A stretch of 54,361 nucleotides of DNA from an uncultured Thermoguttaceae bacterium (lineage in GTDB: Bacteria > Planctomycetota > Planctomycetia > Pirellulales > Thermoguttaceae): NCBI GenBank assembly GCA_937951625.1, contig CALFBP010000023.1, positions 1 to 54,361 on the forward strand. The letters are read 5' to 3'. Shown here piece after piece: positions 1-54,361 of the stretch. Numbering within the stretch: position 1 is the first letter of the stretch; each line of letters starts with the position of its first letter. Made by a program: the position numbers and the translations under genes. Under the pieces are notes generated by a model. That model saw only the letters and a list, made by a program, of their open reading frames with translations. It did not search any database and was not told where the DNA came from.

Positions 1-2
1 GC

Positions 3-263
3 GACAGTTTTCGGGCGAACCTGGTGGCCGCGGTGATCGGGGCGATGTGGTACTTCGCCACGCTGACGGAGATTCCGATTTTGGAGACGCTGATCGGGCT
101 GGGCATGGGTCGGGGGCCGGCGTTGTCGCTGTTGCTGGCCGCTCCGGCGTTGTCGCTGCCCAGCATCGCCGTGATCTACAGCGTGTTCGGCTTCGAGAAG
201 ACGTTTGTGTTTTGTTCCCTGACCGTGGTGATGAGCGCGGTGGCGGGGCTGTTTTTCGCATAG
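3..263 (+). CDS. DUF318/ArsP-type permease, C-terminal part
   Basis: The window opens inside this gene; about 86 C-terminal residues are visible in one open frame ending at TAG. They form three hydrophobic segments with the end typical of the DUF318 permease family (PF03773): a glycine-rich turn, then LLLAAPALSLPSIAVI, then a last membrane span ending AGLFFA. Members export trivalent organoarsenicals (ArsP) or other metals, and many have no known substrate. The next gene, 56 bp downstream, is a small thioredoxin, a pairing often seen for this family. The substrate cannot be read from this fragment. Confidence 0.75.
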   Translation, partial: DSFRANLVAAVIGAMWYFATLTEIPILETLIGLGMGRGPALSLLLAAPALSLPSIAVIYSVFGFEKTFVFCSLTVVMSAVAGLFFA

Positions 264-319
264 CCGTCCAACCTCGAATTGGCGGACCGCCTTGAGGAGA
301 CTGGAAAAGGAGGTGTAGG

Positions 320-553
320 ATGAAATTGGTGCAGATTCTCGGGACCGGTTGCCCCAAGTGCGAGAAACTGAAGAAGAACGCCGAAGAGGCGGTGCAGCAG
401 TTGGGCATGCAGGCCCAGGTGGAGAAAGTCACGGACATCAACGTGATTGTGGGCTTTGGGGTGATGGCCACGCCGGCCTTGGCGATCGATGGGGAGGTGA
501 AATCGGCCGGCAAGGTGCTCTCGGCGGAGGAGATCAAGAAGTTCTTGGTGTAG
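320..553 (+). CDS. small thioredoxin-fold redox protein (thioredoxin_3)
   Basis: This 77-aa cytoplasmic protein has no signal peptide. It starts with a beta strand followed by the redox motif CPKC at residues 12-15, then a helix rich in Lys and Glu, and a cis-Pro loop (ATPAL) near residue 52. This is the layout of the TM0996/MTH895 glutaredoxin-like family, also called redox-active disulfide protein 2. A strong AAGGAGGTG ribosome site lies just before the ATG. It sits between the permease and a flavoprotein, so it probably supplies thiol reducing power to the transport system. A small ArsE-like role is possible by context only. Confidence 0.85.
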   Translation: MKLVQILGTGCPKCEKLKKNAEEAVQQLGMQAQVEKVTDINVIVGFGVMATPALAIDGEVKSAGKVLSAEEIKKFLV

Positions 554-615
554 CGGTCCCGACCGTGAACGAAACCGGAGCGTTCCCAACTCGAACGAAA
601 GCAAGGAGACCAGGC

Positions 616-1344
616 ATGGCGAGGAAATCGAATCGTCGCAAATTCCTTCGTGCGGCGGGAGCAGGCGTGGCCGCGGGCGTGGCCGTTTCGGGAAGTCTGG
701 CGGCGGATGCCGCGGAGAGTTCTCCGACGGGCAAGCGGATCAAGATTTTGGGGATCTCGGGCAGTCCCCGCAAGGGCAAGACCACGGCCGCCGCGGTGGC
801 CGCGGCCCTGGAGGCGGCCAAGGCGGTGGATCCGGAGCGGATCGAGACGGAACTCATCGAACTGGCCGAGTTGAAGCTGAACGGGAACTTGGCGGCGGGG
901 ATTCCCCTGGAGCCGGGCCAACAGGACGACTTTCCCGAACTGGCCGCCAAACTGGCGGCCAAGGAGGTGCGGGGAATCATCATTGGCTCGCCGGTGTACT
1001 TCGGTTCGATGACCTCGCTGTGCAAGGCCTTCCTGGACCGGTGCATTTCGCTTCGGGCAAAGCAATTCGCATTGGCGAACAAGGTGGGTGGGGCGTTGGC
1101 CGTGGGCGGGGTGCGGAACGGCGGCCAGGAATTGACGCTGTTGGGCATTCAAGCGGCCATGCTGTGTCAGGAAATGGTCGTCGTGGGCGATGGACGGCCC
1201 ACCGCGCACACGGGGGCCACGGTCTGGAACAGCGGCAAGGACGACATTTCCCAAGACGAATTCGGCATGAGCACGGTCAGGAACCTCGGCCGCCGCGTGG
1301 CCGAGGTCGCTTTGATGGGATCAGGGGTGACAAAGGCTGGTTGA
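616..1344 (+). CDS. Tat-exported NADPH-dependent FMN reductase-like flavoprotein
   Basis: This 242-aa protein has a twin-arginine type leader (NRRKFLRAAGAGVAAGVAVSG) and a flavodoxin-like domain from about residue 38. The phosphate-binding loop GISGSPRKGKT binds FMN, and GSPVYFGSMTSLCKAFLDR is the second flavin-contacting loop of the NADPH-dependent FMN reductase/iron-sulfur flavoprotein group. The usual iron-sulfur cysteine cluster is absent. The ATG at 616 was chosen because it begins the Tat signal and has GGAGA upstream. Export of a folded flavoprotein fits Tat use and suggests a periplasmic nitro-, quinone- or metal-reducing step in this cluster. The substrate is unknown. Confidence 0.8.
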   Translation: MARKSNRRKFLRAAGAGVAAGVAVSGSLAADAAESSPTGKRIKILGISGSPRKGKTTAAAVAAALEAAKAVDPERIETELIELAELKLNGNLAAGIPLEPGQQDDFPELAAKLAAKEVRGIIIGSPVYFGSMTSLCKAFLDRCISLRAKQFALANKVGGALAVGGVRNGGQELTLLGIQAAMLCQEMVVVGDGRPTAHTGATVWNSGKDDISQDEFGMSTVRNLGRRVAEVALMGSGVTKAG

Positions 1345-1372
1345 CCGCTTGCCGAATACGGAGGATGCATTG

Positions 1373-2047
1373 ATGAGCCTCAAAGATGCGTTAACCCATT
1401 CGCTGTTGATGTTCGTTGCGGCAACCTGCGTGGTGCTGATCGTCAAGGCGCTGCCGCAGACTTCGACCACGCAAGTCGTGGCGAGCGTCAACGGCGGACC
1501 CGCGGCGCAGGGCGCCGTCGCCGCGAGCGCGGACATTCAGGATGGCGTCATGGTGTACTACCTGCACGGCAATATCCGCTGCCCGACCTGCCGCACCATC
1601 GAGGTTTTGACCGAGGAATCGCTCCAAACCGGGTTTGCCGATGACCTGAGAAGCGGTAAGTTGCGATGGCAGGTGATCAACTATGAAACACCGGGAAACG
1701 AGCACTATGCCTTCGAGTATGAGGTTGTAGCGCCGAGCGTGGTGCTGGCGATGTTCAAGGATGGGAAGCGAGTGAAATGGAAGAGTCTGCCTGACGTATG
1801 GGACCACGTCGGCAACAAGATGGCCTTCATCGCGTTCGTGCAGACGAGTTTGCGGGAGTTTTTGGGGGAGTCGAACGTGGCGGTCGCCGCATCGCCGCAG
1901 CCTCAAGCGCCGCGGGTGGTCCCCTCGCTGATTGCGCCGGTCAGGGTGCGGCCGTCGGAAGATCCTGCCGTGGCACGGAATCCCATGCGACAAGCTGACG
2001 AATCTTCCGAAACCTCTCCCGAAGCCCCTCTTCCTATTCCGGAGTGA
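1373..2047 (+). CDS. membrane-anchored CPTC protein, ArsF family-like
   Basis: This 224-aa protein has an N-terminal membrane anchor (LLMFVAATCVVLIVKAL) and then a thioredoxin-like domain with YYLHGNIRCPTCRTIE, placing the CPTC dithiol about 70 residues in. The tail after about residue 175 is rich in Pro, Ala and Glu and probably disordered. The domain matches the family annotated as nitrophenyl compound nitroreductase subunit ArsF, known from arsEFG operons in Shewanella. The ATG at 1373 has GGAGG eight bases upstream; a TTG at 1349 is less likely. A second copy of the domain lies at 2816. Calling it ArsF-like rests on recalled family knowledge plus the ArsG-like permease at 3327. Confidence 0.7.
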   Translation: MSLKDALTHSLLMFVAATCVVLIVKALPQTSTTQVVASVNGGPAAQGAVAASADIQDGVMVYYLHGNIRCPTCRTIEVLTEESLQTGFADDLRSGKLRWQVINYETPGNEHYAFEYEVVAPSVVLAMFKDGKRVKWKSLPDVWDHVGNKMAFIAFVQTSLREFLGESNVAVAASPQPQAPRVVPSLIAPVRVRPSEDPAVARNPMRQADESSETSPEAPLPIPE

Positions 2048-2103
2048 AGACGATGCGAAATAGGGCGATGCGGAACGTTCCTCATTTGGAGGAGATTCGA
2101 ACG

Positions 2104-2598
2104 ATGCGGAAAGGTCTGGGCGTCGTGATGGTGTCGATCGGTTTGATGGCCCTTCTCGGGTGTGAAAAGACGGCCGATCGGCCAGTGCGTGCGAGTGATG
2201 GGGGGAGTCGATCGCTGGCTACGACAAGTCGGCCCACGGCTACCGAGGCCCCGACGCCGGCGCAGCCTATCCAGACGTCATCGGCGGGGCTGCCACGTCT
2301 GGTGGACCTGGGAGCGGGCAAGTGCATCCCCTGCAAAAAGATGGCGCCGATTCTCGAAGAGTTGAAAAGGGAGTACGCCGGGGTGATGGACGTCGAGTTC
2401 ATCGACGTGTGGGAGAATCCAGGCGTAGGGAGGAAATACGGCATACGTGCGATCCCCACCCAGATTTTTTATGACGCCTCGGGCAGGGAGTTGTTCCGCC
2501 ACGAAGGGTTCTTCGGCAAGGAAGAGATTCTGGAAAAATGGCGGGAACTTGGCGTCGAACTTCGAACCAAGCCGAGCGAGGCGTCGCCGACAAGCTAG
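2104..2598 (+). CDS. thioredoxin-family lipoprotein
   Basis: This 164-aa protein begins with a lipoprotein signal (lipobox LLGC near residue 20), followed by a low-complexity Ser/Thr/Pro linker and a thioredoxin domain from about residue 62. The redox motif is CIPC (AGKCIPCKKM), followed by EELKREYAG, a partner strand ending in EFIDVWEN and the cis-Pro loop IRAIPTQIFYD. The ATG at 2104 is preferred over one at 2053 or the in-frame GTG at 2044 because GGAGGAG sits just upstream and the lipoprotein signal starts there. It should act at the periplasmic face, probably passing electrons to or from the neighbouring CPTC proteins. Confidence 0.85.
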   Translation: MRKGLGVVMVSIGLMALLGCEKTADRPVRASDGGSRSLATTSRPTATEAPTPAQPIQTSSAGLPRLVDLGAGKCIPCKKMAPILEELKREYAGVMDVEFIDVWENPGVGRKYGIRAIPTQIFYDASGRELFRHEGFFGKEEILEKWRELGVELRTKPSEASPTS

Positions 2599-2681
2599 AG
2601 GCTGCATCACGGCCTCGCGTTGCTCTCGGCGAGTCGTGAAGGAATAACCCAAACGCCAGGAGGACCAAGCAACAGGGGATT

Positions 2682-2734
2682 CCAAGTTGCGGGAACCTCC
2701 GCCTTGTTCCCTTGAGAACAGGGGCGGAACTTGG
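2682..2734 (+). promoter_or_regulatory. structured leader hairpin upstream of the second CPTC gene
   Basis: The 217-bp gap after the thioredoxin lipoprotein holds a nested hairpin. CCAAGTT (2682-2688) pairs with AACTTGG (2728-2734), CCGCC (2699-2703) with GGCGG (2723-2727), and TGTTC (2705-2709) with GAACA (2716-2720). No T-run follows, so it is a poor terminator; an attenuator, mRNA-stability or protein-binding structure is as likely. It lies about 80 bases before the next start codon. Confidence 0.45.
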
Positions 2735-2815
2735 TGGTTTGCTCGCCTGGCCGACGTCCAGGGTATTGACTTTTTTTGGAAGAGGGACCTTACACGGCAA
2801 GAAAGGAGTGTTGCC

Positions 2816-3292
2816 ATGAAGTCGCGATGGATCGCCCGTCGCTCGTTGTTCATCTTGGGCCTTGGGACCTTGACAGTGTTTTTGAATGTGGCGAAACCGC
2901 CCTGCGCGGGGATCGCCCTGGAGCGGTCTGCCGGGCCATCACATCAAGTCATCGCCTGCTATTTCCATCGCACCGTCCGCTGTCCGACCTGCCTTCGGAT
3001 CAGCGCCTATCTCGAGGAGGCGGTGAAAACGCATTTCCCAGCGGAACTGAGGGACGGAAGCCTCAAGTTGGTGATGATGGACCTCCAAGACGAAAGGAAC
3101 CAGAAGTTTACGCAGGCTTATCGCATCTCAAATCCATCGCTAGTGATCATGGACGTACAGAATGGCAAAGTGGTTTCCTGGAAGCCGGCCCCCAAGGTAT
3201 GGAGCCTGGTCCGAGACAAGGAAGAGTTCTTTCGTTACGTGGCTCAGGAAATAAATAGTTATCTGGGTGTTGCACGGACTGCGGCACGATAG
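2816..3292 (+). CDS. exported CPTC protein, ArsF family-like (second copy)
   Basis: This 158-aa protein has an N-terminal signal or anchor (RSLFILGLGTLTVFLNVAKPP) and the thioredoxin-like domain CYFHRTVRCPTCLRISAYLEEA, with the CPTC dithiol about 60 residues in. It is a clear paralogue of the protein at 1373: both have the CPTC helix, a middle strand, YRISNPSLVIM or YEVVAPSVVLAMF, and a shared W-K-x-x-P-x-V-W segment. It lacks the long Pro-rich tail of the first copy. AAAGGAG sits before the ATG. The ArsG-like permease starts 34 bp downstream, so the two are probably co-translated partners in thiol-linked efflux. Confidence 0.75.
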   Translation: MKSRWIARRSLFILGLGTLTVFLNVAKPPCAGIALERSAGPSHQVIACYFHRTVRCPTCLRISAYLEEAVKTHFPAELRDGSLKLVMMDLQDERNQKFTQAYRISNPSLVIMDVQNGKVVSWKPAPKVWSLVRDKEEFFRYVAQEINSYLGVARTAAR

Positions 3293-3326
3293 ATCGGGAT
3301 AGACTTTCTCGGGGAGGAGGTAATTG

Positions 3327-4016
3327 ATGACCGATTTCGTCGTCGGCGTGGGTTCGGCCCTTTGGCTGGGGCTGCTGACCTCCATCAGTCCGTGCCCGCT
3401 GGCTACCAATATCGCGGCGATCTCTTACATTGGCCGCAAGGTGGGCGATGCGCAGCACGTCTTTTTGACCGGCATCCTCTACACAATCGGCCGCACGCTG
3501 GCCTACGTGGGCCTGGCCTTCGTTCTCGTGGCGAGCGTGCTTTCCGTTCCACAGATTTCGCTGTTCCTCCAGAAGTACATGCATCTGGTCCTCGGCCCGC
3601 TTTTGATCGTGGTTGGCATGTTCCTATTGGGCCTGATCGAAGTCAGCCTCAGCGGCGGGGGCATGGGCGAAGGACTCCAGAAACGGGTGGACGCCTTGGG
3701 AATCTGGGGAGCGCTTTTTCTGGGGATCGTGTTCGGATTGACATTTTGCCCCACCTCGGCGGCTTTGTTCTTCGGGAGCCTTGTTCCCTTGTCGCTGAAG
3801 GTGAAGTCCAGCGTCACATTGCCGGCCGTCTATGGTGTGGGCACCGCCCTCCCTGTGATCGTGTTTGCAACGCTTTTGGCGAAGAGCGCTCAGTCGGTAG
3901 GCAAAGCCTACAATGTGTTGGCCAAGATCGAATGGTGGGCACGCACGCTGACCGGTACGATTTTCATCTTGGTGGGGATTTATTTTTCGCTAAAATATGT
4001 GTTTGCGGTAATTTAG
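3327..4016 (+). CDS. CcdA/DsbD-type permease, ArsG family-like
   Basis: This 229-aa integral membrane protein has about six hydrophobic segments in two repeats. SISPCPLATN sits in the first repeat and GLTFCPTSAALFFGS in the second: the paired Pro-Cys or Cys-Pro cysteines of the CcdA/DsbD transmembrane electron-transfer fold. The closest family known to me is the aromatic arsenical efflux permease ArsG, encoded next to ArsE and ArsF. GGGGAGGAGG precedes the ATG at 3327; a TTG one codon earlier is unlikely. It could move electrons to the exported dithiol proteins, export a thiol-bound arsenical, or both. The sequence does not decide between these. Confidence 0.8.
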   Translation: MTDFVVGVGSALWLGLLTSISPCPLATNIAAISYIGRKVGDAQHVFLTGILYTIGRTLAYVGLAFVLVASVLSVPQISLFLQKYMHLVLGPLLIVVGMFLLGLIEVSLSGGGMGEGLQKRVDALGIWGALFLGIVFGLTFCPTSAALFFGSLVPLSLKVKSSVTLPAVYGVGTALPVIVFATLLAKSAQSVGKAYNVLAKIEWWARTLTGTIFILVGIYFSLKYVFAVI

Positions 4017-4283
4017 GGGGACGTGTAGATCGCGCAGCATCGGGCGATTGGCGAAACCGGGGGCGGCGCTGGCGACGTGCCTCCCCCTGTTCGCCCTGTA
4101 TAGACGGAGACTCCGAGCCGCGCGAGCCGAGGGAAACGACATCGCTGGGAGCAACGCGATTCCTTGCGGCGAATATCTGGTGAGGGCCGTGGGCAATGGG
4201 CTCAGGCCGCTCATCGCTGCCTGGGCGCCTTTGAAACCCACGCAGCTATGCGCGAACGACCATGGTATCCGGAGGTGACTGCC

Positions 4284-5273
4284 ATGTCCCGAAAAGCGCC
4301 CTTTGCGATCTTGGTTGCAATCCTCCTTTCTTCCAGGTCGCCCGCCCAGGAGTGGGCCGACAAGATGTTTCCGGTAAAAAGCTACAATTTTGGAAACATC
4401 GCCCGGGGAGCCAAGGCGGAGTACGCCTTCGAGTTCACGAATCTCTACCTGGAAGACGTGCATGTCGCCGACGTCCGCGTGACCTGTGGTTGCACGACCC
4501 CAAGAATCGAGAAAGATACCCTGAAAACCTACGAGAAAGGCGCTATCGTTGCGCACATCAACAGCGACCGATTCTTGGGCCACCAGGAGTCTACGATCAT
4601 CGTTACCTTCGACAAGCCTTTTTATGCCCAGGTCCGGCTGCACGTGAAGGTTTACATCTATAGCGACGTGCTTCTGGAGCCAGCCGGCATCGTCATGGGG
4701 AGCGTCCCCCAAGGCAGACCTGCCGAGGCAACGATCCGGGTTTGCTACACCGGTCCGCATGATTGGCGAATTGTGAAAGTCCAGAGCGAGAACCCTCATT
4801 TGACCGGCGCCGTAGTCGAGACCTTGCGGCAGGCTGGTCAAGTGATTTATGAACTCAAGGCCATCTTGGACAAGGATGCCCCGGCCGGGTACGTCCGTGA
4901 GCAACTCTGGCTCATGACCAATGATCCGGCGGTGGATCGCATTCCCGTGAGCGTGGAAGCTCAGGTCCAGCCGGACATTTCGGCCAGCCCTTCTTCGCTG
5001 TTTTTGGGCGTCGTGAAACCGGGCCAGAGCGTCACCAAGCAGATCGTCGTTCGCGGCCAAAAGCCGTTCCAAATCCACGTCGTTCGGGGCGACTGCGAGT
5101 GCGTTCGCGCCGCCGTCCCCAAAGTCGAGGAGCCCAAATCGCTATACGTTGTTCCCATTACGTTTACGGCTCCGAACAAGGCCGGCAGGATAACGCCGAC
5201 AATCGAAATCGAGACCGACTCAGGCAAAACGGTCCTCAAGGTTCCCATTTTCGCCGTGGTCGGCGGGCAATAG
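4284..5273 (+). CDS. secreted DUF1573-domain protein
   Basis: This 329-aa protein starts with a short signal peptide (APFAILVAILLSSRSPAQ). It then shows FGNIARGAKAEYAFEFTN and VRVTCGCTTPRIEKDTLKTYEKG, the hallmark of DUF1573, an immunoglobulin-like fold with a conserved CGCT. A second, weaker copy appears to start near LEPAGIVMGSVPQGRP and a third near SPSSLFLGVVKPGQSVTKQ. GGAGGTGACTGCC precedes the ATG. It follows the ArsG-like gene by 267 bp in which I see no gene, so co-transcription is possible but not shown. DUF1573 proteins are abundant in planctomycetes and have no assigned function; an envelope adhesive or structural role is a guess. Confidence 0.8.
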   Translation: MSRKAPFAILVAILLSSRSPAQEWADKMFPVKSYNFGNIARGAKAEYAFEFTNLYLEDVHVADVRVTCGCTTPRIEKDTLKTYEKGAIVAHINSDRFLGHQESTIIVTFDKPFYAQVRLHVKVYIYSDVLLEPAGIVMGSVPQGRPAEATIRVCYTGPHDWRIVKVQSENPHLTGAVVETLRQAGQVIYELKAILDKDAPAGYVREQLWLMTNDPAVDRIPVSVEAQVQPDISASPSSLFLGVVKPGQSVTKQIVVRGQKPFQIHVVRGDCECVRAAVPKVEEPKSLYVVPITFTAPNKAGRITPTIEIETDSGKTVLKVPIFAVVGGQ

Positions 5274-5390
5274 GGGCGGGAAAAGAAAGTCTTTTGCCAT
5301 GCCATGTCCGCTTGCGGACCTAGAGAGCGGGCTTGTAGAAGTCGAGAGTTGGACGGACCTCTCGGCAGCGAAACATCATGATTCAACCTT

Positions 5391-6455
5391 TTACGCACTC
5401 CAAACCACGCCCCGCGGACCTTCATGGACGCGGCCGATCGGCCAACTTTCGAGGCCGCCTTGGGCGAGCTGATGTCGAATGCTCTCGGCATAGAATGAAC
5501 TGACGACGAGCACCATGCCGATGCCCATGTTGAATACCCGTTCCATCTCGTTGCGGTCGATGTCGCCTAGCCGCTGAATCCAAGAGAACACGGGGGGCAC
5601 GGGCCAAGACCCGCGATCCAGGACGATTTCTCTTCCTTCAGGCAGGATGCGTTCAAGGTTTTCCAGCAGCCCGCCGCCCGTGATATGGGCGATGCCGTGG
5701 ACCACGCTTTTGACGGTGTAGTGGGCCAACACGCGCCGCACGGGGCGGACGTAAATCCGCGTCGGCCGCAGCAGGGTCTCACCCACGGTGGCGCCGAGCT
5801 GGTCGACGTAGTCGCCCACCTTCAACCCGGCCATCTCAAACACGACCCTCCGCGCCAGGCTGTATCCGTTGGAATGCAATCCCGAGGAGGCCAGCCCCAG
5901 CACGGTGTCGCCCGGCACGATTGCCTTGCCATCGATCACGTCGCGCCGTTCCACCACGCCCACGCAAAATCCGGCTAAATCGTAGTCACCGGGCGCGTAC
6001 AGATCGGGCAAAATGGCCGTTTCGCCGCCCAACAGGGCGCAATCGCATTCCAAGCAGCCGTCGGTGATGCCGCGCACGATTTGTTCCAAAAGCGGGGGGT
6101 CATCCTTGGGCAGCGCGACGTAATCGAGAAAGAACAGCGGTTCCGCCCCGCAGCAGAGGGCATCGTTGACGCTCATCGCCACCAGATCGATCCCCACCGT
6201 GTGATGCACCCCCATCATGGAAGCCACTTTGAGCTTCGTGCCCACGCCGTCCGTACATGCCACCAGTACCGGATCGCGATAGCGACGGGCAAACAAGGGA
6301 CTGGCGAAGTCCAGGGCGAACAAGCCGGCAAATCCCTGATCCAGTCGGATCACCCGAGGCGTCTGCGTCCTCCCCAACAGCCGCGGAAGACGCTTCATCG
6401 CTTCGTTGTAGAGGTCCAGGTCCACGCCCGCGGATTTGTAAGTCGCTTTCGCCAT
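5391..6455 (-). CDS. purM: phosphoribosylformylglycinamidine cyclo-ligase (AIR synthase)
   Basis: This 354-aa enzyme performs the ATP-dependent ring closure of FGAM to AIR, the fifth step of purine synthesis in the cytoplasm. The N terminus MAKATYKSAGVDLDLYNEA is the typical PurM start and fixes the ATG at 6455. CTDGVGTKLKVA (nucleotide and magnesium contact), LLGGETAILP and SGLHSNGYSLARR are diagnostic, and the length is normal. It stands alone: the next gene upstream, 138 bp away, is unrelated, and the DUF1573 gene converges on it. purF lies in the same window at 52105-53739, so purine genes are dispersed here. Confidence 0.97.
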   Translation of the reverse strand: MAKATYKSAGVDLDLYNEAMKRLPRLLGRTQTPRVIRLDQGFAGLFALDFASPLFARRYRDPVLVACTDGVGTKLKVASMMGVHHTVGIDLVAMSVNDALCCGAEPLFFLDYVALPKDDPPLLEQIVRGITDGCLECDCALLGGETAILPDLYAPGDYDLAGFCVGVVERRDVIDGKAIVPGDTVLGLASSGLHSNGYSLARRVVFEMAGLKVGDYVDQLGATVGETLLRPTRIYVRPVRRVLAHYTVKSVVHGIAHITGGGLLENLERILPEGREIVLDRGSWPVPPVFSWIQRLGDIDRNEMERVFNMGIGMVLVVSSFYAESIRHQLAQGGLESWPIGRVHEGPRGVVWSA

Positions 6456-6593
6456 GCGCATCGTTCCGGCCAGTTTGAAGACGTGTCTCGATTGTAACCG
6501 CCACGGGGCGATGGCGAGAAGCACCCGTGACTTGGGGGAGACAGACTCGCCATTTTGGACCCCGAACTTACCGGTTACGGCGATGGCGGCGCT

Positions 6594-6920
6594 TTAATCG
6601 AGGTCATCCAACTGGCGGCCGGCTACGGCGGCTATCAGAAAACGGTAGGCCAAGAGGAAGACCAACGCCCCTCCCACCGAAGCCAGAAGGCCCACCGGGC
6701 TGATCGGATTGAAATGCCTCGTGCGTAAGGCAAGGGAAATCGCAAGCGGCCCCAGCACGCTGCCGAAAATGCCGATCATGAGCGTGCCCACGGGGCCTGC
6801 TGGTTCGCGTCCCGGCACCAACAGTTTGGCCAGAATGCCGGTCACGATCCCGAACCCAACCCAGAGGAGCACCACGTTTGTCCAGTGCTGTGCGGCGGGT
6901 GAAAGTTCGAGTTCGGGCAC
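6594..6920 (-). CDS. GlsB/YeaQ/YmgE-type small membrane protein
   Basis: The product is about 108 aa with three hydrophobic helices: VVLLWVGFGIVTGILAKLLVPG, GTLMIGIFGSVLGPLAISLAL and GLLASVGGALVFLLAYRFL. The Gly-rich helices and the conserved G-x-x-A-x-x-L-x-P-G motif after helix 1 match the transglycosylase-associated/GlsB stress membrane family. The open frame continues upstream to a TTG at 7031, but a GTG at 6920 has AGGAG nine bases before it and gives a normal length, so I prefer it. Function in the family is poorly defined (envelope or general stress). Confidence 0.7.
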   Translation of the reverse strand: MPELELSPAAQHWTNVVLLWVGFGIVTGILAKLLVPGREPAGPVGTLMIGIFGSVLGPLAISLALRTRHFNPISPVGLLASVGGALVFLLAYRFLIAAVAGRQLDDLD

Positions 6921-7210
6921 GCGTGCGACTCCTGGATCGGGAGCCTTTCGCAGCGATACGGCGCGACCCCGCTTCGTTTTGGCTTGCCCGGCCGTGTCGC
7001 GTGTTGGCTGTTCGGGTGTGCCTCCGGGCAACGAACGCGGACTCGCCCCGGCTGCTGACGTCAGAGCGGGCGTCTGAACCTAATGGCCCCCAACCCTGAC
7101 GTCAGCAACCTGGAGCGTCGTCCCCCCAAGACGATTTGTTTCTTGCTTCACCGTCTTTTCTGACGGAGATTCGTGGGTCCGCCAAAGCCGCCCTGCACGG
7201 CCAGTGGCGT

Positions 7211-7447
7211 TCACCTGCGCTGCGAATTCTGTTCGGCTCGGGCCTCGCGCTGCGCGGCAGCTTCCCGGGCGAGCTTAAATTCAGGGCCTGGGGCGTAATA
7301 TTGCACGTCGTCGCTCATGTAATATGGGCTGGGCAGCGTTTGTCCGCCCACGTCCACTTGACAGCCTGTCACTGCCACGACCGCAAGCAGTCCCAAGCCG
7401 ACCACCATCCAACGCAGCGGGCGATTTCGCTTCATTGAGCCGCTCAT
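7211..7447 (-). CDS. small lipoprotein of unknown function
   Basis: This 78-aa protein has the N-terminal signal RPLRWMVVGLGLLAVVAVTGC, ending in lipobox VTGC near residue 29. After it come QVDVGGQTLPSPYYMSDDVQYY, a stretch holding PEFKLAREAAAQREARA that should be helical, and a basic end. GGAGGAAG lies six bases before the ATG at 7447. Short lipoproteins with the LPSPYY-DDVQYY core seem common in planctomycetes, but I know of no function. It is a separate unit between the GlsB-type gene and the glycosidase. Confidence 0.7.
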   Translation of the reverse strand: MSGSMKRNRPLRWMVVGLGLLAVVAVTGCQVDVGGQTLPSPYYMSDDVQYYAPGPEFKLAREAAAQREARAEQNSQRR

Positions 7448-7751
7448 GCGCTTCCTCCGCCTTCCGAAACTCGAATCCGCCCGCTGTGTGCCCCGGGCAT
7501 CCTGGTCTTTCGAGGATACGGGGGCACTACAACCGGCAAAATCGTCAATGTCGTTATCGTCCTCAGCCCAGGTAAGACTTGAGTCGCTCAAGGAAAATCT
7601 CGCCCTCGCCGAGCGACCTTTCAAGCATGAAACCACCCCCGGCCTGAGAACAGGCGAGTCTTTTGGCCCTCAAACGACCTTACAAGCTGGCGGTAAACGA
7701 CTTATGAACGCTTGCGTGGTTTCAAGCCCACGACCTGCCCAACGTTTGCGC
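7448..7751. other. 304-bp gap without a recognised gene
   Basis: This stretch lies between the end of the glycosidase gene and the small lipoprotein, both on the minus strand. It has the lipoprotein's ribosome site at its left end and a weak short hairpin (GCCTG-AGAA-CAGGC) near 7642-7656. No convincing coding frame, tRNA or promoter was seen. Confidence 0.4.
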
Positions 7752-10700
7752 CTACCGCTGGCGGAGGGTTCCGTAGACTACCACAATATGCCTTGAGACG
7801 GCGTCGCCCGGGAGTATCAGCCATGAACCGGTTGCATCTACCTCTAGCCACGGTTTGCCGTCCACGGTGACCGAATGGATGGGAAGCCCGTGGGGATGAC
7901 GCACGCGAAGCTTGATCGCGCGGCAAGGATTGCGCCGTGGGGGCTGGAGGTGGACCTCGATTCGCCCTGAATTGACCGCCGAACGGACCTCAAAAGAGAT
8001 GGGTCCAAAATGCGTCGGGGCGTTGGCCACGCGAATTGTTTTTCCGTCGGCAAGCCACGCCTTCGGCACGGCCGGCAAGAGCAAAAGGTTGCCTGAGTAC
8101 TCGCCGGCCCCGCCCCGTTCCTCGGTGACCACCATGTGACGCAACAGGTGCAAGGCAACCGCGCTGGAACAGGGGAGCGGATCGCTCATCTCCGGCACCG
8201 GATAGGTCGAACGCAGGTGGAGGTCGCTCGCGTAAAGCAAGTTCGTCTCCCGCGAGGCGAATGTCTCGTGGTCCATATTGAAGGCCAGATATGCGTAGAA
8301 GCCAAGGAGGAATTCCTCGACCTCGTCTTCGTGCAATTTGGAGAGTAAATAGCCCTTGCCGTAGAGGGCGTCCAGGCCGCCAGGCCCGACGTCGCGGCGG
8401 AACCGTGGAAGAAAGCAGAACGTGCGATGATCGGCCTCGAGAAAATCGGCGATCCAGCGGAAGTGCCGGCTGCCTTTTGCGAACGGTTCCAAATCGAGGA
8501 TCAGTCCCGCGAAAAGCTGGTAGTAGTCCATCTGCTCGTCCGGCCGGTCGTCGTAAAGTTTCAGCGGCAGGAAGGGCGGGCGATGTTCTTTTCGATAGTT
8601 GCCGTCTACGGCCCGATCAATGGCCTCGCGGTATTGCCGCGCCTCCTCGGCGTAACGTTTGGCGGCCTCCGCGTCGCCCAACTCGCTGAAAAGCCAGCTC
8701 GTGTCCACCAACCCCCGCCAACAGCAGTAATTGGCATACAAAGCGTAACACTGCACCTCGGAAATGTCGCCGCCGTAGGACCACTTGGGCAACAGGCCCC
8801 AATGCAGCGGCCGATCGTTGCCGGGCGTCATCGTGCGGCGACGCTGCGCGATCGTCCATTCGGCACAGTCGCGCAGCAGCGGCAGGTGCTTGCGGATCCA
8901 GTCCTTATCGCGGGTCAGACGGAAGACGCTCACCGCGTAGTGGGGCACAGTTCCATTGCGGTATTGTTGGTGCCGGTCTAAGTACGTCTGGTACGCATCG
9001 ACTTTCTTGAGGAACTCCCGGCTCAGGTACGTGCCATCGAGATAGCGCTGGGCGTCGTGCCCGAACCCCATCATGGCCAGGGCCAGCATCGGGTAACTTT
9101 CCTCGATACCGTACAATTCCTCCCGGTATACCGAGGGCTCGGAGCCGTACCGCATGATGTCGCCGTCGCCGTTGATGAAAATCTGGGTCAACACCCCCTT
9201 CAGCATCCGGTTAATCCGCGGCTCCGGGACCTCCAACCGGACCGGCGATTCCAGCGTCTTGATCCACGCGGCGCGCAACGAGGCCAGGGCCTGATCAAAG
9301 GAGGCCGCGCGGTAACGCTGCACGGCAGGCCCCAAGGCCACGGCGGCCTCGGGATAAACAAAATCGGCGTGCATCTCCTGGTTCCCTTGGAGTGTTCGCT
9401 CGACGTATAGGCCGGTGCCGTTAGGATCGGGTTGGGCGGGCAGTTGCGAGAGAAGCACCACGCGGTCGTCCCGTAGCAACGCGGAGTCTTGAAATCGAAG
9501 GGGCGATCCTGGACCAGCAGCCTCCACATGGATCGCGGCGGGAACCGCCTTGTCGCTCCCATTCTTCAACGCGATGCGAATCCAGAGGACCGATTTTGTC
9601 GAGTCTTGCTGATCTTCCGTGACGAACGCCGTCTGACGCACGGCCACGGGACCGAGCTGGCCTTCTACCACCGTTCCCGGCAACCATCCGTCGATAAGCC
9701 GCCGCTGCACCGTATCGCGGCAATCAACCAGCGACTCCTGTTCCTTGCCGAAACGGAACCGCAACGTCTCGCGACCGATGATCGTCCCATCCCAGGTCAC
9801 GCCGATTTCGTGGGGCGAGTCCTTGAGGCCCAACAGGGCCCGCGCTGGGGTCATTGGCAACGCGCACAATGCAAGCTTCTCGAAAGACGCCTCTTCCCCA
9901 CTGCTGAGAATCTCTTGCTTGACCCCTTCCTTGTTGACGAGGCGTTCCGGCCAGACAGTGTGCCTTGGCGGGAGGTAGCGGTAGACTTCAATTTCACTCG
10001 GCAACGGGACTTCGACGCCCGAAGTCCACCGGACACGGATCGCTTTGGTCGCCGTGGGCTCGAAAGACCACACGATCTGGCGCTGGCCAGGCCGCGGTTC
10101 GGATCGGAGTTTGGGGAGGCTTGCGACCCAGCGGACGCCGTCGTGGACTTCGACCACGAAAGCGGCCGAATCAGGCAATCCGTCGGGAAAGAGCAGGCCC
10201 AGACCATCGATCATGTGCGGGATAGGCCAGTTTACTCCGAATCCCACGGCGGCTTCCGCTGGCCGGGGGGTGGTCTCCAGATTGCCGTCGGCCAGCCAAG
10301 TTGCGGGAACCTGTCGTTCGCCCGGCAGCCAGACGACTGCCGTGGAAGCACCAGCACCTTCGAGCCGGGCGATGTTGCGAACCAGCTCCTGGCCCTCCAA
10401 ACGACGCAATTCCCCGGAAGTGAGATGCCTTGCCCCTTTCAATGACCCGACGTCGGGGCGCTTGCGTACCATCACCTCCTGAGCGGCCATGAGGCCCCTT
10501 GCTCCGCCCCCGCCGGCTGCTTGGAGGATACGGATCGACCGGGTCGTAAGCGGACCGACAGGAACGATGCTTTGCCTTGCCGTCGCTATCAGCCAGCGAC
10601 GAGGCCCGGAAGCGGGAAGCCACTCGCCGTCGCGGAGCCACTCCACGCGAAAGGCACGCGGCCACCATTCGTCGAGGCTCCACCAAATCTCCACCTCATT

Positions 10701-11012
10701 CACCGTCACCGGCCGCGGCCAATCGAGCCGTATCCAGTGCTCGACCGCGGTGTCGGCCGAGGCCCAAGTGTTGCCCCCGTTGCCCAGCCGGTCGGGGTGG
10801 CCCAGCTCGTGTTGGAACTCCTTGCCCGGCTCGATCCACTTGCCATCGCTGAGCACTTCCACGCGATAACCGGAAAACGTGGAATCGACCGTGACGCGGG
10901 CCTTTTCCTCGATGCCGCCACTCGAACTCTCTTGGCCCTCGCTGTCAGTTACGATGAGCGAGGCGACGATCCAAACCAACGCCGAGGGCAGAATCCTGGC
11001 TAACGAAGGCAT
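7752..11012 (-). CDS. very large secreted six-hairpin glycoside hydrolase with discoidin-like domain
   Basis: The product is about 1086 aa. A signal peptide (LARILPSALVWIVASLIVTDSEG) is followed by an F5/8 type C-like carbohydrate-binding domain (about residues 40-160, with GGNTWASADTAVEHWIRLDW and VNEVEIWW). Next come beta-rich regions, then an (alpha/alpha)6 domain from about residue 600 to 960 with INGDGDIMRYGSEPSVYREE, YGIEESYPMLALAMMG and WGLLPKWSYGGD. The C-terminal beta-sandwich resembles those after GH78-like or GH63-like catalytic domains. ATG 11012 has AGGA eight bases upstream; ATG 11045 is an alternative. It should degrade extracellular or periplasmic polysaccharide. I cannot assign a CAZy family by eye. 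Confidence 0.75.
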   Translation of the reverse strand: MPSLARILPSALVWIVASLIVTDSEGQESSSGGIEEKARVTVDSTFSGYRVEVLSDGKWIEPGKEFQHELGHPDRLGNGGNTWASADTAVEHWIRLDWPRPVTVNEVEIWWSLDEWWPRAFRVEWLRDGEWLPASGPRRWLIATARQSIVPVGPLTTRSIRILQAAGGGGARGLMAAQEVMVRKRPDVGSLKGARHLTSGELRRLEGQELVRNIARLEGAGASTAVVWLPGERQVPATWLADGNLETTPRPAEAAVGFGVNWPIPHMIDGLGLLFPDGLPDSAAFVVEVHDGVRWVASLPKLRSEPRPGQRQIVWSFEPTATKAIRVRWTSGVEVPLPSEIEVYRYLPPRHTVWPERLVNKEGVKQEILSSGEEASFEKLALCALPMTPARALLGLKDSPHEIGVTWDGTIIGRETLRFRFGKEQESLVDCRDTVQRRLIDGWLPGTVVEGQLGPVAVRQTAFVTEDQQDSTKSVLWIRIALKNGSDKAVPAAIHVEAAGPGSPLRFQDSALLRDDRVVLLSQLPAQPDPNGTGLYVERTLQGNQEMHADFVYPEAAVALGPAVQRYRAASFDQALASLRAAWIKTLESPVRLEVPEPRINRMLKGVLTQIFINGDGDIMRYGSEPSVYREELYGIEESYPMLALAMMGFGHDAQRYLDGTYLSREFLKKVDAYQTYLDRHQQYRNGTVPHYAVSVFRLTRDKDWIRKHLPLLRDCAEWTIAQRRRTMTPGNDRPLHWGLLPKWSYGGDISEVQCYALYANYCCWRGLVDTSWLFSELGDAEAAKRYAEEARQYREAIDRAVDGNYRKEHRPPFLPLKLYDDRPDEQMDYYQLFAGLILDLEPFAKGSRHFRWIADFLEADHRTFCFLPRFRRDVGPGGLDALYGKGYLLSKLHEDEVEEFLLGFYAYLAFNMDHETFASRETNLLYASDLHLRSTYPVPEMSDPLPCSSAVALHLLRHMVVTEERGGAGEYSGNLLLLPAVPKAWLADGKTIRVANAPTHFGPISFEVRSAVNSGRIEVHLQPPRRNPCRAIKLRVRHPHGLPIHSVTVDGKPWLEVDATGSWLILPGDAVSRHIVVVYGTLRQR

Positions 11013-11114
11013 CGCGAAATCCTGGGATCGAAGCTTGTTTCTCAAGACTTTGGCATCTGCCCAGTGGGCAAGGTGTCAACAACGGAACGGTTGATTTTAA
11101 GGAATCCATCGTGT

Positions 11115-11404
11115 TGATGCGATCCATCGCGCCGAATCCGTTTCGCGCAAATCCGGCGGGGAGGGTTTCCGCAGTCAAACGAAGAGAAAGTTTCCAAATC
11201 CCGGGCGAGCGTGCCGTGTCCGCCATTACCCGGGAGAAAACGGTGCTTCGACGGGGCCTCGAACACCTCAGAACTCCGCTCGCCTTTAAACAGCGAACTT
11301 TCGGCCCGATGCGTCTGTCGCGTTATACTTCCCCGACGAGGCGCAGGAGTTCCCGGAACGCGGAGTCCAATTCTTCGACGAGGGGGCTCCCGCCGGCTTG
11401 CTTC
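11115..11404. repeat. 290-bp direct repeat, copy 1
   Basis: Nearly identical to 13586-13871 in the same orientation, with a few substitutions and one 4-bp indel near 11183. On the minus strand its right end encodes the last 25 or so codons of the HD-domain gene that is whole only at copy 2; here that coding end is orphaned. It abuts the glycosidase upstream region on the left and an IS91-type remnant on the right, so it marks a duplication junction. Confidence 0.9.
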
Positions 11405-11479
11405 CCACTCTCCACGAAGAGGGCAAGCTGTGCCTGGACGAGTCTCATCTTTCATCCATCCTCTTCGGTGTGGGCCGAC

Positions 11480-12052
11480 AGGTTCTCCACGTTGAACAAT
11501 GCCTGCCGGGCCTTTCCGGAGCCGCAGGGCAACGAACTGCGCCGCGGTCCCAAGCGGAACTTCCAGGTCCTCTCGCCGCTGGAGTTTTGGGCCGAGTTCA
11601 CGCAGCACATCCCGCCTACCGGATCGCACCTGATCCGCTAGTACGGCTAGTACTCCAACAAGGCCCGCGGAATGCGACGGAAGGCCACCGCCGAGGCCGC
11701 CACGGCGTTCGGCGCGGGTCTGGCAACCCCGCCGATCGCCGCTCTCCAGGGCTCCCTCGAACTGCCACCCCGCAGCCGCGCCAGCCAGACCTGGGCCATG
11801 CTCATCAAGCGGATCTACGAGGTGGCCCCGCTGGCCTGCCCTCAGAGTGGCGCCGAAATGAAGGTCGTGGCCTACATCGAGCCGCCCCAAGGCGAGGTGA
11901 TCGAGAAAATCTTGCGTCACTGCGGCCTCTGGAATCCCCCGCCGGCACGCGCCCCGCCCGCCGCCGCTTCCGTCCACGACCCGAACGAACCACCGGAACT
12001 CAACTACGCGGACATCGACACCTTCGAGTCCAGCCTCTGGGCTGACTTCTGA
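11480..12052 (+). pseudogene. IS91-type transposase remnant (C-terminal part, two nonsense codons)
   Basis: One frame carries FQVLSPLEFWAEFTQHIPPTGSHLIR, then stop-Tyr-Gly-stop, then YSNKARGMRRKA and, about 80 codons on, WAMLIKRIYEVAPLACPQSGAEMKVVAYIEPPQGEVIEKILRHCGLW, ending at TGA 12050. This is the C-terminal half of an IS91/IS801-like transposase. TAG codons at 11639 and 11648 replace what are normally Tyr and Trp in the RYYGWYSNK motif, and the second Cys of the usual CPxCG is lost (CPQSG). The N-terminal catalytic part is absent and the 5' limit is uncertain. It is dead and cannot move itself. Confidence 0.8.
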
Positions 12053-12205
12053 TTCTCACCGATCGAAAGTCGCCGCCGTGGATGGTACGCCTTCGCGCCA
12101 GGCTGTACCCCTGATTCGCTCGTCTGCCGGGCGCCAACCTCAGCCAAGAAGCTCCCTCTCCCCCTTGACACACCACTCCCTCATGGTAACTCAGTGCCGT
12201 AGGAG

Positions 12206-12245
12206 CAATCATTCCTCCTATCAATCAATCATTCTTCCTATCAAT
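12206..12245. repeat. tandem 2 x 20 bp repeat
   Basis: Two adjacent copies of CAATCATTCYTCCTATCAAT differ at one base. Both lie in the AT-richer patch right of the transposase remnant. It could be the end of the element, a protein-binding site or a replication-slippage scar. Confidence 0.7.
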
Positions 12246-12317
12246 TTCAATTAGATGAAGGATCCTGAGCTCAGCCTGGTCTGCGAGGGCTGAATGCTGT
12301 GGCGTGTCACCGAGAAA

Positions 12318-12347
12318 TTGAAGGCCGCAGGCACGCCGCCCTATAAT
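12318..12347 (+). promoter_or_regulatory. sigma70-type promoter upstream of carbonic anhydrase
   Basis: TTGAAG (12318-12323) is followed after 18 bp by a perfect TATAAT (12342-12347). Transcription would start near 12354, about 185 bases before the carbonic anhydrase ATG and a few bases before a short open frame at 12357. Confidence 0.55.
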
Positions 12348-12356
12348 TGCGCACCG

Positions 12357-12473
12357 ATGATGCTTGCCTCGTCTGCCCTATACAAGCGCCTGGAGCGCAA
12401 GACCCGCTTCGTCAGGATCAACCAGGATATCGACAAACAGATATGTGACATCGCCCTTTTCCTGCTGGAATGA
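12357..12473 (+). CDS. possible 38-aa small protein or leader peptide
   Basis: The frame starts ATG ATG and ends TGA; it encodes a basic stretch (YKRLERKTRF) followed by VRINQDIDKQICDIALFLLE. There is no ribosome site, but the predicted transcription start from the TATAAT at 12342 lies only a few bases upstream, so it would be almost leaderless. It may equally be the C-terminal stump of a deleted gene in this damaged island. I do not recognise it. Confidence 0.25.
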   Translation: MMLASSALYKRLERKTRFVRINQDIDKQICDIALFLLE

Positions 12474-12537
12474 ACGCCGGACGCGGCGCGGGGCGGACGA
12501 GAGCGTTCGCCCCACGCCCATCATCAAGAGGAAGACC

Positions 12538-13128
12538 ATGGGACAAGAAACAATGACCGCCGAGGCCGCCTGGCAAGCGCTCCTGGAAGGAAACAGGCGC
12601 TACGTGGCTGGGACTCTTGCCCACCCGCACCAGTCTCCTCAGCGCCGCGACGAGGTGGTCGCCGGACAGCATCCCTTTGCCATCGTGCTCTCCTGCTCCG
12701 ACTCGCGGGTGCCGGTCGAGGTCCTCTTTGACCAGGGCATCGGCGACATCTTTGTCGTCCGCACCGCCGGCAACATTGTCGACGACGTGGCGCTCGGCAG
12801 CATTGAGTATGCCGCCAAGCACCTGCACGTGCCGCTGCTCGTCATCCTCGGCCACCAAAAGTGCGGGGCCATCGCCGCCACGGCCGGCGGGGGCGAAGCG
12901 CCGGGTCACATCGCCAGCATCGTCCAGATCCTGCGCCCCATCGTCGAAGGGGTCCGTGGCCAGCCCGGCGACGTCGTCGAGAACGCCGTCCACGCCAACG
13001 TCCGCCACCTTGTCGCCCAGCTCCGGTCCTCCCAGCCGATATTGTCCCACCTGGTGCACGAAGGCCGCTTGAAGGTCGTCGGGGCCTATTACAGCCTGGA
13101 AACCGGCGCGGTCAGCCTGGTCGAGTAG
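12538..13128 (+). CDS. beta-class carbonic anhydrase
   Basis: This 196-aa cytoplasmic zinc enzyme interconverts CO2 and bicarbonate. The zinc ligands are visible: Cys in VLSCSDSRVPVEVLFDQG (which also carries the catalytic Asp-Arg dyad) and His-x2-Cys in VILGHQKCGAIAA. FVVRTAGNIVDDVALGSIEYA is the usual active-site core. The N-terminal region MTAEAAWQALLEGNRRYVAG is typical of bacterial beta enzymes. A purine-rich AAGAGGAAG precedes the ATG. It is intact although both neighbours are broken genes, so it was either carried in with the island or kept under selection. A very strong hairpin follows ten bases after its stop. Confidence 0.95.
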   Translation: MGQETMTAEAAWQALLEGNRRYVAGTLAHPHQSPQRRDEVVAGQHPFAIVLSCSDSRVPVEVLFDQGIGDIFVVRTAGNIVDDVALGSIEYAAKHLHVPLLVILGHQKCGAIAATAGGGEAPGHIASIVQILRPIVEGVRGQPGDVVENAVHANVRHLVAQLRSSQPILSHLVHEGRLKVVGAYYSLETGAVSLVE

Positions 13129-13137
13129 TTGGAAATC

Positions 13138-13180
13138 GGAAGTTGGATGCTGGAAACGGCGCTTCCAACATCCAACTTCC
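13138..13180. repeat. strong palindromic hairpin after carbonic anhydrase
   Basis: GGAAGTTGGATG (13138-13149) pairs perfectly with CATCCAACTTCC (13169-13180); inside it, after one C/A mismatch, TGGAA (13151-13155) pairs with TTCCA (13163-13167), leaving a 7-base loop. There is no T-run on the plus side. It may act as a transcription end or mRNA 3' stabiliser, or be a dispersed REP-like repeat. Confidence 0.8.
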
Positions 13181-13199
13181 CAAACAACCCGGGGCCTCG

Positions 13200-13585
13200 A
13201 TGAGAGAGCCGATCATCTTTCGCCGCGACGACGTGCTCTCCCCCGAGCAGGCCCTGTACTGGAAGGACCTGCTCTATCGTGTCGTCAAGATCGGCACCGA
13301 GCTGGAGTTCGCCCTGCCCAGGGGGGTTCGCAAGGACGACTTTATGCCCGGGCTGATCGAGACGTTGCAGCGCTCCCGCGACCTGAACCTCGAGGGGCGC
13401 TATGCGGTGCTGGATGTCGTCAACGAGCACGCCGGCGCAGAAATCCAGGTCATTGGCCGGCAGCCCTACTATACGGCCCTGATCTAGCAGTACCGCCAGA
13501 TCATGGCCCTGCTACCCCCGGGCATCCGGGCCTGTCCCACCTGAGGCCTGCACTACCACGTGATCGCCGTGGGCCTGGCCGAACC
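13200..13585 (+). pseudogene. amidoligase-like gene, broken by two stops and truncated
   Basis: From ATG 13200 the frame encodes MREPIIFRRDDVLSPEQA and then RVVKIGTELEFALPRG, which has the ELEF signature of the amidoligase (GNAT-ATP-grasp-like, PF12224) family. A TAG at 13485 and a TGA at 13542 interrupt it, yet the same frame continues with QYRQIMALLPPGIRACPT, then GLHYHVIAVGLAEP. That resembles the CGxHxH motif of the family, with the Cys codon TGC changed to TGA. Homology ends exactly where the 290-bp repeat begins at 13586. Amidoligases make peptide or gamma-glutamyl bonds; this copy is dead. Confidence 0.55.
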
Positions 13586-13871
13586 TGATGCGATCCATCG
13601 CGCCGAATCCGTTTCGCGCAAATCTGGCGGGGAGGGTTTCCGCAGTCAAGCGAAAAGTTTCCAAATCCCGGGCGAGCGTGCCGTGTCCGCCATTACCCGG
13701 GAGAAAACGGTGCTTCGACGGGGCCTCGAACACCTTAGAACTCCGCTCGCCTTTAAACAGCGAACTTTCGGGCCGATGCGTCTGTCGCGTTATACTTCCC
13801 CGACGAGGCGCAGGAGTTCCCGGAACGCGGAGTCCAATTCTTCGACGAGGGGGCTCGCGCCGGCTTGCTTC
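13586..13871. repeat. 290-bp direct repeat, copy 2
   Basis: This is the partner of 11115-11404, in the same orientation. Here the right part is the natural 3' end of the HD-domain gene on the minus strand plus its downstream region, so this is probably the parental copy. Its left edge cuts the amidoligase-like gene. Confidence 0.9.
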
Positions 13872-14362
13872 TGTACTTCGAGCACGCTGCGGAAGTACCA
13901 GAGCGTTCCCTCGCGTCCGCCGTGAAAGTGCCGCCAAATGGCCTCTCCGTTCAGGCGATAGGACTCGATCAGCGAGCGAACATTATCCAGCTTGTCGGCG
14001 GCCGAGATCAGGCGAACCGAAGGCGAAGCATCGGCGAGCCTCGCCAAATAGGCCTCTTTACGCTCGCGCCACGGTGGTTTGGGCGTCTGGTCCGTGTCGC
14101 TGCAACCTTGGACGATTTCCGCCACACGCTGACCAAAACGCCGCTCGATGAGCTCTTTGGCAGCGGGGCCGCCCTGGTCCTCGATGGCGTCGTGCAACAG
14201 GGCGGCGATTGCCTCGTCTTCATCGGCGCCGTGTTCCAGAACAATCCCCGCCACACGAAGCAGGTGTCCGACGTAGGGGGCCCCGGTGATCTTGCGCGTT
14301 TGGCTGGCGTGCAAGTTCGCAGCGAAGACTAAGGCGTCGGCGAAGCGATGGGAAAGGGCCAT
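13790..14362 (-). CDS. HD-domain phosphohydrolase (SpoT/RelA-HD-like)
   Basis: This 190-aa protein shows the HD metal-site order: ASQTRKITGAPYVGHLLRVAGIV (first His), AIAALLHDAIED (the His-Asp doublet) and, later, VRLISAADKLDNVRSLI (last Asp). This layout matches stand-alone bacterial HD proteins related to the ppGpp hydrolase domain of SpoT and the MESH1 group, which cleave pyrophosphate from nucleotides. ATG 14362 was chosen; an in-frame TTG at 14410 would add 16 residues. Its last 25 codons are duplicated in repeat copy 1. The gene lies 54 bp downstream of the EEP-fold gene on the same strand, so they may share a transcript. The substrate is not determined. Confidence 0.8.
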   Translation of the reverse strand: MALSHRFADALVFAANLHASQTRKITGAPYVGHLLRVAGIVLEHGADEDEAIAALLHDAIEDQGGPAAKELIERRFGQRVAEIVQGCSDTDQTPKPPWRERKEAYLARLADASPSVRLISAADKLDNVRSLIESYRLNGEAIWRHFHGGREGTLWYFRSVLEVQKQAGASPLVEELDSAFRELLRLVGEV

Positions 14363-14416
14363 GGGTCGGTGGTGGATGCCGGGACGATTCCAATGGCTCC
14401 GACGTGTCAAGGCTCT

Positions 14417-15385
14417 TCAAAAGCCGGCGGCTTGGCCGGGCACCCCGCCCTCGAACACGCTGAATTCGGCCCAGACCGGCAGGTGTTCGCTCATCTCCGC
14501 TGCCTCGCGGGCAGTGAGATTGAATTGCCGCAGCAAGTCGACTACGCCAGAACGATGGGCATATTCGATGGTCGCGCGGCGGTCGAAGATTAGATTATCT
14601 ACGGTGCGGGTCCCTCGCGGGGTCGTGGGGATCGACGAAATCGCGCAGGCTGCGTTCGGCATCAGCCCCAATGTGGTCAAACGGTCGTCCTCCGTGTGGA
14701 ACGTGCCAAGCAGAATCACATCGTCCTCGTGGCGGCCGTCGTCGCGGACCGCACGGTACACTTGGGCCAACATTGCCAATTCCTCGGCGGCGCGCTCAGA
14801 AGAGATCTGGACGTTGATCAGGGCGAAGGTGAAGGCCTCGTTGGGCGAAGGACCTCGGGCCCGAAACGCGCCAACTAACGGCGGATGCGAAAACGGGACG
14901 GAGCGCGGATCGATCCAGGCCACGGTCCGCCGGTCGATTTCGATCGTGTCCGCATCGAAGACGAAGGCGTTGTAATGCTGCGTCGGCTCCCGTCCGACCT
15001 GCGGGGCCACCGCAAAATCGTACCGCCGGCCCCCCACGTTGGTCTGTTCCACCAGTTGCACCACCAGGCTACGATCGCGGGCCTGAATGTCTTGCAAGGC
15101 GATCAAATCGAATTGGCGGAGGACTTGGACCAGACGCTGGAGGATCTGAGGCCGGGCCAATTTGGTTTGATCCAGCGGCCCGAAGTTGGCCGACGCAATG
15201 CGGATCGTCTTTTTGCCCGGCTGCGGCGCCAAGGGGACGAACCCAGAGCTGGCCGCTGCGTTGGGAGCGGCGGTGCGAGGCTGAATCTTGATGTTCTCCA
15301 AGCCGCTGACGCGAAAATGGGTGAAAAAGTACCAGACCCCAAACCCCAGCCCGATCAAAACGATCGACCGAACCATTTTGAACAT
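14417..15385 (-). CDS. membrane-anchored endonuclease/exonuclease/phosphatase-fold protein with altered catalytic motifs
   Basis: This 322-aa protein has an N-terminal anchor (SIVLIGLGFGVWYFFTHF), a linker, then the EEP (DNase I-like) fold: IRIASANFGPLD, FDLIALQDIQ, FALINVQISSE, DVILLGTFHTEDD, RTVDNLIFD and MSEHLPVWAEF. In active members the corresponding motifs read ALQE, NVHI, GDFN or GDLN, and SDH. Here Glu is Asp, His is Gln, the Asp-Asn pair is Thr-His, and the final Asp-His is Glu-His. The fold is clear but nuclease or phosphatase activity is doubtful. AGGA lies before the ATG. Confidence 0.75.
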   Translation of the reverse strand: MFKMVRSIVLIGLGFGVWYFFTHFRVSGLENIKIQPRTAAPNAAASSGFVPLAPQPGKKTIRIASANFGPLDQTKLARPQILQRLVQVLRQFDLIALQDIQARDRSLVVQLVEQTNVGGRRYDFAVAPQVGREPTQHYNAFVFDADTIEIDRRTVAWIDPRSVPFSHPPLVGAFRARGPSPNEAFTFALINVQISSERAAEELAMLAQVYRAVRDDGRHEDDVILLGTFHTEDDRLTTLGLMPNAACAISSIPTTPRGTRTVDNLIFDRRATIEYAHRSGVVDLLRQFNLTAREAAEMSEHLPVWAEFSVFEGGVPGQAAGF

Positions 15386-15687
15386 CCGTCAAATCCTGAC
15401 TTTCCGGCAGGGCATCAACCGGCCGCGAGCCATTTCCGCCGCTGCGGGACTACGGACGGGAAGCAGAGAGAAGCTCGCGGCCAGCCCGCTTTTCGTTGTT
15501 TTCGGCTCAACTCGCCGGGATGCAACGACAATTTCCAGGACCTCCGCCGCCGGGGGAAGGGCTAATGCGTATCTTCGTAAGCAAAATTACTAGCGACCGC
15601 GACTTGCATGGCAGGTAGGCGATCGGCGACGTTTACGTAATCGCTGGGATCGAAGGCCGATGGACCCGAAACCCGTGACTTGAACCA
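15386..15687. other. 302-bp gap without a recognised gene
   Basis: This gap lies between the moaB end and the EEP-fold gene start, both on the minus strand. Its right end before 15385 carries the EEP gene ribosome site. No coding frame, RNA gene or clear terminator could be supported. Confidence 0.4.
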
Positions 15688-16197
15688 TCAGCGACGGGCC
15701 TCGCGCACCAAGTGCCCCAGCTCGGGCAGGACGAGTTTTTCCATGGCCAGGCGGACGCCTCCGGGAGAGCCGGGCATGGCCAGCACGACTGTGCGGTGTA
15801 GCAGGCCCCCCACCGCCCGACTGAGCATGGCGGCCGCCCCCACCTCCGCGTAGCTGAGCATCCGAAACAACTCCCCGAAACCGGGGAGTGGCTTGGTGAT
15901 AAGCTGGCTGATGGTCTCAAAGGTCTGGTCCCGGCTCCCCAAGCCGGTCCCCCCCGTCATTAAAATGGCGTCCACGTCCGATCGTTGGCTCAAGCTGGTC
16001 AACAGCGCCCGCATCGGCTCCGGTTCGTCGCGAATGATCCGCCGTTCCACGATCTGGTGGCCTTTAGCGCTCAGCATTTCCACGATCGTCTGCCCGCCCA
16101 CGTCGTTTTCCATCGTCCGCGTATCGCTGACGGTGATGACGGCACAGCGGACCACGGTCGGGGCCTGTTGGCGGTGGGTTTCCGGTACGGATGACAT
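15688..16197 (-). CDS. moaB: molybdenum cofactor protein MoaB/Mog-type
   Basis: This 169-aa protein belongs to the MogA/MoaB family, which binds molybdopterin and adenylylates it before metal insertion (for some MoaB proteins activity is unproven). RCAVITVSDTRTMENDVGGQ is the first conserved motif; ILMTGGTGLGSRD contains the GGTG-x-x-x-RD substrate loop, and MLSYAEVGAAAMLSRAVGG and AMPGSPGGVRLAMEKLVLPELGH complete the site. Length and order are normal. ATG 16197 gives the standard N terminus, though no good ribosome site is visible and ATG 16227 is possible. No other molybdopterin gene lies in the window. Confidence 0.93.
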   Translation of the reverse strand: MSSVPETHRQQAPTVVRCAVITVSDTRTMENDVGGQTIVEMLSAKGHQIVERRIIRDEPEPMRALLTSLSQRSDVDAILMTGGTGLGSRDQTFETISQLITKPLPGFGELFRMLSYAEVGAAAMLSRAVGGLLHRTVVLAMPGSPGGVRLAMEKLVLPELGHLVREARR

Positions 16198-16233
16198 GGG
16201 GGGATTGAGTACCTCGTTTCTGCGCAAATCGTT

Positions 16234-16263
16234 TTGCCCATCGAGCGGTGGAATAACTATACT
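16234..16263 (+). promoter_or_regulatory. sigma70-type promoter for the HEAT-repeat gene
   Basis: TTGCCC (16234-16239), an 18-bp spacer and TATACT (16258-16263) precede the HEAT-repeat gene, which starts about 117 bp further on. The moaB gene diverges from the same region, with no clear promoter of its own. Confidence 0.5.
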
Positions 16264-16380
16264 TTAGTGTGGGCCAAGGCAATAGGTTGCGCCAATGGTT
16301 TGCGCGTTTTCGGGTACCGGGAGTGTCATGAGCGGCCCACGCCTCCGGGAGTCGAGTCGGGGTGGGGGAGCGCGGTGGGC

Positions 16381-17610
16381 ATGGCAATGATGGACCGTTG
16401 GTCTCTGGTCGTGTTGGGGTTGGCGGTTCTCCTGGTCCAATTTCCGGGAGTGGCGCGCTGCGAAGTCTTTATTTTGAGTCACGGCGGCGAACTTGTCGGC
16501 GAGCTCCTCAATCCCCAGCAGTCGCCCCGGCAGTCTTACCAAATCAAGACTGCCGAAGGGGTCGTGGTGACGCTCGCTGCGAATCAAGTGAAACAAGTCT
16601 TGCGTCCTAAGCCGGAAGAACTCGAGTATCAGTCGATCCGCTCGGAATATCCTGATACCGCCGAAGGGCAGTGGAACTTGGCCGAATGGTGCAAAGAGAA
16701 GAAATTGACTGCCTATCGGAGGGCCCATCTGGAGCGGGTGATCGAATTAGATCCAGACCATGAAGCGGCCCACAAGGCCCTCGGCCACGTCAAGATCGAC
16801 GGCAAGTGGACCACGCAGCGCGAACAACTCGATAGCCAAGGACTCCGCTTCTATCGCGGCCGGGTGCGGACGCAGCAGGAAATCGACATCCTCGAGGAAA
16901 AACAAAGGACGAACGCGGCGGAGAAGGAGTGGGCACAAAAGATCGACCGGCTGGTCATCCGATTAGGCTCGGATCAGGGCGAAGAGGCCCGCAACGCCTT
17001 GCTTGCCATTCGCGATCCCCTGGCCGTCAAGGGGCTTGTTGCGGCGCTCAAGCGAAGTCCCTCTCCCGCAGTGCGGATCATCCTGGCTCAGTCACTGGCG
17101 GGAATCGGCACGCACGAGGCAGTCATGGCTTTGGCCTTCAGCGCCATCGAGGACCCGGTGGAAGAGGTCCGGCTCAGTTGCCTGGAACTACTCAAAAAAA
17201 AGAAGGACCCTGCCGTTGTCGAGTATTTCGTCGGCCGCCTCAGCGTGAAGAAGAGCAACAACGTGCAGATCAATCGTGCCGGGGTGGCTCTGAAGATGAT
17301 GGAGGCCCATTCCGCGATCGGCCCCTTGATCGATTCCTTGATTACGGTCCACAAGATCCGCAATCCGAACTACAACCCCAACCAGATGAGCAACACGTTC
17401 AGTACAGGACCGGGCGGAGGTGGCGGCATCGGCATGGGGATGGGCAGTGGACCCAAGTATTTCGTCCAATCGGTGCGCAATCCCGACGTGCTCGATGCCC
17501 TGGTGGCCCTGACCGGCCAGGCAGCCCTGGGATATGACATCCCCGCCTGGCGGGCGTGGCTGGCTGCGCAAAAGTCTCCGCCCGCCACCGACCTCCGCCG
17601 CGACAAGTGA
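16381..17610 (+). CDS. secreted HEAT-repeat protein
   Basis: This 409-aa protein has a signal peptide (WSLVVLGLAVLLVQFPGVARC). Early on it shows FILSHGGELVGELLNPQQ, a motif like those of planctomycete proteins that form a small beta domain, then a TPR-like helical pair (GQWNLAEWCKEKKL and RRAHLERVIELDPDHEAAHKALGH). From about residue 195 come HEAT repeats (ARNALLAIRDPLAVKGLVAALKRS, VRIILAQSLAGIGTHEAVMALAFSAI). A Gly-rich stretch (GPGGGGGIGMGMGSG) precedes the end. Such folds bind proteins; no enzyme motif is present. ATG 16381 was chosen, with 16387 and 16390 as alternatives. Confidence 0.75.
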   Translation: MAMMDRWSLVVLGLAVLLVQFPGVARCEVFILSHGGELVGELLNPQQSPRQSYQIKTAEGVVVTLAANQVKQVLRPKPEELEYQSIRSEYPDTAEGQWNLAEWCKEKKLTAYRRAHLERVIELDPDHEAAHKALGHVKIDGKWTTQREQLDSQGLRFYRGRVRTQQEIDILEEKQRTNAAEKEWAQKIDRLVIRLGSDQGEEARNALLAIRDPLAVKGLVAALKRSPSPAVRIILAQSLAGIGTHEAVMALAFSAIEDPVEEVRLSCLELLKKKKDPAVVEYFVGRLSVKKSNNVQINRAGVALKMMEAHSAIGPLIDSLITVHKIRNPNYNPNQMSNTFSTGPGGGGGIGMGMGSGPKYFVQSVRNPDVLDALVALTGQAALGYDIPAWRAWLAAQKSPPATDLRRDK

Positions 17611-17652
17611 TCGCGTTGGCTCTGCTGTACGATCCGGGTGTATCGCGGACGA

Positions 17653-19026
17653 CTAGGATTGGCTCGGGCGTAGGTCGGCGATGGGAACGGCGAACCCCTG
17701 GACGCGGTTGTCCGCCAAGTGGACGTTGCGCGTCTCGGGGCCCACGCGGATACCGATGCGCTGGGCCGGTCCGCGGGTCTCGACGAGCTCGTTGCCCACG
17801 ACGGCGATCTCCTCGGTCGGACCCTGGATGTCGATCGCCACGCCGTCTTCCTTGCCCGAGTCTTCGATCCGATTGGATTCGATCCGATTGCGATGGGCGG
17901 CGAAATCCCTGCCCCGTTCGGGCCGGAAGAGCACGCCCACTTGCCCGCTACGGAGAATCGTGTTGCCGCGGACCACGTTGTCCGTGTCGCGGTGGCCCAA
18001 CGACACCCCGCACTGGCAGTCCTCGATCGTATTGCCCTCGGCCAGGGCGAACTTCACGCCCCAACAGAAAAAAATACCGATGGAATTTCGGGCAATCCGG
18101 TTCCCACGGATCACGGTGCGCTGCGAACCAGAGCCGGGATGGAGCCCGAGACCTGCGTGGTCCTGGCTGCGGCAGTTCTCCACCACCACGTCGTGGGCGA
18201 TCTGCCAGCTTATGCCATCACCATTGTAGTTTTTGGCAGTGACGTTGCGGATCGTGATCCGGTTGCAATCTTGGAGGAAAACGCAGCCCGCATAGTTGCC
18301 GTCCAGGTTCGCGTTGTTGGCCCGATTGCCGTCCAAGGCTAGATTTTCGATCACCACGTCGGCCACATGTTCCCCACTTAAGATCGGAAATAATGTCGAG
18401 ACCGTCGTATCGCCTTGGAGCCAGAAATTTTCGCGGAGGGCCCGGTCGAGTTTGAATCGGTTGCCGCTCCGGGCCACCAAAGTGCGTTTGGCCACATCCG
18501 TTCCGCCGTGATGCGGGTTGCGCGTGCGGAGGCAGACGCCGTCGCCGACTTGGAAGCCCTGCGCGTCGGCTAAGGTGATCTCTTGATCGTACCAATCGGA
18601 ATCGGCGGCGAGCTTGGTGGAGATCGAAGGTTCTTTCAACAGGATCGTCTCCTCCCCGCTGCCGAGGATCCGGACCTTGGACTTCAGATAGACGGCGTTT
18701 CGCAGGCGGAACGTGCCGGGCAGGATTTTTACCGTGCCCCCGCCCAATGCCGCAACATAATCGACGGCCGCCTGAAGCACGCGGTGATCGGCGCCGACCA
18801 AGTCAGCCTTCCCTGGCCCGACGGTTAGCGTCAGATATTCTTCCCACTTGGGCTCCACCGGGTCGCCAGACGTTGCCCGAACCCGATCCACCGGCGGTTC
18901 GGCCAACGCTTGGCGACCAACCGAGGATGCGGCCAAGGCCGCCATGGCCCGAACGAACCCCCGGCGGTTCACTCGAACGCCGACTGGCACAACGCTGTTT
19001 GGAACCACGAGGCTTTTTGGAACCAC
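17653..19026 (-). CDS. Tat-exported right-handed beta-helix protein
   Basis: This 457-aa protein has a twin-arginine leader (NRRGFVRAMAALAASS) and a pectate-lyase-type parallel beta-helix. GGGTVKILPGTFRLRNAVYLKSKV opens the helix, followed by many turns of the N-x-I-x-x-N-x type: NRITIRNVTAKNYNGDGISW, RTVIRGNRIARNSIGIFF, NVVRGNTILRSGQVGV. Family members are polysaccharide lyases, epimerases or hydrolases; I see no residues that fix the activity. The start is GTG at 19026, supported by GGAGGAGG six bases upstream. Export by Tat means it folds in the cytoplasm first. Confidence 0.8.
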   Translation of the reverse strand: MVPKSLVVPNSVVPVGVRVNRRGFVRAMAALAASSVGRQALAEPPVDRVRATSGDPVEPKWEEYLTLTVGPGKADLVGADHRVLQAAVDYVAALGGGTVKILPGTFRLRNAVYLKSKVRILGSGEETILLKEPSISTKLAADSDWYDQEITLADAQGFQVGDGVCLRTRNPHHGGTDVAKRTLVARSGNRFKLDRALRENFWLQGDTTVSTLFPILSGEHVADVVIENLALDGNRANNANLDGNYAGCVFLQDCNRITIRNVTAKNYNGDGISWQIAHDVVVENCRSQDHAGLGLHPGSGSQRTVIRGNRIARNSIGIFFCWGVKFALAEGNTIEDCQCGVSLGHRDTDNVVRGNTILRSGQVGVLFRPERGRDFAAHRNRIESNRIEDSGKEDGVAIDIQGPTEEIAVVGNELVETRGPAQRIGIRVGPETRNVHLADNRVQGFAVPIADLRPSQS

Positions 19027-19193
19027 GAGAAGCCTCCTCCTGTCTGCATCAATGGCGGTCCACGCATCCGCGCTTCCATCGCCGCCCCTCGGTTCGTTGT
19101 GGCGGCGACGAATATGTGATATGAAAGCGTGCTACCTGCGTCAAGCGGTGACGATCTGATTTCCAAGCGAGATCGAAGTCTAGAGATTGCGGT

Positions 19194-20156
19194 GTGGAGA
19201 CGAGCGAGGCGCCCTGCCGTCGACCTAACCCCAGCAAATTGGCTGGGCGGCTCTCGGTTTTAGCCGCGGCCATCTTGTGGAGTTCCAGCGGGCTGTTTGC
19301 CAAGTGGCCGATTTTCGACGCCTGGCCGGCCTCGACGCGGGGGATGACGCTGGCCTTCTGGCGGGCCGTGTTCGCCGCGATGATTCTCCTGCCCGCCGTG
19401 CGGCAAGCACGATGGCGCTGGGGCCTCGTGCCGTTGGCCATGGCCTTCACGCTGATGAACGTGAGCTATCTGACCGCCATGGCCCACACCACCGCGGCCA
19501 ACGCCATCTGGCTGCAAAGCACCTGCCCCTGGTGGGTGTTTCTTTTTTCCGTGTTTCTCTTCCGCGAGCCGATTGTGCGGCGCGACTTGATCCCCCTAGG
19601 CTTCGGCGTCTTGGGCGTGAGCACCATCCTGTCGTTCGAGATGCAAGGCCAGGCCGCGTTCGGGGCGGCCTGCGGGCTGGTGGCCGGCATTTCGTATGCC
19701 GGCGTGGTGGTCCTGATGCGGCAGCTACGGAACGAAAACTCCTCTTGGCTTGTCGCCTTGAACCACGCCGTGGCCGCTTTGGTGTTGCTGCCCTGGGTAT
19801 TTCGGTTCGGGCCGTGGCCGACGCCGCTCCAATGGGCCGCACTCGCCGCCTTCGGCATTTTCCAAATGGCCCTACCCTATCTTTTGTTGATCCGCGCCTT
19901 GCGGGCCATCAGCAGTCAGGAGGCTGTGGCCATCGGAATGGTGGAACCCATTTTGATTCCCGTCTGGGCATTCTTGGTCCGTGGGGAAGTGCCTGCGCCG
20001 TGGACTTTTTTCGGTGCCGCGATGATCCTGGTTGGTCTTTCGCTTCGTTACCTTGTCTTCGAGAAGTGGCCGGTGGGAAAAGAGTTGTCTGGGGTGAGCC
20101 GCACGGCACAAAGGGTGGGTGCGGCGGAAGCGGACCACACCCTTCGCGTGGATTGA
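19194..20156 (+). CDS. EamA/DMT-family transporter
   Basis: This 320-aa inner-membrane protein has about ten hydrophobic helices in two EamA repeats. Repeat 1 runs from LSVLAAAILWSSSGLFAKWP to LGVSTILSFEMQG and repeat 2 from GAACGLVAGISYAGVVVLM to GAAMILVGLSLRYLVF. The motif ISSQEAVAIGMVEPILIPVWAFLVRGEVP is the conserved end of repeat 2. The family exports amino acids and other metabolites; the substrate here is unknown. The only reasonable start is GTG 19194; no ATG fits. A roughly 30-residue polar tail follows the last helix. Confidence 0.85.
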   Translation: METSEAPCRRPNPSKLAGRLSVLAAAILWSSSGLFAKWPIFDAWPASTRGMTLAFWRAVFAAMILLPAVRQARWRWGLVPLAMAFTLMNVSYLTAMAHTTAANAIWLQSTCPWWVFLFSVFLFREPIVRRDLIPLGFGVLGVSTILSFEMQGQAAFGAACGLVAGISYAGVVVLMRQLRNENSSWLVALNHAVAALVLLPWVFRFGPWPTPLQWAALAAFGIFQMALPYLLLIRALRAISSQEAVAIGMVEPILIPVWAFLVRGEVPAPWTFFGAAMILVGLSLRYLVFEKWPVGKELSGVSRTAQRVGAAEADHTLRVD

Positions 20157-20163
20157 TGTACCA

Positions 20164-20787
20164 TCAGCCCTCCCGCTGGAAAACTTTGGCGGCTTTCCGG
20201 CACTCATAAACGGCCTTTTCGGTAATCACTACATCCATGAACACGTCGTGGTGTTGCATGGGGATTTCTGGCACGATCTGGCATTCGAACGCCGCGGCCA
20301 CCACCAAGGCGTCCGGCCGCAGCCGCCGCAGCAAGCGGTCGTAATATCCCTTGCCATATCCGAGCCGCCCGCCGCGTCGATCGAAGGCCACGCCGGGAAC
20401 CATCACCAAATCAATCTCCTCCGCTTCAACCCTCAAGGAGGCAACGTCCCTCAGCTCCTCCCGAGGTTCCAAGACCCCGAAACAACCGGGCGACAATTGA
20501 TCGAGGTCTTGCAAGTGGAACAACATCAGCTCGTCGTTTTGGCAAAAAGGGACTGCAACGCGCTTACCGGCCGCCATCACGATAGGAAGAAAGGGCCGCG
20601 TTCGGACCTCGCTCCGCATATCGACATACAGCAGGACCGTTTGGGCGGCCGCGAATTCAGGCAGGGAGAGAAACCGTTGCCAGATCGTTTGGCTGAGCTG
20701 TTCGCGGTCGGCTTGCTGGTCGCGCCTTTGGCGCGCCTCCCGACGGAGCTGCCGTTTGAAGGCCAAAGGGTCGTGCAGGGACGCCAT
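20164..20787 (-). CDS. 5-formyltetrahydrofolate cyclo-ligase
   Basis: This 207-aa cytoplasmic enzyme performs the ATP-dependent conversion of 5-formyl-THF to 5,10-methenyl-THF, rescuing folate from a dead end. KRQLRREARQRRDQQ is the N-terminal ATP-phosphate helix, LLYVDMRSEVRTRPFLPIVMAAGKRVAVP the substrate strand, and DLVMVPGVAFDRRGGRLGYGKGYYDRLL the diagnostic ATP/folate loop. ATG 20787 is preferred over a TTG two codons earlier. The gene converges on the EamA gene with a gap of seven bases. Confidence 0.93.
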   Translation of the reverse strand: MASLHDPLAFKRQLRREARQRRDQQADREQLSQTIWQRFLSLPEFAAAQTVLLYVDMRSEVRTRPFLPIVMAAGKRVAVPFCQNDELMLFHLQDLDQLSPGCFGVLEPREELRDVASLRVEAEEIDLVMVPGVAFDRRGGRLGYGKGYYDRLLRRLRPDALVVAAAFECQIVPEIPMQHHDVFMDVVITEKAVYECRKAAKVFQREG

Positions 20788-20855
20788 GGTCAATCGTTTA
20801 TGTCGTCAGACCATTGGAGAAGCTTAGCCGGCTGACGATGCCAAGACAATCCTTT

Positions 20856-20885
20856 TTCGACGCCAATAGGGGGCCATCCTATAAT
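20856..20885 (+). promoter_or_regulatory. promoter-like sequence upstream of first DUF1559 gene
   Basis: A perfect TATAAT lies at 20880-20885 with a weak TTCGAC about 18 bp upstream. The start codon at 21069 would have a leader of about 175 bases. Confidence 0.4.
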
Positions 20886-21068
20886 CTGGAAGTAGTAATC
20901 AAGTTTCGAAATTTTTGAGTTTTCTGTCGCAGCGGGGTCGAGATTTCAACCAACCAGAGGGGCTTTTGCCTTACTTTCTTGCTTTTCGCTCTTCCGCGCG
21001 GAATAATCAAGGCGAGGGCAAGGATTTCATTTTGCATCCGGCATGGTTGCAGAAAGGGGAGGCTCGTC

Positions 21069-22136
21069 ATGATCAAGTCGGCAAAGTACCCCAGACGGCA
21101 GGAGAGTGGTTTCACTTTGGTGGAACTGCTGGTGGTAATCGCCATCATTGGGATTTTGATCGCGCTATTGTTGCCTGCGGTTCAGGCGGCCCGCGAGGCC
21201 GCCCGGAGGTCGCAGTGCTCGAACAATATGAAACAGATCGGGCTTGCCTTTCACAATTACCATGGTTCGTACAATGCCTTTCCATTCTCGTGGATGGCGG
21301 ATGTGTTTATGCCGCCTCCTCCCCCGATAAACATACAGGTTTGGGGGACACGTCTGCTGCCTTTTTTGGAACAAGGGGCCCTGTACCAGCGTTACGACGA
21401 TCGCACGCCAGCGGTGAACGAAGCGGCGGGTTTTGGTCACAACGCCACGGTGGTGGCAACAAACATCGCAGTGATCTCGACGCTTCTTCCTGTGTTCGTA
21501 TGTCCATCAACACCGGGTGGGGCCAACCGGATTTACGATGTGTCGCTGCCCTCAGCCGCGTCAGGTTTTCCCGTGGACTTGACTTGGCGGGAGGCAGCAT
21601 CGGACTATATCGCAGCCTCGGGAGTACGGGGTGTGTTCGCGAATCTAGCTTATGCGAACTTTCCCGGTGGGGCAGGCGGCGACCGCGAAGGCGCACTCCG
21701 ATCCGTTGGAAGAGGGTTGTACGGTAACAGTCAAGAAGTGAGCGGTATTGCTCAGATTCGCGATGGCACTGCCAACACGATCTTGATCGGAGAACGCGTC
21801 GGTGGTCCCGACATTTGGTGGAAGGGGAACGCGATTCCTCGGAATTACTTGAATGGGGCGCTCCACGGGGCCAACGGCGGGGGCTGGGGAAACTTCCTCA
21901 ACGGTGAACACTGGCTGCAAGGGGCGTTGTATGACGGCAGCCAGGCACCGAACGGGGGACCTTGCCCGATCAACTGCTCGAGCCTTCGCGGGGATGGTTA
22001 CTACTCGTTCCATCCCGGTGGCATCAACGTACTTCTCGCTGACGGTTCGACTCGATTCATCTCGGAAACAGTCGAGTCCTTCGTCTTTGCCTCGATGATT
22101 ACACGGAAGAAGGGCGAGACCTTTACCATGCCTTAA
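21069..22136 (+). CDS. DUF1559-domain pseudopilin-like protein (copy 1)
   Basis: This 355-aa protein has a type IV pilin-like leader, [17 protein letters not shown], with the Gly-Phe cleavage site and Glu5, followed by the planctomycete-specific [29 protein letters not shown]. The C-terminal H-x9-DG motif is present as [19 protein letters not shown]1559 proteins occur in tens to hundreds of copies in planctomycetes and are thought to be processed like pseudopilins and displayed at the envelope. GGGGAGG precedes the ATG. The lipoprotein gene 118 bp downstream is probably co-transcribed. Confidence 0.93.
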
Positions 22137-22254
22137 AGGGCTCTGTGATCTCTATCAGCGAGGTCTCGGAGCTACGATTGACCCCAAACGCGTCGCGATT
22201 TTGAGGGGCTCGCGGCGAGCGGGTGTTCGCGGACCATCATCTTTGAGGTGCTAC

Positions 22255-22695
22255 ATGAGCCAATCCGTGCGATGGATGTTGTTTTGTTTGCTTGTGTGTC
22301 TGATGTCGGGCTCGTGCGGTGGTCCGCAAGGACCACCTCGTAAAGAGACGTTTCCCTTGAGGGGCCAAGTGTTTGTTGACGGCCAGCCGGCAGCAGGTGT
22401 TATCGTTTCCTGCGTCGACGCGAAGGGTGCCGATACTAGCTCGCCTCCCTCTTCTGCCGTGACCAAAGACGATGGCTCGTTTGAAATCTCGACGTACCAA
22501 AAATCCGATGGCCTCCCCGAAGGCGAGTATGTCCTGACGTTCAAGTGGCAGAAATTCAATGCCATCTCCATGAGCTACGTTGGACCGGACCAACTCAAGG
22601 ACCGTTATTCCGATCCGAGCAAGAGTACCTTCCGGGTGAAGGTGGAGAAGGGAAAGCCCACTCCTCCCCAGAAAATCGAGTTGAGCACGAAGTAA
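22255..22695 (+). CDS. lipoprotein with carboxypeptidase-regulatory-like domain
   Basis: This 146-aa protein has a lipobox (LMSGSC) near residue 21 and one beta-sandwich domain of the carboxypeptidase regulatory/transthyretin-like type. FPLRGQVFVDGQPAAGVIVSC is the opening strand pair, TKDDGSFEISTY the central motif and LPEGEYVLTFKWQ the later strand. GAGGTG precedes the ATG at 22255. Small lipoproteins of this kind usually follow DUF1559 genes in planctomycetes, as here, suggesting that the two act together at the cell surface. Confidence 0.85.
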   Translation: MSQSVRWMLFCLLVCLMSGSCGGPQGPPRKETFPLRGQVFVDGQPAAGVIVSCVDAKGADTSSPPSSAVTKDDGSFEISTYQKSDGLPEGEYVLTFKWQKFNAISMSYVGPDQLKDRYSDPSKSTFRVKVEKGKPTPPQKIELSTK

Positions 22696-22846
22696 GGCAC
22701 GAGAGTGCTTTTGTTCGCGGCCACCGGTGCCTGCAATCCACGCCAAGCATGGGATCGAATCCGTTGCTTCGGTGTGAGTTCTGGCCCTTGTGGCTGTTTT
22801 TGTTGTCGTCGATGACTAAACTCTGAGTCTTCGAGGAACCACCGCG

Positions 22847-24178
22847 ATGATCGAAAAAAAGGGTTGCTTCCTTGCGGCCATGGCGATGCTCTTGTTGGCT
22901 TGCGTCGATCAGGCGCGTGTCGTCGTGGCCGAAGGGGCCGAAACCATTCCCACGGAAATTCATCGTTATGTCCGCTTCGACGATGGGATGTTCGCGTGGA
23001 ACATTTTGGAGAAAAAAGAGTTTCTGCAAGGCAGGATTTGGGATCTTGAGCTAACCTCGCAGACATGGCAGGGCATCGTTTGGAAGCACGCCTTGGCAGT
23101 GTTCGAGCCCAAAGACGTTCGCTATCCGCGGCACGTGCTGTTGTTCATCACCGGGGGCAGCGTTGGCCGACGACCAAGCAAGGAAAATCTCGCGATGGGC
23201 CTTCGGCTGGCGGAACTCGCCCATGCCCGCGTGGCCATGTTGCATCAAGTGCCCAACCAGCCGCTGTTGGACAACCGCAAGGAAGACGACCTGATCAGCG
23301 AGACTTGGCTTCGATTCCTCGACACCGGCGACGTGACCTGGGTGCTTCAGCTTCCGATGGTCAAGAGCGCGGTTCGGGCCATGGATGCGGTCCAAGCCCT
23401 GGCCAAGAGCCAATGGAACGCGCCGGTCGAGGGATTCGTCGTCACCGGGGCCTCGAAGCGCGGCTGGACTACCTGGTTGACCGCCGTGGCCGACCAGCGC
23501 CCCATCGCCATCGCCCCCATGGTTATCGACATGCTCAACCTGCGGCGGCAGATGAGCTATCAATTGGAGACCTGGGGCCAATACAGCGAACAGATCGACG
23601 ATTACACCCGCAAGGGCCTGGTTCGGGAGGGAGAGCTGAACGAACGGGAAACGTTCTTGTGGAAACTGGTGGATCCCTACACCTATCGCGCCCAGTTGAC
23701 CTTGCCCAAGCTACTCCTACACGGTTCGAATGATCCCTATTGGACGGTCGACGCGGCCAAACTCTACTGGAATGACTTGGTTGGCCCGAAGTACCTGCAT
23801 GAGGTCCCGAACGCGGGCCACGGGCTCGAGGGAGGGCGGCCCAAGGCCCTGGCGACCCTCGCCGCCTTTTTCCGTCATGTGGCCGGAAAACGGCCTTGGC
23901 CGGAACTCGACTGGACCTATGCCGAGAACAGCAGGGAGTATTCTTTGCGGGTAGGCTCGTCGATCGAACCCAAGGCGGCCCGATTGTGGATCGCCCACTC
24001 GAAGAGCAAAGACTTCCGTAAGTCCCAATGGCGGTCGCAGCCTATGGAAGGCCGGGACGCAACATTCCATGCCGTCGTGCCCAAGCCAACCGACGGCCAC
24101 GTCGCCTTCTTCGGCGAGTTGGAGTTCGAAGACGAAGGCACGCCCTATTCCTTGTCGACGCTTGTACAAAGACACTGA
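22847..24178 (+). CDS. PhoPQ-activated pathogenicity-related (PqaA) family protein
   Basis: This 443-aa exported protein has a signal peptide (FLAAMAMLLLACVDQARVVV) and an alpha/beta-hydrolase-like fold typical of PF10142. HVLLFITGGSVGRRP is the oxyanion strand, EGFVVTGASKRGWTTWLTAVAD the nucleophile elbow (Ser in GASKRG), LLHGSNDPYWTVDAAKLYW holds the acidic residue and NAGHGLEGG the His. A C-terminal beta domain follows from about residue 345. The family is named for Salmonella PqaA, and its substrate is unknown. A short GAGG lies about nine bases before the ATG. Confidence 0.88.
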   Translation: MIEKKGCFLAAMAMLLLACVDQARVVVAEGAETIPTEIHRYVRFDDGMFAWNILEKKEFLQGRIWDLELTSQTWQGIVWKHALAVFEPKDVRYPRHVLLFITGGSVGRRPSKENLAMGLRLAELAHARVAMLHQVPNQPLLDNRKEDDLISETWLRFLDTGDVTWVLQLPMVKSAVRAMDAVQALAKSQWNAPVEGFVVTGASKRGWTTWLTAVADQRPIAIAPMVIDMLNLRRQMSYQLETWGQYSEQIDDYTRKGLVREGELNERETFLWKLVDPYTYRAQLTLPKLLLHGSNDPYWTVDAAKLYWNDLVGPKYLHEVPNAGHGLEGGRPKALATLAAFFRHVAGKRPWPELDWTYAENSREYSLRVGSSIEPKAARLWIAHSKSKDFRKSQWRSQPMEGRDATFHAVVPKPTDGHVAFFGELEFEDEGTPYSLSTLVQRH

Positions 24179-24284
24179 ACAAGAGCAGAAAACTTCGTCC
24201 GAAACCCTTTATCATCCCGGAAGTCGTCGCGTACAATAGCCCTACCTTCTTGTCCAGAAAGCCGGGAATCGAGGGGTATTGCGC

Positions 24285-25391
24285 ATGGGTTGGTCTTGGC
24301 GCATTGGTCGGATTGCTGGCATCGATGTCCACGTGCATCTTACGTTCCTGTTATTGCTGGCGTGGCTAGGCTTTGCCAATTATCTGGCTGGCGGGGCTGC
24401 CGCGGCGATCCGCGGCTTGGGACTGATCTTGACCTTGTTCGGGATCGTCGTGTTGCACGAATTGGGGCATTCGTTGGCGGCACGGCGTTTTGGCATCGAG
24501 ACCCGCGACATCACGCTTCTACCTATCGGCGGGGTGGCACGACTCGAACGCATGCCGGAGGAGCCAGCTCAGGAGCTTGTGGTGGCTTTAGCCGGGCCGG
24601 CGGTGAATGTCGTGCTGGCCGCAGGAATCTACGTAGCCTCGTTCGGCCGGGGTGTCTTGCCGGTTTTCGAGACGTTCAGCGGCCTGGGCAGCTTCATCAG
24701 CCAGATTTTCTGGGTCAATGTGGGATTGGCCGTTTTCAATCTCCTGCCGGCTTTCCCGATGGACGGCGGTCGGGTGCTTCGGGCCTTGCTGGCCATGCGG
24801 ATGGACTACCTGCGGGCCACGCAGATTGCGGCAGGCATCGGCCAAGGGATGGCTTGGCTCTTCGGCCTGCTAGGTCTGCTTTTCAATCCGTTTCTGGTGT
24901 TTATCGCGTTGTTTGTTTGGATTGGCGCGGCCCAAGAGGCGAGCATGGTTCAGATGCGGTCGGCCCTGGACGGCATTCCGGTCCGCAATGCGATGATCAC
25001 CGAGTTCCACGTTTTGGAGCCGAACGACACGCTTGCGCGGGCGGTGGAGCACATTTTGGCGGGGTTTCAACAGGATTTCCCGGTGGTCGAGGACGGGCGA
25101 CCGGTGGGGGTGCTCACGCGGAACGATCTGGCGGCGGGCTTGGCGCAGCGGGGGCCTGAGGCGCTGGTTGGCGAATTCATGCACCGCGGCTGCGCGACGA
25201 CCGACCCCCGCGAAATGCTACAGGTCGCCTTCGCCCGACTCCAGGACCACGACTGCCACGTGCTGCCCGTGGTTCAGGATGGACAGCTCCTCGGGCTGCT
25301 GACCGGCGACAACGTAGCCGAAGTGCTGATGATCCAGCAGGCCCTCCGCGAGGCCCGCCGTGCATCCCAACAGGCCTCGCGTACCGGCTGA
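24285..25391 (+). CDS. site-2 protease family metalloprotease with CBS domains
   Basis: This 368-aa membrane protease has the zinc motif HELGH in LFGIVVLHELGHSLAARRFG and the third ligand in NLLPAFPMDGGRVLRALLA. Around these are about six transmembrane helices, followed by two cytoplasmic CBS domains from about residue 230 (PVRNAMITEFHVLEPNDTLARAVE and VGEFMHRGCATTDPREMLQVA), which bind adenosyl ligands. This is the SpoIVFB-like group 3 S2P layout. Such enzymes cut membrane-bound regulators; the target here is unknown. ATG 24285 has GAGGGG upstream; a TTG lies two codons earlier. Confidence 0.9.
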   Translation: MGWSWRIGRIAGIDVHVHLTFLLLLAWLGFANYLAGGAAAAIRGLGLILTLFGIVVLHELGHSLAARRFGIETRDITLLPIGGVARLERMPEEPAQELVVALAGPAVNVVLAAGIYVASFGRGVLPVFETFSGLGSFISQIFWVNVGLAVFNLLPAFPMDGGRVLRALLAMRMDYLRATQIAAGIGQGMAWLFGLLGLLFNPFLVFIALFVWIGAAQEASMVQMRSALDGIPVRNAMITEFHVLEPNDTLARAVEHILAGFQQDFPVVEDGRPVGVLTRNDLAAGLAQRGPEALVGEFMHRGCATTDPREMLQVAFARLQDHDCHVLPVVQDGQLLGLLTGDNVAEVLMIQQALREARRASQQASRTG

Positions 25392-25448
25392 GGATTTCCC
25401 GCTCGATTCTGTTGATTTTGCTGCTCCAGCGGTGCAGGACTCATTCGC

Positions 25449-26861
25449 TTAAATCTCGGTCCACGCGCCAGGGACGGGGGCCGGGTAACGGCCATTGGCG
25501 TCGGCCTGGACGGGGGCGGGGCTGTCAGGGGTGAGGTTGGCGGCGTCCGCGAAGAACTGAAACTTCGAGGCCATCGCTTCCTCCCAGGTAACGACCTTTC
25601 CCGTATGAACCGCCGCTCGGCCCATGATCGCGCCGAGATTCGATAGGGCTGCCCGCCGGGCCTCGTTGTGCGGCCGGTCGTTGCGGATCGCATCCAACAG
25701 CACGTTCCACTCGGCTTGCCAGGGATTCACTTTCTCGGGAGGCGGCTTCCAGGCCACGTTGTCGCTGTCGATGCGCTGGTCCTTGTAAATCACTCCGTTG
25801 GGTGCGTGGATATTACCCGAAAACCGCGCAGCACACTTCGTGCCGTGCAAATAGGTGACGAAATCGTTATGGCAGTTTGGGATATAGCGGCCGGTCACTT
25901 GGGCCTTCGAGCCATCGGCAAAGGTGTACTCGATGGCGTAGCTGTCGAGGTTCTGGCTGCAATCCGTGCTGCCGGCGTAACGTCCGCCCACGCCATGCGC
26001 CGCCACGGGCCAGGCATCCTTGATCCAGAAGCATTCGTCGATTTGATGGATCATCAATTCGATGAAGATACCGCCGGAAGACCATAGGAACTGGTAGGGG
26101 CGACCGGGACTGAGCTGCCAGAGCAGCTCATTTTGATCTCGGGGAAAGGGGCCCATGCGGTAGCCTGGATCCATGCGATAGGCACGCATCAAGAGAACAT
26201 CGCCCACCGCGCCGTCGCGGATTTTCTGGATCATTGCTTGCCGGGCGGAGGAGTGCCGCGCCATGAGGCCGGCGCCGATTTTGAGGTTCTTTTTTTCAGC
26301 GACCTCCCCCGCCCGAAGAATCTTGTGCACCCCGCCGGGATCGGCCGCGAAGTTCTTTTCCATGAAGACATGGACGCCTTTTTCCACGGCATATTCGAGA
26401 TGGACTGCGCGAAAGCCGGCATGGGTAGCGAGGATGGCCACGTCGCCCGGCCGGAGGCAGTCGATCGCCTTGCGGTAGGCATCGAACCCCTGGAATCGTC
26501 GCTCCTTGGGCACATCGATGCGGTCGCCAAAGAGCTTGCTCATGGTAGCGTGCGACTGTTCCAGTCGGGCGGGGATCAGATCGGCCATGGCCACCAGCTT
26601 TACCGGCCCGGTGGATGCGGCGTTTTCTTCGCCTTCGAGCCGGAAGCGGTCATCGACCACCAGCCCGCCAGCCGACAGGGCATTGGCCACGGCCCCACAG
26701 CCTCGCCCGCCGCAACCGATGAGGGCCAAGCGGATCGTGTTGTCCTCGCCCGCGTGGACGTGGGGAATGGCCACGCCTGCCAGCGCCGAGGCCCCGACCA
26801 ATCGGCCCGTCTGCTTCAGAAACTCCCGCCGCGGCGACTTCGTTTTGCTCGTCTCGCTCAT
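25449..26861 (-). CDS. Tat-exported Gfo/Idh/MocA-family oxidoreductase
   Basis: This 470-aa protein has a twin-arginine leader (SPRREFLKQTGRLVGASALAGVAIP) and then a Rossmann fold with IRLALIGCGGRGCGAV as the NAD(P) loop. GVHVFMEKNFAADPGGVHKILRAG carries the conserved EK(N)F variant of the EKP motif. GGIFIELMIHQIDECFWI, with its HQ(I)D, is the typical catalytic region of planctomycete oxidoreductases annotated as dehydrogenases. They are thought to act on sugars or inositols. The C terminus ends in a Pro-rich tail. Confidence 0.88.
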   Translation of the reverse strand: MSETSKTKSPRREFLKQTGRLVGASALAGVAIPHVHAGEDNTIRLALIGCGGRGCGAVANALSAGGLVVDDRFRLEGEENAASTGPVKLVAMADLIPARLEQSHATMSKLFGDRIDVPKERRFQGFDAYRKAIDCLRPGDVAILATHAGFRAVHLEYAVEKGVHVFMEKNFAADPGGVHKILRAGEVAEKKNLKIGAGLMARHSSARQAMIQKIRDGAVGDVLLMRAYRMDPGYRMGPFPRDQNELLWQLSPGRPYQFLWSSGGIFIELMIHQIDECFWIKDAWPVAAHGVGGRYAGSTDCSQNLDSYAIEYTFADGSKAQVTGRYIPNCHNDFVTYLHGTKCAARFSGNIHAPNGVIYKDQRIDSDNVAWKPPPEKVNPWQAEWNVLLDAIRNDRPHNEARRAALSNLGAIMGRAAVHTGKVVTWEEAMASKFQFFADAANLTPDSPAPVQADANGRYPAPVPGAWTEI

Positions 26862-26904
26862 GGTGTAGGCTTTCTCCTCGTGGTATTGGCCACTAATCGG
26901 CGCA

Positions 26905-26930
26905 GGTAAACAGACGCCCTCTTTGGGCGC
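26905..26930 (-). terminator. candidate terminator after the propeller-cytochrome gene
   Basis: On the minus strand, GCGCCC and GGGCGT flank a short AAAGA loop and are followed by CTGTTTACC. It lies about 95 bp past the stop of the gene at 27023 and about 45 bp before the Gfo/Idh/MocA start, so it may separate the two. The T-run is short. Confidence 0.4.
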
Positions 26931-27022
26931 TGTGCTTTCCTCGACCGTTCTCGGATTCGCTTGTTCTTCCAGAGTCCGCTATGCCGCCGGCGGGGTGGTC
27001 GCGGTCGGCCTGCTCGCCCTCC

Positions 27023-28951
27023 TCACAGGGAGAGCACGAATTCCGCTAGGTCGTTGATCTCCTGTTCGGTCAATTTTTCCACGGCGCCCTGCTTGCGCCC
27101 GTGTTTGCCGTCCTTGAGCAACTCCTGAATAGTCACATAGCGACCGTCGTGGAGGTAGGGCGCGGTACGCCAGCATTCGATCAGTTGCGGCGTGTCGAAG
27201 TCCGCGCGGCGATCGTATTGACCTTTCGATTCCACGTCGTGCATGAGGCGGTCGGTGTAGTGCGGCTCGGGGTGGCAGACGGCGCAGCCCACCTTTTCGC
27301 TGAAAAAGAGTTCCCGGCCGCGCTGGGCCGCGGGGCTGAGCTGGCCGTTGACCAGATAGGGGCTGGGGATCGGCTTGAGGGCCTTCAAATACTCGTCGAT
27401 GGCGGCCGCGTCCTCATCCGGGCGGACGGCGAATTGGATGTGCGTGATGCCTGAGCGGACCGCCGATTCCGCGTTTGGTCGCACGCCTTCCCACATCGCC
27501 GGCGGCGTGGCGTGGGCGAGCAGCATACTCTTGTTGTTTTTCGGGTTGCCTAGGCCGTCGTTCATCAAGTCCCAGTTCAAGGCGTCGGCCCGGGCGTCGG
27601 GGTGGCAGCTCGCGCAGCTTTGCCAATGCTGAAAGCAAAGGTCCGCGTCATTGAAAAACATGTAGCCGCGGCGCGTGACCGTCAACTTCGGTTCCGGACC
27701 CAAGGGAACGATGGTGACTTGCTTTTCGGGCTTCGGGCTGAAATCGACGATGGCCAGGTTGTCGCTGAAGTACAAGGCCACATAGGCCTTCGTGCCGATC
27801 ACAGCCAGGCCCCGCGGACCGTTGACCAAAGGCCCGGTCGTCTGGGGGGCGAATAGCGGCGAACTTTGCAGGCGGATCCGCCGCCGCAAGTCGACGAGAA
27901 AGGCCAGGTCGTTCGGCACGTCGGCCTGCGTGGCCGACGAAAAGCTGCCCCGGTTGTCGTATGGCTTGCCCGGCTCCGCCGGCTTGGCCTCGACAGGAAT
28001 TTTCGAAAGCTTATCGAGAACACCGGGCATATTGATGACGCTGACCTCGTGGGTGCCCGCGTGCGTGACGCAAACGTGCCTGCCATCGGCCGTGACCGCC
28101 ACGCCCCACGGGTTGGCCGCCCCGAGGTCCACGTCGTCCAACAGCACGGTGTTGATCAGCTTTTTGGCCGCCACGTCGAGGATCGACAAGGCGTTCGTAT
28201 TCATCCAGCCGCGTTCCAACTGGGTGGTGGGCATTTGATAGCGGGCGAGGATGTGGGTGACGTAGGCGTGCTTCCCGTCTGGCGACACGCACACACCGTG
28301 CAGGTTCGTGCTCCCATTGGGCAGACGAACGGCCGTCGCCTGATTCGTCGCCGTGTCGATCACGCTGACCACCGCGGCCACGTCGTAGGAGTCCGAGCGG
28401 TCGGTCGGCAACTGGTTCGCCACGAGCACTGTCTTGCCGTCGGGCGTGATGGCCATGGCTACGGGCTCGCGGCTGACCGGTATGCGAGCGATTTCCTTTT
28501 TGGCCTCCAGATCAATCACCGACACATTGTTGTTGAAGCGGTTGGCCACGTAGAGCCGCTTTCCGTCAGGGCTGACCACCGGGGCCGTGGGCGTATGGCC
28601 GACCGGAATGGTTGCTGTAACCTGCCCCGATCCGACCTCAACCACCCTCACCGTGCCCTGCGGCAGCCCGAACGTGACGTAGAATTTGGCGCCATCCGGA
28701 CTGAGGGCCAAGCCGGTGGGATCGGCGGGCAAGGAAATCGTCCGAGCCAGCTTGCCGCTTGCCGCCTCCACCACGGCAATCTGTCCTGCATCGATGCAAA
28801 GGACATAAAGCAAACCGCCATCTTTAGCGGCGACCACCTCGGCTGGCCCAAGATACTCGCCCGTCTCGGCATAAGGATACGCAAAGCCAAGGCCGGCCGC
28901 TTTTCCGAGGATCGCGAGAACGACAATCGGGGTCCAAGCACGATGCATCAT
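27023..28951 (-). CDS. exported YVTN beta-propeller fused to c-type cytochrome
   Basis: This 642-aa protein has a signal peptide (PIVVLAILGKAAGLGFA), then an YncE-like beta-propeller over about residues 30-430. Repeats include LALSPDGAKFYVTFG, VVSPDGKRLYVANRFNNNVSVID, AITPDGKTVLVANQL and VAVTADGRHVCVTHAGTHEVSVIN. Two haem-binding sites follow: CASCHPDARAD and CAVCHPEPHYTD, with the later RTAPYLHDGRYVTIQELL segment typical of di-haem cytochrome-peroxidase/MauG-like domains. It should be periplasmic and redox active. Planctomycetes have many such fusions, and the partner is not known. The start is the first ATG; a second ATG follows directly. Confidence 0.88.
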   Translation of the reverse strand: MMHRAWTPIVVLAILGKAAGLGFAYPYAETGEYLGPAEVVAAKDGGLLYVLCIDAGQIAVVEAASGKLARTISLPADPTGLALSPDGAKFYVTFGLPQGTVRVVEVGSGQVTATIPVGHTPTAPVVSPDGKRLYVANRFNNNVSVIDLEAKKEIARIPVSREPVAMAITPDGKTVLVANQLPTDRSDSYDVAAVVSVIDTATNQATAVRLPNGSTNLHGVCVSPDGKHAYVTHILARYQMPTTQLERGWMNTNALSILDVAAKKLINTVLLDDVDLGAANPWGVAVTADGRHVCVTHAGTHEVSVINMPGVLDKLSKIPVEAKPAEPGKPYDNRGSFSSATQADVPNDLAFLVDLRRRIRLQSSPLFAPQTTGPLVNGPRGLAVIGTKAYVALYFSDNLAIVDFSPKPEKQVTIVPLGPEPKLTVTRRGYMFFNDADLCFQHWQSCASCHPDARADALNWDLMNDGLGNPKNNKSMLLAHATPPAMWEGVRPNAESAVRSGITHIQFAVRPDEDAAAIDEYLKALKPIPSPYLVNGQLSPAAQRGRELFFSEKVGCAVCHPEPHYTDRLMHDVESKGQYDRRADFDTPQLIECWRTAPYLHDGRYVTIQELLKDGKHGRKQGAVEKLTEQEINDLAEFVLSL

Positions 28952-29252
28952 GGAACGACTCCTACTAACCTCTTAAACCACAAACGCTGCTGTTCACTGC
29001 CAATATAAAACCACTGCAACCCGGTGTCGACGCGCACAACGAAATTATTTCACTTGTTTTCTAAACCCTCACGCGTTGGGGGAAACCCTTTCCCGCCGCT
29101 CCTTTGCCAGACACGACCGAACCAAGACGGACTTTAATACCTCTTCTCGTGGGTATAGGGTACTTTCATTTGGGTACGCATCGGTCTGGGCAAATTGCTA
29201 TCCTCCTGCTCCCTCCCGACTCAAGTCGAGCGCGTTTGCGAGGGATGAAATC
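28952..29252. other. 301-bp divergent intergenic region
   Basis: It lies between the cytochrome fusion (-) and the DUF2062-like gene (+). The region is AT-richer than its surroundings and likely holds both promoters, but no hexamer pair was convincing. No gene or RNA was recognised. Confidence 0.4.
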
Positions 29253-29768
29253 ATGGGCCGATGGATTTGGGGACCGCTGCGCAAATTGGTGGAGGTGTTC
29301 ACGGGCGGGGGATCGGCGGAGTCGATTGCCCTGGGGTTCGCCTTGGGAATGATGGTGGGATTGATGCCGAAAGGAAACCTGACGGCCGCCGCCGTGTCGC
29401 TATTCATTTTGGCCACGCATGCCAATCTGGCCGCCGCTGCCCTTTCGGGTTTCGCGTTTTCTTGGGCAGGCGTTTGGACCGATCCTTTAGCGCATCGCAT
29501 CGGATCGGCCATCTTGACCAAGCCCGCTTGGCAACAGACGTTCGCTCGAATCTACGAACTGCCGCTGATGCCGTGGACGGCCCTGAACAACACGGTGGTG
29601 CTCGGCAGTCTGGTCCTAGCGCTGGTGCTTTTCTATCCCGTCTATCGTATCACTTGGCTGGTCTTTTACCGGCATCAGGCCCCGATTGCCGAGAAACTTC
29701 GAGAATACCGAATCGACAAACTGTTGGCGGGTGCGGAGGCGGTGGCGAAACACCGCGGGCAGACTTAA
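29253..29768 (+). CDS. TIGR03546/DUF2062-type small membrane protein
   Basis: This 171-aa inner-membrane protein has three or four hydrophobic helices (ESIALGFALGMMVGLMPKGNL, LAAAALSGFAFSWAGVWTDPL, VVLGSLVLALVLFYPVYRITW). GFALGMMVGLMPKGNLTAAAVSLFIL is the core of the TIGR03546 model. The gene downstream, 192 bp away, is the TIGR03545 partner; the two families are known to occur as a pair in bacteria with outer membranes. The function of the pair is unknown. ATG 29253 follows AGGGA at about ten bases. Confidence 0.8.
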   Translation: MGRWIWGPLRKLVEVFTGGGSAESIALGFALGMMVGLMPKGNLTAAAVSLFILATHANLAAAALSGFAFSWAGVWTDPLAHRIGSAILTKPAWQQTFARIYELPLMPWTALNNTVVLGSLVLALVLFYPVYRITWLVFYRHQAPIAEKLREYRIDKLLAGAEAVAKHRGQT

Positions 29769-29960
29769 GGGCCCGCCTACAGGCAGGCTTCCCTTCCGCA
29801 CTATCCGATGGGAGAACCATGCACCACCTGACGCCGCTTTACACAACGGTGCTCAAACGACGCCCCCGTCGCAGAGATGGTAACGCGCTTTGTTGCTGTC
29901 GATGCCCCATGCTTTGGACTTGAATCGATCTTCGGCTGATCAGCCTGGGATTTCTGCGTT

Positions 29961-31781
29961 ATGATCCGCTGGTCCTATTTGATCCCCCGATTGGTCCTCC
30001 TGACGATCTGCGTCCTTGTTGTTTGGCGTTGGCTCGATCCCTTGCTCCAATGGACATTGGTGCGGCTAGGCGAGCGGATCGCGGGCGCGAAATTCGAAGT
30101 TGGGGAAGTCGTCACGCGGCTACCAGCGGCCGAATTGACGCTTCGCGATGTGCAAGTGGCCAACGCCCGAAATCCCGCCAGAAACCTCTTCGAGGCCGAC
30201 GAGATCGCCGTCGGCGTCAACGTCAACGCCTTACTGAAACGGAAGCTGGTGATCCGCGAGGGCCGTATCACGGGGCTCCGCATCGGCACGGCGAGAGCGA
30301 CTTCCGGAGTGCGGGAACCGAGAAAACGCTTGCTGGACTGGTTGCCGGACGAGCTGGCGATCCGCCTAGATCCGGCACCTCTGGTCGATTTCGGCAAAAC
30401 TTGGCTCGATCGCTTCGCTATCTTGCTCAAACAACGGATTGAGGAAGAGGTCGAGCAGCTCGAAAGCGTCCAGTTGGCCCGCGAGCTGACTAAGCGATGG
30501 CCGGCCGAAGTCAACCGCATGGAGTCCCGTATCGAAACGCTCAAGGCCCGCGCCGACCGGCTGCAAGATCTCGTCAAGAATGCCAGCGCAAATCCGTTGG
30601 AGAATTTGGGGCGGGCCCAACAGATTATCGCCGAGGTCGACGCGCTCCACCGCGAGATCAAGGAGCTACGTGAGGAAATCGAGCGTCTCCGCGAGCAGGC
30701 CTTTCGGGACCGGGACGCGATCCTCACGGCGCAGCAAAATGATTTGCGGCGGATTCGGGAACAATTGCGGCTGGATGATTTGGAATCGGGCGGGCTGTCC
30801 GAGTATTTGTTGGGCCGGGATTTGCACCGACGCTTGCAACTTGTGGCCCAATGGATGCGCTGGCTCCGCGAATACTGGCCTGCCGACGCCACGGACATGT
30901 TCCCGACACCTAGCCCGACTCGGGCACGGGGAGTCGATGTCATGTTCGCCGGTCTGACGCCTGAACCGAACCTCTTGATCCGTTCGCTGCGGATCGACGG
31001 AGAGGGCCAAGCCCGAGGCGAGCGATTCGAATTTCTTGGCACCGTCCAAGGACTGACTTCGCAGCCGCGGTTATACGGGCAACCGACGGCGCTGCATGTC
31101 GAAGTCCGCGGCGCCGTGTCTCTGCAAATCGACGCCGTGCTGGACCGGACGCAAACGATTGCCCGCGATCACCTCACCGTGGAGTGTCCGGGTTTGCCTC
31201 AACCAGAACGCTTCTTCGGGAAACCCGAACAGATTGCGCTGGTAGTCTCGCCCGGTGACCTCCGTTTCTCGCTTCGCCTGGAGTTGGAGGGGGATCGTTT
31301 GTCTGGCCGGATGTTCGTCCACCAAGAGGGCGTGGAACTGAAGCCCACGTTGGCCCCCGCCTACGGTGGACAAGCCTTGGCCGATCGACTCCGCGAAGCC
31401 CTGCAAAGCGTGCGGACTCTGGAAGCCACCGCCCAACTCTCAGGCACGCTGCAAAAACCCGAATTTCAAGTCCAATCCACGCTCGGCCCTCAACTGGCTC
31501 AAGCGCTCCAAAATCTTTTCTTCCGGGAATTGGAATCGCGGCGCGAGGAGTTTACGCGGCTCGTTCAGGCCAAGGTGCGGGAGGAAATGGATCGGTTCGA
31601 GCAACTGTTCGTGGCCAAGCAGCAAAGGTTGCTGGCCCGGCTGCAAAAAAGCGGCGTCGACGTGACGCAATTGCGGGAGATCGCCTCGCGTCAAGTGCCT
31701 CCCCTCGATCGGCTGATCGAGAAGAATCTGCCGAAGGAACTGGAGCGGAAGCTCCCAGCGGAACTGCGCTTGCGGTTTTGA
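29961..31781 (+). CDS. TIGR03545-type AsmA-like membrane protein
   Basis: This 606-aa protein has an N-terminal membrane helix (YLIPRLVLLTICVLVVWRWL), then an AsmA/DUF748-like beta domain, GAKFEVGEVVTRLPAAELTLRDVQVAN and LFEADEIAVGVNVNALLKRKLV. A long coiled coil spans about residues 165-275 (NRMESRIETLKARADRLQDLV, EVDALHREIKELREEIERLREQ), followed by beta-rich regions and a C-terminal helical section. It should span the periplasm. By analogy with AsmA-like bridge proteins it could help lipid or envelope traffic, with the upstream TIGR03546 protein as its partner. This is inference. Confidence 0.82.
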   Translation: MIRWSYLIPRLVLLTICVLVVWRWLDPLLQWTLVRLGERIAGAKFEVGEVVTRLPAAELTLRDVQVANARNPARNLFEADEIAVGVNVNALLKRKLVIREGRITGLRIGTARATSGVREPRKRLLDWLPDELAIRLDPAPLVDFGKTWLDRFAILLKQRIEEEVEQLESVQLARELTKRWPAEVNRMESRIETLKARADRLQDLVKNASANPLENLGRAQQIIAEVDALHREIKELREEIERLREQAFRDRDAILTAQQNDLRRIREQLRLDDLESGGLSEYLLGRDLHRRLQLVAQWMRWLREYWPADATDMFPTPSPTRARGVDVMFAGLTPEPNLLIRSLRIDGEGQARGERFEFLGTVQGLTSQPRLYGQPTALHVEVRGAVSLQIDAVLDRTQTIARDHLTVECPGLPQPERFFGKPEQIALVVSPGDLRFSLRLELEGDRLSGRMFVHQEGVELKPTLAPAYGGQALADRLREALQSVRTLEATAQLSGTLQKPEFQVQSTLGPQLAQALQNLFFRELESRREEFTRLVQAKVREEMDRFEQLFVAKQQRLLARLQKSGVDVTQLREIASRQVPPLDRLIEKNLPKELERKLPAELRLRF

Positions 31782-31900
31782 CGGCTTGCCTCGAACCCCG
31801 CCGCTGGGAATCCCGTTGTTCATCGCCCTGTTGTCGGCACTACCCAGGCTTTGGAATTGATAAGGGGCGCAGCAAAGCGTGGACCGCCCAAAGGTTCGTG

Positions 31901-31929
31901 TTGTCGAGCCTAACGCCTGGAGATATAAT
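31901..31929 (+). promoter_or_regulatory. sigma70-type promoter for ispF
   Basis: TTGTCG (31901-31906), a 17-bp spacer and a perfect TATAAT (31924-31929) precede ispF, whose start at 31982 would have a leader of about 45 bases. Confidence 0.65.
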
Positions 31930-31981
31930 CCGAGGCGCCGTGCGTTGCTAAAGGTTTACTGGATTGGGAGATAGGAATACG

Positions 31982-32467
31982 TTGGGCATTCGGGTGGGGA
32001 TCGGTCACGATACGCATCGGGTTCGTCCAGGAGGGCCATTGCGCCTGGGTGGGTTGGATATACCCCACGACAGGGAATCGGTGGGACATAGCGATGCCGA
32101 CGTGCTACTCCACGCGATCATTGACGCCCTGCTGGGGGCCGCCGCACTCGGCGACATTGGCGAGATGTTCCCCGACACCGATCCGTCGCATCGCGGCCGG
32201 GATTCGGCCGAGATGCTCCGGGCGGCCCGCGATGCCGTGACCGCGGCCGGTTGGGAAATCACCAACATCGACTGCATCGTGTTCGCCGAGCGACCGAGAC
32301 TGGGGCCGTTGAAGCGGGACATGCAACGACGTGTGGCGGAAATCCTAGGAATCGACCCTTCCCAGATAGGAATCAAAGCGAAGACGGGCGAAGGCCTCGA
32401 CGCGGTCGGCCGGCAGGAGGCCGTGGCGGCGCAGTGCGCGGCGTTATTGCAGAAGCGCGAAAGTTAG
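31982..32467 (+). CDS. ispF: 2-C-methyl-D-erythritol 2,4-cyclodiphosphate synthase
   Basis: The product is about 161 aa and carries out the fifth step of the MEP isoprenoid pathway, releasing CMP from CDP-ME-2-phosphate in a zinc-dependent trimer. RVGIGHDTHRV supplies the metal-binding Asp and His; GHSDADVLLHAIIDALLGAAALGDIGEMFPDTDP is the classical core; IGIKAKTGEGLDAVGRQEAVAAQ is the substrate loop at the end. No ATG is available. TTG 31982 gives the usual N terminus; TTG 31964 would add six residues. The cysS gene follows on the same strand. Confidence 0.95.
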   Translation: MGIRVGIGHDTHRVRPGGPLRLGGLDIPHDRESVGHSDADVLLHAIIDALLGAAALGDIGEMFPDTDPSHRGRDSAEMLRAARDAVTAAGWEITNIDCIVFAERPRLGPLKRDMQRRVAEILGIDPSQIGIKAKTGEGLDAVGRQEAVAAQCAALLQKRES

Positions 32468-32563
32468 CGCGGAGCCTTGCATCGCTGCACGCCGTTTGCG
32501 GCTAACCCCCACGCCATGATGACGACCAACGAGCGGTTTGCATTCGGAGGCACCAAGAAAACG

Positions 32564-34114
32564 ATGATCCGAGTCTACAACACGCTGAGTAAGACGAAGG
32601 AACTCTTTCAGACCGTCCAGCCGGGCAAGGTTGGCATCTATCTGTGCGGACCCACGGTTTACAAGCCGAGCCACATCGGGCACATGGTCGGGCCGGTGAT
32701 CTTCGATGCGATCAAGCGCTATCTGACCTACTCCGGCTACCAGGTGACGTTGGTGATCAACATCACAGACGTGGACGACAAATTGATCGCCGAATCCAAC
32801 GCCCGAAAGATCCCCATGGCGCAGTTGGCCGAGGAGATGATCGCCGACTACATGGCCAACCTCAAAGCGTTGGAGATCGACACAGTCGATCACTTTCCGC
32901 GGGCCACGGAGCACATCGGCCATATTATCGAGTTCACCCAAGACTTGCTGGAGAAGGGATTTGCCTACGAGTCGGAGGGCGACGTGTACTTCGACGTGAG
33001 CAAGCTGGAGGACTACGGGAAACTGAGTCACCGGACCTTGGAATCAATGCAGGTCGAGGGCGGCTCGACCGCCGAACGCAAGCGCAATGCGGCGGATTTC
33101 GCTTTGTGGAAGAGCGCCAAGCCAGGCGAACCGTCGTGGCCCAGCCCCTGGGGAAACGGGCGGCCAGGGTGGCACATCGAATGCTCGGTGATGAGCGGTC
33201 GGCTGCTGGGCGAGACGTTTGACATTCACGGCGGCGGGCTGGACCTGGTCTTCCCGCACCATGAGAACGAAATCGCCCAAAGCCAGGCCCGCTTCGGAAA
33301 GCTCATGGCCCGCTACTGGATGCACAACGGTCTGATGCAGGCCTCGGACGAAATCGGCAAGGTAGGCGGACGCCACACGCGGCCCGCCGAGGGCGATCGC
33401 GAAGCTCAAGAGAAAGGCAAGATCAGCAAGTCCCGCGGGGCCAGCCCGTTCCGCGAGCTGTTGAAAGATTTCGACCCCGAAACGATCCGTTTCTTTCTGC
33501 TCTCCACGCATTACCGCCGGCCCATCGACTTCAGCGAGGCCAGGATTCGCGAGGTGGAAACCGGCCTAGGGACGTTTTATCGCTTCTTTAAGCGATTCCA
33601 GCGTGTGACCGGCAAAAGCTTTTACGACATCGTTCCCGCCGCGCGGCGCACGGACGGCGAGTTCGATCCGCAGAATGATCCGTTGTTGAAGGACGTGGCC
33701 GAGCATCGCGAACGGTTTCTGGAGGCGATGGACGACGATTTCAACACGGGCGGCGCCGTGGGGATTTTGTTCGACATGCTTCGCCGCCTGAACAAGTTCG
33801 TCGATGACGAAAGGCTCGAAGACCCGGCCCAACGCGATCCCTCCCGGCTCGCCGCCCTGGAGCGTGGCGTCAAGACGCTGCGTGAGCTGGCAGCGACGCT
33901 GGGTCTGTTTCGCACTCCGCGAGTGGAAAAGCCCGCGGCCGACGGCGATGCCCTTACCGGTAAGCTGATCGATCTTTTGGTGGAAGTCCGCGCCGAGGCC
34001 CGCAAGGCCAAGAATTTCGCCGCCGCCGATAAGATCCGCGATCGCCTGGCTGCCTTGGGCGTAATCCTCGAAGACCGGCCGGGCGGCACGGAATGGACCG
34101 TGGCGAAGGGATGA
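32564..34114 (+). CDS. cysS: cysteinyl-tRNA synthetase
   Basis: This enzyme of about 516 aa charges tRNA-Cys. Zinc ligands are visible in YLCGPTVYKPSHIGHM (with the HIGH motif as SHIGHM), in HIECSVMSG and in HHENEIAQ; KISKSRG stands for KMSKS. The stretch between WMHNGLMQ and KISKS is longer than usual, about 25 residues with several Gly and Arg (GKVGGRHTRPAEGDREAQ). The C-terminal KAKNFAAADKIRDRLAALGVILEDRP is normal. ATG 32564 matches the family start; in-frame ATGs at 32516 and 32519 would add about 15 residues. The stop overlaps the ruvC start (ATGA). Confidence 0.95.
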   Translation: MIRVYNTLSKTKELFQTVQPGKVGIYLCGPTVYKPSHIGHMVGPVIFDAIKRYLTYSGYQVTLVINITDVDDKLIAESNARKIPMAQLAEEMIADYMANLKALEIDTVDHFPRATEHIGHIIEFTQDLLEKGFAYESEGDVYFDVSKLEDYGKLSHRTLESMQVEGGSTAERKRNAADFALWKSAKPGEPSWPSPWGNGRPGWHIECSVMSGRLLGETFDIHGGGLDLVFPHHENEIAQSQARFGKLMARYWMHNGLMQASDEIGKVGGRHTRPAEGDREAQEKGKISKSRGASPFRELLKDFDPETIRFFLLSTHYRRPIDFSEARIREVETGLGTFYRFFKRFQRVTGKSFYDIVPAARRTDGEFDPQNDPLLKDVAEHRERFLEAMDDDFNTGGAVGILFDMLRRLNKFVDDERLEDPAQRDPSRLAALERGVKTLRELAATLGLFRTPRVEKPAADGDALTGKLIDLLVEVRAEARKAKNFAAADKIRDRLAALGVILEDRPGGTEWTVAKG

Positions 34115-34704
34115 TGGCCAGCCGACACGAAAACCCTGCATTGAACGGTGCGGATGCTTGCGTTCGCATCCTCGGCGTGGATCCGGGACTGAACATTACC
34201 GGATACGGCGTGCTGGAAGCAAGCGACGGCAGATTGCGGCTCTGCGAAGCGGGGGTCATTCGTGGGCGCTGCCACGGATCGCTCGTGGAGCGGCTTGCCG
34301 AAATCCACGCTGGCATTCGCGATGTGATCGCTTCGCTACGCCCTTCGGTGATGGCCTTGGAAGAACTGTATTCACACTATGACCGACCTCGCACGGCGAT
34401 TCTCATGGGCCATGCCCGCGGCGTGATTTGTCTCGCCGCCGCGGAGTCGGGCATCTCAGTCTCCCCCTATCCGGCGACGCAGATCAAAAAGGTGCTCACC
34501 GGATCGGGCAGGGCGTCGAAATCGCAAATGCAGAGGGCAATCCAATACGAATTGGGGCTCGGTCAATTACCCGAACCAGCCGACGTGGCCGATGCCTTGG
34601 CCGTGGCCTTGTGCCACTTCTATCTCAAGGGAAGACCCGCGCTGAAGCAAAAACCCGTGGGCACTGCCTTCGCAGGCGGGACTACGACGAATCACCGCCC
34701 ATGA
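34111..34704 (+). CDS. ruvC: crossover junction endodeoxyribonuclease RuvC
   Basis: This 197-aa nuclease resolves Holliday junctions together with RuvAB. The four acidic residues of the RNase H-like fold are visible: Asp in ILGVDPGLNITGYGV, Glu in ALEELYSHYDRP, and the two Asp of PADVADALAVALCH. SPYPATQIKKVLTGSGRASKSQMQ is the DNA-contacting segment. The start overlaps the cysS stop, so the two are translationally coupled. An N-terminal extension of about 18 polar residues is unusual. ruvA and ruvB are not nearby. Confidence 0.95.
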   Translation: MMASRHENPALNGADACVRILGVDPGLNITGYGVLEASDGRLRLCEAGVIRGRCHGSLVERLAEIHAGIRDVIASLRPSVMALEELYSHYDRPRTAILMGHARGVICLAAAESGISVSPYPATQIKKVLTGSGRASKSQMQRAIQYELGLGQLPEPADVADALAVALCHFYLKGRPALKQKPVGTAFAGGTTTNHRP

Positions 34705-34843
34705 GCTTGTGCGACCTGAGTTGCTCACCGGATGGGCAGGGGGGCGAATTCGCCGATTCAAGGGGCGATCCAAGGGGCGATCCAAGCGGCTGGGCGAAGG
34801 GAAAGCCAGCGGTTCGAGCGATGCCGGCGGGGTGATCCCTGAA

Positions 34844-34873
34844 GGCAGCGGCAATAACTCAGTTGCGGCTGCC
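34844..34873. terminator. candidate bidirectional terminator between ruvC and the 844-aa hydrolase
   Basis: GGCAGC-G-GCAA and TTGC-G-GCTGCC form a 10-bp stem with one G/G mismatch and an 8-base loop between two converging genes. It covers the stop of the minus-strand gene. There is no T-run, so its strength is uncertain. Just upstream, GGGGCGATCCAA occurs twice in tandem. Confidence 0.4.
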
Positions 34874-37393
34874 TCTGCCGCTGGGCGCCTCGAGTTTCGA
34901 CCAGAAGGGATGCTGGCGGTCGCCGCGGGTCCGGGCGTCTTCCAGCATCACCGCCAAATCGCCGGCCAGCGAGGGGGCGCTCGTGTTCACCGGTCCCCCG
35001 TTGACCGTCACCGTGAAGCGTCGCGAGAGGTCCAACACTTCGGGCAAGAGCCAGAGCGTGATCTGGCCTGCCCCCGTCTGAATTTGGAGGCTATTGGTCT
35101 TGGTCACGGTGGCTCGGGTGCGCATGGGGAGGGTACCGCGTGGGGGCGGCCATTCCTCCGGAGCAACCATCGTCAGGGGCGGGAACTTGCGCAGCTCCAC
35201 CCACCAGAAAAAATTGTCCCACGGCCGCATGGAAACCACGCTGAATTTCTGCGGGGCGAAATCGCGGCGGAAGCGGCCCATCCAATCGAAAATCCGCAGA
35301 ATCTCGTCGGAGAAGTTCTCGTGTCCGCGACCTAAGTACTCGACCACCGTGGTGTTGTACCCTTTGCGCAAATAGCGATCCCAGTCCCGCGAATTGGCCA
35401 CGATCCGGCTGGAGTCCAATTCGCCGGTCACGAAGTAGAACGGCAGCAGAGCGGCATTTTCCCAATACAAGGCGATGTATTTGTCGGCCTTGGCAGCGAT
35501 GGGGATGACCCCGGCCCAAAGGTCGGGGTGGGCCAGGCCGATGTCCCAGGCCGCGTCCCCACCGAACGAATGACCGCTCAAAAACACCCGATCCGTGTCG
35601 ATCGAAAACCGCTGGCACGCCCCGCGAAGCGAGTTGATCACCGCCGCGTGTTCCCGCGCTGAATACTGGTACTGTTTTTGATGGGGCACGGTCCAATCGG
35701 GGGCAATCACGATATAGCCATAACGCGAGGCGTGGCCGGCCCGCCAACCGTCTTTCACTCTCTCGCCCGCCCACCAGTCGATTTGCTGTTCCGGGGTGAA
35801 ACCAGGGCCATGCAGGGTGAGAATGGCCGGCCAACGCCGATTGGGGTCGTATTCCGGTGGAAGCTGCACCAAGCAGCGGATCGGCGGCGACGTCGGATCA
35901 GTACCAGGGACTTGGAATTCATGCGGCATGCCCTCTTGCTCGACGGGCTCGATGGGCACGGGGGGCTTCATGTGGGCCAACAGACCCGCAACCATCGCCG
36001 GCGTCGCCGCCTCCTGGGAACGCGAATCGGCCACCAGCCCGTCGCGGCCTACTTGGTCCGGTGCGGCAAAATAGTCCACGATCAGGCGGCGGACGTCCAC
36101 CAGCGAGAGCGCGGTCGAGAGCCGCGGGTTGGCCCCCTTGGGACCCAAGAGCCAACCGCTGATCGCCAAAGCCAGCCGGTCGGCCGGCTGCAAGGAGGGG
36201 TCGTCGGCCAATTCCCGAAACGCCGCCATGCGGTCGAGCGTGTTGGGATTCAACTCCGTGGCAATCTCCCGAACAATCGGTTCGAGGCGTTTGCGCGTGG
36301 AGGCGTCGGCCACTTGCTTGACGAGGGCTCCGATCTGCTCGACAACAAGTTGGCGGGCCTTTTCATTGGCCTCGTACTGGCGGAGCATCTCGCGTACGGC
36401 CTGAGTGGCCTCGCCCGGCGTGGCGTCGGTGGGGAACTGCTGGAGCATCCGGTACACAAACCGGTGCTGGCCCGACGCACGCCGCAGCGACAATTCGCCC
36501 AACAAGCGTTTGGCGCCGAGTTGCTTGATGGCGGACGCCGCGGTGCTCAATTGGGCTTTCGCCTCCGCGTCGTTCGGATGCGCGGCCAAGTAGCCCTCGA
36601 TGACCCGCAACGCAGCCTCATAACGCTCGCACTGGACGTAAAAACGCGCTATCCGTTTAATGCCCTCCAGGTCTTCCTTGCAATGGGCCTTCAACAGGGT
36701 GGCTAACGTGTCGGGCGGCAAACTGCTGGTGGCCATGCGCATGTCCCAGACGTGAGTCACTCCCTCGACCTTGGTGTAGGTGGGGGTGAGTTCCGTAATG
36801 GCCTGGACGATCTTGACCTCCCCTTGGGCAGTGAGCATGGTCACGGTTCGGCGTCCGAACTCGTCGAAGGGTTGGGCGTGGAGGATCGGTCCTACGGTCT
36901 TCACCGTAGGACCGGCGCGGCGAACCCGTTGTTTGAGGATGATTTTCTCCGGCGCCTCTCCGGCTTGCTCCGGTCGCCGCCCGTCCGGCGCGATTTGGTA
37001 AATCGAAATGAACGTGCGCCGCAATTCGTCGTCGAGGACTTCGATCAGAGGGACATCCCCTGGCCCGTCAGGCGGCGTGGCCGCGGGAAAGGGATTCATT
37101 CCCGTGACGGGGGCCTTTTTTCCCTTTAAAACGCGACCGTCCTTGAGTACGACTTCAATGCCGAAAAGCGCGTTCGTGCCCGCCAGCACCAGGGCCGCGG
37201 TGATCCACGCCGCCATCGCGACGCGGATTGACCCAAGCGGAGAGAAGCAGCTTTTCCCAACTACCCCCCTGTTTTTTTCCAAAGAACCCTGTTGGCTAAG
37301 CCACCGGTTGTGGCTCACACGTCGTGCCCCGCCAGAGTCGCCGAGCGAAGCATCCAGAGGCAAGCCCGGCGGATCTCGGCGAACCTTGAGCAT
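34859..37393 (-). CDS. large exported alpha/beta-hydrolase (peptidase-like)
   Basis: This 844-aa protein has a hydrophobic signal at about residues 58-80 (VAMAAWITAALVLAGTNALFG) after a 55-residue polar start, so a later start is possible. The middle is TPR-like helical (FYVQCERYEAALRVIEGYLAAHPNDAEAKAQL). From about residue 500 comes an alpha/beta hydrolase: PAILTLHGPGFTPEQQ, a nucleophile elbow FLSGHSFGGDAAWDIGLAHPD (GHSFGG) and a His in YLGRGHENFSDEI. The end is beta-rich. Such domains are esterases or prolyl-oligopeptidase-like. It follows the 973-aa lipoprotein gene after 16 bp, so it is in the kdsA operon. Confidence 0.75.
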   Translation of the reverse strand: MLKVRRDPPGLPLDASLGDSGGARRVSHNRWLSQQGSLEKNRGVVGKSCFSPLGSIRVAMAAWITAALVLAGTNALFGIEVVLKDGRVLKGKKAPVTGMNPFPAATPPDGPGDVPLIEVLDDELRRTFISIYQIAPDGRRPEQAGEAPEKIILKQRVRRAGPTVKTVGPILHAQPFDEFGRRTVTMLTAQGEVKIVQAITELTPTYTKVEGVTHVWDMRMATSSLPPDTLATLLKAHCKEDLEGIKRIARFYVQCERYEAALRVIEGYLAAHPNDAEAKAQLSTAASAIKQLGAKRLLGELSLRRASGQHRFVYRMLQQFPTDATPGEATQAVREMLRQYEANEKARQLVVEQIGALVKQVADASTRKRLEPIVREIATELNPNTLDRMAAFRELADDPSLQPADRLALAISGWLLGPKGANPRLSTALSLVDVRRLIVDYFAAPDQVGRDGLVADSRSQEAATPAMVAGLLAHMKPPVPIEPVEQEGMPHEFQVPGTDPTSPPIRCLVQLPPEYDPNRRWPAILTLHGPGFTPEQQIDWWAGERVKDGWRAGHASRYGYIVIAPDWTVPHQKQYQYSAREHAAVINSLRGACQRFSIDTDRVFLSGHSFGGDAAWDIGLAHPDLWAGVIPIAAKADKYIALYWENAALLPFYFVTGELDSSRIVANSRDWDRYLRKGYNTTVVEYLGRGHENFSDEILRIFDWMGRFRRDFAPQKFSVVSMRPWDNFFWWVELRKFPPLTMVAPEEWPPPRGTLPMRTRATVTKTNSLQIQTGAGQITLWLLPEVLDLSRRFTVTVNGGPVNTSAPSLAGDLAVMLEDARTRGDRQHPFWSKLEAPSGRGSRN

Positions 37394-37409
37394 GATTTCC
37401 CCAGCGCTA

Positions 37410-40331
37410 CTACTTTTCTGCCTCGGCGGGCGACTTTTCCTCGGGTTTTTCCGGTTTGGCGGGCATGTCGGACAGGCCAGGCAGGGCCGGCAGGTCAGGT
37501 ACGTCGCCCGCCGGGGATTTCGCTTTGCCTGTTTCGACCTCGCTCTTTTGCAAGTCGGCAGGATTGACCAATTTCTCCAACCACCGGGCGCGGAGGCGAT
37601 GTCCGAAATCGTCCAGCGCCTGCGAATTATCACGATATTGCTGGATCGCCTTGGCATATTGCTTCTCCGCCTCATACACCCGTCCCAAATTGTACTTTGC
37701 TCCGGCGGTCCACGGACCACGCGGATAGGCCTCCAACGTGCGGACAAGGAGGTAATCTCGGGCCGAGGAGTAATTGCGCTGTTCGTAGGCCAAAAGCCCC
37801 AGCCAATAGGTGGCAAACTGCTTCGCCATGCGGAGCACTTCCACTTGCTGCGCAGTTTCGGGGGTTTTCAAGTCGGCCAATTGCCGATCGGACATCCGGA
37901 CTTGCTGGTAACACCAGGTCGCGCTGGGTTGACCCAGAAATCGCCCCCGCAAGTGCATGACACGGCCCATGCGGAGTGGGGCCGCGGGCATTTTCTCGGG
38001 ACGATCTTCAGACATTCCTTGACGCGAGCGAGTTTGCCGAGCGGCCGCCTCGGGACTGGTCTCCCAAAACATGGGCGCTTGTTGCGTGTCGGCGGTTAGC
38101 GTGGCGGTGCCACCGCTCGTCGCGGCCCTCACCAAGAACGGCGCCATCATGGTGAGTTGCCAATTGGCGAACTCAGGCCCTAAGAGGATCCTCTGGAAAG
38201 CCGTCTCATAGCCCACCGTCCAAAGCCGGACGTCGGACACCCCTGGAGAAGCCTTCCAACGCGCAGCACTGGCCGAGGGCGAAAGACTCAGCGCCATGCG
38301 GTTGTCGCCCCCCAACCGCGATTCCACGACTCGCATCCGTTGACTCAGCCACCAGGGCGTCCCATCCAGCAGCGCGACCACGTTTTTCAAGTCGGCGGCC
38401 TTGCGCGGATAGGGTCGATCCGGCCCAAGATCCAATTGGCGAAGCAACTGGTCGTTGGCGGCCAGTTGCGTCAATGTGGCAGGCTGAATTTCTAGTTGCC
38501 CTTGTTCATCCAGTCGAACGCCTTCGAGGGTCGGCAGGGGCAGGCCGAGAATCGGATCAAACACATAGATGTTGCCTTCGGTAAGCAGCCCGACCGCCCA
38601 AGGCCGAAGCCTCGACCCGCCCGAAGAACCCGACTCTTCCAAGGCCAAGACGGCCGTTTCCAGCCCCTGCTGCCGAGCCAATAGCATGAACACCCACGCC
38701 CGCTCCGTTGCGGTCCCTCGCCCGAAAAACATCGTTTCCCAAGGCATCTGCATCACGTGGATCGCCGTCCTGCCGTTGCGCTCCGTGCGATCCGGCTCGA
38801 GCTGGATATTGCGAACGACCCAGTCGAAAAGATGCTTGGCTCGGGTCACATCGTCGGCCTCCTCGCCGCGAGCCCAGCGAGAAAGGTCGCGCGACACCAC
38901 GGCTTCTTCCAACGCGGCGATGTCCAAGCGGGGGAAACGCAGTTCGGCGATATTGGCAAAATACGCCAATTGGGTGCCCAGCGTCTCCAAACGTGCCACG
39001 AGATCCAGGACGGCGATCGTCAGGTTCTCTAAATCCGCCGGGGTGGACTCTGGTGGGGCTGCCTTCCCGTTCGCGTCGCTGCCTTTCAATTGTTTCGCTA
39101 AGGCGTTAAAACCGTTGCCCAAATAGCGGCAGTACGCCCCCAGATCTTGGATTTTTTCCAATCCCGGGGTCGTGGCAGTTGCCTCGGCCGTCGCGGCAGC
39201 CTGCTCAAGCTGCTTGGCGGCCTCCTCGAACCGTTGGGCCAATGGCCTTAGGTCGTCGAAGCTGTTGGGGCGCGTAAGGCCTTCGAGTTGCCGAATCGAT
39301 TCGGTCACCTGGGCGAAGTCCGATTGCTTGATGGCCGCCTCGATCGCGATGGCAAGTTGCCGGACGTTGTCGTGGCTGCTTCGTTCGGCTGCCTGTTTGA
39401 GTTGTTGCGTGCGCTGGTTCAACACCTGCTGCACGAGGCGGAGAGCCGCCAGTTCCTTCCAAGCCGCGATTTCGTGGAGTTGCTCGCCGAGGAACTCCAG
39501 TTGCACCACGAGCCGAGTCCGGCCCGCCGCCCCGAACCGGCGGTTCACGGCGTCCGAAAAGGTCTTGATGATGGCCTGGAGTTCCTTGGGATCATGGGCC
39601 CGGCAATAGGCGTCGATTTGATCGGCAAAGGGCCCCAATTCCATTGGATCGCGCAGGCGGCTCGGCCGATCCATTGCCTTAGCCAAGGCGATCAAATCCT
39701 GGAGTCGAGCCAGTTTGTTCTTATCGCGCACTTCGCCCGCGAAGATCTCGGTGAGCTTGGCCTCGACCTCGGCCATCCGGCTGGCATCGCCCCACTGTTT
39801 GGCGGCCGCTTCCATCTGCTGAAGGGCCTGTTCATGACGCGCAGCCAGCTCCTCCGACTTTTTCAAATTGAGTTGGCCCCGCATTTCCTCGAGTTTGCCC
39901 GCCATGGCAGCGAACTGCCTCGTCACACTCTTCAGCTCCAGTTGATTCCTCGGCTCCTGGAGACTGTTTTGAACGGGCTCGACCACGTCCCGCAACCCCA
40001 CCAAGGCTTTGAACAGGGGTGCGGCCAGTGGATCGACCGCCCAGTCCTCCGCCGGCTTTTGGGTCTGAAGCCACTGATTGAGCCGATCCAAGATTTGGTT
40101 CAACGCTTCGTCGGTTTCGTACTGCTCGATCCGCCCCAGACCGTCGATCGCGATGTCCAGCAGATCCTCCCGCATCTGGTTTTCGCGATACGGATTCGCG
40201 CCGGCACTGTGCTCCCAAGCCCGTGACTTCTGCCGACACCCTAGCGGCATTACCAAGGCGATTGCCAAAAGCGCCATTGCCGCGGCGATTGCCACGCCCT
40301 TGTGGTATTTCGTGCGCAAGCTCACAACCAT
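37410..40331 (-). CDS. large lipoprotein with helical repeats, transglutaminase-like core and C-terminal TPR
   Basis: This 973-aa protein has a lipobox (VMPLGC) near residue 32. Residues 50 to about 460 are almost entirely helical, with heptad-like stretches ([25 protein letters not shown]). A segment with [47 protein letters not shown] and [12 protein letters not shown] resembles a transglutaminase-like core in which the usual Cys is replaced. TPR-like helices follow ([42 protein letters not shown]), then a Pro- and Glu-rich tail. It overlaps the end of kdsA by ten bases. The role is unknown. Confidence 0.72.
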
Positions 40332-41152
40332 TTCTCCACGGTTTGACGAAGTTCGACGAGCCGGGTCAAGAGGGGGCCGAAGTGGTCCAGAGGGACCATG
40401 TTGGGACCATCGCTCAGGGCGGCGTCGGGCTGCGGATGGGTTTCAAAAAAAAGGCCGTCGGCGCCAACAGCGACCGCGGCGCGAGCCAAGGGTTCGACCA
40501 TGCGGCGATTCCCGCCCGTCGCGCTGCCTAGTGCGCCAGGCTCCTGAACGCTGTGCGTGGCGTCGAACACGACGGGCGTCCCCAACGCCTGCATCTCGGG
40601 AATCGCCCGCATGTCGTTCACCAAACGCCCGTACCCGAAAAACGTCCCCCGCTCGCAAAGCAACACCTTTCGGCAGCCGAAGGCCTCGAGTTTGGCGACG
40701 ACATGGGCCATATCGGTGGGCGCCATGAACTGTCCCTTTTTCACGTGTACTGGGCGGCCTGTCCGCGCCGCGGCGGCCAAGAGATCGGTTTGGCGGGCGA
40801 GGAAGGCTGGGATTTGCAACAAATCGCATACCTCAGCCGCCGGTTCCGCCTGGCTTGGCTCGTGAATGTCGGTCGTCACCGGCAGCCCCGTGAGTTCTTT
40901 CACCCGTCGCAACACCGCCAAGCCTGCCGTCAAGCCAGGCCCCCGGTACGACGCCACGCTCGTGCGATTCGCCTTGTCGAAGGAGGCTTTGAAGACAAGT
41001 TGCAGGCCCAACTCGTCGGCCAAACCACGCAGCCGCTGCGCAATGGCCAAGGTCGTCGCTTCGTCCTCGATCACGCACGGACCGGCGATCACGAGCAAAC
41101 GTTGACCGCGTCCGCAAAAGTAAGGGCCAATGGCGGCGGGGTTTTCAGGCAC
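40322..41152 (-). CDS. kdsA: 3-deoxy-8-phosphooctulonate synthase
   Basis: This 276-aa enzyme condenses PEP with arabinose 5-phosphate to make KDO-8-phosphate, the precursor of the LPS core sugar. [19 protein letters not shown] is the PEP site, [20 protein letters not shown] the substrate loop, [32 protein letters not shown] the core, and [12 protein letters not shown] a later catalytic segment. The start is GTG, supported by GAGGAGGTGAG upstream. The lipid kinase gene ends 14 bases before it. It implies an LPS-type outer membrane in this organism. Confidence 0.96.
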
Positions 41153-41166
41153 GCAGTCTCACCTCC

Positions 41167-42093
41167 TCAGAAGCTTGGCGCCAACAACGTCAAACGCCCA
41201 GCCGCCACCTCAATCTCCAGCGGAAGCCGCCCGCCCGGGTCGCCATCCAATTGATAAGCAACCGGCTCTTTGGCCACCGCCCTCAACCGCAAGATGCGTG
41301 CGACTCGACAATCCTGCAAACGACAATGACAACCCAATTGGACTGCCGTTAAATAACGTAACCCATTCCACAAAAACCCCCTTTGGAACGCGCAAACATC
41401 TAGTATGCCGTCCTTTGCGTCAGCCTGCGGTGCTAATCGCAAACGCCACCCGTAAAGGGGGAAATTGAAAACAAATAGCCAGCGCACCACCCAAGGGTCG
41501 GAAAGTTTAGATCGCTCCTCGGGCGGCGCAGGCTCCCAGCGGACCTCCATCTCCGGATAGTTGTAACTACGAATCGTCCTTAGGATTGGGTTCACGTAGC
41601 TCCAATACGAAATATGCCCCGGACCTGCCTGAAGACGTCGGCCATGCACTTGTTCGACAACTGCGGCGTCAAAACCACACCCGACATGCAAGAGGAAAAC
41701 CCTTCCGTTGGCGATGCCCGCATCCCACTTAAGTACCTGTCCGGACTGTACGACCCCCGCAATGAAGTTCGGATCGGGCCGCATCCGCAAAAATCTGGCG
41801 AGCAAGTTGCCCGTCCCCCCCGGGTAAACAAGGATCGGCACCCCCGGATCGGTGCGATTGACAAGCTCGGCGACCGTGCCGTCTCCTCCGATGCAGACCA
41901 CAGCCCGAAGCTTCCCCGCCCGAAATGCCTCGCCCGCCTGCTCAGACACTTCCCCTATATCCTTCAAAACATCGACTTTCCTTCCCTGGTCCCGCAGCAG
42001 CCCATAAAGTTGATTGATTTGCGAGATCGAGGGCCCGCGGCCAGCCTTTGGATTCACCAGCACGATCACATGATTCGCGCTTGCCCCGGCCAT
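41167..42093 (-). CDS. diacylglycerol kinase-like lipid kinase
   Basis: This protein of about 308 aa has the DAGK/YegS-type catalytic domain: VIVLVNPKAGRGPS (phosphate loop), VVCIGGDGTVAELVNR (the GGDGT nucleotide motif), LVYPGGTGNLLARFL (GGTxN), and a C-terminal beta domain with ending YQLDGDPGGRLPLEIEV. The family phosphorylates diacylglycerol or related lipids at the membrane. ATG 42093 has GGAG eight bases upstream and is preferred over ATG 42099 and TTG 42111. It is the first gene of the kdsA operon, fitting envelope lipid work. Confidence 0.88.
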   Translation of the reverse strand: MAGASANHVIVLVNPKAGRGPSISQINQLYGLLRDQGRKVDVLKDIGEVSEQAGEAFRAGKLRAVVCIGGDGTVAELVNRTDPGVPILVYPGGTGNLLARFLRMRPDPNFIAGVVQSGQVLKWDAGIANGRVFLLHVGCGFDAAVVEQVHGRRLQAGPGHISYWSYVNPILRTIRSYNYPEMEVRWEPAPPEERSKLSDPWVVRWLFVFNFPLYGWRLRLAPQADAKDGILDVCAFQRGFLWNGLRYLTAVQLGCHCRLQDCRVARILRLRAVAKEPVAYQLDGDPGGRLPLEIEVAAGRLTLLAPSF

Positions 42094-42174
42094 TCCCATT
42101 GCTCCAGACAATCAGCCAGCCGTCCTCCCTAAGCGCGGCCTTCGTCCACGGCGGGGGGATTCCTGGATAGCAAA

Positions 42175-43836
42175 TCACTCTGCGGCTTGGCGCGTCACGA
42201 TCGGCACGTAGCCGACCTCCAAGCCCTCGGGCGGAGTGACGAGAAGGCCCGGGTCGAGCGAGACCAGCCTTCCGCGGGTGGGAGGCGGCATGTAATCGCG
42301 GTCGATCGGCCAGTTCGCGTGGAGCTGCTCCACAAAGGCTTGGAGCTGTGCCTTTTTCTCGTCGCTCCAGTGGTATTGTTGAAAGGATGGCTGATCGACG
42401 AAACGGTACCAAGAGTACATCACGATCGAGCCATCGCGGAGCTTGGTCTTGAACGGACCCCGCTTCGGCCCAGGCCGGGTCCAGGCGCCTGTGGTTGGCG
42501 ACGTGTAGGGCTTGCCCGGCCCGGCCAGCTCGAACTCCTGGGTCAAAAGCCCTGTCTCCGCGGGGACGTCCCTCTCCGCCACCACGACCCGCTCGTTTCC
42601 GACCTGTTTGAAGTATTGCGGAAACAGCCCCTTCGAGGCGATGTCGTCGGTCAGCCACTGGAGCCCCCAGGCATTCCCCTCGAAGATTTTAGTGGTGAAT
42701 ACCCGGTCCACGCCGCTGATCGTCTTTCCCGCTTGACGATACCGTATGGGGCGAGTAGTCAACTTTGGACGCCAAGCCCCCTTCGCATCGAACCGTCCTG
42801 AGCAGGGCGGACCGCCGTCCCGCCAAGCCTTGAGGGCGTTGTACAGGGCCGCCTTCGAGTAGTAGGTCACGTCTTGCACCAGCACCGCGCGGCCCTCGGC
42901 ATCGACGGGAAATAGCAGTTTCGGGATTTTGGAATAAACCGTCCCCCGCGAGTCCGTGGCGTCGAATCGCGGCACGGTGTTGATCTCCATTGCGCCGCCG
43001 CCCATGATGCCGGGTCGGGCGTCCAGCCCGCGACCATAAAGAAACGGATAGTTGAAAAGCTTGCCGATCTTGCTCCAGGTCTCCGGAATGTAGTAAGCGA
43101 TGGGCCCCTTGAAGTTGGCCGCGCAGAGGAAGCAAGTCCAGCTTTGGTCGCCGGTGGGGGGATCGCCGGTGGTGGCGTCCGTGAACGGCAGGGCCATCCA
43201 GGTGTAGCCCAAAAACTCGCCACGGGGATTGCCTGCCAAAGGCAATCCATCCGGCGGGATCAGGAGGCGGTTGCTCAATTGGGCGATGCCCAGGCGGTCG
43301 TCGGGCAACGCTTCATCACTGTAAAAGAACGACCAGCCGGGCGAACCGATTTCGTAATCGTAACATTGCGGCGTGGCGTTCATGCTGAACTTCGGCAGAC
43401 CGTAGCGGAAGTGGTTGCCCGCCCAATAGCCCAAACCGCCCTCGATAGTCTGGAACACGCTGCTCCACGTGGGACCTCGCTCCGGCCAGCCTCGGGCACG
43501 GGTACCTGGGGGGGCCAGTGGTTGGTCCTTATTGTCCGAGTTGTCGGGCACGATCCACGAGCTAGGCAGGCCGATCTGGAAATTGGCCAGCGGCGACTCC
43601 ACCAACGGCCAGACCGCGGCGTAGAAGCCCATGCCAGCGCTGTAGGCGCCTTCCGGGGGAAGCCTCTCGTGACTGAAACCAATGTACCCGTGCAGCCCCT
43701 GAGAGTGCGCTGTCGCCTTACCAGGTTGCGATTTTGGCGGCGCCGCCGCGGCGGCCAGCAGGGTTGCCCAAACGGTTAAAGACCACACACTTAGACGAAA
43801 AACTGGCCCCAGAAACTGGATCGGAAACCTGTTCAT
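42175..43836 (-). CDS. large secreted protein of unknown function
   Basis: This 553-aa protein has a signal peptide (RLSVWSLTVWATLLAAAAAPPKS). The mature part is rich in Trp, Tyr, Gly and Pro, with GGLGYWAGNHFRYGLPKFSMN, WTCFLCAANFKGPIAYYIPETW and MYSWYRFVDQPSFQQYHW. Four Cys lie in the mature part. The composition suggests a compact beta fold exposed outside the cytoplasm. I recognise no catalytic motif and know no family. GAGGGAG lies seven bases before the ATG. It is 81 bp upstream of the lipid kinase and may be in the same transcript. Confidence 0.7.
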   Translation of the reverse strand: MNRFPIQFLGPVFRLSVWSLTVWATLLAAAAAPPKSQPGKATAHSQGLHGYIGFSHERLPPEGAYSAGMGFYAAVWPLVESPLANFQIGLPSSWIVPDNSDNKDQPLAPPGTRARGWPERGPTWSSVFQTIEGGLGYWAGNHFRYGLPKFSMNATPQCYDYEIGSPGWSFFYSDEALPDDRLGIAQLSNRLLIPPDGLPLAGNPRGEFLGYTWMALPFTDATTGDPPTGDQSWTCFLCAANFKGPIAYYIPETWSKIGKLFNYPFLYGRGLDARPGIMGGGAMEINTVPRFDATDSRGTVYSKIPKLLFPVDAEGRAVLVQDVTYYSKAALYNALKAWRDGGPPCSGRFDAKGAWRPKLTTRPIRYRQAGKTISGVDRVFTTKIFEGNAWGLQWLTDDIASKGLFPQYFKQVGNERVVVAERDVPAETGLLTQEFELAGPGKPYTSPTTGAWTRPGPKRGPFKTKLRDGSIVMYSWYRFVDQPSFQQYHWSDEKKAQLQAFVEQLHANWPIDRDYMPPPTRGRLVSLDPGLLVTPPEGLEVGYVPIVTRQAAE

Positions 43837-44253
43837 GCCCGACTCCCTCTCACTTCGCGGTAGTTGCTCACGGGGACAGAACGAGTATATGCAAGGAAGC
43901 CCCGGCGTGAACATCCTCCCGCCAGGACAGGAGCGCAAACTTTCAGCAGCCAACGGCTGGGAGGGCCTCGCGTGTCAGGGGAATAGATCAGCAGAGGACT
44001 CGGAGCGTGCCTGCCCGGCTTGGATTTCGAGCGAACGCAACGAAACGGCAAACAGTCGGTCGTGGTTTGGCCCCGCAACCGAAGTGAGGAATCTGGCCGC
44101 AAGTCGAGACATTCTTCGTCCGCCCCCGCCCGCGTTCAGCGAGAGACGGGCGCTGGTGGCCTCGGTTGCAACCCGAGTCGGGTCGGCTTTTCAAGAATAT
44201 GCCCGATTCGCGGCCAGTTCTCTCTTTAGCCCGCGATCTTCATTTTCGGGCCT
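43837..44253. other. 417-bp gap without a recognised gene
   Basis: It lies between two minus-strand genes. Apart from a promoter candidate near 43884 I found no open frame or RNA element; small ORFs here have no ribosome sites or family features. Confidence 0.4.
43884..43911 (-). promoter_or_regulatory. promoter candidate for the 553-aa secreted protein
   Basis: On the minus strand TTCACG (43911-43906) and TATACT (43889-43884) are separated by 16 bp, about 48 bases before the ATG at 43836. Confidence 0.4.
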
Positions 44254-45117
44254 TCAATTCTGGGCCTTGTGCCGAAATTTCAGAAAGTCGCCGACATAGA
44301 TCAGATATTCAAACGGGAGATCATCCTGTTTAACTTGGTCGGTAATGGTGCCAAGCGTGCCTTGGATGACCCCCTCTTCCTTGGCGTAGCCAGCTTTCTT
44401 GACGATGGCCACGGGGGTCTCGGGCGGATAGTTCACCAGGAGTTTTTTGATGAAATCCTGAAACTCCGCACGCATGGTGAAGAGCACCATGGAGCTGCGG
44501 TGGACCGAAAGATTCTCGATCGTGTCGGTCTTGCCTGGCCAATCGGCGGAAGAAAGGATGACCGCCTTGGTCTGGGAACTGTTGGTCACACTCCGGCGGA
44601 GCGCGGCATTGCCGGCGTTGAAGCTACTCACGCCGGGAACCACCACCGGGTTGAGGTCCTCGAACTCTTCGAGACACCAGGACCAGGGGCCATAAATCAG
44701 TGGGTCGCCGTGGTCGAGGATCACCACGGTCTTCTTTTCGGCTACGGCCTTGCGGACCATGGCGATGAACTCTTTGCGTTTCGCGTCGATTTGCTCCGCT
44801 TCTCGCCGCTGTTCGCCCTCCAATGAGGCGGGATCTTTGCCGTAGTAAGGGAACAGCCGCCAGTAGCCCTCGATCACTTCCTTACCGTCCAGGTGTTCAG
44901 CAACTTTTTCACGAACGCCGACGGTACCGAAGATCACATCGGCTTTTTTCATCACGTGGATTGCCCGAAGCGTCAACAAATCCGGATCGCCTGGCCCAAT
45001 GCCCACCAAGTAAAGCTGCGACGCGGCAGGCTCGGCCGAGGCGATCGTCGCCCAAACCAACGCGATACCCAGGATCGTTAGGAACGGCAACCGCGATGAG
45101 AACCTAAGGCTGTTCAT
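44254..45117 (-). CDS. tetrapyrrole (precorrin) methylase with N-terminal signal peptide
   Basis: This 287-aa protein starts with a signal peptide (LPFLTILGIALVWATIASAEP, likely cut after ASA) and then has the full PF00590 fold: LYLVGIGPGDPDLLTLRAI (SAM loop), KKADVIFGT, VILDHGDPLIYGPWSW (the GDP-x-x-Y motif) and VVPGVSSFNAGNAALRR (second SAM-binding element). Enzymes of this fold methylate precorrins, uroporphyrinogen or diphthine in the cytoplasm, where SAM is made. Export is therefore surprising: it may work in the periplasm, be tethered at the membrane, or bind rather than methylate a tetrapyrrole. It is single and diverges from the DUF1559-DUF4198 operon. Confidence 0.82.
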   Translation of the reverse strand: MNSLRFSSRLPFLTILGIALVWATIASAEPAASQLYLVGIGPGDPDLLTLRAIHVMKKADVIFGTVGVREKVAEHLDGKEVIEGYWRLFPYYGKDPASLEGEQRREAEQIDAKRKEFIAMVRKAVAEKKTVVILDHGDPLIYGPWSWCLEEFEDLNPVVVPGVSSFNAGNAALRRSVTNSSQTKAVILSSADWPGKTDTIENLSVHRSSMVLFTMRAEFQDFIKKLLVNYPPETPVAIVKKAGYAKEEGVIQGTLGTITDQVKQDDLPFEYLIYVGDFLKFRHKAQN

Positions 45118-45144
45118 GCTTGGACCTTTCACGAAGCGAGTGGA

Positions 45145-45172
45145 GTAATACTTTTCCCAGTAACGTAATACT
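45145..45172. promoter_or_regulatory. paired GTAATACT sites upstream of the methylase
   Basis: GTAATACT occurs at 45145-45152 and again at 45165-45172, exactly 20 bp apart. The near end lies 27 bases upstream of the methylase ATG at 45117. The same arrangement is found upstream of the divergent DUF1559 gene. This fits an operator bound by a dimer or a row of response-regulator molecules on one face of the helix. Confidence 0.65.
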
Positions 45173-45451
45173 CCCCAAGGTAACCAACTCAAAGCGGCAT
45201 CGCAAGGCCTTCGTCCAAATTCGGGAGGTTCCTTTTTTACCGACCGTTTTCCACGCCCAACTCCAATCATTCAAGTTGGAAGCCCGGGACGCCGCGGCGG
45301 AGTCATGCGTGGGATAAGGCTGGAAATGTCCGGTTGCAGGCGTGCTGCGGCAATTTTTTCACCAACACGTCGAATATGCTTAACGTTCGATAGCCAAAGA
45401 GGTTGTGTTGCCAGAACGGGTTTGCCTGGACTGAAAAAGAGGTGTCCATCA

Positions 45452-45480
45452 TTGACAGCGGCAGGGCTTTGCGTAATACT
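45452..45480 (+). promoter_or_regulatory. sigma70-type promoter for the DUF1559-DUF4198 operon
   Basis: A perfect TTGACA (45452-45457) is followed after 17 bp by AATACT (45475-45480), four of six matches to the -10 consensus. The -10 falls inside the first GTAATACT site, so a protein bound there would block or alter initiation. Confidence 0.6.
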
Positions 45481-45500
45481 AACGCGCCGTTCGTAATACC
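45473..45500. promoter_or_regulatory. paired GTAATAC sites upstream of second DUF1559 gene
   Basis: GTAATACT at 45473-45480 and GTAATACC at 45493-45500 are again spaced by exactly 20 bp, ending 26 bases before the ATG at 45527. The rest of the region 45173-45451 shows no gene. Confidence 0.65.
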
Positions 45501-45526
45501 AACGTCCTGCACACAGGAGGTTCCTT

Positions 45527-46564
45527 ATGATTGGCTCACCAGCCCGTCGGGCTTTCACGCTTGTCGAATTGCTCGTGGTGATCGCGATCATCGGCGTCCT
45601 GATCGCGCTACTGTTGCCCGCAGTCCAGGCGGCCCGCGAGGCCGCCCGCCGCTCCCAATGCACGAACAACCTCAAACAAATCACCCTGGCCTTGCACAAT
45701 TTCCACGACAGCCGCGGATCGTTTCCCGTGGGCTCGCCTTCCAAGACCTGTACCGGCTACGAATCGATTCCCGCTTGGCAATATCGCTGGGGGCCGATGG
45801 CAATGCTTACCCCCTACATGGAACAGTTCAATGTCTACAAGTCCTTGAATTTGGATGTGCCTTTGTACGGACACACGGGGGTATTTAATGGGCCGGGTGT
45901 GGGTGTGCATCCCTCCAATCAGGGGCCAGTGAGCCAAGACATCAGCTTCTTCTACTGTCCCAGCGATAAGAGCCAGAAGTTGGAGCCAGGGTTTGGCGCC
46001 ACGAACTACATGGCCTGCTGGGGACGCAGCGCGCCGACTCCGAACGGCACCGCCATGTTCGATACCGACGGCCTGTTCAACAACATCTCGGGAGTCCGTT
46101 TCGCCGATGTGACCGACGGCACGAGCAATACCGCCGCGTTCTCAGAGACCCTGATACCCGATCCCAACATGTCGTTTTCAGGCGGCATCGTGTTGACCCA
46201 GGAGAACAAGGACTTGGTGATCGTCGGCGCGCGGAGCGCCGGGGATCCGTTATTGACCGAAGAATGGTGTACCCGATTCGGCCAGCCTGTAGCGGCGCGG
46301 CCCAGCCGCGCGGCACGCTGGGTCGATGGTTTTGTTCTGTACACGGCTTACTATCACTGGCAAGCCCCGAACTCGCCTATCCCCGATTGCTCGAAGTGGG
46401 CCCCATTGACCGCGCTTTGGCAGTCGGCCCGAAGCCGCCATCCTGGCGGCGTCAACGTGGGCTTCGCCGATGGCAGCATCCGCTTTGTCAGCAGCACGAT
46501 CGACATCAACATCTGGCGGGCGGTTGGTTCCCGCAATGGCGGGGAAGTGGTTTCCAATTTCTAA
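45527..46564 (+). CDS. DUF1559-domain pseudopilin-like protein (copy 2)
   Basis: This 345-aa protein has the pilin-like leader [22 protein letters not shown] and [30 protein letters not shown]; the leader has Ala rather than Gly before the Phe at the cleavage site. The C-terminal HPGGVNVGFADGSIRF motif is intact. ACAGGAGGTTCCTT precedes the ATG. It is not close to copy 1 in the middle region, so it is not a recent local duplicate. The DUF4198 gene follows after 92 bp in the same operon, which ends at a clear terminator. Confidence 0.93.
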   Translation: MIGSPARRAFTLVELLVVIAIIGVLIALLLPAVQAAREAARRSQCTNNLKQITLALHNFHDSRGSFPVGSPSKTCTGYESIPAWQYRWGPMAMLTPYMEQFNVYKSLNLDVPLYGHTGVFNGPGVGVHPSNQGPVSQDISFFYCPSDKSQKLEPGFGATNYMACWGRSAPTPNGTAMFDTDGLFNNISGVRFADVTDGTSNTAAFSETLIPDPNMSFSGGIVLTQENKDLVIVGARSAGDPLLTEEWCTRFGQPVAARPSRAARWVDGFVLYTAYYHWQAPNSPIPDCSKWAPLTALWQSARSRHPGGVNVGFADGSIRFVSSTIDINIWRAVGSRNGGEVVSNF

Positions 46565-46656
46565 ATGACTCTCCGCGCTATGCGGATGAGCCGATTTCCA
46601 CGTCGCTCCCCTCGGGACGAGGCGTTTGCGAGGGCAAAATTTTGAAAGGACACCGG

Positions 46657-47523
46657 ATGAAGCTCGATCGGAAACAGCGTTGCTCACAACTCCAGAGTTG
46701 GTTATTGGCATGGCTCGCCATTTTCACCGCCTGCGGCTTTGTTGCCCCGGCCACCGCCCATGAGGTTTGGATCGAAACGGCGGCAACAGGGCAACCGGGC
46801 CAGGCGCAAGAGGTTCACGTCTGCTGGGGGCATTCTGGGCATCGTCAGGGCGGCGAGTCGCTGGCCAGTCAGCAACCGCGTCTAACGGCCTGGTATCTCG
46901 GGCCGAACGCCGCCCGGGAAACACTCCCCCTGACGCTGAAAGCCGATCATTTTGAGACTCGGTTCATTCCACCGGCCTCAGCAACGTACCAGCTCGTTGC
47001 CCAGCTCCAGGTGGGAATCATCGACCGCGAGTTCCATGGACTCCCGCCCAAAACCCGAATTGTCATGACCGGGAAGACGCTGGTTCGCGGAGGAGAGATC
47101 AACGAACCAACCGAAACCGAGTCCGCGATGGACCTGGACATCACGCCACAAAGCCCCTTGGATAGCCTGCGGCCCGGTGGCGTGTTCGCGGCGAAGATTA
47201 CGTTCAAGAACAAGCCCGTGGGCGGTCCCGGCGTGGCCGCGACTCTCAGTACCCTGGGAACGCAACCTTTTCCTCAAGACCCGGAAGTCGAGGGCCTGAG
47301 TTGGAGCGTCAAGAACACGCCGCAGCCCAACACCGGCGAAGTCCGCTTCCCGCTGATCACCGCGGGCCGACACATCCTCAGTGTCCGTTACACGGACGAG
47401 ACCCCCAGCACGTACGAGGGCGACCTGGATTTCGCCAGCCAGTTCAGTCATTTGCGCAAAGGCGAGACTTGCGAGCGAACGCTGCACGTGGTGACATTGA
47501 CGTTCGATGTCTCGCCACGGTAG
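46657..47523 (+). CDS. exported DUF4198-domain protein
   Basis: This 288-aa protein has a signal peptide (SWLLAWLAIFTACGFVAPATA) followed directly by HEVWIETAATGQPGQAQEVHVCWGHSGHRQGGE, the start typical of DUF4198. His at the processed N terminus and the HVCWGHSGH cluster look like metal ligands. The mature protein is beta-rich in two parts (residues 35-140 and 165-285), with ending HILSVRYTDETPSTYEGDLDFASQFSHL. DUF4198 proteins are often beside nickel/cobalt uptake genes. GAAAGGA lies six bases before the ATG. Confidence 0.82.
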   Translation: MKLDRKQRCSQLQSWLLAWLAIFTACGFVAPATAHEVWIETAATGQPGQAQEVHVCWGHSGHRQGGESLASQQPRLTAWYLGPNAARETLPLTLKADHFETRFIPPASATYQLVAQLQVGIIDREFHGLPPKTRIVMTGKTLVRGGEINEPTETESAMDLDITPQSPLDSLRPGGVFAAKITFKNKPVGGPGVAATLSTLGTQPFPQDPEVEGLSWSVKNTPQPNTGEVRFPLITAGRHILSVRYTDETPSTYEGDLDFASQFSHLRKGETCERTLHVVTLTFDVSPR

Positions 47524-47606
47524 CCGTCCAAGCAGTCGCATCCTAGGGAGGAGAGCACAACACAAAGACGGCCTTCCCTACATCGGGAGGCTTTACCACG
47601 GGAACA

Positions 47607-47645
47607 CGGCCCCTGTCTGCCCTTGGCAGGGGCCGATTGCTTTAG
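47607..47645 (+). terminator. rho-independent terminator after the DUF4198 gene
   Basis: CGGCCCCTG (47607-47615) pairs perfectly with CAGGGGCCG (47627-47635), with an 11-base loop, and ATTGCTTTAG follows. It is a strong GC-rich hairpin, with a short T-run, 84 bp after the stop, so the FmdE-like gene is likely transcribed separately. Confidence 0.7.
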
Positions 47646-47666
47646 TCACTGCCCCGGGTTCCGAAG

Positions 47667-48311
47667 ATGCTAGTTTCCTTGGAGCTGAAGGCCATCGCCG
47701 ACAAGTATGGCGTTTTGTCGCCTGAAATGGCGCTGGGCTATCGCGCCGTGAAGCTTGCCCAGCGAGAGTACGAATCGCTCGATGACGTTCGCGCCACGAT
47801 TCTGAACGCGACGGCGGCCAAACTCGCCTTGGAGGCTATGCTCAGGCCGAATGCCGTGTCGGTCAGGGACTGCGGCCGCCATGCGTACACATTTTGCCAT
47901 ACGTCCACCGGCAGTGTCCTGCGGCTGGAAGCCTTGCCAGACGCGCTCAGCCTGCCTGCGCGTTGGCGAGTGGTCGAAGACCGGTTGTTGCGCGGCCAAC
48001 CGATCGCCGAGGCCGAGATCGCCGCCTACAGTGGCATCGTCTCGGAAATGGTGTGCATGCTCCTTTTGGACCCTCCGGAGTGTTTGTTTTCAGTCAAGCG
48101 ATACCGATGCCGGCCAATCGGCCGATACCCTGACGTTCTATGTCGATTCCAGCGTTGCGATCGTTGCGGAGCGTGGGTTCGCTTGAATCGGTTGTATGAC
48201 GTGGAGGGATTCCGCTTGTGCGCTCCGTGCGCCGACGTGGAGCCGTTTTGGTTTGCGTCTACCTCCGCTATCGAGTCGGCGTTACCGGAACAACTTTCTC
48301 AACCAAGGTGA
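47667..48311 (+). CDS. FmdE-like protein with C-terminal zinc ribbon
   Basis: This 214-aa cytoplasmic protein has two parts. The first resembles FmdE (molybdenum formylmethanofuran dehydrogenase operon family): YGVLSPEMALGYRAVKLAQREY aligns with the usual HGHLCPGLALGYRAA, but the His and Cys that bind metal are replaced (Tyr-Gly-Val-Leu-Ser). The second is a zinc ribbon, RCDRCGAWVRLNRLYDVEGFRLCAPC, with two CxxC pairs. A stop codon lies in frame upstream, so the missing His/Cys is not a start-site error. There is no clear ribosome site. The DHS-like gene starts 15 bp after it. Confidence 0.65.
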   Translation: MLVSLELKAIADKYGVLSPEMALGYRAVKLAQREYESLDDVRATILNATAAKLALEAMLRPNAVSVRDCGRHAYTFCHTSTGSVLRLEALPDALSLPARWRVVEDRLLRGQPIAEAEIAAYSGIVSEMVCMLLLDPPECLFSVKRYRCRPIGRYPDVLCRFQRCDRCGAWVRLNRLYDVEGFRLCAPCADVEPFWFASTSAIESALPEQLSQPR

Positions 48312-48326
48312 AAGGATGCACGAGCC

Positions 48327-49421
48327 GTGAATGCTAAGCGCGCCAAACCCACGGGCCTCAGCACGTCCTTGCCCGCAAGTAAACGGCGGGCCAAACAGCA
48401 GTTGTTGACCACTCCGATCCAGCCCCTGCGGCTGTCTCCCCAATTCACGGTCGCCGACCTGGTCGACGCCATGAAAGGCATGTCCATCCAGGCCCGAAAC
48501 ATCGGCGCCTGCGCCACGGTGTTAGATCGCATGATGCGGGACGAGGCGAGGCCGACGGTTTTCCTGGGGCTTGCAGGCCCGCTGATCGCCGCCGGCCTGC
48601 GGCACGTGCTGCGGGAGCTGATCGCGGGAGGATACGTGGACGTCGTGGTCTCCACCGGCGCCATCCTGTACCAAGACATCTACCAGGCCCGGGGATTTCA
48701 ACACTTTCGCGGAACCCCCTACTCGAACGACGCGCTGTTGCGTTCGCTCTACATCGACCGGATCTACGATACGTACGTAGACGAAGAGCGATTCTGGGAG
48801 ACCGACATCTGGTGTGGCCGCGTAGCGGATGAGCTGTCGCCTGGCGTTTATTCCTCCCGGCAATTTCTCGAACGCCTCGGCTCCCGCTTGGACGACGAAG
48901 ACTCGATCGTGCGAACCTGTTTTCGTTTGGGCGTTCCCATCTTTTGCCCGGCCATCAACGATAGCTCGATCGGTATTGGGCTGACCCATCACCGGCATCG
49001 CTGCAAACAAAACAACACGGCGGGAATCGTTATCGACCCGATCCAAGACAATTACGAGCTGACGCAGATCGTCGTCCAATCGAAAAAGACGGCAGCCATT
49101 TATATTGCTGGGGGGGTGCCGAAGAACTATATCAACGATTCCATCGTGATGAGTTACATTTTTGGCCAGGATCGCGGCCACGCCTATGCGATCCAGGTAA
49201 CAACGGCCGTGACCGCCGACGGAGGCCTATCGTCCAGCACCCTCTCCGAGGCCCAAAGCTGGGGCAAGGTCTCGGTAACTGCCGACTTCGCCATGGCATG
49301 GATCGAACCGAGCGTGGCCTTGCCGCTGTTGACGTGCTACCTTCTCGATCGGCACCCCCCCGCCGCGCGACCTCGCCTGCACTTCCAATGGGACGGCGAC
49401 ATCCTGACCCGTCTTCGTTGA
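48327..49421 (+). CDS. deoxyhypusine synthase-like enzyme
   Basis: The product is 364 aa. The NAD-binding and catalytic motifs of deoxyhypusine synthase are recognisable: VVSTGAILYQDIYQ, IFCPAINDSSIGIGL, IYIAGGVPKNYIND, and, near residue 314, SEAQSWGKVSVTADF, in which the Lys that forms the spermidine imine is kept. Bacteria have no eIF5A, so the substrate must differ; bacterial members have been linked to other polyamine products such as homospermidine or bis-guanidino compounds. The start is GTG 48327 with GAAAGGA about ten bases upstream. It is co-transcribed with the FmdE-like gene. Confidence 0.85.
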   Translation: MNAKRAKPTGLSTSLPASKRRAKQQLLTTPIQPLRLSPQFTVADLVDAMKGMSIQARNIGACATVLDRMMRDEARPTVFLGLAGPLIAAGLRHVLRELIAGGYVDVVVSTGAILYQDIYQARGFQHFRGTPYSNDALLRSLYIDRIYDTYVDEERFWETDIWCGRVADELSPGVYSSRQFLERLGSRLDDEDSIVRTCFRLGVPIFCPAINDSSIGIGLTHHRHRCKQNNTAGIVIDPIQDNYELTQIVVQSKKTAAIYIAGGVPKNYINDSIVMSYIFGQDRGHAYAIQVTTAVTADGGLSSSTLSEAQSWGKVSVTADFAMAWIEPSVALPLLTCYLLDRHPPAARPRLHFQWDGDILTRLR

Positions 49422-49538
49422 ACCCTGGCTTGGATGGAACTTGGCCGGGCCTTTGGGCGTTGTCGACTTCATCGCGACACACACCAGAAGCAAGCCACTG
49501 CGCGCGATCGCCGTTACGTCCCTGCTACACATAAAATA

Positions 49539-50902
<1,364 letters not shown>

Positions 50903-51527
50903 AGTCCACCTCTCCCAAGACGATCCACGTGAGCAAGCGGCACGTTGAACCCTGCGGCGGATCGCTTCATGCGTGTCGCCGTCGTTCTCCGTTCGCCGCG
51001 AACTTCGGATTAAGACGGTTTTCCAAGCCGCCTGGAGAATTGCCCGGCCAAGAGTAGGAGCGACGGATAGCGCTTCGCTGACGGACGAGCTCCATTTTTG
51101 TCAATTTGATCGTTTCGGAAAGCTGCTTCGCCACGAAGTTTCCACGGAGATTACGATTGGGATCGAGTATCTGCAACAAGGGCGTGGACGCAACCTGTCT
51201 AACCCAATAGCGGGAGCTAGGCGCTTCACCCGGGCCACGGAGGGACCACGAGACGATTTGGCAGAGAGGTGATTCGAGCCCGCTTCGTGTTAGGGCACTC
51301 GGGTAAATGGCAACGATCCGGCAAGTTTTGCCGAATAGGAGGCAAAAATCGAGGCTTTTTGCGGCTAGGTGGAAGTTTTTGCGGCTCGATAGCGTGAGCG
51401 CAACTTATGAGATGTAAACAGGTTGTGTTTCAAGAGGGAGACGACGGTGGAGATCGCGTTGGATTTCGGCGCACGGTTTGCTCCCATGCGTGTCGATTGC
51501 CCCTCAAGTTCCCGGAGACTTCCGCCC
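50903..51527. other. 625-bp region without a supported gene
   Basis: It lies between the WYL gene (-) and the small plus-strand gene. A 99-codon plus frame and a 70-codon minus frame overlap at 50967-51272 but neither has a ribosome site or family match. TTTTTGCGGCT occurs twice at about 51357-51389. No CRISPR repeats were seen. Confidence 0.4.
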
Positions 51528-52028
51528 ATGCAGGTCAAAAGCATCCTGTCTCGCATTTTCGACACGGCACCGTCCAACAAAGGCCGCGAGGCCGCGGAAT
51601 CGGCCGCTCGCCGAGCGGTCGAAGCTCCTAGCGGAAACATCGTCACCAGCGCGGCGGCCCAGCGCCAGTTGCGCGAGATCCTGACGAAATACGACGTTAC
51701 GAGCATCTCGCCGAGGGCCTTTTCTGAATTGCTTCAGGAGCTTCAGCAAGCGTCGCTCTTGCCCGACAAGGACCTCCATGAGCTTTTCCAAATCCGGGCG
51801 GACTTGGACCGTGAGAATATCGCCCCGGACCAACGCGTGAACCTCTTGGAGATGTACAGGCAACGACTCAAAGAGGCCGAGCGTGCCGTGGCCGAGGTGC
51901 AAAACAGCGTGGAAGCGACGTCGGCCGAAAAGCTGGCGGCCTCGCTGCGCCGCCGCGTGGAATGGCTTGGGAAATTCGCTGCGATCCACGCCGAGCCTGA
52001 GGGGGCCGCGGTGAATGCCTGGGCGTAA
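51528..52028 (+). CDS. hypothetical protein with helical composition
   Basis: This 166-aa protein has no signal peptide. It is almost wholly helical and charged, for example SARRAVEAPSGNIVTSAAAQ and QRVNLLEMYRQRLKEAERAVAEVQ. The middle, YDVTSISPRAFSELLQELQQASLL, DLHELFQIRADLDRE, suggests a small regulatory or structural domain; I do not recognise a family. ATG 51528 follows GGAG at about ten bases; the open frame continues upstream but without good signals. It converges on purF with a 76-bp gap. Confidence 0.6.
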   Translation: MQVKSILSRIFDTAPSNKGREAAESAARRAVEAPSGNIVTSAAAQRQLREILTKYDVTSISPRAFSELLQELQQASLLPDKDLHELFQIRADLDRENIAPDQRVNLLEMYRQRLKEAERAVAEVQNSVEATSAEKLAASLRRRVEWLGKFAAIHAEPEGAAVNAWA

Positions 52029-52104
52029 TGAGATGCAGCTTCCCGGCTGCGACGTGATCCGGTAAGACAGGCAGACGAACGAAGCCAAGCAAGAGGCCTA
52101 CGGG

Positions 52105-53739
52105 CTAGTGAGCGCCGGAGGAAAGCGGCGCGGTGGAACGCCCGCACTTCGCGCCGTTTCGTCCATTGCCCGCCTGCGGCGTCTCATAGGCCCGCGAGGC
52201 GATGCCTTGTTGAAAATTTTCGAAGGCGACTTGGGCCAGCCGTTGGCCGCAAGGGGTGGGATACTTGCCGGTGATACACGCTTGGCAAAGCTTGTCGGCA
52301 TCCAGCCCGATGGCTCGGGCCACGGATTCGATTGGTAGGTATCGCAGCGAGGTGGCGCCGAGGCTGGCCGCCATTTGGTCCTCGATCGGGGGAGTGATCG
52401 GCCTTCCGTTCAGAAATGCCGGGGCGAACAGCTCGCCCAACGTGGACATGTCGATGCCATAGAAGCAGGGCGAGACGATGGGCGGGCAAGCCACCCGGAC
52501 GTGGATTTCCCGAGGCTCGCCCACCTTCCAAATCCGCTCCAAGAGGGTCTTCAGCGTGGTGGCCCGAACAATCGAATCCTCGACCAAAAATACCCGCTTG
52601 CCGCCGAGCACCTCGGCGAGCGGCGTGTACTTGGTCTGGGCTTTTCTGGCCCGAGTGTCGCTCCCCTCGATGAAGGTTCGGCCGCTATAACGGTTGCGAA
52701 TCAGGCCCTCCAGGCAAGGCACGCCCAATTTGTAGGCCATGGCGGCCGCTGCGGCCTTGCTGGTATCGGGAACCGGCACCACGACTGTATCTTCGTCGAT
52801 GGGCAGGGTTTCGAGTCGGGCCAGTTCCTCGCCCAGGGCTTTTCGCGCCATGTACACACTCCGCCCGTCCAACGTGCTGGCTACGTTGGAAAAATAGACC
52901 CACTCGAAAAAGCAATGGGCCCGGCGGGGGCTGGCCGCAAACTGCTGGACTTCCAGACAACCGTCAATGATCGTCACACTCTGGCCCGGCAACAACGAGC
53001 GGATGTTCTCCGACGAGAAGCCGAGGTTCAGCAAGGCCACGCTCTCGCTCGCCGCGGCGAACAGGGGGCCTTCCACCGCGTAACTCAAGGGCTTGATGCC
53101 GAGCGGATCGCGGGCGACCATCATATCGCCCAGCGCGTTGAGAAACACCAAGCTGTAGGCCCCGTCGAACCGTGAAGCGATCTCTCCACACACTTCGACC
53201 AAGGGCGGCCGCTCGTCACGCGACAGCGCGGAGCTGAGCAAGTGCATGATGATCTCGGTGTCGCACTCGCGCGCCAGATGGTTGTTCGGGTTCGCCAAGA
53301 GTTCCTCTCGAAGCTCGAGATAGTTGGCCAACTGGCCGTTGAAGGCGAAACTGAACCATTTGTGCCGCTTAATGTGGGGGCGCTCGAACGGCTGAGCATA
53401 ACTCTTATCGTCGGCCCCGCACGTCGCGTAACGCACGTGTCCGATCGCGGCCACGCCCGCGTACCGCTTCATCAAATTTTCGTACTTGCCGCGGTGGTTG
53501 AGGCGAAACACCTCGGTTACGGTCCCCACGTCCTTGCAGGTGTCGAGCAACTGCTTGCGCTGGGGATCGAACGAGGTCATGCCCGCGGCCAACTGTCCGC
53601 GATTCTGGATGTCCAAAAGCAGCCGCGGCATCAGCCGCGCGATCTGCCGCGGATCTCCGCCCGGGCAAAGAGGGCTAATGCCTTGACCCGGCAAATGATA
53701 AATCGCGGCCACGCCGCATTCTTCGTGCAGGTCGCTCAT
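52105..53739 (-). CDS. purF: amidophosphoribosyltransferase
   Basis: This 544-aa cytoplasmic enzyme makes 5-phosphoribosylamine from PRPP and glutamine, the first step of purine synthesis. The glutaminase Cys is in [15 protein letters not shown], exposed after removal of a short propeptide; [18 protein letters not shown] and [16 protein letters not shown] form the amide pocket. [18 protein letters not shown] is the PRPP loop. The four cysteines of the Bacillus-type iron-sulfur cluster are present: [18 protein letters not shown] and [12 protein letters not shown]. The length and a roughly 25-residue tail ([12 protein letters not shown]) exceed the norm. AGGAAAG precedes the ATG at 53739. Confidence 0.95.
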
Positions 53740-54224
53740 CGGTCGACGCACTTTCCTAAGACCGGGAAGAATCCTATTTCCCACCCATGCGAGCGGCAAC
53801 AGCTCAAGCGTACGCGGAACCCGCTCCCACAACAGAAAACGTCGGCCAGCACCAGAGGTCGCGATTCCGGCCGCTTCGAATACGGGCAACCAGATGTTTC
53901 ACGTCCAGGTTAACCGTTTTACAACAAACCCATTTTAGGCCCGCTGGGGTTGTTTCTCAATCACTCCCAATAGGCTGGATGCAAGACCTCTTATCGAGTG
54001 AATAATCCAGTCTGGGAACACTCGAAGGATCGTGTTAAGCTAAGGCGAAACATAGCAATCTCAGGCGGCGCCACCCCCGTAACCTGTGACAAAGTATCAG
54101 CTTGCGCAAAAAACGTATTCGGCGCAAAAATTATCCCGCATGGATAGGTATCTCGACCCGGCTTGTGGGGGTGGCATGTTGCGATATTGTTTGTTCAGCG
54201 AGGGCCTTCTGAAAATTTCTAGCC
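53740..54224. other. 485-bp divergent region between purF and proB
   Basis: It should hold the promoters of both genes. I see an AT-richer stretch and no gene, RNA or clear hexamer pair. No purine riboswitch fold was recognised. Confidence 0.4.
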
Positions 54225-54361
54225 ATGACCGACCTTCTTCGCCAAGAAATAGCTGCTTTGGCCCATACGATTGTGGTCAAAGTAGGTACACGAGTTGTCA
54301 CCAAGGAACGTGGAACTCTCAACGAGGAGCGGATCGCACAACTGGCGGAGGAAATCCACCA
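54225..54361 (+). CDS. proB: glutamate 5-kinase, N-terminal part
   Basis: The window ends after 45 codons. MTDLLRQEIAALAHTIVVKVGTRVVTKERG and the following LNEERIAQLAEEIH match the start of ProB, with the VVKVGT phosphate-binding loop of the amino acid kinase family. The enzyme phosphorylates glutamate in the first step of proline synthesis. No clear ribosome site is visible before the ATG. Confidence 0.85.
   Translation, partial: MTDLLRQEIAALAHTIVVKVGTRVVTKERGTLNEERIAQLAEEIH

Follow-up and report, generated by a model that had tools for sequence, protein, structure and literature searches.

Paired GTAATAC elements upstream of divergent genes for an exported methylase-like protein and a DUF1559 protein are predicted NikR operators in a Thermoguttaceae genome

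The window, the whole stretch of 54,361 nucleotides analysed here from an uncultured Thermoguttaceae bacterium (GenBank accession number CALFBP010000023.1), includes two divergent transcription units. The minus strand encodes a 287 aa protein of the tetrapyrrole-methylase family (coordinates 44254..45117; PF00590, 148.8 bits against a cut-off of 27.8). On the plus strand, a 345 aa pilin-like protein with a Pfam match to DUF1559 (SBP_bac_10; coordinates 45527..46564) is followed by a DUF4198 protein (coordinates 46666..47523; PF10670, 44.8 bits against a cut-off of 34). Genes for an FmdE-domain protein and a deoxyhypusine-synthase-like protein are found downstream of the DUF4198 gene (47667–49421), and were rejected as members of the unit as tblastn found none in the 16 methylase loci or in the 40 and 28 site loci. 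Further along, the minus strand carries a gene for a WYL-domain regulator and then a short open frame starting a DEAD helicase (49548–50902), apparently a truncated helicase gene.

The sequence GTAATAC occurs four times in the window when both strands are searched, always on the plus strand and at positions 45145, 45165, 45473 and 45493. The number expected was 0.52, and a count of four was reached in none of 100 shuffles. The letters at these half-sites are GTAATACT at three sites and GTAATACC at the last, and they form two pairs with a start-to-start distance of 20 bp in each, exactly as the original prediction had stated. The first pair, GTAATAC-N13-GTAATAC (putative NikR operator 1; coordinates 45145..45171), is 27 bases from the methylase ATG (45117, minus strand), and the second, of the same form (putative NikR operator 2; coordinates 45473..45499), is 27 bases from the DUF1559 ATG (45527), or 26 when the 8-mer GTAATACC is counted, so that the distances of 27 and 26 bases given earlier are both correct. 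A scan of the 4,589,180 bp genome for random pairs identified no exact GTAATAC-N13-GTAATAC besides the two in the window and none in the reversed control, with about 0.006 copies expected per genome at the base composition of the window. As had been proposed, a chance origin of the paired GTAATAC is therefore very unlikely. GTAATAC is a palindrome (GTA-W-TAC) in which the central base alone distinguishes direct from inverted order of the halves, and each pair is thus a 27 bp, nearly two-fold symmetric element with two palindromic halves. The spacers of operators 1 and 2 share no common sequence.

A promoter scan found one sigma-70-like promoter, TTGACA-17-AATACT (coordinates 45452..45480, plus strand), where 0.2 were expected in shuffles. 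Its -10 hexamer shares bases with the third GTAATAC, which is the left half of operator 2, confirming an overlap pointed out earlier. For the methylase gene, a weak promoter-like sequence, TTGAGT-16-TATTAC (coordinates 45165..45192, minus strand), was read by eye and is absent from the promoter-scan output; its -10 overlaps operator 1. As the operators lie 27 bases before the start codons and over -10 regions, they are placed as the sites of a repressor would be.

The arrangement matches that of NikR operators in delta-proteobacteria, described in the accessible text of a published study as an inverted repeat of 27–28 bp, GTGTTAC-[N13/14]-GTAACAC, that precedes nikMQO, nikK, nikKMLQO and hydAB and has variants with GTaTTAC and with the opposite order of the halves (PMC545781). 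Both have two 7 bp half-sites of the form GTRTTAC/GTAAYAC and a spacer of 13–14 bp. However, the elements in the window have GTAATAC twice, the left half not being the GTRTTAC of the commoner GTRTTAC...GTAAYAC order, and there are two operators in one divergent region, with the exported methylase-like and DUF1559 proteins among the targets, features that set them apart from the operators described in that text (PMC545781).

The search for NikR identified a single gene in this genome (C40:50071–50487). Its 138 aa product has a ribbon-helix-helix domain (RHH_1) and a nickel domain (NikR_C, 98.8 bits), and scores 159.5 bits for NF003381 against a cut-off of 105. The loosened motif GTRWYAC-N13-GTRWYAC was present at zero mismatches in three places in the genome, and in none in the reversed control. 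Two of these are operators 1 and 2, and the third, GTATTAC-N13-GTAACAC (C21:12043–12069), is located directly upstream of a set of DUF4198-CbiM-NikL-CbiQ-CbiO genes, a nikKMLQO-like operon for an ECF-type nickel/cobalt transporter (NikL, NF058648, 163 bits against 100). Three open reading frames elsewhere in the genome assembly match the [NiFe]-hydrogenase large subunit. When up to three mismatches were allowed, 28 forward and 26 reverse matches were obtained in this genome versus 34 and 28 in the control, and no extra sites can be claimed. A weight matrix was constructed from 15 different sites, located at 16 loci of relatives that carry nikK or nikM, with no site from the host genome included. 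Each window operator scored 23.5 bits, the two taking ranks one and two in the 54 kb window with the next-best place at 6.6 bits. This score falls near the bottom of the range of the training nik sites (21.5–29.4 bits), and the site of the host's own nik operon scored 29.0. In the accessible portion of a 2009 survey, no nickel/cobalt transporter was entered for its three planctomycete genomes (PMC2667541).

Relatives were compared in a set of 147 genomes that includes the host genome, 91 of them in the family of the window and 56 outside it. Methylase matches at E <= 1e-10 were found in 35 of the 147. Strong orthologues are encoded by 14 including the host, the other 13 proteins sharing 51–67% identity with that in the window, and as these 14 genomes belong to one family and 9 genera, they do not represent 14 independent events. 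Each of the 14 methylase orthologues belongs to a unit headed by a site with no more than one mismatch. The site is 27–187 bp before the methylase gene in seven units, and in the other seven the order is site, DUF1559, methylase. A one-operon form with the order site, DUF1559, methylase, DUF4198 was found in G015 and G003, and in G003 this unit adjoins nikM-nikL-cbiQ-cbiO. Relative to the seven one-direction arrangements, the methylase gene in the window is turned round, which is why one region there carries two operators. Close DUF1559 orthologues (E <= 1e-90; at most the best 14 candidates per genome scored) were present in 15 of the 147 genomes, namely the same 14 and G056, and all 15 have an upstream site with at most one mismatch. 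The comparison with relatives proposed in the original prediction thus placed the element upstream of the orthologues of both genes. The site is kept about 20–260 bp from the first gene in these relatives, though the spacers differ, and when spacer lengths of 11–15 were scanned in the window and 16 loci, 18 matches were obtained, with a spacer of 13 in 16 and of 14 in two.

The methylase and DUF1559 genes are not neighbours in G018, G024, G028, G046, G049 and G075, where a separate site leads each gene; the genes are distant from each other in G024 and on different contigs in the other five. The hypergeometric chance of the co-occurrence of the two genes in the family's 91 genomes is about 1e-15, a value that exaggerates the significance, since kinship makes the genomes non-independent. 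Co-occurrence that is near perfect and is kept when the genes are not neighbours predicts a joint function. Two further methylase homologues in the order, with 40–42% identity, come from genomes with no NikR hit (G131 and G127), and no site was found in the 14 and 10 kb around them. A methylase in G094 (34% identity over part of the protein) has one of the two spacer-14 matches downstream of its gene, and this match was set aside as unrelated.

In the comparison set, NikR was found in 62 of the 91 family genomes and in one of the 56 outside. Zero-mismatch sites numbered 80 versus 19 in the reversed control inside the family, and 6 versus 9 outside it. Two genomes among the 14 with the methylase, G001 (82% complete) and G070 (72% complete), gave no NikR hit. 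All 80 of the zero-mismatch, spacer-13 sites in the family were inspected for targets. Seventeen, including the host's own, precede nikK or nikM; at L099 and L100 nikK is present with no nikM nearby, and some contigs with nik sites are cut. Sixteen, including both in the window, precede methylase/DUF1559 units, nine precede genes of an exported PEP-CTERM family, three precede an [FeFe] hydrogenase (L088, 3751–5659; L097, 40–2202; L263, 212–2099) and seven precede other DUF1559 genes (L093 and L267 being doubtful). The remaining 28 could be tied to no plausible target, and as about 19 reversed-control hits are expected and six of the 28 are copies of one repeat, this is about what chance leaves. 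The repeat, a motif-like sequence with a GC-rich centre that may be a repeat element imitating the motif, is present in six copies (L251–L256) in G021 and G074, two genomes of one genus. The unassigned sites also include one at L091 (195–3903), upstream of what was read by eye as a gene for the large subunit of glutamate synthase.

The PEP-CTERM genes define a second site-led unit, present elsewhere in the family, in which the site is followed by the gene for an exported PEP-CTERM protein (L092, 5516–7813; L089, 3422–6018; L104, 2180–5378; further loci L087, L098, L102, L117, L271, L272 and L221–L244). A DUF1559 gene comes after the PEP-CTERM gene at six of the first seven loci, and the seventh ends with its contig. 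With at most the best 10 candidates per genome scored, 16 of the 19 places within the family had an upstream site, against none of five outside it. The three places in the family with no site are in G016 and G030, both of which have NikR, and at a fragment in G053 with its upstream side cut off. None of the 18 family genomes with the PEP-CTERM family is among the 14 with a strong methylase orthologue (of 91; P = 0.035, uncorrected for kinship), and the evidence that the two exported modules exclude each other is suggestive only.

The methylase is placed in PF00590 by its score and by its motifs. GxGPG, GD and PGxS are kept in all 16 aligned methylases, with G39, G41, P42, G43, G137, D138, P161, G162 and S164 invariant in all 16; these are presumably the residues of the SAM site. 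The nearest relative among PDB profiles was precorrin-4 C11-methyltransferase (4e16; E 7e-37), and CobM/CbiF was also the best NCBIfam match. However, the protein is far below the equivalog cut-off for CobM/CbiF (TIGR01465; 115.5 versus 259.65 bits), and differs further from CobM/CbiF in the NikR-type site upstream of its gene and in a signal-peptide-like segment at the N-terminus, followed by GIGPGDPDLLT. A structure model was of middling quality (pLDDT 69.8, pTM 0.56), and Foldseek placed CobM/CbiF first with TM-scores of only 0.37–0.46 for the top five, so that the family placement rests on sequence.

A hydrophobic extension before GxGPG is present in the host methylase and in all 15 aligned relatives, the motif being at position 33–53 in these 16 proteins and the best 12-residue mean hydropathy 1.94–3.10. 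In 39 control loci drawn from the 80 methylase matches listed, the motif is within the first 16 residues in 23 and later in 15, of which six, with 220–280 residues ahead of the motif, also reach a mean of 1.8; the remaining locus, L118, has no motif match. Among the same 80 matches listed from the contig scan, L118 is the one relative more than 40% identical (47%), the other 79 being at 24–33%, and it has neither a site at up to one mismatch nor a neighbour belonging to the set. A wider exported-methylase family was also sought in 392 genomes drawn evenly from the phylum and was rejected, as the two matches obtained at E <= 1e-45 came from the family of the window.

DUF1559 is described in Pfam as a family of unknown function. 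In the branch that includes the window protein, H116, H128, H277 and C248 are invariant in the 13 orthologues aligned (G028 and G056 were left out), whereas one of 11 other DUF1559 proteins from the same loci has a histidine at 128 and none has any of the other three residues. The structure model of this protein was useless (pLDDT 34.5).

The DUF4198 protein has, by eye, a mature N-terminus that starts with His (ATA|HEVWIE), as in NikK-type proteins. This presumed N-terminal His and a second aligned His were present in all eight proteins compared, which include NikK-type proteins, with cleavage placed by eye and the solved IsDUF4198 outside the alignment. A DUF4198 protein with an N-terminal His binds nickel with a Kd of 18 nM, according to the accessible text of its description (PMC12537917), and the window protein resembles it and NikK in its Pfam family and in both histidines. 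However, at E <= 1e-20 it matches proteins of just three relatives (33–43% identity), so that four of the 147 genomes including the host encode it, all among the 14 with the methylase, and its gene is beside that for DUF1559 rather than in a nik operon. A sequence search of the PDB with this protein gave no meaningful match.

Taken together, the two GTAATAC pairs are very likely to be working NikR operators that tie the exported methylase-like protein and the DUF1559 protein to nickel. The original prediction had proposed that one regulator controls both divergent units and had named metal-responsive regulators among the candidates. The comparative evidence supports the former, and for the latter NikR is the most likely identity, given the consensus layout, the NikR gene in the same genome, the element before the nik operon and the conservation at orthologues. 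Nickel-bound NikR of other bacteria acts as a repressor, and nickel shortage de-represses its targets. By analogy, we infer that nickel-loaded NikR would bind each 27 bp GTAATAC-N13-GTAATAC through a ribbon-helix-helix dimer on each half-site, with two helical turns between the dimers, and would cover the -10 of each divergent promoter and repress both in cells with ample nickel. Under nickel shortage, the methylase-like, DUF1559 and DUF4198 proteins would be made together with the nickel transporter, and may form an extracytoplasmic accessory set for nickel acquisition. A role of the methylase and DUF1559 proteins in nickel uptake is a guess.

A different regulator that recognizes the same half-site, such as a second ribbon-helix-helix protein or a factor linked to cobalt or cobalamin, would fit a methylase whose nearest profile relative acts on precorrin-4, as the protein would then belong to corrin rather than nickel metabolism. 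It would also account for the 10 of the 29 family genomes lacking a NikR hit that have at least one zero-mismatch site (17 sites in total, of which six are the repeat in G021 and G074); among the genomes lacking a NikR hit, G027 is 93% complete and has a site before an exported gene. However, the element precedes nikK or nikM in the host and in 16 places in relatives, and an [FeFe] hydrogenase in three, and outside the family neither the G131 and G127 methylase genes nor any of the five PEP-CTERM homologues, from genomes with no NikR hit, has a site. No riboswitch, the cobalamin type included, was detected by Rfam at the gathering threshold in the window and eight loci, leaving the cobalamin connection raised in the original prediction unsupported. 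Control by such a regulator is thus considered highly improbable. Less credible still is that the pairs are a repeat or a chance feature with no regulatory role. Repeated sequence of this form does exist in G021 and G074, and the 28 family sites with no evident target indicate that some pairs are repeats or chance, but the two exact copies in the host genome are both before translation starts and have unlike spacers, and the distance to the first gene is maintained in relatives as the spacers change. That a site leads the units of all 14 methylase and all 15 DUF1559 orthologues argues strongly against this reading.

A further alternative accepts NikR control and holds that the genes help to replace nickel enzymes, or to handle nickel in some way besides uptake. 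Replacement of [NiFe] hydrogenase by [FeFe] hydrogenase is a known form of such substitution. The three family sites before an [FeFe] hydrogenase are in keeping with this, and the accessible text on delta-proteobacteria predicts an [FeFe] hydrogenase under NikR as a substitution target in Desulfovibrio desulfuricans (PMC545781). On the other hand, the DUF4198 protein encoded beside DUF1559 belongs to a family with a nickel-binding member (PMC12537917, from the text accessible), and the G003 unit adjoins the nikM-nikL-cbiQ-cbiO genes. This alternative is possible though unlikely, and of those considered here it deserves the most weight.

The type of operator is known, and what is new is the set of regulon targets, above all the exported methylase-like protein. 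In literature made up mostly of papers free of subscription, nothing was found that joins NikR with a tetrapyrrole methylase or DUF1559 with nickel. NikR control of these genes would extend the NikR motif of delta-proteobacteria to a planctomycete family, and points to nickel supply as the likely physiological signal for the tetrapyrrole-methylase-family proteins with a signal peptide and for this branch of DUF1559. As a doubtful and more speculative extension, nickel-starved cells might export the protein with the corrin-methylase fold and the histidine-marked DUF1559 protein as a joint apparatus. This would take up nickel bound outside the cytoplasm to tetrapyrroles or some other methylated chelator and hand it on to DUF4198/NikK and then NikMLQO, with relatives that lack the apparatus using PEP-CTERM and DUF1559 proteins in the same NikR-controlled slot.

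A variant of the element, GTAACAC-N13-GTGACAC, was observed in G081 (L258, 3515–5128), where it is located between a NikR gene and a divergent DUF1559 gene. The NikR encoded at this locus shares 42% identity with that of the host.
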